A program made the translations under genes and the position numbers. A stretch of DNA of 64,000 nt from contig NZ_CP141590.1 in NCBI RefSeq assembly GCF_035581365.1, positions 1,488,001-1,552,000 of the forward strand, read 5' to 3'. This DNA comes from Tsuneonella sp. CC-YZS046 (GTDB lineage Bacteria > Pseudomonadota > Alphaproteobacteria > Sphingomonadales > Sphingomonadaceae). Positions 1 through 64,000 of the stretch are shown piece after piece. The notes below the pieces were generated by a model, which was given only the letters and a program-made list of their open reading frames with translations, was not told the DNA's origin and searched no databases. Numbering within the stretch: position 1 is the first letter of the stretch; the number at the start of each line of letters is the position of its first letter.

Positions 1-532
1 GCTTTTCCGAAATGAGGCCCCGCGCGGCGGCGGCGGCGGCACTCGCGGCCTTGGCGCGCAATTCGTCGACCGCGCCGCGTTCGGCAGCGGCGATCTTGTC
101 TTCCGCCATCTTCTGGCGGCGGGCGATCATCGCTTCGCTGTCCGCCTCGGCCTTGGCGACGATCTGTTCCGCCTCGACCTTGGCATGGTCGAGCATCGCC
201 GCCGCATCCTTCTCGGCATTGGCGATCTTGTCGGCATATTCCTTGCGCAACGCCTCGGCTTCCGCGCGCAGGGTCTTGGCTTCCTCGAGCTGCTTCCTGA
301 TCTCGGCGATCTTGGTATCGAGGCCGCCCACGATGAGGCCCGGCACCTTCTTCCACACCAGAATGCCGATGAAAACCAGCATGGCCAGCGAAACCCAGGC
401 AGCCGGCCCGACGATGCCGAACGCGACGGGAGCGGCATGCCCCGCGCCGTGAGCGGCATCATGTTCGACGGTGGCGCTCATTTCGCCCGGTTCGCTGTGT
501 CCGGCATGTTCGACGGCGGCGGGATTAGCCAT
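1..532 (-). CDS. atpF: F0F1 ATP synthase subunit b (partial, 3' end outside window)
   Basis: Peripheral-stalk subunit b of the membrane F0 sector, which holds the F1 head stationary against the rotating c-ring. The gene runs off the left edge, leaving 177 codons. Visible: a His-rich N-terminal extension (residues 1-35, His at 9, 12, 24, 28 and 32), one membrane helix at about 37-60, then a long charged Ala/Glu/Lys coiled coil. The ATG overlaps the stop of the upstream b' gene by 8 bp, implying translational coupling. It is the last F0 gene visible; any F1 genes would be outside the window. The subunit b call rests on the order after b' and the helix plus coiled-coil layout. Confidence 0.9.
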   Translation of the reverse strand, partial: MANPAAVEHAGHSEPGEMSATVEHDAAHGAGHAAPVAFGIVGPAAWVSLAMLVFIGILVWKKVPGLIVGGLDTKIAEIRKQLEEAKTLRAEAEALRKEYADKIANAEKDAAAMLDHAKVEAEQIVAKAEADSEAMIARRQKMAEDKIAAAERGAVDELRAKAASAAAAAARGLISEK

Positions 533-1019
533 GGCTCAATGCATCCTTCACAGCGCTCTTGGCGGAGGCAGGAGCGATATCGATCCCGGCCAGGCGGCGA
601 ACGATGTCCTGCGCGGCCTCGCTCGCCACATCCTCGATCTCGCCAAGCGCGGCGGCACGAGCCTGGGAAATACCCGCCTCGGCCTCGGCCAGCTTCTGAT
701 CGATACGGGCCTGCGCCGCGGCAAGTTTCTTTTCGGTCTGCGCCGCCGCCTCGGCCTTCGCCTTGGCGATCAGCGCCTGGGCGGAGGCGCGATTTTCATT
801 CTCGCGCTTGCGCCACGCCTCTTCCTGTTCATCCGCCTGAGTCCGGGCGGCGTCCGCCGCCGCAAGATCGTCCGCGATCTGCTTGTCGCGCAGAGCCACG
901 GTATCCATCACCTTCGGAACCATGCCCTTGCCGATGACGAAGAAGATGAACCCGAAGAAGATGAGCACCCAGAAGATCTGGCTGGAATAGGTTTCCGCGA
1001 GTTGGGCAATCTGAGGCAT
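525..1019 (-). CDS. atpF': F0F1 ATP synthase subunit b' (AtpF'/AtpG)
   Basis: Second, diverged b-type stalk subunit, 164 aa, forming a b/b' heterodimer as in photosynthetic and many alphaproteobacteria. It has a short N-terminus, one membrane helix at about residues 14-32 containing FWVLIFFGFIFFVIG, then a coiled coil rich in Ala, Lys and Glu to the C-terminus. Lies between atpE and atpF in the order a, c, b', b. The ATG at 1019 fits the usual short pre-helix segment of the family. Confidence 0.93.
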   Translation of the reverse strand: MPQIAQLAETYSSQIFWVLIFFGFIFFVIGKGMVPKVMDTVALRDKQIADDLAAADAARTQADEQEEAWRKRENENRASAQALIAKAKAEAAAQTEKKLAAAQARIDQKLAEAEAGISQARAAALGEIEDVASEAAQDIVRRLAGIDIAPASAKSAVKDALSHG

Positions 1020-1101
1020 CGTCAGCTTCCGAGGGTCAGGCGAGAACGGATCTGGGCCGGCCGGAGGCTATCCCCGGCCGGTCCGGCTTCAGTCTGGAAT
1101 G

Positions 1102-1329
1102 TCAGGCGACGAAGATCAGGATCATCGCGACGACGAACGAGAGCAGGCCGAGAAGCTCAGCGGCGGCGAAGCCGATGAACAGGCGGCCCTGCTGGCCGTC
1201 GGCCGCACCCGGATTGCGCAGAGCGCTTTCAAGGAACGAACCGAAGACGTTACCCACGCCGATGGCGGCCATGCCGGCGCCAATCGCAGCGAGGCCAGCA
1301 CCGATCAGCTTCGCGCTTTCTGCTTCCAT
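1102..1329 (-). CDS. atpE: F0F1 ATP synthase subunit c
   Basis: Proteolipid of the proton-driven c-ring, 75 aa, forming a helical hairpin. Helix 1 carries a Gly/Ala-rich stretch, the polar loop contains RNP, and helix 2 carries the proton-binding carboxylate as Glu58 in the sequence AAAELLGLL. Two in-frame ATGs lie two codons apart. GGAG at 1338-1341 is only 2 nt from the first ATG (1335) but 8 nt from the second, so the start at 1329 is preferred. Confidence 0.96.
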
Positions 1330-1373
1330 TTCCATAACTCCTTTTCAGAATCTCGTGTAAAAATAACAGATTG

Positions 1374-2162
1374 TCAGTGAAGATTTTCAGCGTCGTTGAT
1401 GTAGAGCGAAGCCAACAACGCAAAAACATAGGCCTGGATGCCCGCCACCAGGATTTCCAGCGCGCAGATCGCGACCATCAGCACGAAGCTGAGCACGCTG
1501 ACCACGGGGCCGATGCCAAGCCCGGCATTGAAGCCGTTGATGACAAAGCCCGAAAGCACTTCCAGCAGAACGTGACCGGCCATCATCGCGACGAAAAGCC
1601 GCAGGCCGAGGCTGAACGGGCGCACGAGGAAGCTGACCAGCTCGATCACGAAGATCAGCGGAATCATCGGCAGCGGCGTGCCATGCGGCACGAACAGCGA
1701 GAAGAAGTGAAGGCCGTGCTTCCAGAAGCCGACGATCAGCACGATCGCAAACGACAGGATCGCAAGGACCCCGGTCACGCTGAAATGGCTGGTGAAGGTG
1801 AAGGCATGAAGGCCCAGAACGCCGATCGGCAACAGACCCAGGATGTTCGCGAACAGAATGAACATGAAGATCGAGAAGATATAGGGGACGTATTTGCGCC
1901 CTTCCTTCCCGACATTGGCGGCCAGCATATCGTCGATGAAGCCGGTGAAGCTTTCCACGGCCATCTGCCAGCGGCCCGGCACGAGCTGGCGCTTCATTCC
2001 GCCCGCCACGAAGACCCAGAGCGCGATCGCCGCGAAGGCCATCCATAGCGCACTGTTGGTGAAGGCGATGTTATAGCCCGCGATTTCCCAGTTGTTCGAG
2101 CCGAACAACGGCTCGATGGTGAACTGGTGCATCGGGTCGACTTTGCCTTGCTCGGCTGCCAC
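1374..2162 (-). CDS. atpB: F0F1 ATP synthase subunit a
   Basis: Stator subunit a, which forms the two proton half-channels beside the c-ring. About 262 aa from the proposed start, with five to six membrane helices. The conserved helix LGLRLFVAMMAGH carries the essential Arg, and the C-terminus has the usual ALEILVAGIQAYVFALL region. The frame stays open upstream to 2297, but family members begin near the segment before DPMHQF, so the GTG at 2162 is chosen. An ATG further upstream cannot be excluded. Second gene of the F0 operon after atpI. Confidence 0.92.
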   Translation of the reverse strand: MAAEQGKVDPMHQFTIEPLFGSNNWEIAGYNIAFTNSALWMAFAAIALWVFVAGGMKRQLVPGRWQMAVESFTGFIDDMLAANVGKEGRKYVPYIFSIFMFILFANILGLLPIGVLGLHAFTFTSHFSVTGVLAILSFAIVLIVGFWKHGLHFFSLFVPHGTPLPMIPLIFVIELVSFLVRPFSLGLRLFVAMMAGHVLLEVLSGFVINGFNAGLGIGPVVSVLSFVLMVAICALEILVAGIQAYVFALLASLYINDAENLH

Positions 2163-2250
2163 GCGTTCCGTCCCTGTCAATCCGGCCCTGAAATTCGGCC
2201 CAGCAAACTCGGAGAATGTGCGAAAGCCCCCTTCCTGCCCCATTACAGGG

Positions 2251-2568
2251 TCAATCGGGAGGCCGGTTCGCCATCCGGAAAATGTTCCTGAAGGCAACGA
2301 TGATTCCGAGGAACATCATCACCAACAGGCCCCAGGGCGCCGTTCCCGCAAACCGGTCGATTACCCAACCGATCAACGCGCCGCCACCGATACCCCCGAT
2401 GAGATCCGCCAGCACCCGGTTGCCCATGCGATAATTCGCATCGGCCCCCTGCACCTGCGGCTTGCTGCGCTCCTCTTCTCGCTCGCGCGCGGCTTTCAAC
2501 CGCTGGTCGAGCGCGTCAATTCGCGCATCTTCACCGATGGGTTCCCGATCGGACGGCTTATTGCTCAT
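2251..2568 (-). CDS. atpI: ATP synthase F0 accessory protein AtpI
   Basis: Small membrane protein (105 aa) encoded first in many atp operons and thought to assist c-ring assembly or Mg2+ supply. It has a charged N-terminal half followed by two membrane helices, at about residues 50-70 (LIGGIGGGALIGWVIDRF) and 78-97 (WGLLVMMFLGIIVAF). An ATG four codons upstream (2580) exists, but GGAG sits 6 nt before the ATG at 2568, which decides the start. A separate terminator from the upstream operon suggests that atp transcription begins just before this gene. Confidence 0.88.
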   Translation of the reverse strand: MSNKPSDREPIGEDARIDALDQRLKAAREREEERSKPQVQGADANYRMGNRVLADLIGGIGGGALIGWVIDRFAGTAPWGLLVMMFLGIIVAFRNIFRMANRPPD

Positions 2569-2629
2569 GCCATGCTCCATTCAAGAGGTCGCGCGGCACG
2601 GGCAATAGCTGCCCGCCAAGGGCGCCGAC

Positions 2630-2658
2630 CCCTTAGGCGGGGGGTAAACTCAAGTCAA
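2630..2658 (-). promoter_or_regulatory. Possible sigma-70 type promoter of the atp operon
   Basis: Reading the minus strand, TTGACT (2658-2653) is followed after 17 bp by TAAGGG (2635-2630), about 60 bp before the atpI start and just after the terminator of the preceding operon. The -35 match and spacing are good; the -10 match is weak. Placement is inference. Confidence 0.3.
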
Positions 2659-2686
2659 CCGCGACTGAACGCGATTACTCAACCAC

Positions 2687-2728
2687 TTAATAAAAATCCT
2701 CCCCACAGCCATCTGCCATGGGGAGGAT
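2687..2728 (-). terminator. Rho-independent terminator of the ydbH-ynbE-ydbL operon
   Basis: A perfect 10-bp inverted repeat, ATCCTCCCCA at 2696-2705 with TGGGGAGGAT at 2719-2728 and a 13-nt loop. On the minus strand it is followed by TTTTTATTA. It lies between ydbL and atpI, separating the two operons. Confidence 0.88.
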
Positions 2729-2753
2729 CATAAGCCACAATGCGCCCCTGCCG

Positions 2754-3161
2754 TCAGGGGCAGCGGCTATCCCGCTGCGGCGGGCCGCTGCCGCGGGTCT
2801 GCCAGCTGCCGTCCGGAGCCTGGTATTTCTCGCCCGGCGCGGTGCGCGAAATCGCCAGGCAGCCGGCGGTGAGCGCATATTCCTCCAGCGTGGCGTTGGC
2901 CGCCTGCGCCTTCTGGGCATATACCGCGCGGCGCTTGATGTTGATGTCCTTCACCATCTTGTCGAGATCCGGCGTGGACGCCCCGACGATCCCGAGATAG
3001 CCGTCCATCTTCTCGCCCACCTTGCCTCCGGAGCGAGCCGCCTCATAGGCGGGATCGCGCTGCGCCAGCGCGGTCCCGGCAAGGCCCGCCAAGGCCAGCG
3101 CCACGGCGCCCGCCGCCAGCCCCAGCTTCCCGATCCGCTTCTTTTCGCTCATGCGCCTCAT
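2754..3161 (-). CDS. ydbL: YdbL family periplasmic protein (DUF1318)
   Basis: Exported protein of 135 aa. The N-terminus has a basic region, then a hydrophobic stretch (about 14-30) ending in a signal-peptidase-like ALAQ. The mature part is short and helical, with two Cys near the C-terminal half. In E. coli YdbL modulates the YdbH-YnbE intermembrane lipid-transport bridge. Here the start overlaps the ynbE stop by one base, and it is the third gene of the ydbH-ynbE-ydbL unit, in the E. coli order. The family call relies on sequence type plus this synteny. Confidence 0.85.
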   Translation of the reverse strand: MRRMSEKKRIGKLGLAAGAVALALAGLAGTALAQRDPAYEAARSGGKVGEKMDGYLGIVGASTPDLDKMVKDINIKRRAVYAQKAQAANATLEEYALTAGCLAISRTAPGEKYQAPDGSWQTRGSGPPQRDSRCP

Positions 3162-3430
3162 CAGAAAATCTCCGGATTGTCCTGTATCGTGCCCGCGGCA
3201 TCATCCGCCAGGCGATAGATCACTTCCTGCCTTATGTTGATGTTAAGCTCGATGACGATCGGCTTGTCAGGCGCATTTACGGAAATGCACCCGCCCAGCG
3301 CCCCCGCGCCCATCACCAACATCGCGACCAGCCCGCCGGCCAAACGCGTGCCCCCCAGCATTCCGGAACCTTTCCTCATGGCCACGCTTGTTGCAGCCGG
3401 AATGTTCGAGGTCAATTCATGCTGGTTCAT
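3161..3430 (-). CDS. ynbE: YnbE family outer-membrane lipoprotein
   Basis: Small lipoprotein (89 aa). The hydrophobic segment ends in a lipobox ALGGC with Cys48 as the lipidation site. The mature part (about 41 aa) contains a beta-type stretch, PIVIELNINIRQEVIY, as in YnbE. In E. coli YnbE sits in the outer membrane and stacks onto YdbH to complete a lipid bridge. The ATG overlaps the ydbH stop (ATGA). The N-terminus before the signal core is long, so the Met at residue 18 is an alternative start. Confidence 0.85.
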   Translation of the reverse strand: MNQHELTSNIPAATSVAMRKGSGMLGGTRLAGGLVAMLVMGAGALGGCISVNAPDKPIVIELNINIRQEVIYRLADDAAGTIQDNPEIF

Positions 3431-6400
3431 GGCAGGCCCTCGCTGTCTGACGGCTGAATGGCGGATTCATGCGATGTTTTCTCCTCCCGCTTCACGGATG
3501 ACAGCGACCGGGTCGCGCCCGGAACGATTGGCTGGCCATTCTGATCGACCAGCCCAAGCTCCCTGGGATCGCGCACGAAGGCAGGGTCGTACATGGACTT
3601 GAAGGTCGTAATCAGCTTGTAGAAGGGCGCGTGGATGTTGACATTGAAGCGCACCGGCAATTTGGCGATCTGCTTGGTAAGGAAGTTCTGCGTGGTCCCG
3701 GTTCCCTGCTTCACCCCGTCGAAGCGGACACGGGTAACGAAGTCGCCGGTCAGCTCGCCATCCATCGCGATCGTCATGTCGGTGTAGTTGAGCGACCGCA
3801 GGGCGTCGAAGGCGAAATTCGCCATCGCCGAGAGATCCTTGTAGCTCAGTTCCCCGACATAGGCGACATTGCCCCCCGGCGAACGCGAAACCAGCATCCC
3901 GCCCTGCAGGTGCCCGCCATCCTTGTCGAACACCAGGGGCAGCGTGCCGTCGAAGGTGCCGGTGGCGCTGATATTGGCCAATTCCATATGCTCGACGAAC
4001 TGGCCGGCATCCAGCCCGGTGATCTGCAGCACGAAGCGGCGCGTTTCGGTGGCTCCCATGGGCAGGCTGGCGGGCTGCATCACCAGCGTTCCGCCCATGA
4101 AGGGCCAGGTCGCGTTCTCTATCGCCATGATATTTCCCGGGCGCAGGGCGAACACCAACTCCCCGTTCAGGACTTCGATCCCCGGGTTGATGCTGGCTAT
4201 CTTGAGACGCTGATCGGGCGCGGTGACGAGATTGAGCAGATCGGTGAAAACCACCGTGCCCGACAGACCTTTCACAGGGCCGAAAGCGGCGGCGAAATCC
4301 AGCCCGGAGGTGGAGAAGCGGCCGCTGCTCCTCACCGCTGACTGGTCCCACTCGATCCGGCCGTCTCCAAGGACGGTTCCCCTGGCATTGGCGACCACGC
4401 CCAGGGCCAACCCGGTCAATGTATCCGGCTGCAAGCGGTTGTCGAACACCAGGCCGTCCACCGCCAGATCGGCCTGGCCCGCGCCGGAGCCGAGATCGTG
4501 ACGGATCGCTATCCGCGTGATGTTCCGCCCGGATTTCGGCTCCTGCAGCAAGGCATCGGCGGTAATCACATTGTCGGACAGATCGAGCGAGGCGCCGGTG
4601 GCGATCAATGGCTCGAACCGATCCAGCGCTTCCCTGTCCTCGACCCGCAGGCTGGCGTTGCCGAGACTGAGGCGGCCATTGGCGAAGCGCCAGTCCCCGG
4701 ACGCCTGCAGAACATCGAACGGAACCTGGTAAAGCTGGAAATCCGCCCCGTCGAACCGCCCGGCGACATCCTTGCCGATCTTCGCGTCCAGATTGGCGAG
4801 GCGGAACCGGGTGGCCGTCTCCTCCGGCCCCAGCACCACATCGAGATCGCGGGCGGCCAGCACGCCCGGCACCGCGAAGCCAAGCGGGCCGGAGCGGATG
4901 CGGATCGGGCTTTCGCCGAGCTGGCCCGCCACGTCCAGCCCAGGCGAACCGGCCGCGATTCTCGTGCCGGCAGCATTGCTCAGCAGTATGGGGCCTCCGC
5001 GCGGCGGGCACAGGGTCAGCCCCCGGCGCTCCAGCGCGAGGCCGGCAAGGGCCAGCCGGTCGAACCGGATCTCCGTGCATTTGCGCCAGACCGCGAGTCC
5101 CTTTCCGGGTGACCAGTTGCCCGAAACCGGCAGGACCAGCCCCTTTGCCGATCCGCCCGGCAACGCTCCTTCGGCCAGGGCCTGCCCGGCAAAACCAAGC
5201 GCGCCATCGGAATGCTGAACGAGATACAGCTCGGGCACGGCAAGACTGCCGCCGCCCGCGCGATACTCGGCCATGGCCAGACGCAATTGCGTGCCCGCCG
5301 CACCCTGCTGTTCGATCCGGCCGGTGATCTGGGGAAGGCCCATACCCCCGGTCACGAAATTGCCCGCCAGGCGTGGCGCGCCCTTGCCATCGCTGCCCAT
5401 CAGGAATCGGGACAGCGACAGGAGAGTAGCTCCGCTGCCCCCCCGCAAGCTGGCCTGGGGGACGATCAGGCTGAAGCCATCCGCCGTCTTGCGCAGCGTG
5501 GTCTGGGCAACCAGGCGACTTCCCCGCCCCTCCCGCACCAGGGCAAGGCGGATGCGTTCGGCCATCGGCGCCAGCAGCGTGCCCTCGCTGCTTCGTTCCA
5601 GATCGCGCAAGCCCGTGTCCAGGCCGGAGCCAAGACGCACGCCATTCGCCTCCCAATCGCTTTCCCATTCCAGCCGGGCCATCCCGGCCCTGCCGCGCAG
5701 GCTGCCCTTCCCGGTCAGCAAGGCGGCGGCGATCTGGGAACTTTCGATGCCTCGGGCGGCGACATCGTAATTCAGGGCCAGAGTGTCATTGCGCCAGCTT
5801 GCGCTACCCTGCCCGTTGATGCCTGACAGGCCGGCTTGCCCGAATCCGGCGGCGCCATTGCGCCAATCGAACTTCGTATCCAGCCCCGCGAGATCGGCAT
5901 CGCCCTTCACGTCGAGCGCGACAGCCGCATCGCGCATCAGCATCTGCTGCTGCGGACAGGCGAGCGAGGCCACGCGCAATGGGCCGGATATGCGCGGGCG
6001 GGCGCGTTGAACGGAAACCTTGCCGTAAAGCGTCGCCCGGGAAAGCGCGCAGCCTTCCCCGAAAAGGTGGGGCGCGCTGACGGCGAGGATGCCGGAAAAT
6101 CCGCCGCGCAGATTGCCCTTGCCATCGGCCTTGATTCCGACCGGGCCGAAATCGGTTTCCAGCAGGCCGCGGCCATCGACCAGCGCGAGATTTATGTCCG
6201 GCAAGCCTTGCGACGGCTCTTCCTCCCCGGCGAAAATCAGCGGATCGAGCGCGCCGAAGCTCAGTTTCCCTTCCCGATAGGAACCGTAAACCCTTGGCCG
6301 GGTGAGCTTTACCTGCCCGATTCGCGGGAAGCCGAAGCGATAGCGGATGGAGACTTCGGCGCGTTCGATGGTGGCGTCGGGACGCCTTGCATCGCCCACC

Positions 6401-6648
6401 ACGATATTGCTCAGGACCTGATCGCCCGGGCCGATGGATTCGATCTTGTAGGTCGCCGGGATGCCGAGGCTTTCGAGCTGGGACGCGATGATGTTGTCGG
6501 CGATGTCCTCGCGCGTGATCCATGCGTAGAGCACGGCGATCCCGAGAACTCCGAAGAAGCCGAGCAGCACCCTGGGCCATAGCCGCCTGCGCGGACCAGC
6601 CTTCCCCCCTTCGGCTATCTCGTCACCTTCATCCTGCGGTTCGGCCAT
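3427..6648 (-). CDS. ydbH: YdbH family AsmA-like intermembrane phospholipid transport protein
   Basis: 1073-aa bridge protein of the AsmA-like group. One inner-membrane anchor lies at about residues 24-43 (LWPRVLLGFFGVLGIAVLYAW) and the rest is periplasmic, rich in short beta strands with Gly/Asp turns, as expected for a long hydrophobic groove. In E. coli YdbH acts redundantly with TamB and YhdP to move phospholipids to the outer membrane. First gene of a tightly overlapped trio with ynbE and ydbL. The start is divergent from radC with only 37 bp between them. Confidence 0.88.
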   Translation of the reverse strand: MAEPQDEGDEIAEGGKAGPRRRLWPRVLLGFFGVLGIAVLYAWITREDIADNIIASQLESLGIPATYKIESIGPGDQVLSNIVVGDARRPDATIERAEVSIRYRFGFPRIGQVKLTRPRVYGSYREGKLSFGALDPLIFAGEEEPSQGLPDINLALVDGRGLLETDFGPVGIKADGKGNLRGGFSGILAVSAPHLFGEGCALSRATLYGKVSVQRARPRISGPLRVASLACPQQQMLMRDAAVALDVKGDADLAGLDTKFDWRNGAAGFGQAGLSGINGQGSASWRNDTLALNYDVAARGIESSQIAAALLTGKGSLRGRAGMARLEWESDWEANGVRLGSGLDTGLRDLERSSEGTLLAPMAERIRLALVREGRGSRLVAQTTLRKTADGFSLIVPQASLRGGSGATLLSLSRFLMGSDGKGAPRLAGNFVTGGMGLPQITGRIEQQGAAGTQLRLAMAEYRAGGGSLAVPELYLVQHSDGALGFAGQALAEGALPGGSAKGLVLPVSGNWSPGKGLAVWRKCTEIRFDRLALAGLALERRGLTLCPPRGGPILLSNAAGTRIAAGSPGLDVAGQLGESPIRIRSGPLGFAVPGVLAARDLDVVLGPEETATRFRLANLDAKIGKDVAGRFDGADFQLYQVPFDVLQASGDWRFANGRLSLGNASLRVEDREALDRFEPLIATGASLDLSDNVITADALLQEPKSGRNITRIAIRHDLGSGAGQADLAVDGLVFDNRLQPDTLTGLALGVVANARGTVLGDGRIEWDQSAVRSSGRFSTSGLDFAAAFGPVKGLSGTVVFTDLLNLVTAPDQRLKIASINPGIEVLNGELVFALRPGNIMAIENATWPFMGGTLVMQPASLPMGATETRRFVLQITGLDAGQFVEHMELANISATGTFDGTLPLVFDKDGGHLQGGMLVSRSPGGNVAYVGELSYKDLSAMANFAFDALRSLNYTDMTIAMDGELTGDFVTRVRFDGVKQGTGTTQNFLTKQIAKLPVRFNVNIHAPFYKLITTFKSMYDPAFVRDPRELGLVDQNGQPIVPGATRSLSSVKREEKTSHESAIQPSDSEGLP

Positions 6649-6685
6649 CTCTTCTCACACTTGCGCGCAAGCGCCCGCAAAGGCA

Positions 6686-7423
6686 ATGCGTTCAAAGCCT
6701 GAAACGCAAGATGAACGAGGAAGTTGCAGGGTGGGGGAAAGCGGCGCGGACCCGAAAGATACGGCGGGCCATCGCGCGCGCCTGCGCCGCCGGCTCCTTC
6801 AGGGCGGAGCGGACGCGCTGGCCGATCACGAGATCATCGAATATCTGCTGATGACGGTCATTCCCCGGCGCGACGTGAAGCCCATCGCCCATGCGCTCAT
6901 GCGCCGCTTCGGAGGGCTGGCCGGGGTGCTGAACGCCGATCCGGCAGCCCTCGCCGGGCATCCGGGGCTTGGCGAAACCAGCGCCGCCGGGCTGAAGATC
7001 GTTTCCCTGGCGACCCGCCGCCTCGCCCGGGAGCAGGTCGACCGGCAACCCGTGCTGGGAAGCTGGCAGGCGCTGATCGACTATCTCCACATCGACATGG
7101 CGCATCTCACGGTGGAGCGCGTCCGGGTGCTCTATCTCAACGCGCAGAACGTGCTGATCCATGACGAGCATGTCTGCGACGGCTCGCTCGACGAAGCGGC
7201 GATCCACCCGCGCGAAGTGATCCGCCGCGCGCTCGACCTCGGCGCGGCGGCGCTGATCCTCGCGCATAATCACCCGTCAGGCTCGCCGGAGCCGAGCCGG
7301 GCCGACATCCAGATCACCAACCGCATCGCCGAAGCCGGGCGGCTGCTGGGCATAGTGGTTCACGATCACGTCATCATCGGCCGCCAAGGCCACGTTTCAC
7401 TGCGGGCCAAGGGCCTGATCTGA
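6686..7423 (+). CDS. radC: RadC family JAB1/MPN domain protein
   Basis: 245-aa protein of the RadC/YeeS family, with a helix-hairpin-helix-like N-terminal part and a C-terminal JAMM metal site: His194-x-His196-x10-Asp207 in HNHPSGSPEPSRAD, with an upstream Glu in the domain. The family was once tied to DNA repair, but its biochemical role is unsettled. The first ATG is used; a GTG at 6731 (codon 16) would remove a poorly conserved leader. The 3' end overlaps the convergent desaturase gene by 27 bp. Confidence 0.92.
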   Translation: MRSKPETQDERGSCRVGESGADPKDTAGHRARLRRRLLQGGADALADHEIIEYLLMTVIPRRDVKPIAHALMRRFGGLAGVLNADPAALAGHPGLGETSAAGLKIVSLATRRLAREQVDRQPVLGSWQALIDYLHIDMAHLTVERVRVLYLNAQNVLIHDEHVCDGSLDEAAIHPREVIRRALDLGAAALILAHNHPSGSPEPSRADIQITNRIAEAGRLLGIVVHDHVIIGRQGHVSLRAKGLI

Positions 7424-8356
7424 CGGCAATGCCGGTGGATGGATGGCCCGCCGCCCGCGCCCGTCCAGATAGGAAACCGCCGCCCCGTTGGCGATCAGGA
7501 AATCCTTCTTCGCCCGCCAGATCCGGCCATAGCGATAGAACGGCACGGTCGGGATCAGGTGATGGATCAGATGGTAATTCTGGAACAGCAGGACGGGCGT
7601 CAGCAACCGCTCGAACCCCAGGAACACTCGCGAGGCCTTGAACGCCCCGTCATCCCGCAAGGTGACGAAGCCGGGGGCGTGCGGCATGTAGCCGAACAGC
7701 AGCACGAACAGCATCAGCGAGATGCGCGACGGGATGAACCAGTAGAGGAAGATGTCGAGCAGATGGCCGGTCACGGCGGCCAGCGCCAGGATCAGCAGCG
7801 TCGCCGCCACCGCCGCGTAAGTGAAGGCTCGTTCCCGCAAAGGGCGGGTGTGGAACACTTTCACATAGGCGAAGGCCAGATGGTAATCGACGAACATCCA
7901 GGTGAAGAACTTGGCCCATGACGGATATTCGAAGACATAGGCGTCGGGGTCTTTCTCCCGGTCCCCGAGATACTGGTGATGCTGGTTATGCTCCCAGCGA
8001 TAATAGACGCTGGTGAGGCAGGGCAGCACGGTGGCGCTGACGATGCTGCCGAACACGTCGTTGAAGGTCCTGTTGCGGCTGATGAGGCCATGCGCCGCTT
8101 CATGGACAGGGGTCATGGCATAGAAGCCGGCCACGCCGATGGAGAGGATGACCCACAGCGGCTCGTGCCGGTCCGTCAGGACCAGATACCAGCACCATGC
8201 GACCAGCGAAAGATAGCCCGCGCCGATCAGGAAGGTCGGCCAGGCAAGGAACGGCGTGCGGGCCATCTCCCTGACGAAGGGATCGGCCCGGAATTCCCGC
8301 AATGCCACGCTGTGATCCACGATTAAGGCCCCGGCATCTTCCCCTTTCGGGGGCAT
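7397..8356 (-). CDS. Fatty acid desaturase family membrane protein
   Basis: 319-aa membrane di-iron oxygenase. Three His boxes are present in order: HEAAH, HNQHH and HLIHH, separated by hydrophobic helices as in acyl-lipid desaturases and related hydroxylases. The substrate is not predictable; a desaturase or hydroxylase of fatty acids or isoprenoids both fit. The frame stays open far upstream, antisense to the P450, but that part lacks coding character; the ATG at 8356 directly precedes the recognisable domain. Divergent from the P450 gene across about 180 bp, so the two may share control. Overlaps radC at its 3' end. Confidence 0.85.
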   Translation of the reverse strand: MPPKGEDAGALIVDHSVALREFRADPFVREMARTPFLAWPTFLIGAGYLSLVAWCWYLVLTDRHEPLWVILSIGVAGFYAMTPVHEAAHGLISRNRTFNDVFGSIVSATVLPCLTSVYYRWEHNQHHQYLGDREKDPDAYVFEYPSWAKFFTWMFVDYHLAFAYVKVFHTRPLRERAFTYAAVAATLLILALAAVTGHLLDIFLYWFIPSRISLMLFVLLFGYMPHAPGFVTLRDDGAFKASRVFLGFERLLTPVLLFQNYHLIHHLIPTVPFYRYGRIWRAKKDFLIANGAAVSYLDGRGRRAIHPPALPSDQALGPQ

Positions 8357-8536
8357 TCGCAACTTATGCCATACAATGATGCAAATGTCAGCGCCAGGCA
8401 AGTTCCCCCGCGTTTCGGCAAGCTGCGCCGCCGCCTGCGCCGAATCGGGAAAAGGCGGAAAAAAGCGCATCGCCGGGCTTGAAACGATGATACCAAACAT
8501 GGAATAAAACATCAGACCAAAATAAAATCGGAGAGC

Positions 8537-9838
8537 ATGATGACGAGCGCGTCGTCCACTGTCGCAAGAGGCCCGCAATCCGGCCCGCTGATGCGGGAAT
8601 TCGATCATGTCGATCCGCAGATCGGGCCGGATGGAACGCCTTACGATTATTATCGCCGGGTGCGCGACGAAGCGCTGGCCGCAGGCCGCATGGTCGGCTG
8701 GGCGGAACGCCACGGCGGGTTCTGGGCGGTGTTCGGCTATGAGGAGTTCATGGAGCTGGCGCGGCAGCCGGAGTTCTTCTCGAACAAGGAGCCGACCTTC
8801 CCGCCCTATCCGGTGAAGGAGCCGTTCATGATCGTCTCCTACGACGATCCCGACCACCGGCTGCAGCGCGGCCTGGTCAACCGCCCGTTCAACCCGGTGG
8901 GGGTGAAGGTCTACGAAGCGCAGATTCGCGAGAATGTGAATCTGCTGATCGACGGTTTCATCGAGGATGGGCAGGCCGATCTCGCAAAGATCATCGCCAA
9001 GCCGATCCCGGCGCTGGTGACAGCCATCATCATGGGGCTTCCGGCGGAAGAAGGCCCCAGGTTCGCCCGCTGGGTGGCGGCCCTTGCCGAAGCGCACACC
9101 ATGACGGTGGAGCAGAGCGAGGCGAATATCGACGAAATGTATGCCTATTTCGACCAGACCATCGCGCGCTACCAGGCCGACCCCGGCGGCGATGTGCTGT
9201 CCCATGTGGTCAATTCGGAATTCGAGGGTCGCAAGTTCACCCATGACGAATTGCGCGGCTACTGCACCCTGCTGATGGTGGGCGGCATCGACAACACCGC
9301 GCGCCTGCTCTCCGCCATCCTCTGGCATCTCGGCCGGGATACGCAACTGCGCGACGGGCTGCGGCAGGACCCCGCGCTGATCCCGGCGGCGGTGGACGAA
9401 TTCCTGCGCTATTACTCCCCCGCCTGCGTCGGCCGGATGATCGCCCGGGACGTCACCTTCCACGGCTGCGAGATGAAAACGGGCGACCTGATGCAATGCG
9501 TCATCCCCATCGCCAACCGCGACCCGCGCAAGTTCGAGAACCCGGATGAGTTCCGCCTGGACCGCAAGCTGAACCAGCATCTCGCCCTGGGCAACGGAAC
9601 CCATCGCTGCCTCGGCGCCAATCTCATCACGCTGGAAGCGCGCGTGCTGCTGGAGGAATTCCTGCAGAGGATGCCGGATTACGAAGTGGACAGCGGGAAA
9701 GACATTCACTGGATTCCCGGCCCCATCGCCGGAATCTCCTCGGTGCCTGTCCATTTCAAGCCGGGCAAGCCGCTCAACCGGCATGGCGGCGCGCAGCGGA
9801 AGGCGGTCGAGGCCTGGCTCGCCAGCGCCCACGCCTGA
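8537..9838 (+). CDS. Cytochrome P450
   Basis: 433-aa soluble bacterial P450. Landmarks in order: an oxygen-activation helix with GGIDNTAR (in place of the common A-G-x-D/E-T-T), the ExxR pair Glu288/Arg291 in EFLR, and the heme loop LGNGTHRCLG with thiolate Cys358. A 2Fe-2S ferredoxin gene follows 35 bp downstream, fitting a class I electron chain; no ferredoxin reductase is in the window. GGAG lies just before tandem ATGs at 8537 and 8540. The substrate is unknown; the divergent desaturase hints at a lipid or terpenoid, which is inference. Confidence 0.95.
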   Translation: MMTSASSTVARGPQSGPLMREFDHVDPQIGPDGTPYDYYRRVRDEALAAGRMVGWAERHGGFWAVFGYEEFMELARQPEFFSNKEPTFPPYPVKEPFMIVSYDDPDHRLQRGLVNRPFNPVGVKVYEAQIRENVNLLIDGFIEDGQADLAKIIAKPIPALVTAIIMGLPAEEGPRFARWVAALAEAHTMTVEQSEANIDEMYAYFDQTIARYQADPGGDVLSHVVNSEFEGRKFTHDELRGYCTLLMVGGIDNTARLLSAILWHLGRDTQLRDGLRQDPALIPAAVDEFLRYYSPACVGRMIARDVTFHGCEMKTGDLMQCVIPIANRDPRKFENPDEFRLDRKLNQHLALGNGTHRCLGANLITLEARVLLEEFLQRMPDYEVDSGKDIHWIPGPIAGISSVPVHFKPGKPLNRHGGAQRKAVEAWLASAHA

Positions 9839-9873
9839 AAGCGATCATCGAACCGGAAGGGGAGTTCGGACCC

Positions 9874-10194
9874 GTGAAAGATGTGATCCTGACCCTGGCG
9901 AATGGAGACAGGCGCGACGCCACCATCAGCCCGGGCCAGAGCCTGATGGAAGCGATCCGGGAAGCGGAGCCGGATGGCGTCGCGGCGCTGTGCGGGGGGA
10001 ACTGCTCCTGCGGGACCTGCCACGTCTATGTGGACCGCCTGTTCATGCCGCAATTGCCCGAAATCGAGATCGAGGAGGAAGAACTGCTGAGCGGCATCGA
10101 GAACAGCGTCGAGCAATCGCGCCTGTCCTGCCAGCTTTCCTACGAGGCCGTGCCGAACGGCCTGCGCATCACAGTGCCCCCGCCGATCGACTAG
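9874..10194 (+). CDS. 2Fe-2S ferredoxin (adrenodoxin/putidaredoxin type)
   Basis: 106-aa electron carrier, presumably for the adjacent P450. Cluster ligands follow the C-x5-C-x2-C...C pattern at Cys40, Cys46, Cys49 and Cys86, with an additional Cys44 inside the loop (CGGNCSCGTC). An acidic stretch (EIEIEEEELL, about 63-72) matches the redox-partner interaction helix of putidaredoxin-type proteins. The start is GTG at 9874, with GGGGAG 9 nt upstream. Likely cotranscribed with the P450. Confidence 0.95.
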   Translation: MKDVILTLANGDRRDATISPGQSLMEAIREAEPDGVAALCGGNCSCGTCHVYVDRLFMPQLPEIEIEEEELLSGIENSVEQSRLSCQLSYEAVPNGLRITVPPPID

Positions 10195-10230
10195 CCAGCC
10201 TTCGCCTCAGCCGCCCTCAACGGATCGGGA

Positions 10231-10379
10231 TTTCCTACAGCGCCAAAAGATGGCAGGGAAACGGCATGCCTTGCGCTGTGCTCCCTGCTCCAACCCCTTG
10301 TCCTGAAAAGGTTTCGCCCGTCTTCGGATGAAAAGAGATTTTCTCTCCTGAACAGTGTCAACTGTGTCAACCTGCGTCA
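10231..10379 (+). repeat. Dispersed intergenic repeat, copy A
   Basis: Occupies most of the 306-bp gap between the ferredoxin gene and purB. It starts with TTTCCTACA (10231-10239) and ends with TCTCCTGAACAGTGTCAA (from 10343) followed by CTGTGTCAACC. Both end blocks recur at 28167-28342 and 60552-60705 in the same orientation. The middle is poorly conserved, although TGGCAGGGAAACGGC resembles TGCCATGGAAACGACGGC in copy B. No coding potential was seen; no other element is visible in this gap. Confidence 0.7.
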
Positions 10380-10500
10380 GGGAAAGCCTGCCTTTCCTGA
10401 ACCGAAGGGGATTCGCGCTGGCCCCTTCACTCCCATCGGGGTTGCCTTCGGCGCCCCCTGTCCCTAGCGCACAGCCCGTCCAGAATTACCGGAGTCGAAC

Positions 10501-11811
10501 ATGGTCCCCCGTTACGCCCGCCCCGCAATGACCGAGATCTGGGAACCGGAAGCGCGCTTTCGCATCTGGTTCGAGATCGAGGCCCATGCGACCGACAAGC
10601 TGGGCGAACTGGGCGTGGTGCCGCCGTCCGCCGGCAAGGCGCTGTGGGACTGGTGGGCGACCGGACCGGCCATCGACGTCGCCGCGATCGACGCGATCGA
10701 AGCCGTCACCAAGCATGACGTGATCGCCTTCCTGACCTGGGTCGCGGAGCAGGTGGGCGATGAAGCGCGCTTCATGCATCAGGGCATGACCAGCTCCGAC
10801 GTGCTCGACACGGCGCTGGCGGTGCAGCTTACCCGCGCCGCCGATCTCCTGCTCGCCGATCTCGATGCGCTGCTTGCCGCGCTCCGGCGCCGCGCGGAAG
10901 AGCACAAATATACGCCCACCATCGGCCGCAGCCACGGCATCCACGCGGAACCGACCACTTTCGGATTGAAGCTGGCCCAGGCCTATGCCGAATTCGCGCG
11001 CTGCAAGGCCCGCCTCGTCGCGGCCCGCGCGGAAATCGCCACCTGCGCGATTTCCGGCGCCGTGGGCACCTTCGCCAATATCGACCCGGCGGTGGAGGAA
11101 TATGTCGCGGAGAAGCTGGGCCTTTCCGTCGAACCGATCTCCACCCAGGTGATCCCGCGCGACCGGCACGCGATGTTCTTCGCCACGCTGGGGGTGATCG
11201 CCAGCTCGATCGAGCGGCTGGCGGTGGAGATCCGCCACCTGCAGCGCACCGAGGTGCTGGAGGCGGAGGAATATTTCGCCCCCGGCCAGAAGGGCTCCTC
11301 GGCCATGCCGCACAAGCGCAACCCGGTGCTCACCGAAAACCTCACCGGGCTTGCGCGGGTGGTCCGCTCCGCCGTCACTCCCGCTCTGGAAAACGTGGCG
11401 CTCTGGCACGAGCGGGACATCTCGCACTCCTCGGTGGAGCGCTACATCGGCCCGGACGCCACGATCACGCTGGATTTCGCGCTGGCCCGCCTGACCGGCG
11501 TGGTCGACAAGCTGCTGATCTATCCGGAGCGGATGCAGAAGAACCTCGACCGCATGGGCGGCCTCGTCCACTCCCAGCGCGTGCTGCTGGCGCTGACCCA
11601 GGCCGGGGTGAGCCGCGAGGGCGCCTATGCCATCGTCCAGCGCAACGCGATGAAGGTGTGGGAATCCGATGGGCAGCTTTCCCTGCTCGAACTGCTCAAG
11701 CAGGACCCGGAAGTCACCGCGGCGCTCAGCGCGGCGGAACTGGAAGAGAAATTCGACCTCGACTATCATTTCGCGCAGGTGGACCGCATCTTCGCCCGTA
11801 TTTTCGCATGA
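10501..11811 (+). CDS. purB: Adenylosuccinate lyase
   Basis: Cleaves SAICAR and adenylosuccinate, releasing fumarate, at two steps of purine synthesis. 436 aa, the usual length of the short bacterial type. It carries the fumarase/aspartase superfamily signature [10 protein letters not shown] at residues 266-275, with the flexible-loop Ser, and the conserved TSSDVLDT and [10 protein letters not shown] blocks. Preceded by repeat copy A and followed by lapA and pyrF on the same strand. Confidence 0.98.
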
Positions 11812-11897
11812 TCCTCGCTCTTTCCTTCACGGCCGGAGCAGCCTAGCATCGCCAGCCGCGGCAATGGCGCCAACAACGGGGAAGGAGCCTGCGATCC

Positions 11898-12260
11898 ATG
11901 CAAATCGTGAGAACCATCGTATGGGTGGTGCTGGTGATCGCGCTGATCATCTTCGCCATCAACAACTGGCGCCCGGTGGAGGTGAAGGTCTGGGAAGGCT
12001 TCGTGCTGGAAACCAAACTTCCCGCGCTTCTGATCCTGTCGTTCCTGATCGGGCTGGTGCCGATGTGGCTGCTTCATCGCGGCAAGGTCTGGCGCCTCAA
12101 CCGGCGGATCGGCATTCTGGAAAGCGCCGCCCGCAATGCCGCGGCCAGCCTGGCGCAGGCGGAAGCCGAACGGCCGTCCGCGCCGGAAGCCAGCGAAGAC
12201 ACAGCGGCCGCCGCCCTGCCCGCCGCCGATACCGGCAAGCCCGCAAGCGAGAATCCATGA
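11898..12260 (+). CDS. lapA: LapA family inner-membrane protein (DUF1049)
   Basis: 120-aa protein with two N-terminal membrane helices (about 5-22 and 42-62) joined by a short loop containing NNWRPVEVKVW, then a basic and coiled cytoplasmic tail ending in an Ala/Pro/Glu-rich region. In E. coli LapA works with LapB on LPS synthesis control; here only the LapA-like domain is seen. Stop overlaps the pyrF start (ATGA). The preceding 86 bp after purB show GGGGAAGGAG before the ATG. Confidence 0.8.
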   Translation: MQIVRTIVWVVLVIALIIFAINNWRPVEVKVWEGFVLETKLPALLILSFLIGLVPMWLLHRGKVWRLNRRIGILESAARNAAASLAQAEAERPSAPEASEDTAAAALPAADTGKPASENP

Positions 12261-12934
12261 GCAATCCGATCTATCTTGCTCTCGATCTGCCGCAGCTCGA
12301 AGCCGCGAAGGCGCTGGCCGAGCGTGTAAAGTCGCATATCGGGGGATTGAAGCTCGGCCTCGAATTCTTCTGCGCCCACGGGCATCACGGCGTGCATGAG
12401 ATCGCCCATGTCGGGCTGCCGATCTTCCTCGATCTCAAGCTGCACGATATTCCCAACACCGTCGCGGGCGCCATGCAGGCGATCCATGTGCTGGAACCTG
12501 CCATCGTCACCATCCACGCGGGCGGCGGGCGCGCGATGATGGAAGACGCGAAGGCGGCGGCCGCCGCCGGAACGAAAGTCGTGGCCGTCACCCTGCTGAC
12601 CAGCATGGACGAAAACGACATGGCCGCGACCGGGATCAGCGGTCAGGCCCACGATCAGGTCATGCGCCTGGCCGACCTGGCCCATGCCGCCGGGCTGGAC
12701 GGAATCGTCTGCTCCGGCCACGAAGTCGCCGCCGTTCACCGGCAATGGAAGGACGGATTCTTCGTGGTCCCCGGCCTGCGCCCCGGGAACGGGAAGCCTT
12801 CGGCCGACCAGAAGCGGACCGCCACCCCGCGCTCTGCGCGCGACGACGGGGCCAGCGTGCTGGTGATCGGCCGCCCGATCAGCCGCGCGGAAGATCCGCT
12901 GGCTGCGGCACGGGCGATCGAGGCGACGCTATAG
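12257..12934 (+). CDS. pyrF: Orotidine 5'-phosphate decarboxylase
   Basis: Final step of UMP synthesis. 225-aa TIM barrel with the catalytic block DLKLHDIPN: Asp59, Lys61 and Asp64. Other landmarks are the N-terminal LALD (Asp10) and the phosphate-binding VVPGLRPG near the C-terminus. An open frame continues upstream through lapA, but the ATG at 12257 fits the family start and overlaps the lapA stop by 4 bp, implying coupling. Confidence 0.97.
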   Translation: MSNPIYLALDLPQLEAAKALAERVKSHIGGLKLGLEFFCAHGHHGVHEIAHVGLPIFLDLKLHDIPNTVAGAMQAIHVLEPAIVTIHAGGGRAMMEDAKAAAAAGTKVVAVTLLTSMDENDMAATGISGQAHDQVMRLADLAHAAGLDGIVCSGHEVAAVHRQWKDGFFVVPGLRPGNGKPSADQKRTATPRSARDDGASVLVIGRPISRAEDPLAAARAIEATL

Positions 12935-12954
12935 GATCAAGGCATCGGGGCCGC

Positions 12955-13671
12955 TCAGGTCACGATGACGTGCTTGAGTATCCCGTCGATCGGAAACAGC
13001 GTCGCGCCCAGCTCGTTGCGTTCGTAGCCGGTGTCGAGCGCAAAGGCCCGCTCATAGGCCCGCTTGACCGCGGGCCGCGAGCCGACCTGATCGCGCCAGC
13101 GCACCACATTGGGGTAGCGCTCCTCCCCGTCATGCGGGGGGATATACTGAATCCACGGGATGCAGGCCATGTCCGCGATGGAGTAATCGCCCGCGAGGAA
13201 CTGCGTTTCGCCAAGCTGGCGGTCCATCAGCTCCCACAGGCTGATCCACATGTTGCGATAGCGGCTGAGCGAATAGCTGTTGTCGAAATCCGGGGCGATC
13301 TGCGGGGCGAAGGCCATGAAGTGGAACAACTGCCCGCCGATCGGGCCAAGCCCGCCCATCTGCCAGAACAGCCATTGCAGCACCTCCTGCCGCGCGCGCC
13401 GTTCTGCCGGCAGGAAGCGCCCGGTCTTTTCGCCAAGATATTGCAGGATCGCGCCGGATTCGAAGGTTACTATCGGTTCCCCGCCATCGGCCGGTTCATC
13501 ATCGCGGATGATGGGCAGGCGGCCGTTCTTCGCCCCGCCGACCTTGGCCGGATCGCGATGCTCGTTCCTGCTGAGATCGACCGGAGAGAGTTCATAGGGA
13601 AGCTCCATCTCCTCCAGCGCGATGCAGATCTTGTGAACATTGGGGCTGGCGACATAATACAGCGTTATCAT
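12955..13671 (-). CDS. Glutathione S-transferase family protein (YfcG/Ure2-like)
   Basis: 238-aa protein with an N-terminal thioredoxin-like GST domain (about 1-85, with SPNVHKICIALEE near the start and ESGAILQYL at the glutathione site) and an all-helical C-terminal domain. The pattern around the active site (Asn rather than Tyr/Ser/Cys) resembles YfcG-type disulfide reductases. The ATG at 13671 is chosen over 13728 because the domain begins there. Convergent with pyrF and divergent from trpF; physiological substrate unknown. Confidence 0.88.
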   Translation of the reverse strand: MITLYYVASPNVHKICIALEEMELPYELSPVDLSRNEHRDPAKVGGAKNGRLPIIRDDEPADGGEPIVTFESGAILQYLGEKTGRFLPAERRARQEVLQWLFWQMGGLGPIGGQLFHFMAFAPQIAPDFDNSYSLSRYRNMWISLWELMDRQLGETQFLAGDYSIADMACIPWIQYIPPHDGEERYPNVVRWRDQVGSRPAVKRAYERAFALDTGYERNELGATLFPIDGILKHVIVT

Positions 13672-13787
13672 CCGGGGGCCTTTTCCTTCATCTCTCTCGG
13701 GCGCGAACCGTATCGCCGCCGCTTGCATCCCACAAGCGCCCGCGCAGGCTCTTTGCTCTTGCGCCGTGTTGGCGTAACGGGCCGGTC

Positions 13788-14429
13788 ATGGCCAGCACCG
13801 AAATCAAGATATGCGGGATCACCACCGCCGAGGCTCTCGAAGCGGTCATTACCGCCCAGGCCCGGCACGCCGGGTTCGTGTTCTACCCGCCCTCGCCCCG
13901 CCACCTGACCCCGAGCGAGGCGGCGAAGCTGGCGGCGCGCGCCGGCACCCGCATCGGCAAGGTCGGCCTGTTCGTGGACGCGGACGACCTCGAGATCGCG
14001 GAAGCCGTCCATGCCGCCCGGCTGGACGCCATCCAGCTGCACGGCAATGAAACGCCCGAGCGCGCGGCCCGGATCAAGGCCCGGTTCGGCAAGCCGGTGT
14101 GGAAGGCCCTTCCCGTCGCTTGCGCGGCGGATGTGGATCGGGCCCTGGCCTACAGGGAAGCGGCCGACCTGATCCTGTTCGATGCCAAGACGCCGAAGGG
14201 CGCCTTGCCGGGTGGAATGGGCCTCGCCTTCGACTGGTCGCTGCTGGGCGGCTACCGGGCGGCCGTCAACTGGGGTCTTGCAGGCGGCCTCAATCCCGAA
14301 AACGTCGCGGACGCCATCCGCATCACCGGGACCCCGCTGGTCGATACCTCCTCGGGCGTGGAAAGCGCGCCTGGGGTGAAGGATCTGGACAGGATCGCGG
14401 CATTCTGCCGCGCGGCCCGCGCTGCATGA
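13788..14429 (+). CDS. trpF: Phosphoribosylanthranilate isomerase
   Basis: Amadori rearrangement in tryptophan synthesis. 213-aa TIM barrel with the catalytic Cys in KICGIT (Cys9) and the catalytic Asp in LILFDAKTPKG. Phosphate loops are GLAGGLNP and DTSSGVE. It sits upstream of trpB-trpA but is separated from them by a minus-strand barrel gene, an insertion relative to the common trpF-trpB-trpA order. Confidence 0.98.
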   Translation: MASTEIKICGITTAEALEAVITAQARHAGFVFYPPSPRHLTPSEAAKLAARAGTRIGKVGLFVDADDLEIAEAVHAARLDAIQLHGNETPERAARIKARFGKPVWKALPVACAADVDRALAYREAADLILFDAKTPKGALPGGMGLAFDWSLLGGYRAAVNWGLAGGLNPENVADAIRITGTPLVDTSSGVESAPGVKDLDRIAAFCRAARAA

Positions 14430-14456
14430 AAAAAGGGCGGCCCGTGCGGACCGCCC
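14429..14456 (-). terminator. Rho-independent terminator after the 153-aa barrel gene
   Basis: Inverted repeat GGGCGG (14435-14440) and CCGCCC (14451-14456), with a run of six T on the minus strand opposite 14429-14434. Placed 28 bp downstream of the minus-strand gene that ends at 14484; the T-run touches the trpF stop. Confidence 0.8.
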
Positions 14457-14483
14457 TCGAATAATCCGGCGGATGCCGCCAGA

Positions 14484-14945
14484 TCAGAACTTCACGCCCA
14501 GACCGACGCCCGCGACATCCGTGTCCGGGATGCCCTTGCCGATGAAATTATGGCGATATTCGATCTTGCCGTAGAAGTTCTGGCCGAAGCTGTGCTGGTA
14601 GCCCGCGCCAAGATTGACGGAATCCTCGCAGAACTTGCAGGGCTTCGTGGCGTAACCGCCGACCGCGTAGAGCTTGCCGGCTTCCGAAGCCCTGAAACCG
14701 GCGCGGAGTGATCCCCCGAAGGATACCCGGGTGTTCGACTCCAGAATCTTGTCGCCCGAGGCTTCGATGCCGACAAAGCTCTTTTCGCCGAGATCCCAGT
14801 CATAGCCTGCAGCGACACCGGCAATTGCCTCGCTGTCGCTGCCGTTCCAAATCACGCCACCGCGAGCTTCGATCCGGCCTTCATTGGCCAAGGCGGGCGT
14901 TGCCGCAAGCGTAGCGGCGGCGAGCGAAAGAAATACGAGACGCAT
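14484..14945 (-). CDS. Small outer-membrane beta-barrel protein
   Basis: 153-aa exported protein. The signal peptide (about 1-20) ends in TPALANE, followed by alternating amphipathic strands and a C-terminal Phe (GLGVKF) typical of BAM substrates. A Cys pair, CKFC, lies in one loop. It resembles the Omp25/OmpW-like porin-family barrels of alphaproteobacteria. The ATG at 14945 is set by AGGAG 7 nt upstream. It interrupts the trpF-trpB order and has its own terminator. Function unknown. Confidence 0.8.
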   Translation of the reverse strand: MRLVFLSLAAATLAATPALANEGRIEARGGVIWNGSDSEAIAGVAAGYDWDLGEKSFVGIEASGDKILESNTRVSFGGSLRAGFRASEAGKLYAVGGYATKPCKFCEDSVNLGAGYQHSFGQNFYGKIEYRHNFIGKGIPDTDVAGVGLGVKF

Positions 14946-15180
14946 AAATAAACTCCTGAAAACACTGCCCGTTCTTTGCATTTGGGGCGAAGCGAGATCT
15001 AGGATTCGCAATCTTGCGCTGCTGTGAACATTGCATTCAGACAACATATTGCACCTGCGAGTGTTGCCTTCTTGCAACTTTCGAGCATCGGTTCGACGCC
15101 CCCCGGCAGCGTCGCCGGCCAGCGTTGCGCGGAGTCTCGGGCTGGACTTACGCGATCCGCTCTGCCAATCGCGCAGCGAC

Positions 15181-16425
15181 ATGTCTGCAACCACCACCAC
15201 CGCCAACAGCCTGCGCAAACAGCCGGACGAGCGCGGGCATTTCGGCCAGTTCGGCGGCCGCTATGTCGCCGAAACCCTGATGCCGCTGATCCTGGACCTG
15301 GAGCGCGAATATCGCGCGGCGCAGGCCGATCCGGAGTTCCAGGCGGAATTCGACGGGCTGATGAAGCATTATGTCGGTCGGCCCAGCCCGCTTTATTATG
15401 CGGAGCGGCTGACCGAGGAATTTCGCGCCAGCGCGCCTGAAGGCATGGGCGCCAAAATCTATTTCAAACGCGAGGAACTGAATCACACCGGCGCGCACAA
15501 GATCAACAATTGCATCGGCCAGATTTTGCTGGCCCGGCGGATGGGCAAGACCCGGATCATCGCCGAAACCGGCGCGGGCCAGCACGGGGTCGCGACCGCC
15601 ACCGTCGCGGCGCGGTTCGGCCTGCCCTGCACGATCTTCATGGGCGCCAAGGACGTGGAGCGGCAGCAGCCCAACGTCTTCCGCATGAAATTGCTGGGGG
15701 CCGAGGTAAAGCCGGTGACCTCGGGCGCGCAGACGCTCAAGGATGCGATGAACGACGCGCTGCGCGACTGGGTCGCCAATGTGCACGATACTTTCTACAT
15801 CATCGGCACCGCGGCCGGCCCGCATCCCTACCCGGAGCTGGTGCGGGACTTCCAGTCGGTGATCGGCAAGGAAACCCGGGAACAGATCATGCAGGCCGAA
15901 GGCAGGCTCCCCGATCTGCTGGTCGCGGCGGTGGGCGGCGGGTCCAACGCGATCGGCCTGTTTCACCCCTTCCTCGACGATCCGGAGGTCGCGATGGTCG
16001 GCGTGGAAGCGGCCGGGCACGGGATCGAGACAGGCCAGCACGCGGCCAGCCTCGCGGGCGGCTCGCCCGGCATCCTGCACGGGAACAAGACCTATCTCCT
16101 GCAGGATGAGGATGGCCAGATCAACGACGCCCATTCGATTTCGGCGGGGCTGGATTATCCGGGCATCGGGCCGGAGCACAGCTGGCTGCATGAAAGCGGC
16201 CGGGTGAAATATATCCCCGTGACCGACAATGAAGCGCTCGAGGCCTTCCAGCTCTGCTGCCGGACGGAAGGCATCATCCCGGCGCTGGAAAGCGCGCATG
16301 CGCTGGCTGCGCTCAAGACCGAAGCGCCCAGGCTGGCGCGCGACAGGATCATCGTGGTCAATGTTTCGGGCCGGGGCGACAAGGACATCTTCACCGTGGC
16401 CGGCGCGCTGGGAGTAGAACTGTGA
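15181..16425 (+). CDS. trpB: Tryptophan synthase beta chain
   Basis: PLP enzyme joining indole and serine. 414 aa, with PLP Lys107 in HTGAHKINN and the phosphate-binding [11 protein letters not shown] at 15181 gives the normal N-terminus leading to [11 protein letters not shown]; the frame is open upstream but not conserved. No Trp-rich leader peptide is visible in the 235 bp before it. First gene of trpB-trpA-accD-folC; the trpA start overlaps its stop. Confidence 0.98.
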
Positions 16426-17234
16426 CCACCCCGCACGCCCGCATCGCCGCCGCCTTCGGCAAGCCGCATCCGGCGCTCGTCTGTTTCGTGACGGCGGGCG
16501 ACCCCACTCCGCAGGCGACTCCCGCCATTCTCGACGCGCTGGTGGAAGGCGGGGCGGACGTGATCGAGCTGGGCATGCCTTTCACCGATCCGATGGCCGA
16601 CGGCCCCGCGATCCAGCAAGCCAATCTCCGCGCCCTCGGCGCCGGAACCACGACCGCCGACATCCTCAAGATCGCGGCCGATTTTCGCGCTCGCCACCCT
16701 GACGTGCCGCTGGTGCTGATGGGCTATGCCAACACCATGATCCATCGCGGGGCAGACTGGTTCGCCGCCGAAGCCGCCAAGGCGGGCGTGGACGGGGTGA
16801 TCTGCGTCGACATTCCCCCGGAAGAGGACGATTCGCTCGGTCCGGAACTGCGCGCGGCGGGAATTGCGCCGATCCGGCTGGCCACGCCCACCACCGATGA
16901 CGCGCGGCTTCCCGCCGTGCTCGAAGGTTCGGCGGGCTTTCTCTATTATGTGTCGGTGGCCGGCATCACCGGGATGCAGCAAGCGGGAATCGAATCGATC
17001 GAACGCGCCACGGCGCGGTTGAAAGCGGCAAGTTCCATTCCCGTGGCCGTCGGCTTCGGCGTCCGCACGCCCGAGCAGGCGGCCGCCATCGCGGGGGTCG
17101 CCGATGGTGTCGTGGTCGGTTCCGCGCTGGTGGAACTTATCGGAAAATTCGGAACGGAAGCCGCGGCCCCGGTGCGCGATCTCACCTCGGCCCTTGCCTC
17201 CGCCGTCCATGATGCGCGAAAAGCCCTGGCATGA
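16422..17234 (+). CDS. trpA: Tryptophan synthase alpha chain
   Basis: Cleaves indole-3-glycerol phosphate and passes indole to TrpB through the tunnel of the alpha2-beta2 complex. 270 aa. Catalytic Glu49 and Asp60 (in [14 protein letters not shown]) are at the same positions as in the classical enzyme. Starts with GTG overlapping the trpB stop (GTGA) and ends in an ATGA overlap with accD, so the three are translationally coupled. Confidence 0.98.
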
Positions 17235-18079
17235 GCTGGCTTACCCGAATCCGCAAATCGCTGCCGTTCCGGCCGAAGCGCGAGACCCCGGACAATCTCT
17301 GGGTCAAATGCCCCAATTGCAGCGAAATGCTGTTCACCCGGGAATATGAGGAAAACCTCTCCGTATGCCCGCGCTGCGACCATCACGGGCGGATCGGCGC
17401 GGATACGCGCCTGGCCCAGGTGCTGGACGAGGGGTTTACCCTGCTGGATGCGCCCAGGGTCAAGGAAGACCCGCTCAAGTTCAAGGACAGCAAGCGCTAT
17501 ACCGACCGCCTGAAGCAGGCGCGCGCCAATAGCCCGCATCCCGACGCATTCACCGTCGCCAGCGGCAGCATCGAAGGCCGCAAGGCCGTGGTCGGGGTGC
17601 AGGATTTCTCCTTCATGGGCGGGTCGATGGGCATGGCGGTGGGCGAGGCCTTCGTCACCGGCGCGCAGCGCGCGCTCGACGAAAGATGCGGCTATATCGT
17701 GGTCACCGCGGCGGGCGGCGCGCGAATGCAGGAGGGCATTCTCAGCCTGATGCAGATGCCGAAGGCCACGGTGATGACCCGCCGGCTGAGGGAAGCGGGG
17801 CTGCCCTATATCGTCATCCTGACCGACCCGACCACGGGCGGCGTCACCGCAAGCTATGCCATGCTGGGCGATATCCATATCGCCGAACCGGGGGCGCTGA
17901 TCGGCTTCGCCGGGCAACGGGTGATTCAGGACACCATCCGCGAAAGCCTGCCGGAAGGTTTCCAGCGTGCCGAATATCTGCACAAGCACGGCATGGTGGA
18001 CATGGTGGTGGAGCGAAAGGATATTCGCAAAACGCTGGCCCGGCTGCTCGATTATCTGCAACCGGCAGCGGCGGCCTGA
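17231..18079 (+). CDS. accD: Acetyl-CoA carboxylase carboxyltransferase subunit beta
   Basis: Beta subunit of the carboxyltransferase that makes malonyl-CoA. 282 aa. N-terminal zinc ribbon with Cys27, Cys30, Cys46 and Cys49 (CPNC and CPRC), then the crotonase-like carboxyltransferase domain with GGARMQEG and GFAGQRVI. The trpA-accD-folC order is common in proteobacteria. Start overlaps trpA by 4 bp. Confidence 0.98.
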
Positions 18080-18094
18080 GGCCCGCGCCGGCCG

Positions 18095-19405
18095 GTGAAG
18101 GATTTCGCCACGTCGGACGATCCCGGGGTCCAGGCCCAGCTGGACCGCCTCGCTCGCCTGTCGCTGCCGCAGGGCCGCCTCGGTCTGGAAACGATCCACG
18201 CGCTGCTGGCGCGGCTGGGCGATCCGCAAAGGCGGATACCCCCCGCGTTCCACATCGCGGGCACCAACGGCAAGGGATCGACCTGCGCCTATCTCCGGGC
18301 GATGCTGGAAGCGCAGGGCCTGACGGTCCATACGGCCACCAAGCCTCACCTCGTCCGTTACAACGAGCGCATCCGGCTGGCGGGGAAGCTGATCGGCGAC
18401 GCCCTGCTGGCGGAACTCCTTGAGGAAGTGCTCGACGCCGGCGAGGATCTGGCGCCGAGCTTCTTCGAAGTGACGACAGCCGCAACCTTTCTGGCTTTCT
18501 CGCGGATTCCAGCAGACGCCTGCGTCATCGAGGTCGGCCTGGGCGGGCGGTTCGACGCCACCAATGTGCTGGAGCAGCCGGCGGCCTGCGGGATCGCCTC
18601 GCTGGGGATCGACCACGAGGCGTTCCTGTTGCAGGAGGAGATGGGCGCGCCCAGCCATCCGCTCGCGCGGATCGCGTTCGAGAAGGCCAGCATCGCCAAG
18701 CCGGGCTGTCCGCTGATAACCCAGTCCTATCCCCCCGAAGCGACCCAGCAGATCGTCAAGATCGCGCGCAGGCTGAAGGTCCCGGTCGCGATGCGGGGCC
18801 TCGAATGGAAGGCGCGGATAAATGGCGGGCTGATCGATTACACCGATGCCGCGGGTTCCATCCAGCTGCCCCTGCCCACCATCCCCGGCGCGCATCAGGC
18901 GGACAATGCGGCATTGGCCGTCGCGATATTGCGGCATCAGCGCGCGGTTTCCGTGACCATAGACGCGATATCCGACGGCATCGTGCAAGCGCGGTGGCCG
19001 GCCCGGATGCAATTGCTGGCGGGCGGGCCGCTTGCCGATCTGGCGCCGGGCCGCGCGGTCTGGCTGGATGGGGGGCATAATCCGGATGCTGGCGCGGCGT
19101 TGGCCCGACATTTCTCCGGCGATGCACCGCTTCACCTTGTCATCGGCATGCTGTCGAACAAGGACCCTGCGGCGATTCTCGCGCCGATGGCCGGCAAGCT
19201 GTCGAGCGTATCGGTGGTTCCGGCTCCGGGCCATGAAGCCCACAAGCCCGAGGATTTCGCGCCGCATACGCATTTGCCGGTCAGGAGCTTTCCCGATGTC
19301 GAGCAGGCGCTGCTCGCGCTGCCGCCCGGCGGCGACGTGCTGATCGCTGGTTCGCTCTATCTTGCCGGCGAAGTACTGCACCTCAACCGCGAGATTCCGG
19401 ACTGA
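18095..19405 (+). CDS. folC: Bifunctional folylpolyglutamate/dihydrofolate synthase
   Basis: Mur-ligase-type enzyme adding glutamate to dihydropteroate or folates. 436 aa, with P-loop GTNGKGST and the C-terminal ligase domain containing WLDGGHNPD. Start is GTG at 18095, 15 bp after accD; no strong Shine-Dalgarno sequence is visible, so the exact start is less certain. Last gene of the trpB-trpA-accD-folC unit, convergent with the next MFS gene. Confidence 0.96.
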   Translation: MKDFATSDDPGVQAQLDRLARLSLPQGRLGLETIHALLARLGDPQRRIPPAFHIAGTNGKGSTCAYLRAMLEAQGLTVHTATKPHLVRYNERIRLAGKLIGDALLAELLEEVLDAGEDLAPSFFEVTTAATFLAFSRIPADACVIEVGLGGRFDATNVLEQPAACGIASLGIDHEAFLLQEEMGAPSHPLARIAFEKASIAKPGCPLITQSYPPEATQQIVKIARRLKVPVAMRGLEWKARINGGLIDYTDAAGSIQLPLPTIPGAHQADNAALAVAILRHQRAVSVTIDAISDGIVQARWPARMQLLAGGPLADLAPGRAVWLDGGHNPDAGAALARHFSGDAPLHLVIGMLSNKDPAAILAPMAGKLSSVSVVPAPGHEAHKPEDFAPHTHLPVRSFPDVEQALLALPPGGDVLIAGSLYLAGEVLHLNREIPD

Positions 19406-19417
19406 CCCATCCCCCGG

Positions 19418-21127
19418 TCAGGCATTCGCCAGCGCCGCCTCGTCCAGCCCCGCCGCCTTGCCCTGACGGCGTATCCGCGCCCATTCGGCCAGGCACAGGA
19501 CGACCGCCACGAACCCGATCCCGGTGGTCAGCAGGAATACGTCGTGATAGCCGCGCGTCTCGATCATCTTGCCCAGCGCCCCCCGCCCCAGGGTGCCGAC
19601 CAGGAAAGTGAGCGAGGACAGCAGCGCATATTGCACGGCGCTGTATTTCTTCGAGGTGATCGACGAGAGATAGGCGACCAGCGCGGCCCCGGCGATGCCG
19701 CCCGCGACATTCTCCCCGGCAATGGCGAACATCAGCTTGGCCAGACGGTCATCCCCGCCAAGCTGCTCGACCAGCCAGGTGAAGCCGATGGCCCTCGCCC
19801 CGGCGGACATCACCGCCCCGCCCGTCGCCAGATCGGCATAGAGCAGATTGGTCAGGGCCGCCGTCAACGCGCCCAGCGTCATCACCGCCATGCGCCCGAT
19901 ATAGGTGAACAGCACCCCGCCCAGCGCCACGCCGAACATCAGCGCGCCGACGCCGAAGAACTTGGAGGCGACCGCCACCTCTTCCTTCGAATAGGCAAGC
20001 TCCCCAAGGTAGAACGGATAGGCGAACGTGCCCCAGATCGTGTCGGTTATGCGGTAGGACAGCACCAGCCCGACCACCAGTATCGTCGCCCACCCGAGCC
20101 TTCCGACAATATCGGTCAAGGGCAGGATCAGGGCGCGATAGCCATGATCCAGCACATTGTCCGCCCGCGAAACCGCCGGGGCGGGCTGCGCCAGCACGCG
20201 GCGGCCATGCTGCTTCTGCCGGACCAGCCAGGCCGCGACCAAGGCCGGAATCACCACCGTCGCGATCACGATCAGCGGGCCTTGCTGGGCCACGAAGGCC
20301 GTGGAATCGGGCCGCGCTTCCGGATCGCTGCCCAGCGAGCGGACCATGAATATCCCGACCGTAATCAGCGCCCAGCTCCACAGCACGCCGACGATCGCCA
20401 GGGCGATCGCCCTCACCCGCGGCTCCAGTTCCCCCGCCTCGCGCAATTCGGCCAATGCCGCGTGGTCGGCCGCGATACTGGCCACCGACTGCGGCCCTTC
20501 GGGCGCGAACAGGCTGAATGCGCCCACCACCAGCATCAGGCACCCCATGATCGCATAGACCGTGGGCCAGCCCAGCCCTTCGGCCAGGAACAGGGCCAGC
20601 GCCCCGCCCACCAGCACGGCGGAGCGGTAGCCCAGTTGATAGACGGTGGAGAGCATGTCGATGGTCGCCACCTCGTCCGCCACGTCGACGCGCCAGGCAT
20701 CGACCACCACATCCTGGGTTGCAGAGGCGAAGGCGCCGATCCCGGCCAGCAGGGAGAACCAGCCGATCGAGCCGCCCGGATTGAGCGTGGACAGCACCAG
20801 CAGGATTCCGCCGAGCAGGAATTGCGCGGTGACGATCCATTGCTTGCGCCGCCCGAGCCTGCGGATCAGCGGCAGATTGATGCGGTCGAGCAGCGGCGAC
20901 CACAGGAATTTGAAGGAATAGGCCAGGCCGATCAGCGAAAAGACGCCCATCGTCTCCAGATCGACCTGCGCGTCCGACAGCCATGCGTAGAGCGTGCCGA
21001 GCAGCAAGGCATAGGGCAGCGCGCTGGCAAATCCGAACAGGGCCATGAAGCCGGTCTTGCGGTTGCCGAGCGATGCCAGAACCCTGCGCCACCCCGGCTT
21101 GCCGCTGTTTTCGGCTGCTTCGCCCAT
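19418..21127 (-). CDS. AmpG-like MFS transporter
   Basis: 569-aa polytopic protein with about 12-14 hydrophobic helices. The N-terminal half resembles AmpG muropeptide permeases: ALPYALLLGTLYAWLSDAQV and KFLWSPLLDRINLP, then DVVVDAWRVD. A hydrophilic insertion near the middle (around residues 215-235 and 285-310) makes it longer than E. coli AmpG. Uptake of anhydro-muropeptides for cell-wall recycling is inferred from family type. Divergent from rluB across a palindrome-rich gap. Confidence 0.83.
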   Translation of the reverse strand: MGEAAENSGKPGWRRVLASLGNRKTGFMALFGFASALPYALLLGTLYAWLSDAQVDLETMGVFSLIGLAYSFKFLWSPLLDRINLPLIRRLGRRKQWIVTAQFLLGGILLVLSTLNPGGSIGWFSLLAGIGAFASATQDVVVDAWRVDVADEVATIDMLSTVYQLGYRSAVLVGGALALFLAEGLGWPTVYAIMGCLMLVVGAFSLFAPEGPQSVASIAADHAALAELREAGELEPRVRAIALAIVGVLWSWALITVGIFMVRSLGSDPEARPDSTAFVAQQGPLIVIATVVIPALVAAWLVRQKQHGRRVLAQPAPAVSRADNVLDHGYRALILPLTDIVGRLGWATILVVGLVLSYRITDTIWGTFAYPFYLGELAYSKEEVAVASKFFGVGALMFGVALGGVLFTYIGRMAVMTLGALTAALTNLLYADLATGGAVMSAGARAIGFTWLVEQLGGDDRLAKLMFAIAGENVAGGIAGAALVAYLSSITSKKYSAVQYALLSSLTFLVGTLGRGALGKMIETRGYHDVFLLTTGIGFVAVVLCLAEWARIRRQGKAAGLDEAALANA

Positions 21128-21161
21128 CCCATACTCCTCATCACGCGAATTGCGGGGAAAC

Positions 21162-21225
21162 TAGAGCCTGATCGTTTGAGGCGGAAGTGCTTTGCATTTC
21201 CGCCGATGGCGTGAATCAGGCTCTA
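21162..21225. repeat. Long palindromic element 1
   Basis: Nested inverted repeats. The outer arms, TAGAGCCTGAT (21162-21172) and ATCAGGCTCTA (21215-21225), are 11 bp and perfect. An inner hairpin GGCGGAAGTGC / GCATTTCCGCC (21180-21204) has an 11-bp stem with one wobble and a TTT loop. No poly-T tail follows on either strand. Resembles REP/MITE-like intergenic palindromes. Confidence 0.8.
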
Positions 21226-21235
21226 TTCCAACAGT

Positions 21236-21286
21236 CTAGACCTTGATCGCCCCAGGCTGAGTCAAGCCGGGACGATCAAGGTCTAG
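21236..21286. repeat. Long palindromic element 2
   Basis: Perfect 14-bp arms, CTAGACCTTGATCG (21236-21249) and CGATCAAGGTCTAG (21273-21286), with an inner GGCT/AGCC stem, forming one hairpin of about 51 nt. It starts 10 bp after element 1 in the same gap between the divergent AmpG-like and rluB genes. Confidence 0.82.
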
Positions 21287-21367
21287 CGCGGAAATCTCCA
21301 TTGGAAAGGCGGCAGAAACATCCTGTCCCCGCTTTCCCACTCCAGGCCGGATCGCTAAGGGCAGGTC

Positions 21368-22315
21368 ATGGCCGAAAAGCAACCCAAGGGCGCGGGCGCA
21401 CCGCCTGTCGAACGATCCGGCGAACGGATCGCCAAGCTGCTGGCTCGCGCCGGCGTCGCCAGCCGCCGCGAGGTGGAGCGCATGATCGGCGAAGGCCGGA
21501 TCGCGCTCAACGGCAATGTGCTCGATACGCCCGCCACCATCCTGCCCAGCCTGGCGGGGGTGACGGTGGACGGCAAGCCCGTGGCCCGGCCCGAACCGCC
21601 GCGCCTGTTCCGCTTTCACAAGCCCGCCGGGCTGATTACGGCGGAACGCGACCCGGCCGGGCGGCCGACGATCTATACCGCGCTGCGCAACGCCCTGCCG
21701 CCGGGAACGCCCCGGCTCATGCCGATCGGGCGGCTCGACCTCAACACCGAGGGACTGCTGCTGCTGACCAACGATGGCGAGCTGAAGCGGGCGATGGAAC
21801 TGCCGTCCAGCGGCATTCCCCGGACCTATCGCGCCCGCACTTATGGCGACGTGTCCCAGAGCCAGCTCGAGGAGCTGATGGAAGGCGTCACCATCGACGG
21901 CATGTATTACAGCCGGATCGACGCCAATATGGAACGGCGCACCGGACGCAACCAATGGATCGAACTGACCCTGACCGAGGGCAAGAATCGCGAAGTGCGC
22001 CGGGTGCTGGAGCATCTCGGGCTGGAAGTGAGCCGGCTGCTGCGCACGTCCTACGGCCCGTTCCACCTGCTCGACCTGCAGCGTGGGCAAACCGCCGAAA
22101 TCCGCCAAAGCGATGTCGAACGCTTCCGCAAGTCGCTGAAACAGGCGGGGCCGAAGCCACGCGTCAATCCCGCGCCCGAGGGCGCCAGACAACCGCCCCC
22201 CCGCGCAAAGCCCCATCCCGCCCGGGGGGACCGCGGCCCCGGCGATGCCGCCCGCAAGGCCCGCCCGGAGGGCCGTGGTTCGGGCCGGCCATCCCGCCCG
22301 GCTCCGCGCAAATGA
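21368..22315 (+). CDS. rluB: RluB/RsuA-type pseudouridine synthase
   Basis: rRNA pseudouridine synthase, 315 aa. N-terminal S4 RNA-binding domain (about 17-75, with IAKLLARAGVASRREVERMI), then the catalytic domain with Asp124 in GRLDLNTEGLLLL. The length and basic, Pro-rich C-terminal tail (from about 260) fit RluB (23S U2605) better than RsuA, but specificity is inferred. Stop overlaps the rsmD start (ATGA). Confidence 0.92.
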   Translation: MAEKQPKGAGAPPVERSGERIAKLLARAGVASRREVERMIGEGRIALNGNVLDTPATILPSLAGVTVDGKPVARPEPPRLFRFHKPAGLITAERDPAGRPTIYTALRNALPPGTPRLMPIGRLDLNTEGLLLLTNDGELKRAMELPSSGIPRTYRARTYGDVSQSQLEELMEGVTIDGMYYSRIDANMERRTGRNQWIELTLTEGKNREVRRVLEHLGLEVSRLLRTSYGPFHLLDLQRGQTAEIRQSDVERFRKSLKQAGPKPRVNPAPEGARQPPPRAKPHPARGDRGPGDAARKARPEGRGSGRPSRPAPRK

Positions 22316-22854
22316 GGATCATCGCGGGGGAATGGCGCGGCCGGAAGCTCGATGCGCCGCAGGGGGAAACGACGCGCCCGACGGCCGACCGCACGCGGGA
22401 AACGCTGTTCTCGATGCTGACCAGCCGGATCGGCAGTTTCGAGGGGCTGCTGGTGGCGGATCTGTTCGCCGGTTCGGGCGCGCTGGGTCTGGAAGTCCTG
22501 TCGCGCGGGGCAGCCGAAGCGATTTTCGTGGAGAACGATGCGGCCGCCCTGCGGGTCCTGCGCGCCAATATCGCGGCCCTGGGCGCGCAGGCGCGCTGCG
22601 ACGTGCGCGCGGTGTCCGTCCTGGCGCTCGGCCCGGCCAAGCGCGCCCCGGATCTGCTCCTGCTCGACCCGCCCTATGAAACCGGCGCGGGCGCCGTCGC
22701 GCTGGACAAGCTCAGGCGGCTAGGCTGGATCGCTCCGGGCGCGTGGATCAGCGTGGAAACCTCGCGCAGGGAAGAGCTGGACGCCAGGGGCTTCACCGTC
22801 GACGCCACGCGCGATTGCGGAAAGGCGCGGCTGCACCTGCTGCGGCCGGAATAG
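22312..22854 (+). CDS. rsmD: 16S rRNA (guanine(966)-N(2))-methyltransferase RsmD
   Basis: 180-aa Rossmann-fold methyltransferase. N-terminal MRIIAGEWRGRKL and RPTADRTRETLF are typical of RsmD, followed by the SAM-binding DLFAGSGALGLEVLSRG and the catalytic LLDPPYE (D/N-PPY motif for amino-group methylation). The ATG overlaps the rluB stop, coupling two rRNA-modifying enzymes. Confidence 0.96.
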   Translation: MRIIAGEWRGRKLDAPQGETTRPTADRTRETLFSMLTSRIGSFEGLLVADLFAGSGALGLEVLSRGAAEAIFVENDAAALRVLRANIAALGAQARCDVRAVSVLALGPAKRAPDLLLLDPPYETGAGAVALDKLRRLGWIAPGAWISVETSRREELDARGFTVDATRDCGKARLHLLRPE

Positions 22855-22866
22855 CGTCCCGTCCTT

Positions 22867-24156
22867 TCAGGGGATCAGCGGCTCCGCCACCGGGCTTTCG
22901 GCGCGCAGGGGCCTGGCCATGAACACGCCCGCGAAAGTGAGCATCCCCGCGACGGTCAGGAACAGCCCGACCAGCGCGATTCCGCCCTGCATGGTGATCT
23001 TCTGCGCTTCCACCGCCACCACCGCGCCGCCGATGATCCCGCCCGCGTTGAAGGCCACCGATACGCCGGTATAGCGCACCAGCGGGGGAAACAGCGTGGG
23101 CAGCCAGGCGCCGAGCGGGCCATAGACCAGCCCCATGACGAACAGGCTGGCCGCCAGCGTCACGAACACGATCGGCAGGGACGATCCCCCGAGCACCGGG
23201 CCGAACACCGCCCCGAGCAGGGCCGTCGCGACGGCGCCCGCCGCCAGCACCTGCCTCGGGTTGGTCCGGTCGGCCCAGATGGCCGCGACGACGATCCCGA
23301 TGGCCAGGAAGCTGTTCGCGGCCAGTTGCACACCAAGGACAAGCTCGCGCACCATGCCGCGCCCGGTGGTCAGATGGCCCAGCGCAAAGGCGGTGGAGAG
23401 ATAGAAGATGGCGAAGCAGGCGATCACCCCCGCGCTGCCCGCGATCACCGGCCCCCAGTGATTGCGCAGCAGCCTGCCGAGCGGAACCATGGGCGGCGCT
23501 TCCCTTTCCAGCGCTTCGCGAAAGGCCGGGGTTTCCCCGATCCGCAGGCGCACCCACAACCCCAACCCGACCAGGACCGCGCTGAGCAGGAAGGGAATGC
23601 GCCATCCCCAATCGTTGAAAGCATCCTCTGGCAGCCACACCCCGAGCAGGAGGAACAGCCCGTTCGCGGCCAGGAATCCCAGCGGAGCGCCCAGCTGCGG
23701 GGCGCTGCCGAAGCGCGCCTCCCAGCCCTTGGGCGCGTTCTCCACCGCCAGCAGAGCCGCGCCGCCCCATTCGCCGCCCAGACCGAAGCCCTGGCCGAAA
23801 CGAAGGATGCACAGGAGCACCGGCGCCACCCAGCCCACCATCTCATAGGTGGGCAGGAAGGCGATCAGCAGGGTCGATATGCCCATCAGCAGCAGGGACG
23901 CCACCAGCGTCGACTTGCGGCCGATGCGGTCCCCGAAATGGCCGAAGGCGATCGCCCCGACCGGCCTGGCGAAGAAGGCGAGGCCGAAGCTCATCAGGCT
24001 GAGCAGCAATTGCGCGGATTCGCTCTCGGCGGGAAAGAACAGCGGCCCGAACACCAGCGCCGCGGCGGTGGCGTAGACGTAGAAGTCGTAGAATTCCACG
24101 GCGGTGCCGGCCAGGGCCGCCGCCAATATCCGGCGATGCTGTCTTATCGGGTTCAT
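22867..24156 (-). CDS. MFS transporter, metabolite:H+ symporter family
   Basis: 429 aa with 12 predicted helices and the MFS loop motif GDRIGRKS between helices 2 and 3. The N-terminal EFYDFYVYATAAALVFGPLFFP pattern is typical of the MHS subfamily (KgtP, ShiA, ProP). The substrate, an organic acid or compatible solute, is not predictable. It is convergent with rsmD; a hairpin terminator of the next minus-strand gene lies before its start. Confidence 0.9.
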   Translation of the reverse strand: MNPIRQHRRILAAALAGTAVEFYDFYVYATAAALVFGPLFFPAESESAQLLLSLMSFGLAFFARPVGAIAFGHFGDRIGRKSTLVASLLLMGISTLLIAFLPTYEMVGWVAPVLLCILRFGQGFGLGGEWGGAALLAVENAPKGWEARFGSAPQLGAPLGFLAANGLFLLLGVWLPEDAFNDWGWRIPFLLSAVLVGLGLWVRLRIGETPAFREALEREAPPMVPLGRLLRNHWGPVIAGSAGVIACFAIFYLSTAFALGHLTTGRGMVRELVLGVQLAANSFLAIGIVVAAIWADRTNPRQVLAAGAVATALLGAVFGPVLGGSSLPIVFVTLAASLFVMGLVYGPLGAWLPTLFPPLVRYTGVSVAFNAGGIIGGAVVAVEAQKITMQGGIALVGLFLTVAGMLTFAGVFMARPLRAESPVAEPLIP

Positions 24157-24202
24157 GGAGCGGCTTGCTTGGGCACCAGCGCCGCCACGTCAAGGGCCAA
24201 CG

Positions 24203-24230
24203 AAAAGAGCGCCACGATTGTGGCGCTCTT
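24203..24230 (-). terminator. Rho-independent terminator after the 191-aa secreted protein gene
   Basis: Perfect 11-bp stem, AAGAGCGCCAC (24205-24215) and GTGGCGCTCTT (24220-24230), with a 4-nt loop. On the minus strand it continues into TTTTCG. Located 29 bp beyond the stop of the gene ending at 24259. Confidence 0.82.
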
Positions 24231-24258
24231 CTCCTCTCCTGCCTTGCGGCAAGCCGGG

Positions 24259-24834
24259 TTATTTCCCGCCGGGATTGCGGCAGCCGTCCTGCACGGTCCT
24301 GGAGCAGACCGGATAGTCCTTTTCCGCTGGCGGCGGCGGGGTGAGCGCCCCCTTGTAGGGACCGCCCTGATAGGATTCATCGGCCGGCATGGCGGGTGGA
24401 ACCGGCTCGGCGGCGGTCCTCGGCTCGGGCACCGTATCGGTCGGCATGCCCTGCCCCGGCGGGTTCGCCTGGGTGGCCGGAGTGGGCGGAGCCGCCCCCG
24501 CGAGCTGCGCGGAGATGGACTGCCAGGCCAGTTCCCGCTGCTCCGGCGTCATGTTGTAGATCTGCGTGCGCTGATCCGGGGTCAGCATCCAGTAGCCGCG
24601 CTGCCGGTCCGGCGGCAGCGTCCAGAAATATTGCTTCTGCGCGGCTTCCAGCGCGGCATATTGGGCCTGCTCTTCCGGCGTCCAGGCATCGAACGCCGCC
24701 TGCTGCTCCGGGCTCATGGCATGATCGCCCGCCGGCGCGGCATCGGCAGGCGGGGTGCTCTCCTGCGCATGGAGAGCAAGCGGAGCGGCAATGATTCCAA
24801 GGGCAGTCATGCTGCCCAGCAACAGCCTACGCAT
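24259..24834 (-). CDS. Secreted hypothetical protein with Gln/Tyr/Trp-rich repeat
   Basis: Unrecognised 191-aa exported protein. Signal peptide at about 1-23 ending in LALHAQ. Residues 39-105 hold four imperfect repeats built around the pattern (S/T)P-(E/D)-x-(Q/R) followed by an aromatic residue: MSPEQQAAFDAW, WTPEEQAQYAAL, LPPDRQRGYWM, LTPDQRTQIYNM, then MTPEQRELAW. The rest is Pro/Ala-rich and low in complexity, with two Cys near the end (VCSRTVQDGC). Its own terminator follows. Likely periplasmic or outer-membrane associated; function unknown. Confidence 0.75.
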   Translation of the reverse strand: MRRLLLGSMTALGIIAAPLALHAQESTPPADAAPAGDHAMSPEQQAAFDAWTPEEQAQYAALEAAQKQYFWTLPPDRQRGYWMLTPDQRTQIYNMTPEQRELAWQSISAQLAGAAPPTPATQANPPGQGMPTDTVPEPRTAAEPVPPAMPADESYQGGPYKGALTPPPPAEKDYPVCSRTVQDGCRNPGGK

Positions 24835-24960
24835 CTAGAACTCCTGTTCCCGTTTCCATTTGGCTAAATTACGCATTGCGATGGGCCGGGTTCCTTTTTT
24901 GCCCTCCGCCCGACGCGCTCTTGCTTCCATACGCCGCGTTCCCTAGCTGTTCGCCAGATC

Positions 24961-27267
24961 ATGCAGGATGAAACACCCCCCCTCGCCGCATCCGGAGCAG
25001 CGGCAGAGCCGCCTTACCTGGCAGGCCTGAATCCGTCGCAGCGTGAAGCGGTGCTGGCCACCGAAGGCCCGGTGCTGATGCTGGCCGGCGCGGGCACGGG
25101 GAAAACCGCCGCGCTCACCACCCGTCTCGCCCACCTCGTCCACAGCCGCCTCGCCTGGCCCAGCGAGATCCTGTGCGTCACCTTCACCAACAAGGCGGCG
25201 CGGGAAATGCGCGAACGGGTGGGCCAGCTGATCGGCCCGGCGGTCGAGGGGATGCCCTGGCTGGGCACGTTCCATTCGATCGCGGCGAAGATGCTGCGCC
25301 GCCATGCGGAGCTGGCCGGGCTGCAATCCAACTACACCATCATCGACACGGACGATCAGCTTCGCCTGCTGAAGCAGCTCATCACCGCCAACGATCTGGA
25401 CGAGAAGCGCTGGCCCGCGCGCCAGCTGGCCGGGCTGATCGACCGCTGGAAGAATCGCGGCATCAACCCGGAAGACCTGGATGCGGTGGAGAACGAAGCC
25501 TATGCCAATGGGCGCGGCCAGCAATTCTACCGGCTCTACCAGGACCGGCTGAAAGCGCTGAACGCCTGCGATTTCGGCGACCTGCTGCTGCACATGCTCA
25601 ATATCCTGCGGCGCGAACGCGACGTGCTGGAGCATTACCGCCAGCGTTTCAAATATATCATGGTGGACGAATATCAGGACACCAACGCCGTCCAGTATCT
25701 CTGGCTGCGCCTGCTGGCGCAGGAACGGAAGAACATCTGCGTGGTGGGGGACGACGACCAGTCGATCTACAGCTGGCGGGGCGCGGAGGTCGCCAACATC
25801 CTGCGGTTCGAAAAGGATTTCCCCGGCGCGAAGATCATCCGGCTGGAACAGAATTATCGCTCCACCCCCCACATCCTGGCGGCCGCGTCGGGCCTTATCA
25901 GCGCGAACAGCCAGCGGCTCGGCAAGACCTTGTGGACCGAGCGGAACGGCGGGGACAAGGTTCAGGTCATCGGAGTGTGGGACGCGCCGGAGGAAGCCCG
26001 CCGGGTGGGCGAGGAGATCGAGCGGCTGGAGCGCGAAGGCGCGCCGCTCGACCGGATCGCGATCCTCGTCCGCGCCCAATACCAGACGCGCGAATTCGAG
26101 GACCGCTTCATCCAGATCGGCCTCAACTACCGGATCGTCGGCGGCTTCCGTTTCTATGAGCGGGCGGAAATCCGGGATGCGCTGGCCTACCTCAGGGTGA
26201 TCGCCCAGCCCAGCGACGACCTCGCCTTCGAGCGGATCTACAACCAGCCCAAGCGCGGGCTTGGCGCGAAGGCGCTGGAGGCGATGCATCGCCATGCCCG
26301 GGCGCGCGGAATGCCGCTGGCGGCGGGCGCGCTCGAACTCGCCCAGACCGACGAATTGCCCAAACGCGCGAGCGGAGCGATCGCGGCGCTGATGCGCGAT
26401 TTCCTGCGATGGCGCGAAATGGCGGATGGCGTCTCCCCCGCCGAGCTGCTGCGCACGGTGCTGGAGGAATCCGGCTACAACGCCATGCTGCAGGCGGAAC
26501 GGAGCGCCGAAGCCGCCGGACGGGCGGAGAACCTCTCGGAACTGGCCCGCGCCATGGAGGATTACGCCACGCTGGGCGATTTCCTGGAGCATGTCGCGCT
26601 GGTGATGGACAATGACGCCGCCGCCGATGACGAAAAGGTCACGATCATGACCATCCATGCGGCGAAGGGGCTGGAGTTCGATCATGTCTTCCTGCCCGGC
26701 TGGGAGGAAGGCGTGTTCCCCAGCCAGCGCGCGCTGGACGAAGGCGGCCTGGCCAGCCTGGAGGAGGAACGCCGCCTCGCCTATGTCGCGATCACCCGCG
26801 CCAGGCGGCGCTGCACCATTCTCCATGCCGCCAACCGCCGCATCTACGGGCAATGGACCAGCTCGATCCCCTCGCGCTTCGTGGAGGAGCTTCCCGACGA
26901 TCATGTCGAGCGCGAAACCACCCTCACCGGCGGCGCCTCGCTGTGGCGGGCGAGCTGGTCGGAACATGACGATCCCTTCGCCAATGTCGCGCGCAGCCAG
27001 CCTGCGCGCAGCGCCACGCGCGGGCCGGGCTGGCAGCGCGCCGCATCGGCCGGATACGACGCCACGCCCAAGCGGCTGGCGGAGCCGGGCCGCAGCGCGG
27101 CGAGCTTCGCCGCCAAGCCGCGCATGGACATCAGGAAGGGCGACAGGGTGTTCCACGAGAAGTTCGGCTATGGCGAGGTTCTGGCGCAGGAAGGCAACAA
27201 GCTGGAGATCGAGTTCGAGGGCAGCGGCCGCAAGCGGGTTCTCGACAGCTTCGTGAAGCCGGCCTGA
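24961..27267 (+). CDS. uvrD: UvrD/PcrA-type superfamily I DNA helicase
   Basis: 768-aa ATP-dependent 3'-5' helicase for repair and replication restart. Walker A GAGTGKT ends at Lys48-Thr49, the Q motif is NPSQREAV, motif Ia region is TFTNKAAREMRERV, motif II is VDEYQDTN, then GDDDQSIYSWRGA and QNYRS, with helicase motifs IV-VI (TIHAAKGLEFDHVF, VAITRARR). The C-terminal 45 residues form a Tudor-like fold (GDRVFHEKFGYGEV) seen in UvrD/PcrA and used for RNA polymerase contact. The label UvrD versus PcrA is a naming matter. Confidence 0.95.
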   Translation: MQDETPPLAASGAAAEPPYLAGLNPSQREAVLATEGPVLMLAGAGTGKTAALTTRLAHLVHSRLAWPSEILCVTFTNKAAREMRERVGQLIGPAVEGMPWLGTFHSIAAKMLRRHAELAGLQSNYTIIDTDDQLRLLKQLITANDLDEKRWPARQLAGLIDRWKNRGINPEDLDAVENEAYANGRGQQFYRLYQDRLKALNACDFGDLLLHMLNILRRERDVLEHYRQRFKYIMVDEYQDTNAVQYLWLRLLAQERKNICVVGDDDQSIYSWRGAEVANILRFEKDFPGAKIIRLEQNYRSTPHILAAASGLISANSQRLGKTLWTERNGGDKVQVIGVWDAPEEARRVGEEIERLEREGAPLDRIAILVRAQYQTREFEDRFIQIGLNYRIVGGFRFYERAEIRDALAYLRVIAQPSDDLAFERIYNQPKRGLGAKALEAMHRHARARGMPLAAGALELAQTDELPKRASGAIAALMRDFLRWREMADGVSPAELLRTVLEESGYNAMLQAERSAEAAGRAENLSELARAMEDYATLGDFLEHVALVMDNDAAADDEKVTIMTIHAAKGLEFDHVFLPGWEEGVFPSQRALDEGGLASLEEERRLAYVAITRARRRCTILHAANRRIYGQWTSSIPSRFVEELPDDHVERETTLTGGASLWRASWSEHDDPFANVARSQPARSATRGPGWQRAASAGYDATPKRLAEPGRSAASFAAKPRMDIRKGDRVFHEKFGYGEVLAQEGNKLEIEFEGSGRKRVLDSFVKPA

Positions 27268-27317
27268 TCCCCTCTCCTACTTGCCGCTTGCGCTTGGCCC
27301 GCAGCCCGGCTAAGCGC

Positions 27318-27435
27318 GCGCCGTCATCTGGGGAGTAGCCAGCCGCTCGATCGAGCGGGCTCCCGCATCAACATGCTTGGCCGAGAGGCCATGGTGCGGG
27401 AGGAGCGGGTCACCGTTCGGGCGAGACCAATGGCA
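27318..27435 (+). ncRNA. yybP-ykoY (Mn2+) riboswitch
   Basis: Leader upstream of the GDT1 transporter gene matching the yybP-ykoY class. Conserved 5' block GGGGAGTAGCC at 27330-27340; P2 hairpin CCGCTC-GATC-GAGCGG; a second stem CCCGCA...TGCGGG whose 5' loop has TCAACATGC; a tetraloop hairpin GGCC-GAGA-GGCC; and the conserved 3' block GGGCGAGACC ending at 27428. In the known class the two helical arms bind Mn2+ and Mg2+. Downstream, GGGCCGGG (27450-27457) is complementary to CCCGGCCC (27491-27498), directly before the GGAG ribosome site, a possible translational switch. Edges are approximate. Confidence 0.9.
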
Positions 27436-27511
27436 TTGCGCTTCCGTTCGGGCCGGGCGGGACGCGCGATGTCGTTCGTCTTGTCGATTTCCCGGCCCCG
27501 GAGACTTTTTC

Positions 27512-28090
27512 ATGGAAGCCTTTCTCACGTCGACAGCGGTCGTCGCGCTCGCGGAAATCGGCGACAAGACGCAGCTGCTGGCGATCGTGCTCGCGACCCG
27601 CTTCAAACGCCCGCTTCCCATCATCCTCGGCATTCTGGCGGCAACGCTGGGCAATCACTTCCTGGCGGCGCTGGTCGGGGGGATGGTCGCGAACATCCTC
27701 GACGGGCAATGGTTCCGCTATGCGGTCGCGATCTCCTTCATCCTGATGGCGGGATGGACGCTGATTCCCGACAAGTTCGAGGAGGAAGGGCAGCAGGTGG
27801 GGCGCTTCGGCGCCTTCCTCACCACGCTGATCGCCTTCTTCCTGGTGGAGATGGGCGACAAGACCCAGATCGCCACCGTGGCCCTTGGCGCGCAATTCCA
27901 GGCGGTGGGCTGGGTCACGATGGGAACGACGCTGGGCATGATGCTGGCCAATGTGCCCGCGGTGTTCCTGGGCAATGAACTGATCAAGCGCGTGCCGCTC
28001 AGGACGGTGCGGATCATCGCCGCGCTGCTGTTCCTGGCCATCGGCATCTGGCTGCTGGCGCAGACGGCCGGATTGTTCACAACCCGCTGA
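27512..28090 (+). CDS. TMEM165/GDT1 family transporter (UPF0016), probable Mn2+ exporter
   Basis: 192-aa membrane protein with six helices in two repeats, each carrying the family motif E-x-G-D-K-T (AEIGDKTQ near residue 15 and VEMGDKTQ near 114). Relatives include Mn2+ exporters such as MneA and eukaryotic Golgi Mn2+/Ca2+ transporters. The Mn2+ riboswitch upstream supports manganese efflux here. ATG at 27512 has GGAG at 27500-27503; the frame extends upstream only through the riboswitch and is non-coding there. Confidence 0.93.
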   Translation: MEAFLTSTAVVALAEIGDKTQLLAIVLATRFKRPLPIILGILAATLGNHFLAALVGGMVANILDGQWFRYAVAISFILMAGWTLIPDKFEEEGQQVGRFGAFLTTLIAFFLVEMGDKTQIATVALGAQFQAVGWVTMGTTLGMMLANVPAVFLGNELIKRVPLRTVRIIAALLFLAIGIWLLAQTAGLFTTR

Positions 28091-28166
28091 CTGAGGGGTG
28101 ATCGAACCGAGGGGGACGGCACGCCCATGCCACGCCAAGCAAGGCGGCATGGGTGCGGGCCGGGGG

Positions 28167-28342
28167 TTTCCTACAAGCCTGCGAACTGCCATGGAAACGA
28201 CGGCTTGTCCCCCGGCTCTTTCCCAGCGTTGTATTCACCGCAAGGCGCGGCAATGGCGGCATTGCGCGCGCCCGATCCGGCCTCGATCCGAGGCTGAGGT
28301 TTTTTCGCTATAACAGTGTCAACCCTGTCACCCCCCCCCCCC
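28167..28342 (+). repeat. Dispersed intergenic repeat, copy B
   Basis: Fills most of the 301-bp gap between the GDT1 gene and the convergent helicase gene. TTTCCTACA at 28167-28175, end block AACAGTGTCAACCCTGTCA at 28312-28330, then a run of 12 C. Same orientation as copies A and C. The central part is only weakly similar to the other copies. Nothing else is visible in this gap except the tandem repeat that follows. Confidence 0.7.
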
Positions 28343-28362
28343 GGCGGAGAAAGGACGCGCCG

Positions 28363-28398
28363 GGTTCAGACCCCAGGTTCAGACCCCAGGTTCAGACC
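28363..28398. repeat. 13-bp tandem repeat spanning the helicase stop codon
   Basis: GGTTCAGACCCCA occurs at 28363-28375, again at 28376-28388, and partially (GGTTCAGACC) at 28389-28398. The third unit contains the helicase stop (28392-28394), so the coding end lies inside a repeat array that adjoins dispersed repeat copy B. Confidence 0.9.
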
Positions 28399-29726
28399 AA
28401 GGCGGAGATGTTGAGAAAACCGGGCACCGGGCCATTCCAGCCGGCCGGTTCCGATCCGCCTGCTGCATCGTCCGGCTCGGCTTCAGCGGCGGCCTTGCGC
28501 TGCCGTCCGCCCGAAGGCTGGCGCTCGGGGCGCTTGCCCTTCTCGCTGCGGCGGGGTTTGTCCCTTGCCGCCGGTCTGGAGGATTGCGCGGGTTCCTCGG
28601 CGACTTCCGGCTCCCCGGCCGTGAAGAGCGGGATTTGCATCCCGGTCAGCTTCTCGACATTGGCGATGGCCTCGGCGTCTTCCTCGGCCACGAAGGTAAA
28701 GGCCCGCCCGGTTGCGCCCGCCCGGCCCGTCCGTCCGATGCGATGGACGTAATCGTCGGGATGCCAGGGCGTATCGAAGTTGAAGACGTGGCTCACGCCC
28801 TTGATGTCCAGCCCGCGCGCGGCGACATCGCTGGCGCAGAGGATATTGATCTCGCCGTCCTTGAACCGCCGCAGCTCCGCCAGGCGGGCCGGCTGGTCCA
28901 TGTCCCCGTGGATTTCGCCCACCGCGAAGCCGTGGCGCTTGAGGCTCTTGGCCAGCTCCCGCACCGTCGTCTTGCGATTGGCGAAGACGATCGCGGTGTT
29001 GACATCGTCCGTGCGCAACAGGTGGCGAAGCAATTCGCGCTTCTTGCGGGGCGAGACCATCACCTTGTGCTGGGCGATATTGATGTTGGCGCTCGCCGGG
29101 CGGGCGACCTCGATCGACTTGGGATTGGTCAGGAAGCGATCCGCCAGCTTCTTGATCGGCGCCGGCATCGTCGCCGAGAACAGCAGCGTCTGGCGATTGG
29201 ACGGCAGCTTGGTGCAGATATGCTCGATATCCGGAATGAAGCCCATGTCGAGCATCCGGTCCGCTTCGTCGATCACCAGCAGATCGCATCCCGTGAGGAG
29301 AATCTTCCCCCGCTCGAACAGATCCATCAGCCGCCCGGGGGTGGCGATCAGCACGTCCACGCCCTCGTTCAGCGCCTTGACCTGATCGCCCATCTGCACC
29401 CCGCCGATCAGCAGGGCCATCCGCAGATCGTGGTTGGTGCCGTATTTCTCGAAATTCTCGGCGACCTGGGCGGCAAGCTCCCGGGTCGGCTCGAGGATCA
29501 GCGAACGCGGCATCAGCGCGCGGCGGCGGCCATGGGCAAGGATGTCGATCATCGGCAGAACGAAGCTGGCTGTCTTGCCCGTGCCCGTCTGGGCGATGCC
29601 GATGATGTCCTTCATCATCAGCACGTTCGGGATCGCCTGCGCCTGTATCGGCGTAGGCGTGTCATAGCCGGCTGCCTGCACAGCCTGCAGCAATTCATTG
29701 GAAAGGCCGAGATCGGCAAACTTCAT
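28392..29726 (-). CDS. DEAD-box ATP-dependent RNA helicase (RhlE-like)
   Basis: 444-aa RNA helicase. N-terminal FADLGLSNELLQAV, Q motif TPTPIQAQAIP, Walker A AQTGTGKT, PTRELA, DEAD in IDEADRMLD, SAT, then HRIGRTGRAG. The C-terminal 75 residues are low-complexity, basic and Ala/Glu/Pro-rich, as in RhlE-type cold or ribosome-assembly helicases. ATG at 29726 is preferred to the upstream 29828 start because the domain begins there. Its stop lies in a 13-bp tandem repeat. Confidence 0.93.
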   Translation of the reverse strand: MKFADLGLSNELLQAVQAAGYDTPTPIQAQAIPNVLMMKDIIGIAQTGTGKTASFVLPMIDILAHGRRRALMPRSLILEPTRELAAQVAENFEKYGTNHDLRMALLIGGVQMGDQVKALNEGVDVLIATPGRLMDLFERGKILLTGCDLLVIDEADRMLDMGFIPDIEHICTKLPSNRQTLLFSATMPAPIKKLADRFLTNPKSIEVARPASANINIAQHKVMVSPRKKRELLRHLLRTDDVNTAIVFANRKTTVRELAKSLKRHGFAVGEIHGDMDQPARLAELRRFKDGEINILCASDVAARGLDIKGVSHVFNFDTPWHPDDYVHRIGRTGRAGATGRAFTFVAEEDAEAIANVEKLTGMQIPLFTAGEPEVAEEPAQSSRPAARDKPRRSEKGKRPERQPSGGRQRKAAAEAEPDDAAGGSEPAGWNGPVPGFLNISALV

Positions 29727-29879
29727 AGGCGTGGCATTTTCCGGATAGGGCGGCCGCCAGTCACAGCAGCGGCCCGGTTGCCGCGAAGCCGAAAGGCCAT
29801 CGCGAAGGCAGCCGCGCCATTTGCTCAACCGGCGGCAAAAGTCAAGAAAAGCCGCGTGGCGGCCTGATGCCGGCTCCGC

Positions 29880-30482
29880 TCAGTCGCGCACCGGCACGAG
29901 GCGATGCAACTTGCGCAGCTCGCACTTGGTGCCGGAACGGGATTGGAGAACGTCGCGGCCGCTGCAGATCAGCCCGTCGTCGCCGCGTTCCACATAAAAG
30001 CCGGAATAGAAATCCCGGGCGCTGCAGCCCTTCTCCAATGTGGCGCTTACCAGTTGCCGGTCGCGCATGAACAGCATCAGGCGATTGCTTCCCTGGACCT
30101 GCGCGCCGCCGATCTCGCGAATGGGCACGCATTTCGCCATGCCTTTTTCCTTGAAGCGCGGCGGCAGCCCATTCTGCGGCAGGCTTGCCAGCATGTCTCC
30201 GTTCTCGACCGGCCGGCGCGGCGCGATCCGGATGATGACCCTGCGCTCGATCCTGACCTGCGACTGCGGCAATGGGCGATAGGCCTCGGTCAAGCCCCGC
30301 CACACTTCGCCCTGCATGGCGCCGCCGCCGAATTCGTGCAGCCTCTCGGGAAACGGCGCTTCCTGTTCGGCGGCCAGCCGGCGGCCGGCATCATCGCCGT
30401 TCGGCAAGACGGCAAGCGGCTGGCTCACCGGCTCCGCGCCAAACATCAGGGCAAGGGCAACAAGGGAAGAGAAGCTTTGCAT
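29880..30482 (-). CDS. Putative periplasmic protein of unknown function
   Basis: 200-aa protein, family not recognised. The N-terminus has a hydrophobic stretch (about 7-16), possibly a signal peptide ending near PLA. The mature part is polar and Arg-rich, with RRVIIRIAPRRP and Cys in MAKCVPI, KGCSARDFYSGFYVE, LICSGRD and TKCELRKL. The last 55 residues are the best-ordered part and hold three of the four Cys. ATG at 30482 chosen; an alternative at 30512 adds 10 residues. Possibly conserved in sphingomonads; no function assigned. Confidence 0.6.
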   Translation of the reverse strand: MQSFSSLVALALMFGAEPVSQPLAVLPNGDDAGRRLAAEQEAPFPERLHEFGGGAMQGEVWRGLTEAYRPLPQSQVRIERRVIIRIAPRRPVENGDMLASLPQNGLPPRFKEKGMAKCVPIREIGGAQVQGSNRLMLFMRDRQLVSATLEKGCSARDFYSGFYVERGDDGLICSGRDVLQSRSGTKCELRKLHRLVPVRD

Positions 30483-30656
30483 TCCGTTCGAACCGAAGCT
30501 CCGGATTGGCATAAGGCAGAGGGCGCAGTCCAGCCACGAAACTGACGATATATCGCCCCTAACACATATCCTTGAATGGCGGCTTAACCTCGCCGAGCGG
30601 CGGCTGGCCTTGCATCGGGCTGGAGAAATGGCGGCGATGGGTGCATAGGCATCGGC

Positions 30657-32102
30657 ATGGCAGAGACGGACATTCTCGAAGCGGCGACGGCGATCCTCGG
30701 CCCGCGCGGCCTCACCCGGGACCCGGAGATCATGGAATCCTGGCTGACCGATTGGCGCGGGGTATATACCGGCGCGGCGCTTGCCCTCGCCTCGCCCGCC
30801 TCGACCGAGGAAGTCTGCGCGCTGGTCCGGTATTGCGCGGAAAACAACGTTCCGATCGTCCCGCAAGGGGGCAACAGCGGCATGGTCGGCGGGGCCACGC
30901 CGGATCGCAGCGGCCAGTCGATCCTGCTGTCCCTGCGGCGCATGAACGCGATTCGCGAACTCGATCCCGCCGCCCGGCAGGTGGTCTGCGAAGCCGGGGT
31001 GGTGCTGCAAACCCTGCATGAGGCGGCCGCCCAACACGATCTTCGCTTTCCGCTGACGCTCGGCGGCAAGGGATCGGCCACCGTCGGCGGCCTGATCTCG
31101 ACCAATGCGGGGGGCACGCAGGTCCTGAGACACGGCTGCATGCGCTCCCAGGTGCTGGGAATCGAAGCGGTGCTGGCCGATGGCAGCCGGTTCAACGCCC
31201 TCACGGCATTGAAAAAGGACAATCGCGGCTTCGATCTCAAGCAGCTCTTCATCGGCTCGGAAGGAACGCTGGGGATAGTGACCGCCGCGACGCTGCGGCT
31301 GCTCCCGGCCGTTGCGGATCGGGCCGTGCTCTGGGCCGCCGTCGACGATCTGCAGGCCGCCCGGGCGCTTCTGCTGCATTTCGAAACCGAGGCAGGCTCC
31401 GCGATGGAAGGTTTCGAAGTGCTGCCCGCGCATAGTCTTTCCGCCGTCCTCGCCCATGTGCCGGGCACGCGCAGCCCCCTGGCGGGCGATCATCCCTGGC
31501 ACTGCCTGATAGAACTGGTGGCCGACGGCAGAAACGCCGCGGATCTGCCCGATCTGGCAAGCGCCGCCCTCTCATCGGCCTTACGGCAGGGAATGGTGCG
31601 CGACGCGACCATCGCCGCGAACGAAACCCAGGCGGAGGCGTTCTGGCTTCTGCGCGATTCCATCGCCGCGGCGGAGCGGGCGCTGGGGCCGGCCGTGCAG
31701 CACGACATCTCTGTCGCGGTGGATCGGATGCCGGATTTCGTCGATCATGCCGCGCGCGAGATCGAGCAGGCCCATGCCGGAACCAGGGTTATCGCATTCG
31801 GCCATCTGGGCGACGGAAATGTGCATCTGCATGTGCTGGCGCCCGAAGGCGCGGTTCATGGCGACTGGCAACGCGGCGCGGGCAAGCTCATCAGCGCCCA
31901 TGTCTATGAAATGGTCACCGGATGGGGCGGATCGATCAGCGCCGAGCACGGCATCGGGCAAGCCAAGCGCGATGAGCTTTCCCGCCTGGGAGATCCGGTT
32001 GCGATCGATCTGATGCGCCGGGTCAAACAAGCGCTGGATCCGGGGGATATCCTCAATCCGGGGAAGCTCGTTCCTCTTGCACCGGGTTTGAACAATCCTT
32101 AA
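30657..32102 (+). CDS. FAD-linked D-2-hydroxyacid dehydrogenase (GlcD/D2HGDH type)
   Basis: 481-aa vanillyl-alcohol oxidase-type flavoprotein. PCMH FAD-binding domain in the N-terminal half: PQGGNSGMVGG, TLGGKGSATVGGLISTNAGGT and FIGSEGTLGIVT. The C-terminal cap has GHLGDGNVHLHV and SAEHGIGQAK. Enzymes with this layout oxidise D-2-hydroxyglutarate or D-lactate and pass electrons to a quinone or ETF. Substrate not decided by the sequence. Leads a plus-strand run with sapC. Confidence 0.92.
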   Translation: MAETDILEAATAILGPRGLTRDPEIMESWLTDWRGVYTGAALALASPASTEEVCALVRYCAENNVPIVPQGGNSGMVGGATPDRSGQSILLSLRRMNAIRELDPAARQVVCEAGVVLQTLHEAAAQHDLRFPLTLGGKGSATVGGLISTNAGGTQVLRHGCMRSQVLGIEAVLADGSRFNALTALKKDNRGFDLKQLFIGSEGTLGIVTAATLRLLPAVADRAVLWAAVDDLQAARALLLHFETEAGSAMEGFEVLPAHSLSAVLAHVPGTRSPLAGDHPWHCLIELVADGRNAADLPDLASAALSSALRQGMVRDATIAANETQAEAFWLLRDSIAAAERALGPAVQHDISVAVDRMPDFVDHAAREIEQAHAGTRVIAFGHLGDGNVHLHVLAPEGAVHGDWQRGAGKLISAHVYEMVTGWGGSISAEHGIGQAKRDELSRLGDPVAIDLMRRVKQALDPGDILNPGKLVPLAPGLNNP

Positions 32103-32172
32103 AGCCGCCGCTTCGTGCAAGCGACGTCATATCACATGCCGTTAGTAAGACAGCCAGTTTTGGAGAGTTTCC

Positions 32173-32955
32173 ATGGCCACCGCGCCGTCCAACCAGTTGC
32201 CCCTGTTCTACAAGGATCTCACCCCGCTCAACAGCCGTGACCACGGCACATGGCATACGCGTTCGGTCGAGAAGGCCGCATGGCTTGTCAATCAGCACGC
32301 CATTCCGCTCACCGTGGAGGAATTTCCCCAGGCGCAGCGCCATTATCCGATCATTTTCAGCATCGGCGACAATCCTGTTCCGCTCGGCCTCATGGGCCTC
32401 AATGAAGGGGTGAACACCTTTGTCGAAGAAGATGGCACGATCCTGGATAATGCCTATGTTCCGGCCTATGCGCGCCGCTATCCCTTCCTGCTCGCCAAGC
32501 TGACGCCGAACACGGACGAACTATCTTTGTGCTTCGATCCGGGCAGCGAGCTGGTGGGCGAATTCAAGGAAGGCGAAGCGCTGTTCGAAGCCAACGAGCC
32601 GAGTCAGCGCACCAAGGAAATGCTCGAATTCTGCCAGCGGTTCGAACAGGCGGGCATCCGGACGACCAATTTCGTTCAGGAATTGAAGGACAACGGCCTG
32701 CTGATCGACGGTGAAGTCGCCATTCGCCAGTCGGGCGCGGAAGACAAGCCGTTCCTCTATCGCGGCTTCCAGATGGTCGACGAGAAGAAGCTACGCAAAG
32801 TGCGCGGCGATCAGCTCCGCAAGCTCAACGAGAGCGGCGCCCTGGCGCTGATCTACGCCCATTTGTTTTCGCTGGACCTGCTGCGCAGCGTGTTCACGCG
32901 CCAGCTGAATCAGGGCAAGGGTCCGCTGGCGGAGGCATTGAAAGCCAAGAATTGA
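32173..32955 (+). CDS. sapC: SapC family protein
   Basis: 260-aa protein of the SapC family, named after a gene beside S-layer export genes in Campylobacter; its molecular role is unresolved. No signal peptide or membrane helix is obvious. Conserved blocks include HYPIIFSIGDNPVPLGLMGL and YVPAYARRYPFLLA. Followed by a strong terminator, so it is probably the end of its transcript. Confidence 0.92.
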   Translation: MATAPSNQLPLFYKDLTPLNSRDHGTWHTRSVEKAAWLVNQHAIPLTVEEFPQAQRHYPIIFSIGDNPVPLGLMGLNEGVNTFVEEDGTILDNAYVPAYARRYPFLLAKLTPNTDELSLCFDPGSELVGEFKEGEALFEANEPSQRTKEMLEFCQRFEQAGIRTTNFVQELKDNGLLIDGEVAIRQSGAEDKPFLYRGFQMVDEKKLRKVRGDQLRKLNESGALALIYAHLFSLDLLRSVFTRQLNQGKGPLAEALKAKN

Positions 32956-33091
32956 GCTGGGCTGGTTCAACTTCATGCGGGCGCACTTGCAAGGTGGCCC
33001 GGAAGTAACTATCTTGGCAAAGCTGGCCGGGTATTCCCTCATGACCCGGTTGGCAGGGTGCATTCGTTGCACCTTCCTCCCTGAACCTTGG

Positions 33092-33123
33092 CCACCCCGT
33101 GAGAATTCACGGGGTGGTTTTTT
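33092..33123 (+). terminator. Rho-independent terminator of sapC
   Basis: Perfect 11-bp stem, CCACCCCGTGA (33092-33102) and TCACGGGGTGG (33107-33117), with loop GAAT and six T (33118-33123). It ends 4 bp before the stop of the convergent amidohydrolase. Confidence 0.95.
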
Positions 33124-33127
33124 GATT

Positions 33128-34090
33128 CTACTCCGCCGCGATGTCCATCGTTCCACCCGGCAAGCTGCGCCCGCGGCTCCTCGCGGCGATTTCCTCGGCC
33201 AGAATTTTCACCAATCCTGAGATCATGTCGGCTATCGCGGGAAGCTGCGGCGATGGTTCCGCAAGGCGATGGTCCAGATACAGCGAGCGGCAGACTTCAA
33301 CCTGGATCGCGTGAATCCCCCTGGCAGGATCACCGTGGCGATCCAGCACATATCCGCCCGCATATGGCCGGTTATACGCCGCGAAGACCCCTTCCCCCGC
33401 AAGATAATCGAAGGCCGAGGAGATCAGCGAACCGGAGCAGGACCCTCCGAATCTGTCGCCCACCACCAGTTCCGCCCTGTTCCTGCCGGCGGCAACCGGC
33501 AGCGGGGGCATGGAATGCAGATCGAGCAGCAGCGCCTCACCCCAATGAGCGGCAACGGAAGCCAACAGCTTCGACAGCGCATCATGATAAGGCCTGTGAA
33601 TGCCCGCTATTCGCGCGTCGAGCGCCGCGCGTTCGAGCGGGTTTCTCCAGATTTCGCCGGTTCCGCCCAAGCGCCTTGGAACCAGCCCCAGCCCGCCCCG
33701 CACACGCACGCCGCCAATCTTGGCGATGTCATCGGATGGAGTGTCGCCCGCGATCATGTCCCAATCGATGTCATCGAGAGAGCGATTCAGATCTATCATC
33801 GCGCGAGGAGCATCGGCGACAATCAGCACAGCCCCGGTTTGCCGCGCCACCGCAACGGCGATCCGATCCACATGGCGATCCTCGAGGCGCAGGCAGGTAA
33901 GCCCCGGATTGCGCATTTCGCCAAGCAGCGATTCGGAATAGGCCCTTCCGGCATGCGGCACCGCGATGACGATCGGGATCGGCAAGGGCCTGCGCGCCTC
34001 TATGCGAAAGGCCGGCTGATGTTCGAGCCCCGGTATGAATCCGCAATCCACGATGCGCGAATCACCGATTTTCTGAAGTTTCCGGGGCAT
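33128..34090 (-). CDS. N-formylglutamate amidohydrolase family protein
   Basis: 320-aa hydrolase of the HutG/N-formylglutamate deformylase family. Landmarks are AVPHAGRAYSE (His46), DRHVD, DLNRSLDD, DLHSMPP and the C-terminal QVEVCRSLY. No hut genes are nearby, so a role in histidine breakdown is not supported by context. ATG at 34090; the frame has a further ATG at 34135. Divergent from cpdR across 121 bp. Confidence 0.9.
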   Translation of the reverse strand: MPRKLQKIGDSRIVDCGFIPGLEHQPAFRIEARRPLPIPIVIAVPHAGRAYSESLLGEMRNPGLTCLRLEDRHVDRIAVAVARQTGAVLIVADAPRAMIDLNRSLDDIDWDMIAGDTPSDDIAKIGGVRVRGGLGLVPRRLGGTGEIWRNPLERAALDARIAGIHRPYHDALSKLLASVAAHWGEALLLDLHSMPPLPVAAGRNRAELVVGDRFGGSCSGSLISSAFDYLAGEGVFAAYNRPYAGGYVLDRHGDPARGIHAIQVEVCRSLYLDHRLAEPSPQLPAIADMISGLVKILAEEIAARSRGRSLPGGTMDIAAE

Positions 34091-34211
34091 GAGGCGATGC
34101 TGGCTTCGTTTGGGCCTTGTGTCAAAGCTGGCCAATCTCTTTTTGGCATGAGATTATTAAGAGGGTTCGCGCTATCGAGTGGGCTTGGCGCTCTACAAGG
34201 ATGGGAAGTAA

Positions 34212-34586
34212 ATGATCCGTATTCTGCTGGCGGAAGACGACGAGGCTATGCGCGGCTACCTTGCTCGCGCCCTCGAGAATGCCGGCTATGAGGTTGTCGC
34301 GGTGGATCGCGGCACTGCGGCGGTGCCGTTGCTGGAACAGGAGCATTTCGACCTGCTGCTTTCCGACATCGTCATGCCTGAAATGGACGGGATCGAGCTT
34401 GCCCAGCTTTGCGCCGAGATCGCTCCACGCACCAAGGTGATGTTCATTACGGGCTTTGCCGCCGTAACCATGAAGGCAAGCCGGGAAACGCCGGGAACCA
34501 AGGTGCTTTCGAAGCCCTTTCACCTCAAGGATCTCGTGATGGAGGTGGAGCGGATCTTCGACGATCAGTGGACCGCGCGCATCTGA
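34212..34586 (+). CDS. cpdR: Cell-cycle response regulator CpdR
   Basis: 124-aa single-domain receiver with phosphoacceptor Asp52 (LSDIVMPEMDG), acidic pocket Glu8/Asp9/Asp10, and the C-terminal switch block TKVLSKPFHLKDLV, close in pattern to Caulobacter CpdR. In that system CpdR is phosphorylated through CckA-ChpT and, when unphosphorylated, directs ClpXP to degrade substrates such as PdeA. The window also encodes CckA. No output domain is present. Confidence 0.92.
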   Translation: MIRILLAEDDEAMRGYLARALENAGYEVVAVDRGTAAVPLLEQEHFDLLLSDIVMPEMDGIELAQLCAEIAPRTKVMFITGFAAVTMKASRETPGTKVLSKPFHLKDLVMEVERIFDDQWTARI

Positions 34587-34709
34587 CAGTGGTCCGCGCC
34601 GGACGTGCCGAAAGCGCGATAAATGCTCCTTGCATCCCGCTGGGCTGATCGCTAAACGCGCAACCCTGCCGGACACGAAGGTCTCTTCACCGGCTCGCAA
34701 GAATGACGT

Positions 34710-34784
34710 GGGCGTATAGCTCAGTGGTAGAGCACTGTGTTGACATCGCAGGGGTCGGAAGTTCAATCCTTCCTACGCCCACCA
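34710..34784 (+). tRNA. tRNA-Val (anticodon GAC)
   Basis: Full cloverleaf: acceptor GGGCGTA paired with TACGCCC, D-arm GCTC-GAGC, anticodon stem CTGTG/CGCAG with loop TTGACAT (anticodon GAC, decoding GTC/GTT), T-arm GGAAG/CTTCC with TTCAATC, discriminator A and encoded CCA at 34782-34784. The anticodon stem has one G-T pair. Stands alone, convergent with the bkd operon. Confidence 0.97.
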
Positions 34785-34851
34785 TTCTTCTCTTTCCGAA
34801 AAGTCTCCGGGAACCAGCAGCTTGGCTCTGCAAGTTCATGTTTCGCCTGGA

Positions 34852-36099
34852 TCAGGCGAACAGCAGCGCCGGCGTCTCAAACATCTCCCTGACAGCCTGA
34901 ATGAAGGATGCGGGGTCGTGTCCGTCGATGATCCTGTGGTCGCAGCTGATCGACAGGTTCATGATCTTGCGCGGCTCGAATCGATCCGCCACCCAGACCG
35001 GCCGTTCGGCAATGCGGTTCGGCGCCAATATCGCCACTTCGGGGCGGTTGATGATCGGCGTCGAAGCGATTCCGCCCAATTTCCCGAGCGAGCTGATGGA
35101 AATAGTGGAACCGCTCAGCTCATCCTTGCGCAGGCGGCCCGCGCGCGCGCCTGCCGCCACATGAGAGATCGCGCCGGAGAGCTGCCAGATATTCATCTGG
35201 TGCGCATCGCGGATGACCGGGACCATCAAGCCCTTGTCGGTCTGCGTGGCGATGCCGGCATGCACCGCGCCATATTGGGTGACGATGCCTGAATCGTCGT
35301 CATAATGCGCATTCATCATGGGGAAGTCACCCAATGCCCTGCACATCGCGAGCACGAGAAAGGGCAGCAGCGTCAATTTGGGGGCACTCTCTTCCCGGCC
35401 ATTCAGGACGGAGCGAAGGCGCTCCAGTTCGGTGACATCGATCTCCTCGACATAAGTGAAATGCGGGATGTGCCGTTTCAATTCAGCCATGCGCAGCGCG
35501 ATCTGCCTGCGCATCCCCTGAACCGGAAACTGCCGGTCAGCACGCTCCTCCGCAGGCAAATCGGGCCGTGCGGCACGGCCGCCGAGAAGAAATGCGTCGA
35601 GATCGGCATGATGAATCTGCCCATCGGGCGCGGGGACCGCCGACAATTCGATGCCGAGCTGTTTCGCCCGCTTTCGGACCGCCGGCGACGCCAGCACCTG
35701 TCCTTCGCGCCGCTCGCCGAAGGTCCCGACTGTCTCGGATTGCACAGTTGCCTCTGAGGCATCCTCCGAATCCAGCGGCGGCTTGTCGGACTGCCCGGAT
35801 GGTCGGGCAGCCACGGCGGGTTCTTCCATTCCCTGCCCAGCGGAACTCGCCTGGTCTTCGTCCGTCTCGATCACCACCAGCACGGACCCGATCGGCAGGA
35901 TATCGCCGACCTTGCCGCCCACTTCGGTGATTATCCCGGCCCTCGGCGTCTCCAGATCGACCGTGGCCTTGTCGGTCATGGCGGAAGCCACCAGCTGGTC
36001 TTCCTCCACCCGGTCGCCCACGGCCACATGCCATTCGACGATTTCGGCCTCTGCGACGCCTTCGCCAATATCCGGAAGCTTGAATTCGAACCTCGGCAT
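34852..36099 (-). CDS. bkdB: Branched-chain 2-oxoacid dehydrogenase E2 (lipoamide acyltransferase)
   Basis: 415-aa acyltransferase of the complex that converts branched-chain 2-oxoacids to acyl-CoA. One lipoyl domain (1-79, lipoyl Lys44 in MTDKATVDLETP), an acidic linker, the E1/E3-binding domain (about 137-172), then the catalytic domain with SCDHRIIDG containing the active His. It follows bkdA2 by 4 bp and ends the operon; the E3 subunit gene is not in the window. Could serve other 2-oxoacids; assignment rests on the E1 partners. Confidence 0.94.
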   Translation of the reverse strand: MPRFEFKLPDIGEGVAEAEIVEWHVAVGDRVEEDQLVASAMTDKATVDLETPRAGIITEVGGKVGDILPIGSVLVVIETDEDQASSAGQGMEEPAVAARPSGQSDKPPLDSEDASEATVQSETVGTFGERREGQVLASPAVRKRAKQLGIELSAVPAPDGQIHHADLDAFLLGGRAARPDLPAEERADRQFPVQGMRRQIALRMAELKRHIPHFTYVEEIDVTELERLRSVLNGREESAPKLTLLPFLVLAMCRALGDFPMMNAHYDDDSGIVTQYGAVHAGIATQTDKGLMVPVIRDAHQMNIWQLSGAISHVAAGARAGRLRKDELSGSTISISSLGKLGGIASTPIINRPEVAILAPNRIAERPVWVADRFEPRKIMNLSISCDHRIIDGHDPASFIQAVREMFETPALLFA

Positions 36100-36103
36100 A
36101 GCG

Positions 36104-37108
36104 CTAATCCTGCATCAGTCGATCCAGGGCCTCGCCGATCCGGATCGGCCCCGGGAAATACGCCCATTCCAGCGAATGGGGATATGGCGTGTCGAAGCCG
36201 GTCACCCGTTCGATCGGCGCTTCGAGATGATAGAAGCAGCGCTCCTGCACCAGGGCCGACAGCTCCGCGCCGAAGCCGCTCGTCCGGGTAGCTTCGTGAA
36301 TAATCAGGCAGCGGCCCGTCTTCCTGACCGAAGCCTCGATCGCTTCGATGTCGAGCGGCAGCAGGGTCCTGAGATCGATCAGTTCCCCATTGATCCCACG
36401 GTCTTCGAGGACCTGCCCGGCGACATGCACCATCGTTCCATATGTCAGGATCGTGCATTCATCCCCCTCGCGCACGATCTTCGCCTTCCCCAGCGGTATT
36501 CTGAAATATTCCTCGTCGACATCGGCATCGGGATGATCGGCCCAGCTCCTCGCAGGCTGATCGTATTTGCCGTTGAACGGCCCGTTATAGCAGCGCTTGG
36601 GCTCCATGAAGATCACCGGATCGTTGTCCTCGATGGCGGCGATCAGCAGGCCCTTGGCGTCGCGGGGGGTGGACGGCACAACCGTCTTGATGCCGGAAAT
36701 ATGGGTGAACAGGCTCTCCGGGGACTGGCTGTGCGTCTGCCCGCCGAAAATGCCGCCTCCGAACGGCACGCGGACCGTCATCGGGCAGATGAAGTCCCCC
36801 GCCGAACGATATCTGATCCGGGCCGCTTCGCTGATGATCTGATCCAGGCCGGGATAGATGTAATCGGCAAACTGGATTTCCGGCACGGGGCGCAATCCAT
36901 AGGCAGCCATTCCGATTGCCGCGCCGATGATCCCGCATTCGCTGATGGGGGTATCGAAGCAGCGTTGCTTGCCGAATTCCGCCTGCAAGCCGGCGGTGAC
37001 CCGGAACACGCCGCCGAAATATCCCACATCCTCGCCCAGCACGACGATGCGATCATCCCGTGCCATCATCACGCGAAGCGCGCTGTTGATAGCCTGGACC
37101 ATCGTCAT
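36104..37108 (-). CDS. bkdA2: Branched-chain 2-oxoacid dehydrogenase E1 beta subunit
   Basis: 334-aa transketolase-like subunit that forms the E1 active site with BkdA1. Starts MTMVQAINSAL and includes VVLGEDVGYFGGVFRVT, FDTPISECGIIGAAIGMA and the C-terminal VTGFDTPYPHSLE. The ATG overlaps the bkdA1 stop (ATGA), implying coupled synthesis of the two E1 halves. A longer open frame upstream lies inside bkdA1 and is not used. Confidence 0.96.
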   Translation of the reverse strand: MTMVQAINSALRVMMARDDRIVVLGEDVGYFGGVFRVTAGLQAEFGKQRCFDTPISECGIIGAAIGMAAYGLRPVPEIQFADYIYPGLDQIISEAARIRYRSAGDFICPMTVRVPFGGGIFGGQTHSQSPESLFTHISGIKTVVPSTPRDAKGLLIAAIEDNDPVIFMEPKRCYNGPFNGKYDQPARSWADHPDADVDEEYFRIPLGKAKIVREGDECTILTYGTMVHVAGQVLEDRGINGELIDLRTLLPLDIEAIEASVRKTGRCLIIHEATRTSGFGAELSALVQERCFYHLEAPIERVTGFDTPYPHSLEWAYFPGPIRIGEALDRLMQD

Positions 37109-38394
37109 TCGGGCCACTTCAGCTTCCTTTCGTGAATGGCCTGGGCGCATTGCTCCTTCAGGTGCCACGGCAGTTTCTCGAACACATCCTGGAACATGGT
37201 CTGGTCGGGCTGGTGAAGGCCATGGCCGAGGATGCCATTGCGCTCCGCCTCCTTCTGGGCGGCCTGCACTTCCCTCGCCACTTCCAGATCCATCGCCTCT
37301 TGCCGTTCCGCGTCCCAGATGCCCTCCGCGATGCAATGGCGCTTGAGGCGGGTGATCGGGTCGCCCAGCGGCCACTCCTCCCGTTCCTGCGCGCTGCGAT
37401 AGGCGGACGGATCATCCGATGTGCTGTGCGCCTCCGCCCGATAGGTGAAAAGCTCGATCAGCGAGGGGCCGAGGTTCAACCTCGCCCGGTCGGCCGCCCA
37501 GCGGGTTGCCGCATAGACCGCCAGTATGTCGTTCCCGTCAACCCGCAAACCGGGGATGCCGTAACCGATGGCCCGCGCCGCGAAGGTGGTCCGCTCGCTT
37601 CCCGCAAATCCTGAAAAGCTGGAAATAGCATATTGATTGTTCACTACATTGAAAATGCATGGGGCATTGTAGACGGCGGCGAAGGTGAGGCCGTTGTGGA
37701 AATCCCCTTCCGAGGTGGAGCCTTCCCCGCACCATGCGGCGGCGATGCGGGTGTCGCCCTTCGAGGCGCTGGCCATCGCCCAGCCGACCGCTTGCGGATA
37801 TTGCGTGGTGAGATTGCCGGAGATCGTGAAGAAGCCATGGCTCTTCGCGGAATACATGATCGGCAGCTGGCGCCCCATCAGCGGATCGAGCCGGTTGGAA
37901 TAGATCTGGTTCATCATCCGCTCGATCGGATAATCGCGCGCGATCAATATTCCCGGCTGGCGGTAGCTGGGAAAGCACATGTCCTCGCGGTCAAGCGCCA
38001 GGGCGGCCCCGATGGATACCGCCTCCTCGCCGGTCGACTTGACATAGAAACTGGTCTTGCCCTGCCTTTGCGCCCGAAACATCCGGTCGTCGAACGCCCG
38101 TATCAACGCCATCTTGCGCAGCATCAGCAGCAGCGTGTCGGGATCGAGCCGGGGATTCCAGCTGCCCACCGCCCGATTGCCGTCGTCCAGCACGCGGATC
38201 AGGCCATAGGCCAGCGCATGCATCCCCCCTGCCTCGGCCGTTTCGTCGGGCCGTGGGATCGCGTCAGGCTCGGGTATCTTGAGATAGCTGTAATCGACCT
38301 TGTCGCCGGGGCGGAAATGCGGTTCCGGAACATGCAGGCTCAAGGGAGGGCGGTTGGCAGCCCCCTTGCCGGCTTCCATGTCATCCCGTTTCAT
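37105..38394 (-). CDS. bkdA1: Branched-chain 2-oxoacid dehydrogenase E1 alpha subunit
   Basis: 429-aa thiamine-diphosphate subunit. TPP motif GEGSTSEGDFHNGL followed by NVVNNQYA, with the earlier E1-alpha block FPSYRQPGILIARD. The N-terminal 70 residues are a poorly conserved leader, usual for bacterial BkdA1. First gene of bkdA1-bkdA2-bkdB, divergent from icd across 177 bp. Confidence 0.95.
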   Translation of the reverse strand: MKRDDMEAGKGAANRPPLSLHVPEPHFRPGDKVDYSYLKIPEPDAIPRPDETAEAGGMHALAYGLIRVLDDGNRAVGSWNPRLDPDTLLLMLRKMALIRAFDDRMFRAQRQGKTSFYVKSTGEEAVSIGAALALDREDMCFPSYRQPGILIARDYPIERMMNQIYSNRLDPLMGRQLPIMYSAKSHGFFTISGNLTTQYPQAVGWAMASASKGDTRIAAAWCGEGSTSEGDFHNGLTFAAVYNAPCIFNVVNNQYAISSFSGFAGSERTTFAARAIGYGIPGLRVDGNDILAVYAATRWAADRARLNLGPSLIELFTYRAEAHSTSDDPSAYRSAQEREEWPLGDPITRLKRHCIAEGIWDAERQEAMDLEVAREVQAAQKEAERNGILGHGLHQPDQTMFQDVFEKLPWHLKEQCAQAIHERKLKWPE

Positions 38395-38571
38395 CGCGCA
38401 CTACCGCCCTCTCGATGCTTCAACGCGTCAGCATAAAAACCTATCCTGCCTTTCCGGCCGGCACCACCCTGGTCGGCCATGTTTCGTAACATCCCGGCTG
38501 CTTGCGCGCCTTGCGCCTGCCCGCGCACCTGCTAAGAGGCCCGCAGATCATCGCGGATTGACAGGACGGAT

Positions 38572-39792
38572 ATGGCAAAGATCAAGGTTAAGAACCCCGT
38601 TGTCGAAATCGACGGCGACGAGATGACTCGGATCATATGGGAATGGATTCGCGAGCGCCTGATCCTCCCCTATCTCGACATTGATCTGAAATATTACGAT
38701 CTTTCCATTGAAAAGCGGGACGAAACCGACGACCAGATCACGGTCGACGCCGCCAATGCGATCAAGGAATTCGGCGTCGGCGTGAAATGCGCGACCATCA
38801 CCCCCGACGAAGCCCGCGTCGAGGAATTCAGCCTCAAAAGCATGTGGAAATCGCCCAACGGCACCATCCGCAATATCCTGGGCGGCGTGGTCTTCCGCGA
38901 ACCGATCGTCATCAAGAACGTGCCTCGCCTGGTGCCGGGCTGGACCGACCCGATCGTGGTCGGACGCCATGCCTTCGGCGACCAGTACAAAGCAACCGAC
39001 ACCCTTATCCCCGGCCCCGGCAAGCTGCGCCTCGTGTTCGAAGGCGATGACGGCAAGAACATCGATCTGGAGGTGTTCCAGTTCCCCAGCTCCGGCGTCG
39101 CCATGGCGATGTACAATCTGGACGATTCGATCCGCGACTTCGCCCGCGCATCCATGAATTACGGCCTGGGCCTCGGCTGGCCGGTATATCTTTCCACCAA
39201 GAACACGATCCTCAAGGCCTATGACGGCCGCTTCAAGGATCTGTTCGAGGAAATCTACCAGAACGAGTTCAAGGCGCAGTTCGAGGCCAAGGGCATCACT
39301 TACGAGCACCGCCTGATCGACGACATGGTGGCCAGCGCCCTGAAATGGAGCGGCAAGTTCGTCTGGGCCTGCAAGAACTACGATGGCGACGTCCAGTCCG
39401 ATACGGTCGCCCAGGGCTTCGGCTCGCTCGGCCTCATGACTTCGGTGCTGATGTCTCCGGACGGCAAGACGGTGGAAGCGGAAGCCGCCCACGGCACCGT
39501 TACCCGTCACTATCGCCAGCATCAGCAAGGCAAGGCGACCTCCACCAATCCGATCGCGTCCATCTTCGCCTGGACCCGCGGCCTGATCTATCGCGGCCGC
39601 TTCGACGATACGCCGGATGTGGTGCGGTTTGCCGAAACGCTCGAGCGCGTCTGCATCGAGACTGTCGAAGGCGGGCAGATGACCAAGGATCTCGCCCTGC
39701 TGATCGGCCCGGAACAGAGCTGGATGACCACCGAGAAATTCTTCGAGGCAATCGTGGAAAATCTCGAGCGGGAAATGAACAAGCAGGGCTGA
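38572..39792 (+). CDS. icd: NADP-dependent isocitrate dehydrogenase (eukaryote-like dimeric type)
   Basis: 406-aa TCA-cycle enzyme that makes 2-oxoglutarate and NADPH. The N-terminus ([21 protein letters not shown]), the substrate Ser loop in [13 protein letters not shown] and the [11 protein letters not shown] block identify the homodimeric type II isocitrate dehydrogenase shared by alphaproteobacteria and mitochondria rather than the E. coli type. Monocistronic by layout, since the neighbours on both sides are on the minus strand. Confidence 0.98.
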
Positions 39793-39811
39793 TCGCCTGG
39801 GCCTGAGAAGC

Positions 39812-41032
39812 CTAAAGCTTCGCAGGCGACCGCACATGCTCGCGGCGTATGCCGAGGCCGATGATCCGGCCCGGTATGCGCCGGAGCAGCGGAATACGGT
39901 CGAGAGCACGGACCAGGAAAGGCGCACGGGCGACAGGCTCCGCGCCTTTTTCCAATAGCGGCGCAATCAGCCGGTCCTGCGCTAGCTTCTGCCCGGCCTG
40001 AATGACGCGGGTCGGCAACAGGCGCCGTGTCCTGACCCGTGGCAGCAGCGCGTCTATCGAGCCGCCGCGAGCCAGCGGGCCGGCAAGTATGTTGGCCGCG
40101 GCCACCGCATCCTGAATGGCCAGATTGATGCCGATGCCCCCGATCGGGCTCATCGCATGGGCGGCATCGCCAATCGCCAGAAGCCCGGGCCGATGCCAGA
40201 CCGTCAGCCGGTCCAGGGCCACGTTGAGGACGTGCAGATCATCCGCCTCGAGCGTTTCGGTGCCGGGAAACGACAGATCGGGGAACGCCTCGGCGATGCG
40301 GGCCACCACCCAACCCGCGCCCATTCTGCGGACATCATCGGCCTGCCCCTTGCCCACGACGAAAGCGCATTGCCAGTAATCCCTGCGATCTATCAGCACC
40401 ACCAGCCGCCCGGCCTCGAACGAGCCACGCAATACGCCGCCGCTGGCCGAAGATTTCGGCAAGCGCAGCCAGATCACGTCCATCGGCGCGCCAAGCGTTT
40501 CGACCGGAAGAAGCTGCAAAGCCCTGACCAGCGACGACCGCCCATCCGCCGCGATCACCAGCCTGCTTGCGTGGCGTTCCGAGCCATCGGCCAGGCGGAC
40601 ACCGGCGACCCTGTCGCCTTCCATGATGAAATCGGCAACGGGGGCCTCCATCTCCAGCCTGAAGAACGGGAAACGGGAAGCCTCATCGCGCAGAAAGTCC
40701 AGGAACTCCCACTGTGGCATCATGGCTATGAAAGGCGCAGGCGTCGCCAGATGGGCAAGGTCGCCAATGACCCAGTCGCGGCCCGCGATGCGTATTTCCG
40801 CACTGCTCAGGCGATCATGCGGCCTCTGGAGAAAACGCTCGAGCAGCCCGAGCTGATGCAGGATTTCCATGGTGGATGGGTGGACGGTGTCTCCGCGAAA
40901 ATCGCGGAAGAAATCGCCATGCTTCTCAAGCACCAGGGTGGAAACGCCCGCCCGCGCGAAAAGCAGCCCGGCCATCATCCCGGCGGGGCCGCCGCCGACT
41001 ATGAGCACATCGGGTCTGCCGCCGTCATCCAT
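39812..41032 (-). CDS. FAD-dependent aromatic-ring monooxygenase-like protein
   Basis: 406-aa flavoprotein of the p-hydroxybenzoate hydroxylase fold. N-terminal dinucleotide motif VLIVGGGPAGMMAG, FRGDTVHPSTME, and the FAD ribityl motif GDAAHAMSPIGGIGIN. The pattern resembles UbiH-like or PhhA-like hydroxylases, but the substrate is unknown. ATG at 41032 starts just before the motif; an ATG at 41068 is possible. Divergent from the GNAT-nitrilase gene. Confidence 0.9.
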   Translation of the reverse strand: MDDGGRPDVLIVGGGPAGMMAGLLFARAGVSTLVLEKHGDFFRDFRGDTVHPSTMEILHQLGLLERFLQRPHDRLSSAEIRIAGRDWVIGDLAHLATPAPFIAMMPQWEFLDFLRDEASRFPFFRLEMEAPVADFIMEGDRVAGVRLADGSERHASRLVIAADGRSSLVRALQLLPVETLGAPMDVIWLRLPKSSASGGVLRGSFEAGRLVVLIDRRDYWQCAFVVGKGQADDVRRMGAGWVVARIAEAFPDLSFPGTETLEADDLHVLNVALDRLTVWHRPGLLAIGDAAHAMSPIGGIGINLAIQDAVAAANILAGPLARGGSIDALLPRVRTRRLLPTRVIQAGQKLAQDRLIAPLLEKGAEPVARAPFLVRALDRIPLLRRIPGRIIGLGIRREHVRSPAKL

Positions 41033-41116
41033 GACGTGACATATGCGCTTCGTGCGGTTTACACGCAAAGCCTATCGGCCGGCAGCCCAGCCGAAATTCC
41101 TCGTCCGGAGTAAGAT

Positions 41117-42730
41117 ATGCCCGCAAACCAGGCCAAGGCCCGCCTCGAAGTCCGCCAGGCCAGACCCGGCGATGTGGCGGCCATCGCGGCCCTGGTGCGC
41201 CGCGCCTATGATGACCTGCCGCCCTACACCTTTGGCGAAATCCGCGGGCAATTGAACAACTTCCCTGAAGGCTGCTTTGTCGCCAAGCTCGATGGCAAGC
41301 TGGTGGGATACTGCGCTTCCCTGCGCATTTCGGGCAATACGGCGCTGAAGCCGCATAGCTGGGACGAGATCACGGGCAATGGCTTCGGCAGCCGTCACGA
41401 TCCGACCGGCGACTGGCTCTATGGCTATGAAATGTGCGTCGATCCGAAGGTGCGCGGCACCCGCATCGGGCGCAGGCTCTATGAGGAACGCCGCGCCCTG
41501 GCGGAGCAGCTCGAACTCTCGGGGATCGTCTTCGGCGGCCGGATGCCGAACCTGCGCCGCATGTGGCGCAAGGTGGACGGTCCGCGCGATTATCTGGACA
41601 AGGTGATCTCGGGCAAGCTCCACGATCCGGTCCTGCGCTTCCAGCTCGCCAACGGGTTCGAGCCGATCGGCATCCTCGAGAAATATCTGCCGGAGGACAA
41701 GAAATCCAAGAGCTACGCCGTTCACATGGTGTGGCGCAATCCTTTCGTGGACACGGACAAGCCGCAGAAGCAGCGGGTTCCGCGCGGGGTCGAAAGCGTC
41801 CGGATCGCGACCTGCCAGTTGCAGGCCCGGGCCGTGGCGGATTACGACGAGTTCATCAGGCAGATCGAATATTTCGTCGATGTGGCATCCGATTACGAGT
41901 CGGACTTCATAGTCTTTCCCGAATTGTTCACGCTGATGCTGCTGTCGTTCGAGGAGCAGGAGCTTTCCCCGCTGGAGGCGATCGAAACCCTCTCGCGCTA
42001 CACCCCGCGCATACGCAAGGCGCTGTCGGAAATGGCGCTGAACTACAATATCAACATCGTTGGCGGATCGCACCCGACCCGGATGGAAGACGGCGACATC
42101 CACAATGTCGCCCATGTCTGCCTGCGCGACGGATCGGTGCATGAGCAGGAGAAGATCCATCCCACTCCGAACGAAGCCTATTGGTGGAACATCAAGGGCG
42201 GCGATTCCATCGACGTGATCCCCACCGATTGCGGCCCGATCGGGGTGCTGATCTGCTACGACAGCGAATTTCCGGAGCTTGCCCGGCGCCTGGTCGACGA
42301 AGGGGCGCGGATCATTTTCATCCCCTTCTGCACCGACAGCCGGCAGGGCTACATGCGGGTGCGCTACTGCGCACAGGCCCGGGCGGTCGAGAACCAGTGC
42401 TTCGTGGTGATGAGCGGCAATGTCGGCAACCTGCCCAATGTCGGCAATATGGACATCCAATATGCGCAGAGCTGCATTCTCACGCCATGCGACTTCCCCT
42501 TCGCGCGCGACGGGATAGCCGCCGAGGCGAGCGAAAATGTGGAAACCCTGACGATCAGCGAAGTGAATCTGGCCGATCTCAGCTGGGCCAGGGCGGAAGG
42601 AACCGTGCGCAACCTGGCGGACCGGCGCTTCGATCTCTACCGCATCGAATGGGATGGCCGCGTGGGATCGGCGGGCCGCGATCCGGCCGGGCCGCCGCCC
42701 TCGCACAAGGGCGGGCCGGGCGGCGGTTAA
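41117..42730 (+). CDS. GNAT acetyltransferase-nitrilase (carbon-nitrogen hydrolase) fusion
   Basis: 537-aa two-domain protein. Residues about 8-190 form a GNAT domain, with the acetyl-CoA region MCVDPKVRGTRIGRRLYEER. Residues about 225-520 form a nitrilase-superfamily domain with the Glu-Lys-Cys triad at Glu269 (VFPELFT), Lys346 (QEKIHPTPNE) and Cys380 (ICYDSEFPE). Fusions of this kind occur in several proteobacteria, but their reaction is unknown. The Gly/Pro-rich tail is short and unstructured. It precedes the CPA2 antiporter by 64 bp. Confidence 0.93.
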   Translation: MPANQAKARLEVRQARPGDVAAIAALVRRAYDDLPPYTFGEIRGQLNNFPEGCFVAKLDGKLVGYCASLRISGNTALKPHSWDEITGNGFGSRHDPTGDWLYGYEMCVDPKVRGTRIGRRLYEERRALAEQLELSGIVFGGRMPNLRRMWRKVDGPRDYLDKVISGKLHDPVLRFQLANGFEPIGILEKYLPEDKKSKSYAVHMVWRNPFVDTDKPQKQRVPRGVESVRIATCQLQARAVADYDEFIRQIEYFVDVASDYESDFIVFPELFTLMLLSFEEQELSPLEAIETLSRYTPRIRKALSEMALNYNINIVGGSHPTRMEDGDIHNVAHVCLRDGSVHEQEKIHPTPNEAYWWNIKGGDSIDVIPTDCGPIGVLICYDSEFPELARRLVDEGARIIFIPFCTDSRQGYMRVRYCAQARAVENQCFVVMSGNVGNLPNVGNMDIQYAQSCILTPCDFPFARDGIAAEASENVETLTISEVNLADLSWARAEGTVRNLADRRFDLYRIEWDGRVGSAGRDPAGPPPSHKGGPGGG

Positions 42731-42794
42731 AATAGCGGGCAAAAGCACCGGAATGCTGGCGTTTCCCGTGGCTGCGAGATAGCGTCTGGAAACA

Positions 42795-44564
42795 ATGTCC
42801 GCCGAATTGACTCACGCCTCTCCCCTGCTGTCGGACGCGCTCGTGATTTTGGGCGCGGCCGGGATCGTCATCCCCGTCTTCGCGCGGTTCCGGATCACGC
42901 CGATCATCGGCTTCCTAATGGTCGGATTGGCGGTCGGGCCATTCGGGCTTGGCCAGATGGTCTACGAGCATCCATGGCTCGCCCATTTCACCATCACCGA
43001 CCCGGAAGGACTGGCTCCTTTCGCCGAATTCGGGATCATCCTCCTGCTCTTCACGATCGGGCTGGAGCTTTCCTTCAATCGCCTGTGGGCCATGCGGCGG
43101 CTGGTCTTCGGGCTCGGGGCGCTCGAACTCATCATCATCGCCGGGCTGCTCGCCGCGATCCTCACCATGGTCGGGCAATACTGGACCGGTGCGCTGGCGC
43201 TGGGGCTGGCGCTTGCCCTGTCCTCCACCGCGCTGGTCCTGCCGATTGCGGGAACCAGGACGCCGGTGGGCCGGGCGGCGCTCTCGATGCTGCTGTTCGA
43301 GGACATCGCGATCGTCCCCATCATCTTCATGCTGGGCGCCATGGCGCCCTATGCGGCGAGCGACGGGGTGGGCAACCTGATGCGCACCATCTGGCTCGGC
43401 GCGGCGGTGATCGTGGCGATGATGGTGGTGGGCCGCTTCACACTGCCTCACCTGTTCGCCCAGGCCGCCCGAACCAAGAGCCCCGAGCTGTTCATGGCCG
43501 CCAGCCTTCTGGTCGTGATCGGCGCCAGCCTGGCCACGGCGGCCGTCGGGCTTTCTCCCATCGTCGGCGCCTTGCTGGCCGGCCTGCTGATCGCCGAAAC
43601 CGAATACCATACGGAAGTCGAGGGGATCACCGAACCGTTCAAGGGGCTGGCCCTCGGGGTGTTCCTGATTACGGTCGGAATGGGGATCGATCTCGCCACC
43701 ATCTGGGAAAACCTTTGGAGCATCGCCTTCGCGGTGGTCGGGGTGCTGACGCTCAAGGCAGTGGTCACCGGGCTGCTGCTGCGCATGATGGGTGCGCGGC
43801 GCAGCACCGCGACGGAAACCGGAATCCTGATGGCAAGCCCTTCCGAAACCACGCTCATCGTCCTTGCCGCCGCGACTCACGCCATGCTGATCCAGCCGGG
43901 CACCGCCCAATTCTGGCAGATCGTGACCGCCATCGGGCTGACCATCACGCCGCTGCTCGCCACGCTGGGGCGGATGATGGCACGGCGGGTCGATCCCGCG
44001 CCGGCCCAGGCAGAACTGGACGATGGAAGCGATGAGCACAGGGTCATCATAGTCGGCTTCGGGCGCGTGGGCCGGCTGGTCGCCGACATGCTAACCGTCC
44101 ACAAGAAGCCTTACATCGCCGTCGATTCCGATGCCGACCTGATCCTCACGGCCCGGCGCAAGGGATACAACGCCACCTTCGGCAACGCCGCGCGCAGCGA
44201 TGCGCTGACCAAGCTCGGCATCGACCGGGCATCCGCCGTGGTGCTGACGATGGACGAACCCATTCTCGCCCAGGGCCTCACCCGCAAGCTGCGCGCGAAC
44301 TATCCCGACGTGCCGATCATCGCCCGCGCGCGCGACAGCGATCACGCCGCCATGCTCTATCGCAGCGGCGCGACCCATGCCGTGCCGGAAACGCTGGAAA
44401 GCTCGCTCCAGCTATCCGAAGCGGTGCTGGTCGATCTCGGCGTGGCGATGGGGCCGGTTATCGCGTCCATCCACGAAAAGCGGGACGAATTCCGCGCAAA
44501 GATTCAGGAACAGGGCGAACTGGATCACAAGCCGCAATTGCGGACCAGCACGCTGAACGCCTAG
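42795..44564 (+). CDS. CPA2 family monovalent cation:H+ antiporter with RCK domain (KefB-like)
   Basis: 589-aa membrane protein. About 12-13 helices in residues 10-395 (with GLELSFNRLWAMRR and the ALSSTALVLPI region), followed by a cytosolic RCK/TrkA-N domain starting near 415 with NAD-binding HRVIIVGFGRVGRLVADML. This is the layout of KefB/KefC K+ efflux systems, but no Kef ancillary subunit (KefF/KefG) is nearby. Convergent with alaS. Confidence 0.93.
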   Translation: MSAELTHASPLLSDALVILGAAGIVIPVFARFRITPIIGFLMVGLAVGPFGLGQMVYEHPWLAHFTITDPEGLAPFAEFGIILLLFTIGLELSFNRLWAMRRLVFGLGALELIIIAGLLAAILTMVGQYWTGALALGLALALSSTALVLPIAGTRTPVGRAALSMLLFEDIAIVPIIFMLGAMAPYAASDGVGNLMRTIWLGAAVIVAMMVVGRFTLPHLFAQAARTKSPELFMAASLLVVIGASLATAAVGLSPIVGALLAGLLIAETEYHTEVEGITEPFKGLALGVFLITVGMGIDLATIWENLWSIAFAVVGVLTLKAVVTGLLLRMMGARRSTATETGILMASPSETTLIVLAAATHAMLIQPGTAQFWQIVTAIGLTITPLLATLGRMMARRVDPAPAQAELDDGSDEHRVIIVGFGRVGRLVADMLTVHKKPYIAVDSDADLILTARRKGYNATFGNAARSDALTKLGIDRASAVVLTMDEPILAQGLTRKLRANYPDVPIIARARDSDHAAMLYRSGATHAVPETLESSLQLSEAVLVDLGVAMGPVIASIHEKRDEFRAKIQEQGELDHKPQLRTSTLNA

Positions 44565-44590
44565 GGCCAGAGCCTGAGAACCGGCGGGCT

Positions 44591-47245
44591 TCAGCCGGCG
44601 AGCACGGCCTTGACCGCCGCTATCGCATCCTGAGCCTTGCCGCCATCCGGGCCGCCGCCCTGGGCCATGTCCGGCCTGCCGCCGCCGCCTTTCCCGCCGA
44701 GCGCCTCGACCCCCGCGCGGACGAGATCGACCGCGCTGACGCGGCCGGCAAGGTCATCGGTCACGCCGACGGCAATGGTGGCCCGGCCATCGACCACGGA
44801 AATCACGGCATTCGCGCCACTGCCAAGCTGCTTCTTGTTCTCGTCGACCAGTGCCCGAAGCCCCTTGGGGTCGAAGCCTTCGAGGATCTGATAGGTGAAG
44901 TTCACCCCGCCGATCTGTTCGACCGACGCCGTCGGAGAGGCAGAGCCGCCCCCGCCCAGGGCAAGGGCCTTCTTCGCTTCGGCCAGTTCCTTTTCCAGCC
45001 GCTTGCGTTCGTCCATCAGCGCGGCAACCCGGCCCACGACTTCCTCGGGCGCGGTTTTCATTGCCCCGGCAACCGCCTTGAGCGCATCCTCGCGGGCGAC
45101 CAGCCACTGCCGGGCCGCCTCGCCCGTCAGCGCCTCGATCCGGCGCACGCCGGAAGAAACCGCGCTTTCCGACACGATGCGGAACAAGGCGATGTCGCCC
45201 AGCGCGCGCACATGGGTGCCCCCGCACAGTTCCACGGAATAGAATTTCGCATCGCCGTCCGCCCGGCCCATCGAAAGGACGCGAACCTCCTCGCCGTATT
45301 TTTCCCCGAAGAGAGCCATCGCGCCGGCGGCGATGGCGTCATCGGGGCTCATCAGGCGGGTAACGACAGGCTCATTATGGCGGATCTCGGCGTTCACCTC
45401 GGCCTCGATCGCGGCAATATCCGCGTCGGTCAGCGGCTTGGGATGCGAAAAATCGAACCGCAGCCGGTCCTCGGCCACCAGCGAACCCTTCTGGGTGACG
45501 TGATCGCCCAAGCGATTGCGCAGGGCGGCGTGCAGCAGATGGGTCGCGGAATGGTTCGCGCGGATCGCATCGCGCCGTTCGACATCGATTTCGAGATGGA
45601 CCGTTTCGCCCACCGCGATCCGGCCCGCCTCGATCCTGCCATGGTGGGCATGCAGCCGCCCGAGCGGCTTCGACGTGTCGGAAACGGATATGGACAGCCC
45701 GCTGCTGTTGCCGATACGGCCTGCGTCCCCGGTCTGGCCGCCGCTTTCGCCATAGAACGGCGTCTGGTTGGTCAGCACGATGACCTCCGCGCCAGCCTCC
45801 GCCGATTGCACTTCCTTGCCGTCGACGACAAGGGCAACCACGCGGCCTTCTCCGCTGGTCGAGCTATAGCCCGTGAACTCCGTCGCCCCTTCCCGCTCGG
45901 CGATGTCGAACCACAATTCGCCGTCCGCCGCCGCGCCGGAGCCTTTCCACGCCGCTCGCGCGGCCGCCTTCTGCTGGGCCATGGCCGCGTCGAACCCTTC
46001 GCGGTCCACGCCAATTCCGCGCGCGCGCAGCGCATCTTCGGTCAGGTCGTAAGGAAAGCCATAGGTATCGTAGAGCCGGAATGCCGTTTCACCGGGCAGG
46101 CTCTCGCCCGCCGCCATGCCGCCGGTCGCTTCGTCCAGCAGCTTCAAGCCCTTGTCGAGGGTCTGGCGGAAGCGGGTTTCCTCCCTCTCCAGCACTTCCT
46201 GGATAAGCGGCTGCGCGCGGCCAAGCTCCGGATAGGCCTGCCCCATCTCGGTAACCAGAGCGGGAACCAGGCGATGCATCAAAGGCTCGGAAGCGCCGAG
46301 CAGATGGGCATGGCGCATGGCGCGGCGCATGATCCGGCGCAGCACATAGCCCCGCCCTTCGTTGGAAGGGAGTACGCCGTCCGCCACCAGAAAGCTCGTC
46401 GAGCGCAGATGATCCGCGATCACCCGATGGCTCGCCACATGATCGCCCGCCGCCCTGACGCCGGTGAGGCTTTCGGATGCCGCGATCAGGGCCTTGAAAG
46501 TGTCCGTATCGTAATTGTCATGCACGCCCTGCATCACCGCGGCGATGCGTTCCAGCCCCATGCCGGTGTCGATGCTGGGCTTCGGCAATTCGCTGCGGCT
46601 GCCATCGGCCGCCTGCTCGAACTGCATGAACACGAGATTCCAGATCTCGATGAAGCGGTCGCCATCCTCATCCGGAGAGCCGGGAGGGCCGCCCGGAATA
46701 TGATCGCCGTGATCGTAGAAAATCTCGCTGCACGGGCCGCAGGGGCCGGTATCCCCCATCGACCAGAAATTGTCGCTGGTCGCGATCCGGATGATCCGTT
46801 CCTCCGGCAGGCCGGAAATCCTGCGCCACAGGTCGAACGCCTCGTCATCGGTGTGATAGACCGTGGCGGTGAGCTTGTCGGGCGCAAGCCCCCACTCCTT
46901 CGTCAGCAAGGTCCAGGCATGGATGATGGCCTGTTCCTTGAAATAATCGCCGAAGGAGAAATTCCCCAGCATCTCGAAGAAGGTGTGGTGCCGCGCGGTG
47001 TAGCCGACATTGTCCAGATCGTTGTGCTTGCCCCCGGCCCGCACGCATTTCTGCGAACTGGCCGCGCGCGGAACGGTGCGGCTTTCCAGCCCGGTGAAAA
47101 CATTCTTGAACGGGACCATGCCCGCGTTCACGAACATCAGGGTCGGATCGTTATAGGGCACGAGCGGCGCCGACTGCACCGCCTCATGCCCATTGGCGGC
47201 AAAGTAATCGAGGAAGGACCGGCGGATATCGTTGGTCGAAGTCAT
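44591..47245 (-). CDS. alaS: Alanine--tRNA ligase
   Basis: 884-aa class II synthetase charging tRNA-Ala. N-terminal catalytic domain with [25 protein letters not shown] and the motif 2 area [18 protein letters not shown]. The editing domain has the zinc-binding HSATH and CGGTH motifs, and the C-terminal part has the Gly-rich C-Ala domain ([16 protein letters not shown]). Full length for the family. Last gene of a minus-strand run. Confidence 0.98.
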
Positions 47246-47316
47246 GCCGTGCAGTTAGGCGAGGGCAAGGCCCGCGACAAGCGCATTAACTCCGCCAGTG
47301 TGAGCAAGGTTCGCGA

Positions 47317-48138
47317 TCAATCGCGCCTCCGCGCGGTCACGATCCAGGCGGCGGCGGGGAAAGCGATCAGATCATCGCCGCGCTGCGTGGCCAGCCAGCG
47401 CTGGAGCCGCTGCAGGACCTCGGCCTGCTCACCCTCCTCCATGGTCTTCATGGCGCGCGCGGCCGGGCCGATCCTGGTGTAGAAATCAAGCGCTTCCGCC
47501 AGCGAATCCGGTCCGGCCCCGGCGACAAATCGGAAATCGACCGGATCAACCGCAATATCGCGCCAGCCTGCCCTGGCGAGAATCGAACGGACATGATCCT
47601 CCTCCGCAAAGGCGAACGGACCCGGCGCATAAGGGTCGGGCGGAGGCGGAAGCTCCAGCAATCGGACCGCTTCGCTGGCCCAGACATTCAATTGCGGGCT
47701 GCGGAAACAGGAAAAGAAAAGCTGCGCGCCGTCAGCCGAAATTTCGCAAAAATGAGCGAAGGCGCCAACCGGATCGTCGAAGAACATCACGCCATGGCGC
47801 GACACCAGCAGATCGGGCGCGAAGCCGTCTTTCCGCCAGGTCGCCGCATCGGCCAGCTCGAATTGGATATTCGGATATTCGCCCGCGCGACGCTGCGCCG
47901 CCTCAACCAGATCGCGGGACACGTCGATGCCCGTCACCCCGGCATTCGGCCGGGCTTCGCCCAAGGCCAGGGACAATTCGCCGCCGCCGCACCCGATGTC
48001 GAGGATGCGATCGCCCGGAACGCCGGCCAGACGTTCCAGCATGATCTGCGTCAATCCGGAAAAGGCACGATCGGTAAGGCGGATATTCTCCGCCCAGACC
48101 TTCCCCGTCGCCTCCTGCCAATCAGCCTTGGTCGCCAT
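47317..48138 (-). CDS. Class I SAM-dependent methyltransferase
   Basis: 273-aa Rossmann methyltransferase with motif I ILDIGCGGGE at about residues 45-54, GIDVSRDLVEAAQRR as motif II and a post-I acidic residue. The substrate is not predictable. It lies between recA and alaS in the same direction; a hairpin follows recA, so cotranscription is uncertain. Confidence 0.88.
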   Translation of the reverse strand: MATKADWQEATGKVWAENIRLTDRAFSGLTQIMLERLAGVPGDRILDIGCGGGELSLALGEARPNAGVTGIDVSRDLVEAAQRRAGEYPNIQFELADAATWRKDGFAPDLLVSRHGVMFFDDPVGAFAHFCEISADGAQLFFSCFRSPQLNVWASEAVRLLELPPPPDPYAPGPFAFAEEDHVRSILARAGWRDIAVDPVDFRFVAGAGPDSLAEALDFYTRIGPAARAMKTMEEGEQAEVLQRLQRWLATQRGDDLIAFPAAAWIVTARRRD

Positions 48139-48218
48139 TCGAGCTATCTATCCCCGCGCCGCTCGACTGGAAAGGCCGGCGCGCGCCATGAAGGTCGCTT
48201 GCGCCGGCCCCGGTTCCC

Positions 48219-48240
48219 AAGCGCCGATCCGCCGGCGCTT
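48219..48240 (-). terminator. Hairpin downstream of recA (possible terminator)
   Basis: Perfect 8-bp stem, AAGCGCCG (48219-48226) and CGGCGCTT (48233-48240), 9 bp after the recA stop. No T-run follows on the minus strand, so termination or mRNA stabilisation are both possible. Confidence 0.4.
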
Positions 48241-48248
48241 CTTGAAGA

Positions 48249-49313
48249 TCAGATATCGTCGTCCGCGTCCGGACCCGACATCATCTCCTCGGCGACCTGA
48301 TCGGTGCGGCCGCGAATCGCGGCTTCCAACCGGGTGCAAATTTCAGGATTTTCCTTGAGATACTGCTTGGCATTTTCCCGGCCCTGCCCGATCCGGATGC
48401 TGTCATAGCTGAACCAGGCGCCGGATTTCTCGACGAGGCCCGCCTTGACGCCCAGATCGAGAATTTCCCCGATCTTGGAAATGCCTTCGCCATACATGAT
48501 GTCGAATTCGACCTGCTTGAACGGCGGGGCAACCTTGTTCTTGACGACCTTCACCCGCGTGGCGTTGCCGACGATATCGTCCCGGTCCTTGATCTGGCCG
48601 GTGCGGCGGATGTCGAGCCGGACCGATGCATAGAATTTCAGCGCATTGCCGCCCGTCGTCGTTTCCGGATTGCCGTACATCACGCCGATCTTCATGCGGA
48701 CCTGGTTGATGAAGATCACCATGCAGCGCGAACGGCTGATGGAGCCCGTCAGCTTGCGCAATGCCTGCGACATCAGCCGCGCCTGCAGGCCGACATGGCT
48801 GTCGCCCATCTCGCCTTCGATTTCCGCCCGCGGAACCAGCGCGGCGACCGAATCGATCACCAGCACGTCGATCGCATTGGAACGCACCAGCGTGTCCACG
48901 ATTTCCAGCGCCTGCTCACCCGTATCCGGCTGGGACACGATCAGCTCGTCGATGTCGACGCCCAGCTTCTTGGCATAGACCGGATCGAGCGCATGTTCCG
49001 CATCCACGAAGGCGGCGGTGCCGCCCGTCTTCTGCGCTTCCGCGATGGCATGCAGGGCCAGCGTGGTCTTGCCGGAGCTTTCCGGCCCGTAGATTTCGAT
49101 GATCCGGCCGCGCGGCAGCCCGCCAATGCCCAGGGCGATGTCCAGCCCGAGCGAGCCGGTGGAAATCGCTTCCACCTGCATGGCTTCCCGGCTGCCCAGC
49201 TTCATCGCGGAACCCTTGCCGAAGGCCCGGTCGATCTGAGCGAGCGCGGCTTCGAGCGCCTTCTGACGATCCACGTTGTTTTCCTTATCCACGAGCTTCA
49301 AACTTGCCGCCAT
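48249..49313 (-). CDS. recA: Recombinase RecA
   Basis: 354-aa strand-exchange ATPase and SOS co-protease. Walker A GPESSGKT at residues 76-83, DNA-binding loop L2 region starting [20 protein letters not shown], and an acidic C-terminus (DADDDI). The start at 49313 (MAASLKL) is the standard N-terminus; a longer open frame upstream runs into regulatory sequence. An SOS box lies 77-91 bp upstream, so LexA control and damage induction are likely. Confidence 0.98.
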
Positions 49314-49389
49314 GTGATGGCCTCCTCGCTGCCTACCGGGCTGAACGGAACAGTCAACCGAGCGAGGATGTATCACCTTTGTTCTCATG

Positions 49390-49404
49390 GAACAAGAGCG
49401 GAAC
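49390..49404 (-). promoter_or_regulatory. SOS box (LexA operator) of recA, GTTC-N7-GTTC type
   Basis: On the minus strand, GTTC CGCTCTT GTTC, the direct-repeat operator used by LexA in alphaproteobacteria. It lies 77 bp before the recA start and 20 bp after the cckA stop. An adjacent GTTC-N5-GAAC (49381-49393) overlaps it. Confidence 0.85.
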
Positions 49405-49424
49405 AAAAAATTTCCCAACAGGGA

Positions 49425-51851
49425 TCAGGCGGCCCTTCCCCCCAGGACTTCCGCCACTTTCCGGGCGATCTGCTGCACGGAAAACGGCTTGGGGATAAAG
49501 TGCATGTTCTCGATGTCGATGTCGCGCCGCAGCTGTTCCTCGGCATAGCCCGACATGAACAGGACCGGCAGGCCGGGCCGCAGCTTGCGGATTTCGCGCA
49601 GCATCGCGGGGCCATCCATGCTGGGCATCACCACGTCGCTGATGACCAGATCGAATTCCTCCCCGGCCTTCACCTTTTCCAGCCCTTCCTCGCCATCGCA
49701 GGCCGTGACGATATCGTAGCCCTCGCGCGCCAGCGCCCGCTCCGCCACCGCGCGAACCATATCCTCGTCCTCCACCAGCAGCAGGCGGCCGCCACCGGCC
49801 CATTCCGTCACCTCTTCCGCGCGCTGGGCGGCCGTGGGGACCAGGCCGTCATAGACCGGCAGATAGATCACGAAACGCGCGCCCACGGTCCGCCCGCCCG
49901 GGCCCGGCACATTCTCGACAAAGACGAAGCCGCCGGACTGCTTGACGATGCCATAGACCGTGGACAGGCCCAGCCCCGTGCCCTTCCCCATTTCCTTGGT
50001 GGTGAAGAACGGCTCGAAAATCTTGCCAAAATGCTCCTGCGGTATGCCGCCGCCCGTATCCTCGACGATCAGCGCCGTATAATCCCCGATCGGGATGATG
50101 TCGGTCTTCATCCGGCGCACATCGCTGGAGGCGATGCGGCGAGTCGCTATGGTCACGCGGCCGGCGCCATCCCCATGCGCCTGGATCGCGTCGCGGGCAT
50201 TGACCGCGAGATTGACGATGACCTGCTCCAATTGCTGCGGGTCGGCCCGAACCGGACCGAGATCGCGATCATGGTGGACCTGGAACCCGATCTTCTCGCC
50301 CATCAGCCGCTTGAGCAGCTGGGAAACCTCCGAGACCACATCGGGCAATTGCAGCACTTCGGGCCGCAGGGTCTGCTGGCGGGAAAAGGCCAGCAACTGC
50401 CGGGTCAGCGATGCCGCGCGATTCGAGTTCGCCTTGATCTGCTGGATGTCGTCGTAATCGCTGTCGCCGGGAATGTGGCGCAGCAGCATCAGGTCGCAAT
50501 GGCCGATGATCGCGGTCAGCACATTGTTGAAATCATGCGCCACCCCGCCCGCAAGCTGGCCGACGGCCTGCATCTTGGTGGCCTGGGCGACCTGGCGCTT
50601 GAGCCGCGCCTCCTCCGTCGTGTCCGCCAGGCTCAGCAGGACGGCCGATTCGCCCAGCCCGCGCACCCCGGCCAGGCCAAGCGACACCGGCTCTTCCGGA
50701 TTGTCGCGCAGGCGGATCGCCATGTCGCCCGAACTGGCCGGCCCCTGCGCGAACCGCCGGACCGAATCCGCGAGCGGCCCCTTGTCCTCCCGCACCACCA
50801 GATCGGTCGGATAAGGGGGCAGCGCCTTGCCATCCACCCCGGCCGCGCGCAGGAAGGCGCGATTGGCGAACAGGAAGCGGCCATCGCGGTCGGCCATCGC
50901 CAGGCCCACCGGCAATTGCGCCAGCAGGGCTTCCAGCTGGCTGGTGCCGGCATGGCCCTCCATGCCCGCCGAAGCGCCCAGCCCGATGCCCGAATCGAGC
51001 AGCAGCATCAGCGAAGGCGCATTGCCGGGCGCCGCCGGATCGAGATCGTCCGGATCGGCAAGGGCGATCTGCACCAGGGTCTGCGAAGATCCGTTGCGCC
51101 CTTCACGCGCGAAGAATATCCGGTCCCGGTTGTCCGCGCGCAGCAGGCCGGCGAAATCCTGCCCCGCCATGGTCGCCGCTTCATCCCCGGCCGCGCGCAA
51201 GGCGAAGCCCCTGCTTGCCACGCGGATCGCGCCTTCCGGGCCGACCAGCGCGGCTTCCACCCCGCCTTCGCTCAGCATCCGGCCGAACGTGCCGGTGATG
51301 CGCTCCCCCAGCTCCGCGACGGGATCGGTTTCCCGCAACGGAGCAAATCGCCAGATCAGGTAATCGTCGCCCCGCCCGGCCCGCATGATATCGCCCCGCC
51401 AGCGCGCGCCGCCTTCATCCTGAAGCTGCGCCACGCTGCCGGTTCCATCGCGCCATGCGGCGCGCCCGGCCCGCTCCAGCCGCTCGGCGGAACCGGCGGC
51501 GAGCTTGAGCAGAGGGGGAGCGTAATCCAGCCCGAAAGCCTCGCTGAAGGCGCTGTTCGCGCATACCATGCGATTGGCCCGGTCCGTGATGACGACGGCC
51601 GCACCGTCCCCTTCGATCGCCGCGACCGTGACCGACCAGTCCGGCAGCGGAAATTCCTGGATCAACGGGGCGGAGCGGCGGTGCGAAAGGACCGCGACCA
51701 GCGCGGCCAGGCTGAGCAGGCCGCCGCCATAGGCCGCGACGACCAGCGGCTGCCCGGTGACGAGCCACAGCAGGACAAGGCTGGCAAGCAGCGCCCCGCC
51801 AACGGCCATGACGCCGAAAGCAGGGCTGCGCGAACCGCCCAGCGCCGTCAT
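49425..51851 (-). CDS. cckA: Hybrid histidine kinase CckA
   Basis: 808-aa cell-cycle kinase that phosphorylates the CtrA and CpdR branches through ChpT. Two membrane helices at about 10-32 and 38-56, PAS-type sensory region (about 80-410), dimerisation/phosphoacceptor helix with His439 in GGVAHDFNNVLTAI, then the ATPase domain (VNLAVNARDAIQA, GGGIP, GTGLGLS) and a C-terminal receiver with Asp739 (LVISDVVMPSMDG). The start overlaps the DUF2062 stop by 4 bp. cpdR, a downstream element of the same relay, lies about 15 kb away. Confidence 0.95.
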   Translation of the reverse strand: MTALGGSRSPAFGVMAVGGALLASLVLLWLVTGQPLVVAAYGGGLLSLAALVAVLSHRRSAPLIQEFPLPDWSVTVAAIEGDGAAVVITDRANRMVCANSAFSEAFGLDYAPPLLKLAAGSAERLERAGRAAWRDGTGSVAQLQDEGGARWRGDIMRAGRGDDYLIWRFAPLRETDPVAELGERITGTFGRMLSEGGVEAALVGPEGAIRVASRGFALRAAGDEAATMAGQDFAGLLRADNRDRIFFAREGRNGSSQTLVQIALADPDDLDPAAPGNAPSLMLLLDSGIGLGASAGMEGHAGTSQLEALLAQLPVGLAMADRDGRFLFANRAFLRAAGVDGKALPPYPTDLVVREDKGPLADSVRRFAQGPASSGDMAIRLRDNPEEPVSLGLAGVRGLGESAVLLSLADTTEEARLKRQVAQATKMQAVGQLAGGVAHDFNNVLTAIIGHCDLMLLRHIPGDSDYDDIQQIKANSNRAASLTRQLLAFSRQQTLRPEVLQLPDVVSEVSQLLKRLMGEKIGFQVHHDRDLGPVRADPQQLEQVIVNLAVNARDAIQAHGDGAGRVTIATRRIASSDVRRMKTDIIPIGDYTALIVEDTGGGIPQEHFGKIFEPFFTTKEMGKGTGLGLSTVYGIVKQSGGFVFVENVPGPGGRTVGARFVIYLPVYDGLVPTAAQRAEEVTEWAGGGRLLLVEDEDMVRAVAERALAREGYDIVTACDGEEGLEKVKAGEEFDLVISDVVMPSMDGPAMLREIRKLRPGLPVLFMSGYAEEQLRRDIDIENMHFIPKPFSVQQIARKVAEVLGGRAA

Positions 51852-52423
51852 TGCATTCGCATCCGCGCATGCATCCGCTCACGCGCTTCGGCCAAACGCA
51901 CCTTGCGCTTGTGAGCGATCCAGGCGCGCCACGACAGGCTGGCCACCAGATAGCTGACGGCAGCCGCGACGACCGCCACCACCACCAGGCCGAAGGCGGT
52001 GACGAGCGTGGCGCCCGTCAGCCATTGCAGGGCATCCTGCAGTTCGGTGTGTTCCATGGCCGTATTGACCGGAGCAACAATCGTCATCGCATCCACCTGC
52101 AGCAGCCAGCTGCCGACCTTGTAGGACAGCACCCAGATCAAGGGCGTGGTGAACGGATTGGTAACGAAAGTGGTCAGCGCGGCAACCGGAACATTGGCGC
52201 GGACCGTCAGGCTGAGCAGGGATGCGAACAGAATCTGCGCAAAGGGTATGATGATGCCCACCAGCATGCCCAGCGCCACGCCGCGCGGCACCGAACGCCG
52301 GGTGAAGCGCCACAGTTCGGAGCGCAACACCCGATTTGCGAAAGGGCGTATCCAGCGGCTGCGCTCCATCTGCTCGCGGGTCGGCATATTGCGCCGGGTC
52401 CAATTGAAAATACGGGTCTTCAC
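51848..52423 (-). CDS. DUF2062 domain membrane protein
   Basis: 191-aa protein of the DUF2062 family. A basic N-terminus (RNMPTREQMERSRW) precedes two to three hydrophobic segments at about 48-72, 80-104 and 140-172, with SVPRGVALGMLVGIIIPFAQ and TNPFTTPLIW as family landmarks. The start is probably GTG at 52423; upstream codons to 52561 do not look family-like, and no strong Shine-Dalgarno sequence decides it. Its stop overlaps the cckA start (ATGA), so translation is coupled to the kinase; a functional link is only inferred. Confidence 0.85.
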   Translation of the reverse strand: MKTRIFNWTRRNMPTREQMERSRWIRPFANRVLRSELWRFTRRSVPRGVALGMLVGIIIPFAQILFASLLSLTVRANVPVAALTTFVTNPFTTPLIWVLSYKVGSWLLQVDAMTIVAPVNTAMEHTELQDALQWLTGATLVTAFGLVVVAVVAAAVSYLVASLSWRAWIAHKRKVRLAEARERMHARMRMQ

Positions 52424-52591
52424 GGCTGGGTCGTACTTCTTTCGATGAGCTGTATCACGCCGGGTCGCGGCGCGATGCCGAAATATGGGCCGAATATGGA
52501 AGGCCGTCGCCGAACGGTGGCTGAACATCATGCCCATCGCGAAGCCCGCATGAGTCGGCAAGCCTCTTTCACGGCTTACGCACCGCCGCGC

Positions 52592-53074
52592 TCAACCGCG
52601 ATCCCGCATGATCCTGGCCTGGTCGCGCTTCCAGTCCCGGTCCTTGATCGTCTGGCGCTTGTCATGGGCCTGCTTGCCCTTGGCCAGGGCCAGCTCCACC
52701 TTCGCCCGGCCCCGCGAGTTGAAATAGACCGACAAGGGCACCAGGGTCATGCCCTTGCGCTCCACCGCGCCATGCAGGCGGGCGATCTCCCGCTCATGCA
52801 GCAGCAGCTTGCGCGGGCGTTTCGGCTCGTGGTTGAAACGGTTTCCATGGCTGAATTCCGGAACATTGGAATTGATAAGCCACACTTCGCCGTTTTTCAC
52901 CTCGGCATAGCTTTCGGCGATGGAGCCTTCGCCGAAGCGCAGGCTCTTCACCTCGGTCCCGGTCAGGGCGATCCCGGCCTCGAACGTATCCTCGATATGA
53001 TAGTCGAACCGCGCGCGGCGATTTTCCGCGACGGTCTTCTTCTTGTCGAAGGTGGTGGGTTTGGGACGGGCCAT
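52592..53074 (-). CDS. smpB: SsrA-binding protein SmpB
   Basis: 160-aa partner of tmRNA in ribosome rescue. The beta-barrel core runs from [19 protein letters not shown] to about 130, and the basic C-terminal tail ([19 protein letters not shown]) enters the mRNA channel. ATG at 53074 gives the usual N-terminus. No tmRNA gene is recognised near it. Confidence 0.97.
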
Positions 53075-53126
53075 GATCTGGGGGCATGTATGGAGCCGGA
53101 CGCCGGAAAGCAAACCGGCGCCGCGA

Positions 53127-54008
53127 TCAGATCAGCCCCGCGTGATCCAGCGCCTCGTCCACCGCCTTGCGCGCGGCGGCATTGCAGGGAGTGAGCGGAA
53201 GCCGCAGATCCTCGGTCAGCCAGTTGTGGACCCGGGTCAGCGCGTATTTGCAAGGCCCCGGCGAGGCATCCTCGAACATGGCGTAATGCAGCGGATAGAG
53301 CAGGTCGTTCAGCTCGCGCGCCCGCGCGAAATCACCCTCGGCGCAGGCCTGCTGGAAATCGGCGCAAAGCCGGGGTGCGACATTGGCGGTAACGGAAATG
53401 CAGCCCACGGCCCCGGCCGCATTGGCAGGCAGGGCCAGTTCATCGTCGCCTGAAAGCTGGCAGAAGCCATTGCCGATTCCCATGCGATGATCGGTCACGC
53501 GCGAAAGATCGCCGCTCGCATCCTTGATGCCGATGATCCTGTCCGGATAGCTGCAGGCAAGCTCCACCACGGTTTCCGGGGCGATGTCCGTCACCGTGCG
53601 GCCGGGCACGTTGTAAAGCACGATCGGCAATTCGCCATGCTCGGCCAGATGGGAGAAATGGGCGATCAGCCCCTCCTGGTTCGGCCGGTTGTAATAAGGC
53701 GCGACTACAAGAGCGGCATCGGCGCCGACCTTCCTGGAATACTGCATATGCATCAGGGCGTTTCTGGTATCGTTCGATCCGCAGCCGGCGATGACCGGAA
53801 CCCGTCCCGCCGCCTGCTCCACGCAGACCTGGATCACATGGTGATGCTCTTCATTGGTCAGGGTCGATGCCTCGCCGGTGGTTCCGCAGGGCACCAGCGC
53901 GCTGGACCCGTTTTCGATCTGCCAATCCACCAGGCGGCGAAAAGCGGCCTCATCGAACGCTCCATCGCGAAACGGAGTCACCAAAGCCGGAATAGAACCG
54001 GAAAACAT
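53127..54008 (-). CDS. dapA: 4-hydroxy-tetrahydrodipicolinate synthase
   Basis: First committed enzyme of lysine and meso-diaminopimelate synthesis, condensing pyruvate with aspartate semialdehyde. 293-aa TIM barrel with Schiff-base Lys162 (IGIKDASGD), Tyr132 (LYNVPGRT) and the substrate loop [10 protein letters not shown] at 54008 preferred, with AAGG 9 nt upstream; a GTG at 54017 is in frame. Divergent from the lytic transglycosylase. Confidence 0.97.
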
Positions 54009-54104
54009 GGACTTCACCCTTGCTCTTGCCCCATGCTAGAATCACGGCGACACAAGGAGCCGGTCCCAATGGGGGAATTTCGTTCAGCGCCTGATAAGGA
54101 GCCA

Positions 54105-56093
54105 ATGGGCACTATGTCCAGCATGCTCAGAATACCTGTCGTCCTTGCCGTCATGCTGCCCGCGCTTTCGGCATCCGCCCCGCTTGCCGCGCAGAGCGCC
54201 GCATCCGATGCCGCGCACTGGGATCGCGCCCGCGCCTCGCTGGTCGCCAGCCAGCCCGGCCAGATGGCCTATGCGGTGAAGCGATGGGAGCAGCTGAACA
54301 ACTCCTCCCGCCTCAGCTTCGCCGAATATTCTGGCTTCCTGCTGAGCTATCCGGGCTTTCCCCAGGAAGGCAAGATCCGGGGCTATGCGGAAGCCGCGCT
54401 GGAACGCGAATATGCCGAGCCTTCCCGGCGGATCGCCTATTTCGAGAAGTTCCCTCCGCTCACCAACCCGGCCAAGGCGCAATATGCGGTCGCACTCTCC
54501 TCGCTCCGGCGGCCCGAAGCGGCGAGCGCGGCCAGGGAAGCGTGGCGCGGCGGGTCGATGGGCAGCGCCACGGAAAGCACGCTCTTTTCGCTTTATGGCG
54601 GCAGCCTGACCGCCGACGATCACGATGCGCGGATGGACGCGCTGCTCTGGGCCGGGGACACCACGGCCGCGGCGCGCCAGATCGCCTATGTCTCGCCGGC
54701 GAAGCGCACGATCTTCATGGCGCGCCTGGCCGCTGCGCAGGGCAGCGATCCGGCTTCGCAGGGCCTTTCGCCCGGGCCGGGCGCGTTGCGCGATCCGGGC
54801 TATGTCTACAATCTGTCGCGCCAGATGCGCCGAAGCGGGAAGGCCTATGCGGCCGTCAGCCTGCTGGCCACTCGCCCGCCGCTCGCCAGCCTGCCCGCCG
54901 ACCCGGACGACTGGGTGAAGGAACTGCTGACCGTCGCCAAGATGGGCGGCGGCAGCAATGTGGTGCGGATCGCGGCATCCATCGACGACGGCTTCGCGCC
55001 GGGCGCGGACATCAGCTCGATGGCCTATGGCCTGCGCGACGATTACACCTCGCTGGTGTGGCTCGGCGGCACGACCGCGCTGTGGGAACTGCGCGATCCG
55101 TCCTCCGCCGCCCCGCTGTTCTACCGCTATGGCGCCGCGGCACGGACGCCGCAGACCCGCTCCAAGGGTTTTTACTGGGCCGGGCTGGCCTATAGCCAGG
55201 CGGGCAACCGGGCCGAGGCGAACCGCCATTTCGAGATGGCGGCCGCCTATCCCGCGCAGTTCTACGGCCTGCTCGCGCTCGAACGGCTGGGCCGCTCCGT
55301 GCCCGATCTCACCGCCGCTCCGCTGATCCAGCCCAGCTCGGCGGAACGCGCCGCGTTCTATTCCAAGCCGATCACCGGCGCCGTGCGCGAAGCCGCGCGC
55401 GACGCGCCGTGGACCACCTCGATCCGTTTCTTCCGCGAAATCGCCGATCAGGCCAAGACCCCGGGCGAGCATGCGCTGGTCGCGGAACTCGCGCGCGACC
55501 TGGGCCGCCGCGACCTGGCCGTGATCCTGGGCGAAAAGGCACAGGAGCATGGCCATGCCGGCTTCTACAAGATCGCCTTCCCGACCATCCCGGCGCCGGC
55601 CGGAACCAACTGGACCATGGTCCATGCCATCACGCGGCAGGAAAGCCAGTTCGCCCAGAACGCGGTCAGCCATGCCGGCGCGCGCGGCCTGATGCAGTTG
55701 ATGCCCGGCACGGCGCAGGAACAGGCGGGCAAGATGGGCATGAGCTATCTCAGCGCCTCGCTCATCAACGACGCCAGCTATAACATCCGCCTCGGCGACG
55801 GCTATTTCTCGCGGATGATGGATTATTACGGCGGCGCCTATCCGCTGGCGATCGCGGCCTATAATGCCGGGCCGGGCAATGTGAACAAATGGCTGCGCGC
55901 CAATGGCGACCCGCGCAACGGCGGGGTCGGCTGGGTCGAATGGATCGAGCGGATTCCGATCTTCGAGACCAAGAACTACGTCCAGCGCGTGATCGAGAAT
56001 GCCGTGGTCTATGAGGCGATGAACCCGGACAAGGTGCTCTACGGCAGTCCGAAATCGGTCAGCCGGGTGCTTGGCAAGTCCACGCCCGGCTGA
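54105..56093 (+). CDS. slt: Soluble lytic transglycosylase (Slt70-like, GH23)
   Basis: 662-aa periplasmic enzyme that cleaves glycan strands of peptidoglycan. The N-terminal signal peptide ends near PLAAQS. A long alpha-superhelical region (about 50-480) is followed by the SLT domain with catalytic Glu513 (TRQESQFAQNAVS), GLMQLMPGTA and AAYNAGPG. Start at 54105 follows AAGGAG closely; 54069 and 54114 are alternatives. Followed by greB 13 bp later. Confidence 0.93.
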   Translation: MGTMSSMLRIPVVLAVMLPALSASAPLAAQSAASDAAHWDRARASLVASQPGQMAYAVKRWEQLNNSSRLSFAEYSGFLLSYPGFPQEGKIRGYAEAALEREYAEPSRRIAYFEKFPPLTNPAKAQYAVALSSLRRPEAASAAREAWRGGSMGSATESTLFSLYGGSLTADDHDARMDALLWAGDTTAAARQIAYVSPAKRTIFMARLAAAQGSDPASQGLSPGPGALRDPGYVYNLSRQMRRSGKAYAAVSLLATRPPLASLPADPDDWVKELLTVAKMGGGSNVVRIAASIDDGFAPGADISSMAYGLRDDYTSLVWLGGTTALWELRDPSSAAPLFYRYGAAARTPQTRSKGFYWAGLAYSQAGNRAEANRHFEMAAAYPAQFYGLLALERLGRSVPDLTAAPLIQPSSAERAAFYSKPITGAVREAARDAPWTTSIRFFREIADQAKTPGEHALVAELARDLGRRDLAVILGEKAQEHGHAGFYKIAFPTIPAPAGTNWTMVHAITRQESQFAQNAVSHAGARGLMQLMPGTAQEQAGKMGMSYLSASLINDASYNIRLGDGYFSRMMDYYGGAYPLAIAAYNAGPGNVNKWLRANGDPRNGGVGWVEWIERIPIFETKNYVQRVIENAVVYEAMNPDKVLYGSPKSVSRVLGKSTPG

Positions 56094-56106
56094 TTTCCGG
56101 CGTGCG

Positions 56107-56595
56107 ATGAAAATCGAAGGCAATCCGATCACGCCGGCGGGCCTGGCGTCGCTCAAGGCGCGCTATGACCGGCTGCTCGGCACCGAACGCCCGCAGATCG
56201 TGGAAATCGTGAGCTGGGCGGCCGGCAATGGCGATCGTTCGGAAAACGGCGATTATCTCTATGGCCGCAAGCGGATGCGCGAGATCGACCGGGAGCTGGC
56301 GCATCTGGCCCGGCGGATGAAGGCCGCCCGGGTGGTGGACCCTGCCCGGCAGACGGACAGGAGCCGCGCCTGGTTCGGCTCCACGGTGACCATCGCCGAC
56401 GAGGATGACGACCAGCGCAGCCTCACCCTGGTGGGCGATGACGAGCAGGACGCCTCGGCCGGCAAGATCGGCTGGAGTTCGCCCATGGCGCGGGCCTTGC
56501 GCGGCGCGGCCCTGGGGGACCTGCGGATCGTCCGCCTGCCCGGCGGCGAGAAGGAATGGGAAGTGGTCGCGATCCACTATCCCGAAACCGCCTGA
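56107..56595 (+). CDS. greB: Transcription elongation factor GreB
   Basis: 162-aa factor that rescues backtracked RNA polymerase by stimulating transcript cleavage. N-terminal coiled-coil domain with the acidic-tip segment WAAGNGDRSENGDYLYGRKR, then the FKBP-like C-terminal domain (SSPMARALRGAALGDLRIV). The pattern matches GreB rather than GreA. Followed by a 59-aa DUF4169 gene one base after its stop. Confidence 0.9.
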   Translation: MKIEGNPITPAGLASLKARYDRLLGTERPQIVEIVSWAAGNGDRSENGDYLYGRKRMREIDRELAHLARRMKAARVVDPARQTDRSRAWFGSTVTIADEDDDQRSLTLVGDDEQDASAGKIGWSSPMARALRGAALGDLRIVRLPGGEKEWEVVAIHYPETA

Positions 56596-56596
56596 T

Positions 56597-56776
56597 ATGG
56601 CCGAGATCGTCAATCTGCGGATGGCGCGCAAGGCGAGGAAGCGCGCCGGCAAGGCGGAATCGGCGGCCGCCAATCGCGCGCAATTCGGCCAATCTAAGGC
56701 TGCCAAGGCCGTTCGCCAGCTGGAAGCCGACCGCGCGGAGCGCACTCTGGACGGCGCCAAGCGGGACAAGGAGTAG
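56597..56776 (+). CDS. DUF4169 family small protein
   Basis: 59-aa, very basic (about 30 percent Arg and Lys) and Ala-rich, with MAEIVNLRMARKARKRA at the start and a helical charged remainder. It matches the DUF4169 type common in alphaproteobacteria, function unknown. Lies one base after the greB stop and 7 bp before the next small gene, so likely translated from the greB transcript. Confidence 0.75.
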   Translation: MAEIVNLRMARKARKRAGKAESAAANRAQFGQSKAAKAVRQLEADRAERTLDGAKRDKE

Positions 56777-56783
56777 GAAAGCC

Positions 56784-56987
56784 GTGCGCACGACCTTTTG
56801 GGATGCGTCGGTCCGGCTCTATCTGCTGGACACCGAGACAGAGGGCGGCGCTGCCAGCACGCTGTTCTACGGTTCGCTGGAGGAAGCGCTGCGGATCGCG
56901 GCGGCCCAGCCCGAATCCGTGCAGGATGGGCTGTTCATCGCCACCGACAACGATGTGGTGGCCTATCTCGACCTGATCGAAGGCTGA
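56784..56987 (+). CDS. Small hypothetical protein after DUF4169
   Basis: 67-aa protein of unknown family from a GTG start at 56784, with AGGA 6 nt upstream. Contains a hydrophobic strand (SVRLYLLDTE), a helix (SLEEALRIAAAQP) and an acidic end. No signal peptide. The greB-DUF4169-small ORF order suggests one operon. Could be a DNA- or protein-binding accessory, but nothing in the sequence decides it. Confidence 0.6.
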   Translation: MRTTFWDASVRLYLLDTETEGGAASTLFYGSLEEALRIAAAQPESVQDGLFIATDNDVVAYLDLIEG

Positions 56988-57043
56988 AAATCCGGCGCGC
57001 ATTGCAGTGGCGACCGGCCGGGCAAGCGGCTAATGGGTTCCCG

Positions 57044-57544
57044 ATGCCCGCAATGCTCCTTCGCCTGATCTGCGCCTGCGCCATGCTGTCGCTCGCCGCG
57101 CCCGCCGCCGCCAGGGACAGCCTCGGCGTCTTTTCGGACTGGGCGGCATTCCGCGATCCGAAGGTCCCGCGCTGCTATGCGATCGCCATGCCCGCGCCCA
57201 GCAGGCTGAGGCGCGATTACGAACCCTACGCCAGCGTCGGGACATGGCCCAAGCGCCAGATCCGCAACCAGTTCCACATCCGGCTGTCGCGCCGGATCAT
57301 GGTGAGCCGCCCGATCACCCTTACCATCGGCCGGCAGAGCTTCGAGCTGGCCGGGGGCGGCGGAGATGCCTGGGCGCAGGACAGGCGGATGGATGCTGCC
57401 ATCGTCGCGGCCATCCGCTCGGCGGAGCGCATGACGGTGCGCGCGCGCGACGAACGGGGCAATTCCTTCACCGACAGCTATGCGCTGGCCGGGGCGGAGA
57501 CGGCGATGGACGCCGCCACGCTGGGCTGCGCGAAATTGCGCTAG
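57044..57544 (+). CDS. Invasion-associated locus B (IalB)-like periplasmic protein
   Basis: 166-aa exported protein. Signal peptide (1-22) ends at AAAARD; the mature part begins GVFSDWAAFRDPKVPRCYAI, a pattern shared with IalB-family proteins (W and Cys near the start), followed by a beta-rich domain with a second Cys at the C-terminus (LGCAKLR), which could pair with the first. IalB proteins in alphaproteobacteria are secreted and otherwise poorly defined. The ATG at 57044 is chosen; Met at 57053 is an alternative. Confidence 0.65.
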   Translation: MPAMLLRLICACAMLSLAAPAAARDSLGVFSDWAAFRDPKVPRCYAIAMPAPSRLRRDYEPYASVGTWPKRQIRNQFHIRLSRRIMVSRPITLTIGRQSFELAGGGGDAWAQDRRMDAAIVAAIRSAERMTVRARDERGNSFTDSYALAGAETAMDAATLGCAKLR

Positions 57545-57558
57545 GGCCAGGAACCATG

Positions 57559-57587
57559 AAAAACGGGCCGGAGTTTCCCCCGGCCCG
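57559..57587 (-). terminator. Rho-independent terminator of the 221-aa barrel gene
   Basis: Perfect 8-bp stem, CGGGCCGG (57564-57571) and CCGGCCCG (57580-57587), followed on the minus strand by a run of five T opposite 57559-57563. Located 45 bp beyond the minus-strand gene ending at 57632. Confidence 0.8.
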
Positions 57588-57631
57588 CATCCATCCGCTG
57601 GGGAGCGCAGGCTCCCTCGCGGACGATCCGA

Positions 57632-58297
57632 TCAGAAGCGCCAGCCCACGCTCGCCACGATCTGGTGGCGGTCGGTATCGACATCGAAGCGGTCGCTGTC
57701 CGGGATCGAACCTTCAAAATCCACCTCGGCCTTCTGGTAGTTGGAATAGCGATATTCCAGCTTGGTGAACATGTTCCGGTTCCAGGCCTGTTCCACACCC
57801 GCGCCGGCACGCCAGCCGTCCAGATCGAAATCCTGCTTGAACTCGGTGGTGCCGTCGTTCGACATGATGTCGAGCTTGGTGTTGGTGTAGCCGCCCTTCA
57901 CATACAGCAGCGTGGAGGGACTGATCTTCGCACCGGCGCGCGCGCCGAGATAAAGATCGCGATTGGTCTTCACATTGCCATAGCCGAACCCGGCGAAATC
58001 GCCGCCGGAGAACTTGGACTTGGCGGTGGAATCGCTGATTTCGCCTTCGACGCCGAGCACGACCCCGCCGAGATCCATGTCGTAACCGATGCCTGCGCCA
58101 TAGAGCAGGCCGTCGATGGATTTGTCGTCGTCGCCAAGCGTGTCGTCGATGGAACTTCCGGCCTTCATGATGTCATAGCCCAGGATCGCTTCGACGCGCG
58201 GGCCGGTGAAGGTCGGTTCGCCAGTATCCTGTGCGAAGGCGGGCGAAGTAAGCGCGATTGCCGAGCCGGCGGTTAGGATGGCGATTGTCTTTCTCAT
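57632..58297 (-). CDS. Outer-membrane beta-barrel protein (Omp25/RopB-like porin family)
   Basis: 221-aa outer-membrane protein. Signal peptide at 1-22 (ending SPAFAQD), then amphipathic strands with Gly/Tyr-rich turns (GLLYGAGIGYDMDLGG, YVKGGYTNTKL, EYRYSNYQKAE) and a C-terminal Phe (SVGWRF). Consistent with an eight-strand barrel of the OMP_b-brl type. ATG at 58297 preceded by GGAG at 5 nt. Divergent from rlmN. Confidence 0.9.
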   Translation of the reverse strand: MRKTIAILTAGSAIALTSPAFAQDTGEPTFTGPRVEAILGYDIMKAGSSIDDTLGDDDKSIDGLLYGAGIGYDMDLGGVVLGVEGEISDSTAKSKFSGGDFAGFGYGNVKTNRDLYLGARAGAKISPSTLLYVKGGYTNTKLDIMSNDGTTEFKQDFDLDGWRAGAGVEQAWNRNMFTKLEYRYSNYQKAEVDFEGSIPDSDRFDVDTDRHQIVASVGWRF

Positions 58298-58579
58298 AAC
58301 TACTCCATTCATTCCTGCTTCCGCGGCAGTTTTGCCGTGCGGACTGCTGGAATGATCGGGACAGCAGGGGGTTTCCTTAACCTAACACAACGAAATTATT
58401 GATGTTTTTCGGCAACACTTGCCGCGATGGCCGGTTGCTGCAACGCGGCGAATTGCCGGAACGCAACCCGCGCACGGACGTTGGCGCCCTGTTTTCCGCT
58501 GCATTGCGATGCAGCCGCGCGGGGACCCGTGCCAAGTTTGCTTTGCTTGAACCGCGCGGGCACCTATATGCGCGGCATC

Positions 58580-59824
58580 ATGGCCCATACCCCGCTCATG
58601 CCTATTCCCGGACAGATCGATCCGGTGCCGGTGGCGCGCGAGATCACCCCGCGCGAGGATGGGCGCGTGGACCTGATCGGCCTGCCCCGCAAGCGGATCG
58701 CGGAACTGTTCGAGCAGGCCGGGCTGGACGCGAAGCAGGCGAAGCTGCGCTCGCGCCAGGTATATCACTGGCTCTATCATCGCGGCGTCTCCGATTTCGA
58801 GGCGATGACCGACATCGCCAAGACCATGCGGCCATGGCTGGCGGAGCGCTTCGTCATCGGGCGGCCCGAGATCGTGGAAGCCCAGCACTCCACCGACGGC
58901 ACCCGCAAATGGCTGCTGCGCACGGCGGATGGCCACGATTTCGAGATGGTGTTCATTCCCGATGCCGACCGGGGGACCCTGTGCGTGTCCAGCCAGGTCG
59001 GCTGCACGCTCAATTGCCGCTTCTGCCACACCGGCACGATGCGGCTGGTGCGCAACCTGACGCCCGGCGAGATAGTCGGCCAGGTGATGCTGGCCCGCGA
59101 CGCGCTGGGCGAATGGCCGAAAGGCCGGATGGACGTGGCGGAAGAGGAAGACGAAGCCGCCTATAGCGCCGATGGCCGGCTGCTCACCAATATCGTGATG
59201 ATGGGGATGGGCGAGCCGCTCTATAATTTCGACAATGTCCGCGATGCGCTCAAGCTGGTGATGGACGGCGACGGGCTGGCCTTGTCGAAGCGGCGCATCA
59301 CGCTCTCCACCAGCGGCGTGGTGCCGATGATGGAGCGCTGCGGCGAGGAGATCGGCGTGAACCTCGCCGTCAGCCTGCATGCCGTGACCAAGGAGATTCG
59401 GGACGAGATCGTGCCGCTCAACCGCAAGTTCGGCATCGAGGAATTGCTGGAAGCCTGCGCGGCCTATCCCGGCGCCTCCAACGCGCGGCGGATCACCTTC
59501 GAATATGTGATGCTCAGGGACCGGAACGACAGCGACGAGGATGCGCGCGAGCTGGTCCGCCTGATCCGCAAATACAAGCTGCCCGCCAAGGTCAACCTGA
59601 TCCCCTTCAACCCCTGGCCGGGCGCGCCCTATGAATGCTCCACGCCGGAACGGATCAAGCGCTTTTCCGACATCGTGTTCGAAGCCGGAATCAGCGCGCC
59701 GGTGCGCACCCCCCGCGGGCGGGACATCGACGCGGCCTGCGGCCAGCTCAAGACCGCCGCCGAGAAAAAGAGCCGCGCCGAACTGGATCGGCTCCATGCC
59801 GAAAAGCAGGCGTCACTCGGCTAA
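58580..59824 (+). CDS. rlmN: Dual-specificity RNA methyltransferase RlmN
   Basis: 414-aa radical-SAM enzyme that methylates C2 of A2503 in 23S rRNA and A37 in tRNA. The 4Fe-4S cluster motif is Cys142-x3-Cys146-x2-Cys149 in [11 protein letters not shown]-binding MGMGEPLYN and the resolving-Cys region near the C-terminus ([17 protein letters not shown]) are present. ATG at 58580 is preferred to 58568. A GTTCCGG/CCGGAAC hairpin (59829-59847) follows the stop without a T-run. Confidence 0.97.
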
Positions 59825-60117
59825 ACTCGTTCCGGTTGAGCCGGAACCAGCCTGGAATTTGCCCGCGCGATGTTCCGAGACCGCAAGTGATTCCGCTTGC
59901 CTCCAAATCACTCTAACACCCCAAATATTAACGGATATTCATCGCAATCGAGGGGCGTTCGGACATAGAAGCCTGCCCTTGGCGGCAATTCGCCGCCCGA
60001 ATCTCACCGCTCGTCCCGGCTTTCGCGAAAATCCCGCTCGTTCATCTGAAGTTGTGAACCGCCTTCCATCATCGGCCATCGAGACAGGAACAAAATTGGC
60101 TTGGAAAGGCTTCGATC

Positions 60118-60471
60118 ATGAGGAAATTCATTCTTGCAGCGGTAGCGGCCTCGCTGGCTATCCCCACGGCTCCGGCAATGGCGGACCAGCCGCGCCGCTA
60201 CTATAACAAGAAGGCCTATGATTCCCACGGCCGCTATGTCGAACCGCGCCGCCTCGACCGTTCCGACCGGATCTGGCGGGGCCGGGACGGCCGCTATTAC
60301 TGCAAGCGCGACAATGGCACCACGGGCCTGGTGATCGGGGCCGCCGTGGGCGGGCTTGCCGGCCATGAAATCGCCGGAAGCGGGGACAAGACCCTGGGCG
60401 CGATCATTGGCGCGGTCGGCGGCGGCCTGCTCGGCCGGGCAATCGACCGCGGCGATGTGAAGTGCCGCTGA
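60118..60471 (+). CDS. 17 kDa surface antigen-like protein (glycine zipper 2TM)
   Basis: 117-aa exported protein of the Rickettsia 17 kDa antigen type. Signal peptide (1-22, PAMADQ), a Tyr/Arg-rich linker (about 26-62, PRRYYNKKAYDSHGRYVEPR), then a glycine-zipper segment (about 69-108: GLVIGAAVGGLAGHEIAG and LGAIIGAVGGGLLG). No lipobox Cys at the cleavage site. Likely envelope-associated; role unknown. Its last 4 codons and stop are duplicated downstream. The preceding 293 bp after rlmN hold only small hairpins. Confidence 0.85.
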   Translation: MRKFILAAVAASLAIPTAPAMADQPRRYYNKKAYDSHGRYVEPRRLDRSDRIWRGRDGRYYCKRDNGTTGLVIGAAVGGLAGHEIAGSGDKTLGAIIGAVGGGLLGRAIDRGDVKCR

Positions 60472-60487
60472 CTGAAGTGCCGCTGAC
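60458..60487. repeat. 15-bp tandem duplication at the 17 kDa gene end
   Basis: TGAAGTGCCGCTGAC occurs twice without a gap, 60458-60472 and 60473-60487. The stop codon TGA (60469-60471) is in the first unit; the second is non-coding. Confidence 0.9.
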
Positions 60488-60551
60488 GGGGCGATGGCGA
60501 CAGGATAGCTGATGACGCGACAACCCGGGTGACAGGGCAATCCGCGTCGGC

Positions 60552-60705
60552 TTTCCTACACACGGCAAATGTGCTCCATTGCCACTCGATGACAGCCGAT
60601 ATTCCCTCTGATTTCCAGCGTTTCGCCGGATGGCATGGAGCCTCTTGCCCCGCTCCGGAGATTTTTCTCCTGAACAGTGTCAACCCTGTCACCCCCCCTC
60701 CCCCG
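60552..60705 (+). repeat. Dispersed intergenic repeat, copy C
   Basis: TTTCCTACA at 60552-60560, then end block TCTCCTGAACAGTGTCAA and CCCTGTCA to 60691, followed by C-rich sequence to 60705. Matches copies A and B at both ends. Lies between the 17 kDa gene and the SDR gene, ending 17 bp before the SDR start. Confidence 0.7.
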
Positions 60706-60722
60706 TCCGGGCGTTTCGCCGC

Positions 60723-61490
60723 ATGACTCGCCCGGCGGTTCTCGTCACCGGCGGCGCGAAGCGCATCGGTTCCGCGATCTGCCGGGCCTTCGGCGAAGCG
60801 GGCTGGCATGTGGTGATCCATTACGGCCGCTCGCGCGATCAGGCCGAGGCGCTGGCCGCACAATTGCCGAGCGCCGAGATCGTCCAGGGCGACCTCGGCA
60901 ATTGGGTCGACGGCGCGGCCATGATCGGGGCGCTCGCCGCCCGGCTTCCCGATTTTCGCGTGCTCATCAACAACGCGTCGGTGTTCAACCACGACAGCGT
61001 CCAGGCTCTCGACCCCGCGATTTTCGACGAGGCCATGCAGGTCAATGCCGGCACCCCGGCGCGGATGGCGCAGGCCTTCCTCGCTCACGCCCGGGCCGGC
61101 AGCGGGCAGCGGGTGGTGATCCAGATGCTCGATCAGAAGCTCGACAATCCGAACCCCGATTTCTTCTCCTATACCATGAGCAAGCACGCGCTCGCCGCCA
61201 CCGTGCCGATGATGGCGATGGCGGCGGCCGGTTCCGCCGATCGCGTCTATGGCCTGTGCCCGGGCGCGATCCTGCCGAGCCATGACCAGACGGCGGAGGA
61301 AGCGGCCCGTTCCCACCGGCTCAACCTGCTCAAGCGGCTGACCGGGACTGGAGAGATCGCGCAGGCCGCGCTGTTCCTGGCCGAAGGATGGCTCGAAAGC
61401 GGGCAGGTCCTGTTCGTCGATTCCGGGCAGCACCTGCTCGCCCAGCCGCGCGATGTGATCTACCTGGAACGCGAAGGCCGGCAGGGATAA
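60723..61490 (+). CDS. Short-chain dehydrogenase/reductase (FolM-like)
   Basis: 255-aa NAD(P)-binding reductase. TGGAKRIG at 9-16 is the cofactor motif, LINNAS the NNAG-type motif, and YTMSK the catalytic Tyr-x3-Lys. The N-terminal GGAKRIG pattern and QMLDQK region are like FolM dihydromonapterin reductases and pteridine reductases; substrate not proven. ATG at 60723 lies directly after the C-rich end of dispersed repeat C. Confidence 0.88.
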   Translation: MTRPAVLVTGGAKRIGSAICRAFGEAGWHVVIHYGRSRDQAEALAAQLPSAEIVQGDLGNWVDGAAMIGALAARLPDFRVLINNASVFNHDSVQALDPAIFDEAMQVNAGTPARMAQAFLAHARAGSGQRVVIQMLDQKLDNPNPDFFSYTMSKHALAATVPMMAMAAAGSADRVYGLCPGAILPSHDQTAEEAARSHRLNLLKRLTGTGEIAQAALFLAEGWLESGQVLFVDSGQHLLAQPRDVIYLEREGRQG

Positions 61491-61669
61491 AGCGGCATAT
61501 CGCTGGCAGGCAAAATGGCGCAAGGCTATCGCAGCGGTTGCAAGGCCTGATACTATGGGCGACGGAAGGGGCGGATACGGAAGATCGGCCTAATTGCCGG
61601 TGTTGTGCGGGATGGCATGGCTCCGGTGTGCAATCTGCAAGATGAGGGACAGGATGAAGGTTGGGAAAC

Positions 61670-62926
<1,257 letters not shown>

Positions 62927-62985
62927 GTTGCGCCGCATGAGCGCGCCTGATAGGCGGCGCGCGATTCCCACAGCCGGAGCTTTCC

Positions 62986-64000
62986 ATGTCCGAAATCCAG
63001 CGCTCAGAGATCAAGCGTGTCGTCCTCGCCTATTCCGGTGGCCTCGACACCAGCGTGATCCTCAAATGGCTGCAGGTCACCTACAATTGCGAGGTCGTGA
63101 CCTTCACCGCCGATCTCGGCCAGGGCGAGGAGCTGGAGCCGGCGCGCGCCAAGGCGCGGCTGATGGGCGTGCCCGATCAGCATATCTATATCGACGACCT
63201 GCGCGAGGAATTCGTGCGGGACTTCGTGTTCCCGATGATGCGCGCCAATGCGCGCTATGAAGGGGACTATCTGCTGGGCACCTCGATCGCCCGCCCGCTG
63301 ATTTCCAAGCGCCTGATCGAGATCGCGCGGGAAACCGGGGCGGATGCGATCGCCCATGGCGCGACCGGCAAGGGCAACGATCAGGTTCGCTTCGAATTGT
63401 CCGCCTATGCGCTCGATCCCGATATCCGCGTGATCGCGCCCTGGCGCGAATGGGAGCTGACGTCGCGCACCGCGCTGATCGCCTGGGCGGAGCAGCACCA
63501 GATTCCGGTGCCCAAGGACAAGCGCGGGGAAAGCCCGTTCTCTACCGACGCGAACCTTCTCCACACCTCGTCCGAAGGCAAGGTGCTGGAAGATCCGTGG
63601 GAAGAGACGCCGGACTACGTCTATTCGCGCACGGTCAATCCGGAAGACGCGCCCGACCAGCCGGAATATATCACGATCGACTTCGAAAAAGGCGACGGGG
63701 TTGCGCTGAACGGCAAGGCACTCAGCCCGGCCTCCCTGCTGACCGAACTGAACGAACTCGGCCGCAGGCACGGCATTGGCCGCCTCGATCTGGTGGAAAA
63801 CCGCTTCGTCGGCATGAAGAGCCGCGGGATGTATGAAACGCCGGGCGGCACGATCTATGCCGCCGCCCATCGCGGGATCGAGCAGATCACGCTGGATCGG
63901 GGCGCAGCGCATCTCAAGGACGAGCTGATGCCGCGCTATGCCGAGCTGATCTACAACGGCTTCTGGTTCGCGCCGGAGCGGGAGATGCTGCAGACCGCGA
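62986..64000 (+). CDS. argG: Argininosuccinate synthase (partial, 3' end outside window)
   Basis: Ligates citrulline and aspartate with ATP in arginine synthesis. 338 codons are in view. PP-loop AYSGGLDTS at residues 15-23, [13 protein letters not shown] and the [22 protein letters not shown] block identify the family. GGAG precedes the ATG by 6 nt. Runs off the right edge. Confidence 0.98.

Follow-up and report, generated by a model that had tools for sequence, protein, structure and literature searches.

Several described leaders of the yybP-ykoY class bear on the locus analyzed here. In L. lactis yoaB, the switch helix that closes the aptamer (P1.1) and a downstream helix vie for one strand, and Mn2+ is described as stabilizing P1.1, preventing the competing terminator (PMC11087558). 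The leader of E. coli mntP is reported as a Mn2+-ON switch, wherein the ribosome site is inaccessible without Mn2+ (PMC11647493). In Vibrio, the exporter gene mneA (UPF0016) lies under a yybP-ykoY riboswitch, and induction by Mn2+ is reported for both V. cholerae (PMC7380456) and V. parahaemolyticus (PMC13274385). Furthermore, 328 of 333 screened strains that carry a UPF0016 gene have it under a yybP-ykoY riboswitch, by the count given in PMC7380456, a review. The pH-responsive element of E. coli alx is an RF00080-type leader in which alternative hairpins expose or hide the ribosome site, in a model that is said to rest on polymerase pausing (PMC3874183).

The locus lies in a window of 64,000 nucleotides (the whole stretch of DNA that was analyzed), where positions 27317-27491 quite probably constitute a Mn2+-sensing riboswitch that controls a GDT1-family Mn2+ exporter. 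This judgement covers the preferred explanation as a whole, namely the ligand, which we infer, the sign of the response, the competition between P1, which closes the aptamer, and S1, an alternative helix, and the placement of a further helix, S2, at the ribosome site. A yybP-ykoY riboswitch ahead of a UPF0016 gene is an expected, already published pairing, and the aptamer is an ordinary member of its class; the novelty sits in the S1/S2 arrangement of the platform. Similar to L. lactis yoaB, an aptamer-closing helix and a downstream helix contend for the same strand. The competitor in yoaB is an intrinsic terminator, whereas in the window no terminator was recognized, a competing hairpin followed by a U-run (the L. 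lactis type of platform) was not found, and the extra helix S2 stands against the ribosome site. The resemblance to Vibrio mneA concerns gene and riboswitch. In alx, by contrast with the window, the downstream hairpins as read here do not resemble the S1/S2 arrangement.

The aptamer, the transporter gene and the reading frame of the leader

The covariance model RF00080 (Manganese, yybP-ykoY) matches 27317-27491 on the forward strand; the 51.6 bits of this match (E 8.3e-11) exceed the gathering cut-off of 45 bits. The first-pass annotation had assigned the leader to this class and had suggested a covariance search with the yybP-ykoY model as a check; the assignment passed that check. It had also read both conserved blocks in order, together with a TCAACATGC loop, and this reading stands: the class blocks GGGGAGUAG and GAGACC, which flank the helices, are present at the two block positions in Table 1, and the loop lies inside a hairpin at 27360-27402. 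This is the single RF00080 match in the 3.35-Mb, single-contig genome, and the one other gathering-level Rfam match within the window is a tRNA (tRNA-Val, anticodon GAC, 34710-34784). RF00080 was found in at least 17 of 59 genomes in a search of relatives and in at least 166 of 397 in a search of the family, with the source genome counted each time; filtering was stricter here, and the counts are lower bounds. In the RF00080 consensus as printed, the first ~25 positions are unpaired, and the 3' half of the window leader is matched with low posterior probabilities.

The gene behind the riboswitch contains two stretches that match PF01169 (GDT1), with 148.6 bits in all against a cut-off of 27. 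The two E-x-G-D-K-T motifs pointed out earlier can be read in the protein as EIGDKT and EMGDKT (in AEIGDKTQ and VEMGDKTQ, of the E-x-G-D-(K/R)-(S/T) type). The product is probably a Mn2+ exporter, an assumption carried over from V. cholerae MneA. The genome holds one GDT1 gene (two domain matches), the one behind the riboswitch. Among named genomes, its nearest GDT1 relatives come from Sphingomonas and Novosphingobium and are up to 79% identical to it. The riboswitch and gene are flanked by genes for a UvrD-type helicase (24961-27267, forward strand) and a DEAD-box helicase (28392-29828, reverse strand). Past the GDT1 gene there is a terminator-like hairpin with a T-run at 28278-28296, where shuffled sequences lead one to expect ~0.9 such sites. 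Where the GDT1 gene and the DEAD-box helicase gene converge, the interval separating them holds, at 28363-28398, 2.8 perfect copies of GGTTCAGACCCCA, and the two-copy unit has no further occurrence in the genome at one mismatch or fewer.

Upstream of the aptamer, 32 of 58 sphingomonadal leaders have a TTG that starts 42 bases ahead of GGGGAGTAG, and 26 of the 58 have a CTA that starts 20 bases ahead of it; the window holds both promoter-like elements at the conserved places (27288 and 27310). Together these resemble a conserved promoter, from which the RNA would begin shortly upstream of P1. A scan with the sigma-70 consensus detected no promoter. The frame of the window leader is open from a stop at 27311 to the gene start, with a TTG-started open reading frame of 237 aa beginning at 27377, which might suggest an N-terminal extension of the transporter. 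Such an extension has next to no chance of being correct, as it is already contradicted by an in-frame stop that 66 of 97 leaders have downstream of the GGGGAGTAG block and ahead of the gene start, by the RF00080 score above cut-off and by the covarying RNA helices described below. Because of these in-frame stops the leader is considered non-coding, in agreement with what had been claimed for it despite its open frame. The frame that runs into the leader (27377-28090) could mislead automatic start calling.

Table 1. Features of the riboswitch, its platform and the gene behind it, in positions of the window
Feature	Position	Strand	Basis or remark
Probable promoter (CTTGCGC 27287-27293, CTAAG 27310-27314)	27287-27314	+	positional conservation
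RF00080 match, aptamer and part of platform	27317-27491	+	51.6 bits
P1 5' strand (GTCATCTGG)	27323-27331	+	pairs with 27427-27434, one bulged base
Conserved aptamer block GGGGAGTAGCC	27330-27340	+	read directly
Conserved aptamer block GGGCGAGACC	27419-27428	+	read directly
P1 3' strand, common to S1a	27427-27434	+	lower S1 cognate test z -6.3, -7.8
S1a, 5' strand of anti-P1 helix S1	27429-27440	+	S1 paired in 646/736 cells
S2a, 5' strand of S2 (GGGCCGGG)	27450-27457	+	S2 core z -7.9, -7.3
S1b, 3' strand of S1, resembles P1 5' strand	27465-27476	+	covariation
Linker between S1b and S2b	27477-27490	+	only mildly U-rich in homologs
S2b, 3' strand of S2 (CCCGGCCC)	27491-27498	+	covariation
Probable Shine-Dalgarno (SD) GGAGA	27500-27504	+	8 bases upstream of ATG 27512
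GDT1/UPF0016 gene (192 aa), probably encoding a Mn2+ exporter	27512-28090	+	PF01169, 148.6 bits

Covariation of two platform helices

The platform was probed using leaders of GDT1 genes drawn from 128 loci, 7 of which are without a GDT1 match. The strings of the conserved aptamer blocks were used for selecting homologous leaders, giving 97 distinct leaders with GGGGAGTAG and AGACC suitably placed. Two of these (L074 and L118), in which the alignment started at the wrong AGACC, were excluded, leaving 95 in two groups. The sphingomonadal group of 62 comprises the window, relatives of the same family and L011, which belongs to a different family within the order; the remaining 33 leaders come from alpha-, beta- and gamma-proteobacteria outside this group. 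The alignment (MAFFT) was based on sequence and was not fitted to S1 or S2; some sphingomonadal members are near-identical (e.g. L024 and L125), and relatedness is uncorrected in the statistics. In the cognate test, duplex energies of strands from the same leader were compared with those of strands swapped between leaders, over 2000 permutations. Five control pairings in the two groups gave z from -2.2 to +2.5, so values near -2 are to be ignored.

It had previously been inferred that 27450 pairs with 27491 near the GGAG ribosome site. This helix, S2 (GGGCCGGG with CCCGGCCC), stops one base short of GGAG, and the cognate test bears the pairing out, with z of -7.9 (62 leaders) and -7.3 (33 leaders) for its core. 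Standard pairs fill 432 of 457 cells in the 62 leaders (246 and 306 when slid by one column) and 583 of 674 in the 95 (348 and 408 when slid), and both sides have changed in 7 of 8 pairs across the 95 leaders (3 and 4 when slid). All pairs of the 8-bp helix form in 58 of the 62 sphingomonadal leaders and in 29 of the 33 others; the corresponding values for strand-exchanged pairs are 79% and 34%.

The earlier description of a plausible expression platform consequently stands as regards S2, a helix conserved by covariation, but was incomplete, as a second covarying helix had been missed. This helix, S1 (27429-27440 with 27465-27476), reuses the 3' strand of P1 and interleaves with S2. The cognate test gives z of -6.3 (62 leaders) and -7.8 (33 leaders) for its lower part and -14.7 and -9.8, respectively, for its upper part; for lower S1, upper S1 and the S2 core alike, the observed value was reached by 0 of 2000 permutations. 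S1 has standard pairs in 646 of 736 cells in the 62 leaders (211 and 258 when slid by one column) and in 869 of 1119 in the 95 (350 and 445). Both-side changes occur in 11 of 12 pairs across the 95 leaders, compared with 9 and 9 when slid, a count that discriminates poorly for S1, whereas the paired fraction discriminates well. The leaders have a common order of P1 3' strand/S1a, S2a, S1b, linker, S2b, ribosome site and start. Judged by their covariation, S1 and S2 are real, conserved helices, which turns a plausible platform into a specific, testable architecture.

Results for P1 itself differ between the groups. P1 pairs in the window, and its cognate test gives z of -3.3 in the 33 leaders; in the 62 leaders, where the strands are nearly invariant, it is not significant (z -1.1), and this was counted against the preferred explanation. 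The printed structure line of RF00080, besides its unpaired first ~25 positions, has no pairs in the interval enclosed by the two arms of a long-range stem, such that P1, S1 and S2 are all absent from it; it could be improved by adding the three helices.

Other pairings around the ribosome site were considered and rejected. A local ribosome-site hairpin, in which the linker or S2b pairs with the SD, shows no cognate excess as an OFF element, six tests giving z between +0.3 and +2.0; the region from linker to start is less stable than 60 mononucleotide shuffles (mean z +1.1 in the 62 leaders and +1.0 in the 33), which also argues against such a hairpin. Because this region folds less stably than its shuffles, the ribosome site looks open unless S2 forms. 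An anti-SD:SD extension of S2 is unsupported as a selected feature in the sphingomonadal set (z -0.1, +0.3 and -0.4) and gives mixed results in the 33 other leaders (z -3.4, -2.1 and -1.2), and the z of -2.0 and -0.4 obtained for the inner extension of S2 were not taken as support. The idea that selection maintains an extension of S1 that captures S2a and competes with S2 was rejected. A wide segment gave z of -3.1 and -5.8, but there was overlap with the S1 strand; z was +1.6 and -0.4 for narrower segments, while L1 against the S2a core gave +0.5 and +2.5. The nested minimum free energy structure uses pairs between the S1 extension and S2a in 35 of 95 leaders, window included. Pairing of the SD with the coding sequence shows no excess (z +1.9 and +1.1).

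Sign and step of the regulation

In the preferred explanation, P1 and S1 would compete for the strand 27427-27434, and binding of Mn2+ would stabilize P1 at the expense of S1, as in studied members of the class. Mn2+ should favor P1 over S1 because S1 occupies the place of the competitor in L. lactis. S1 would enclose S2a, and S2b would end one base before the ribosome site, giving a platform of pseudoknot order in which S2 may hinder ribosome binding; S2 is likely the OFF element. More Mn2+ would then lead to more exporter synthesis, as class and gene suggest. The Mn2+-ON sign is taken from class and gene rather than from an energy model because the nested model also shows little change for E. 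coli mntP (5.0 and 4.6 kcal/mol), despite mntP being a known ON switch.

The energetics of the ribosome site were probed using both nested folding and a crude treatment of the pseudoknot. With nested folding of the 97 leaders, the median cost of opening the SD is 4.5 kcal/mol in the P1 context and 4.3 kcal/mol in the S1 context; where the two contexts differ by over 1 kcal/mol, P1 is the more closed in 28 of 97 leaders and S1 in 16 of 97. Opening of the ribosome site upon P1 formation is not shown by nested folding of these leaders, a result that counts against the preferred explanation. Pseudoknot penalties of 7, 9.6 and 12 kcal/mol were tried on the 93 of 95 leaders that passed filters for geometry and these energies. 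At all three penalties S2 stays closed alongside P1 in every one of the 93 leaders; alongside S1 it does so in 93, 91 and 59 of 93, respectively. Of the two contexts, that of P1 is the more closed in 52 to 87 of 93 leaders. Simple energetics would thus make Mn2+ neutral or closing.

These rough models favor a reverse switch, wherein Mn2+ favors P1, S2 shuts the ribosome site and expression falls. This alternative is quite improbable, however, as the gene looks like that of an exporter, the tested class members in the cited work (PMC7380456, PMC13274385, PMC11647493, PMC11087558, PMC8546581) are all Mn2+-ON, and the nested model misses the opening of E. coli mntP as well. The puzzle is that a conserved helix beside the ribosome site appears closed in both states by simple energetics in a switch that is expected to turn on.

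A serious rival has the same class and sign as the preferred explanation and differs in the step that is regulated. Here S1, formed without Mn2+, would halt RNA polymerase within the linker or past it (intrinsically or with Rho), while P1, formed with Mn2+, would block S1 and allow transcription to continue, S2 being a separate helix beside the ribosome site. Such attenuation is consistent with the overlap of S1 with the P1 3' strand, as seen for the L. lactis terminator (PMC11087558), and with the report that Rho also acts on E. coli mntP (PMC11647493). A class member in B. pertussis is reported to yield an RNA of ~200 nt without Mn2+, its mRNA being raised by Mn2+ (PMC8546581), a parallel of response in which the gene is a calcium:cation antiporter rather than GDT1. 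Additionally, the linker is somewhat U-rich, with 0.32 and 0.34 U compared with 0.21 and 0.22 in the platform. Against this, the terminator scan found none in the leader, the sole terminator-like site in 27100-28450 lying past the gene, and V. parahaemolyticus RNA-seq is described as having no coverage drop at the mneA riboswitch (PMC13274385). Attenuation would also assign no role to the conserved S2, which is transcribed only beyond the supposed stop. Weighing both sides, attenuation seems possible but rather unlikely.

Pseudoknot order and occurrence of the platform

S1 and the S2 core are arranged as S1a-S2a-S1b-S2b, have no nucleotides in common and both appear to be under selection. This is the order of an H-type pseudoknot, one in which co-formation and alternation of the helices are not distinguishable by covariation. 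With the S2 core fixed, the median length of S1 is 17 bp in 62 leaders and 16 bp in 31, and the median loops are 4 and 5 nt for L1, 1 and 0 for L2 (small in part since the S1 search stops at S2a) and 11 and 9 for L3. Given an S1 of 16-17 bp, the linker L3 would be nearly stretched if both helices stand together. Coupling of arm lengths is a weak test of the pseudoknot here (r 0.27 and -0.18). An interleaved or pseudoknotted yybP-ykoY platform is not described in the titles or abstract openings searched, a statement about those texts and not a claim of absence from print.

The arrangement may extend beyond GDT1 genes. Read by eye, E. coli mntP also has arms ordered S1a-S2a-S1b-S2b before the SD; unlike the window, its gene is MntP rather than GDT1, the S1 loop is ~60 nt and the linker ~3 nt, with the arms assigned by eye only. 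Seven RF00080 loci in the sample are without GDT1, of which one (L019) is a weak partial match of 24.6 bits. The six others, from the same family, precede genes of the Na/Ca-exchanger type (PF01699; L015, L101, L103 and L109) or MntP (PF02659; L120 and L123). An S2-like run of 7 or 8 pairs, from mid-platform to within the 30 nt that precede the start, is present in five of these six (not L123), counted with no shuffle control; examples are GGGGUCGG with CCGACCCC in L101 and GGGAUCGG with CCGAUCCC in L109. An S1-like run of 7 pairs, joining the 3' strand of P1 to the position that S1b would occupy, is likewise present in five (not L015), again with no shuffle control.

The S1/S2 architecture seems common to Mn2+ riboswitches of alpha-, beta- and gamma-proteobacteria. 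A broader proposal, offered tentatively and with more doubt than confidence, is that the Mn2+ riboswitches of Proteobacteria before GDT1, Na/Ca-exchanger-type and MntP genes, which are exporter families unrelated to one another, share a pseudoknotted platform, in which a Mn2+-free knot of S1 and S2 would jam the ribosome site, and P1, once stabilized by Mn2+, would strip the lower part of S1, loosening the knot and freeing the site.

Exact GGGGAGTAG does not occur within 260 nt of the start in 20 of 80 GDT1 loci. Filtering on the exact string loses variants, as L059, L070, L081 and L090 are still platform- or block-like. Among the 20 loci (L029, L043, L049, L064, L085 and others), the upstream DNA of some is quite different, and these may be under another kind of regulation; others carry variants of the block.
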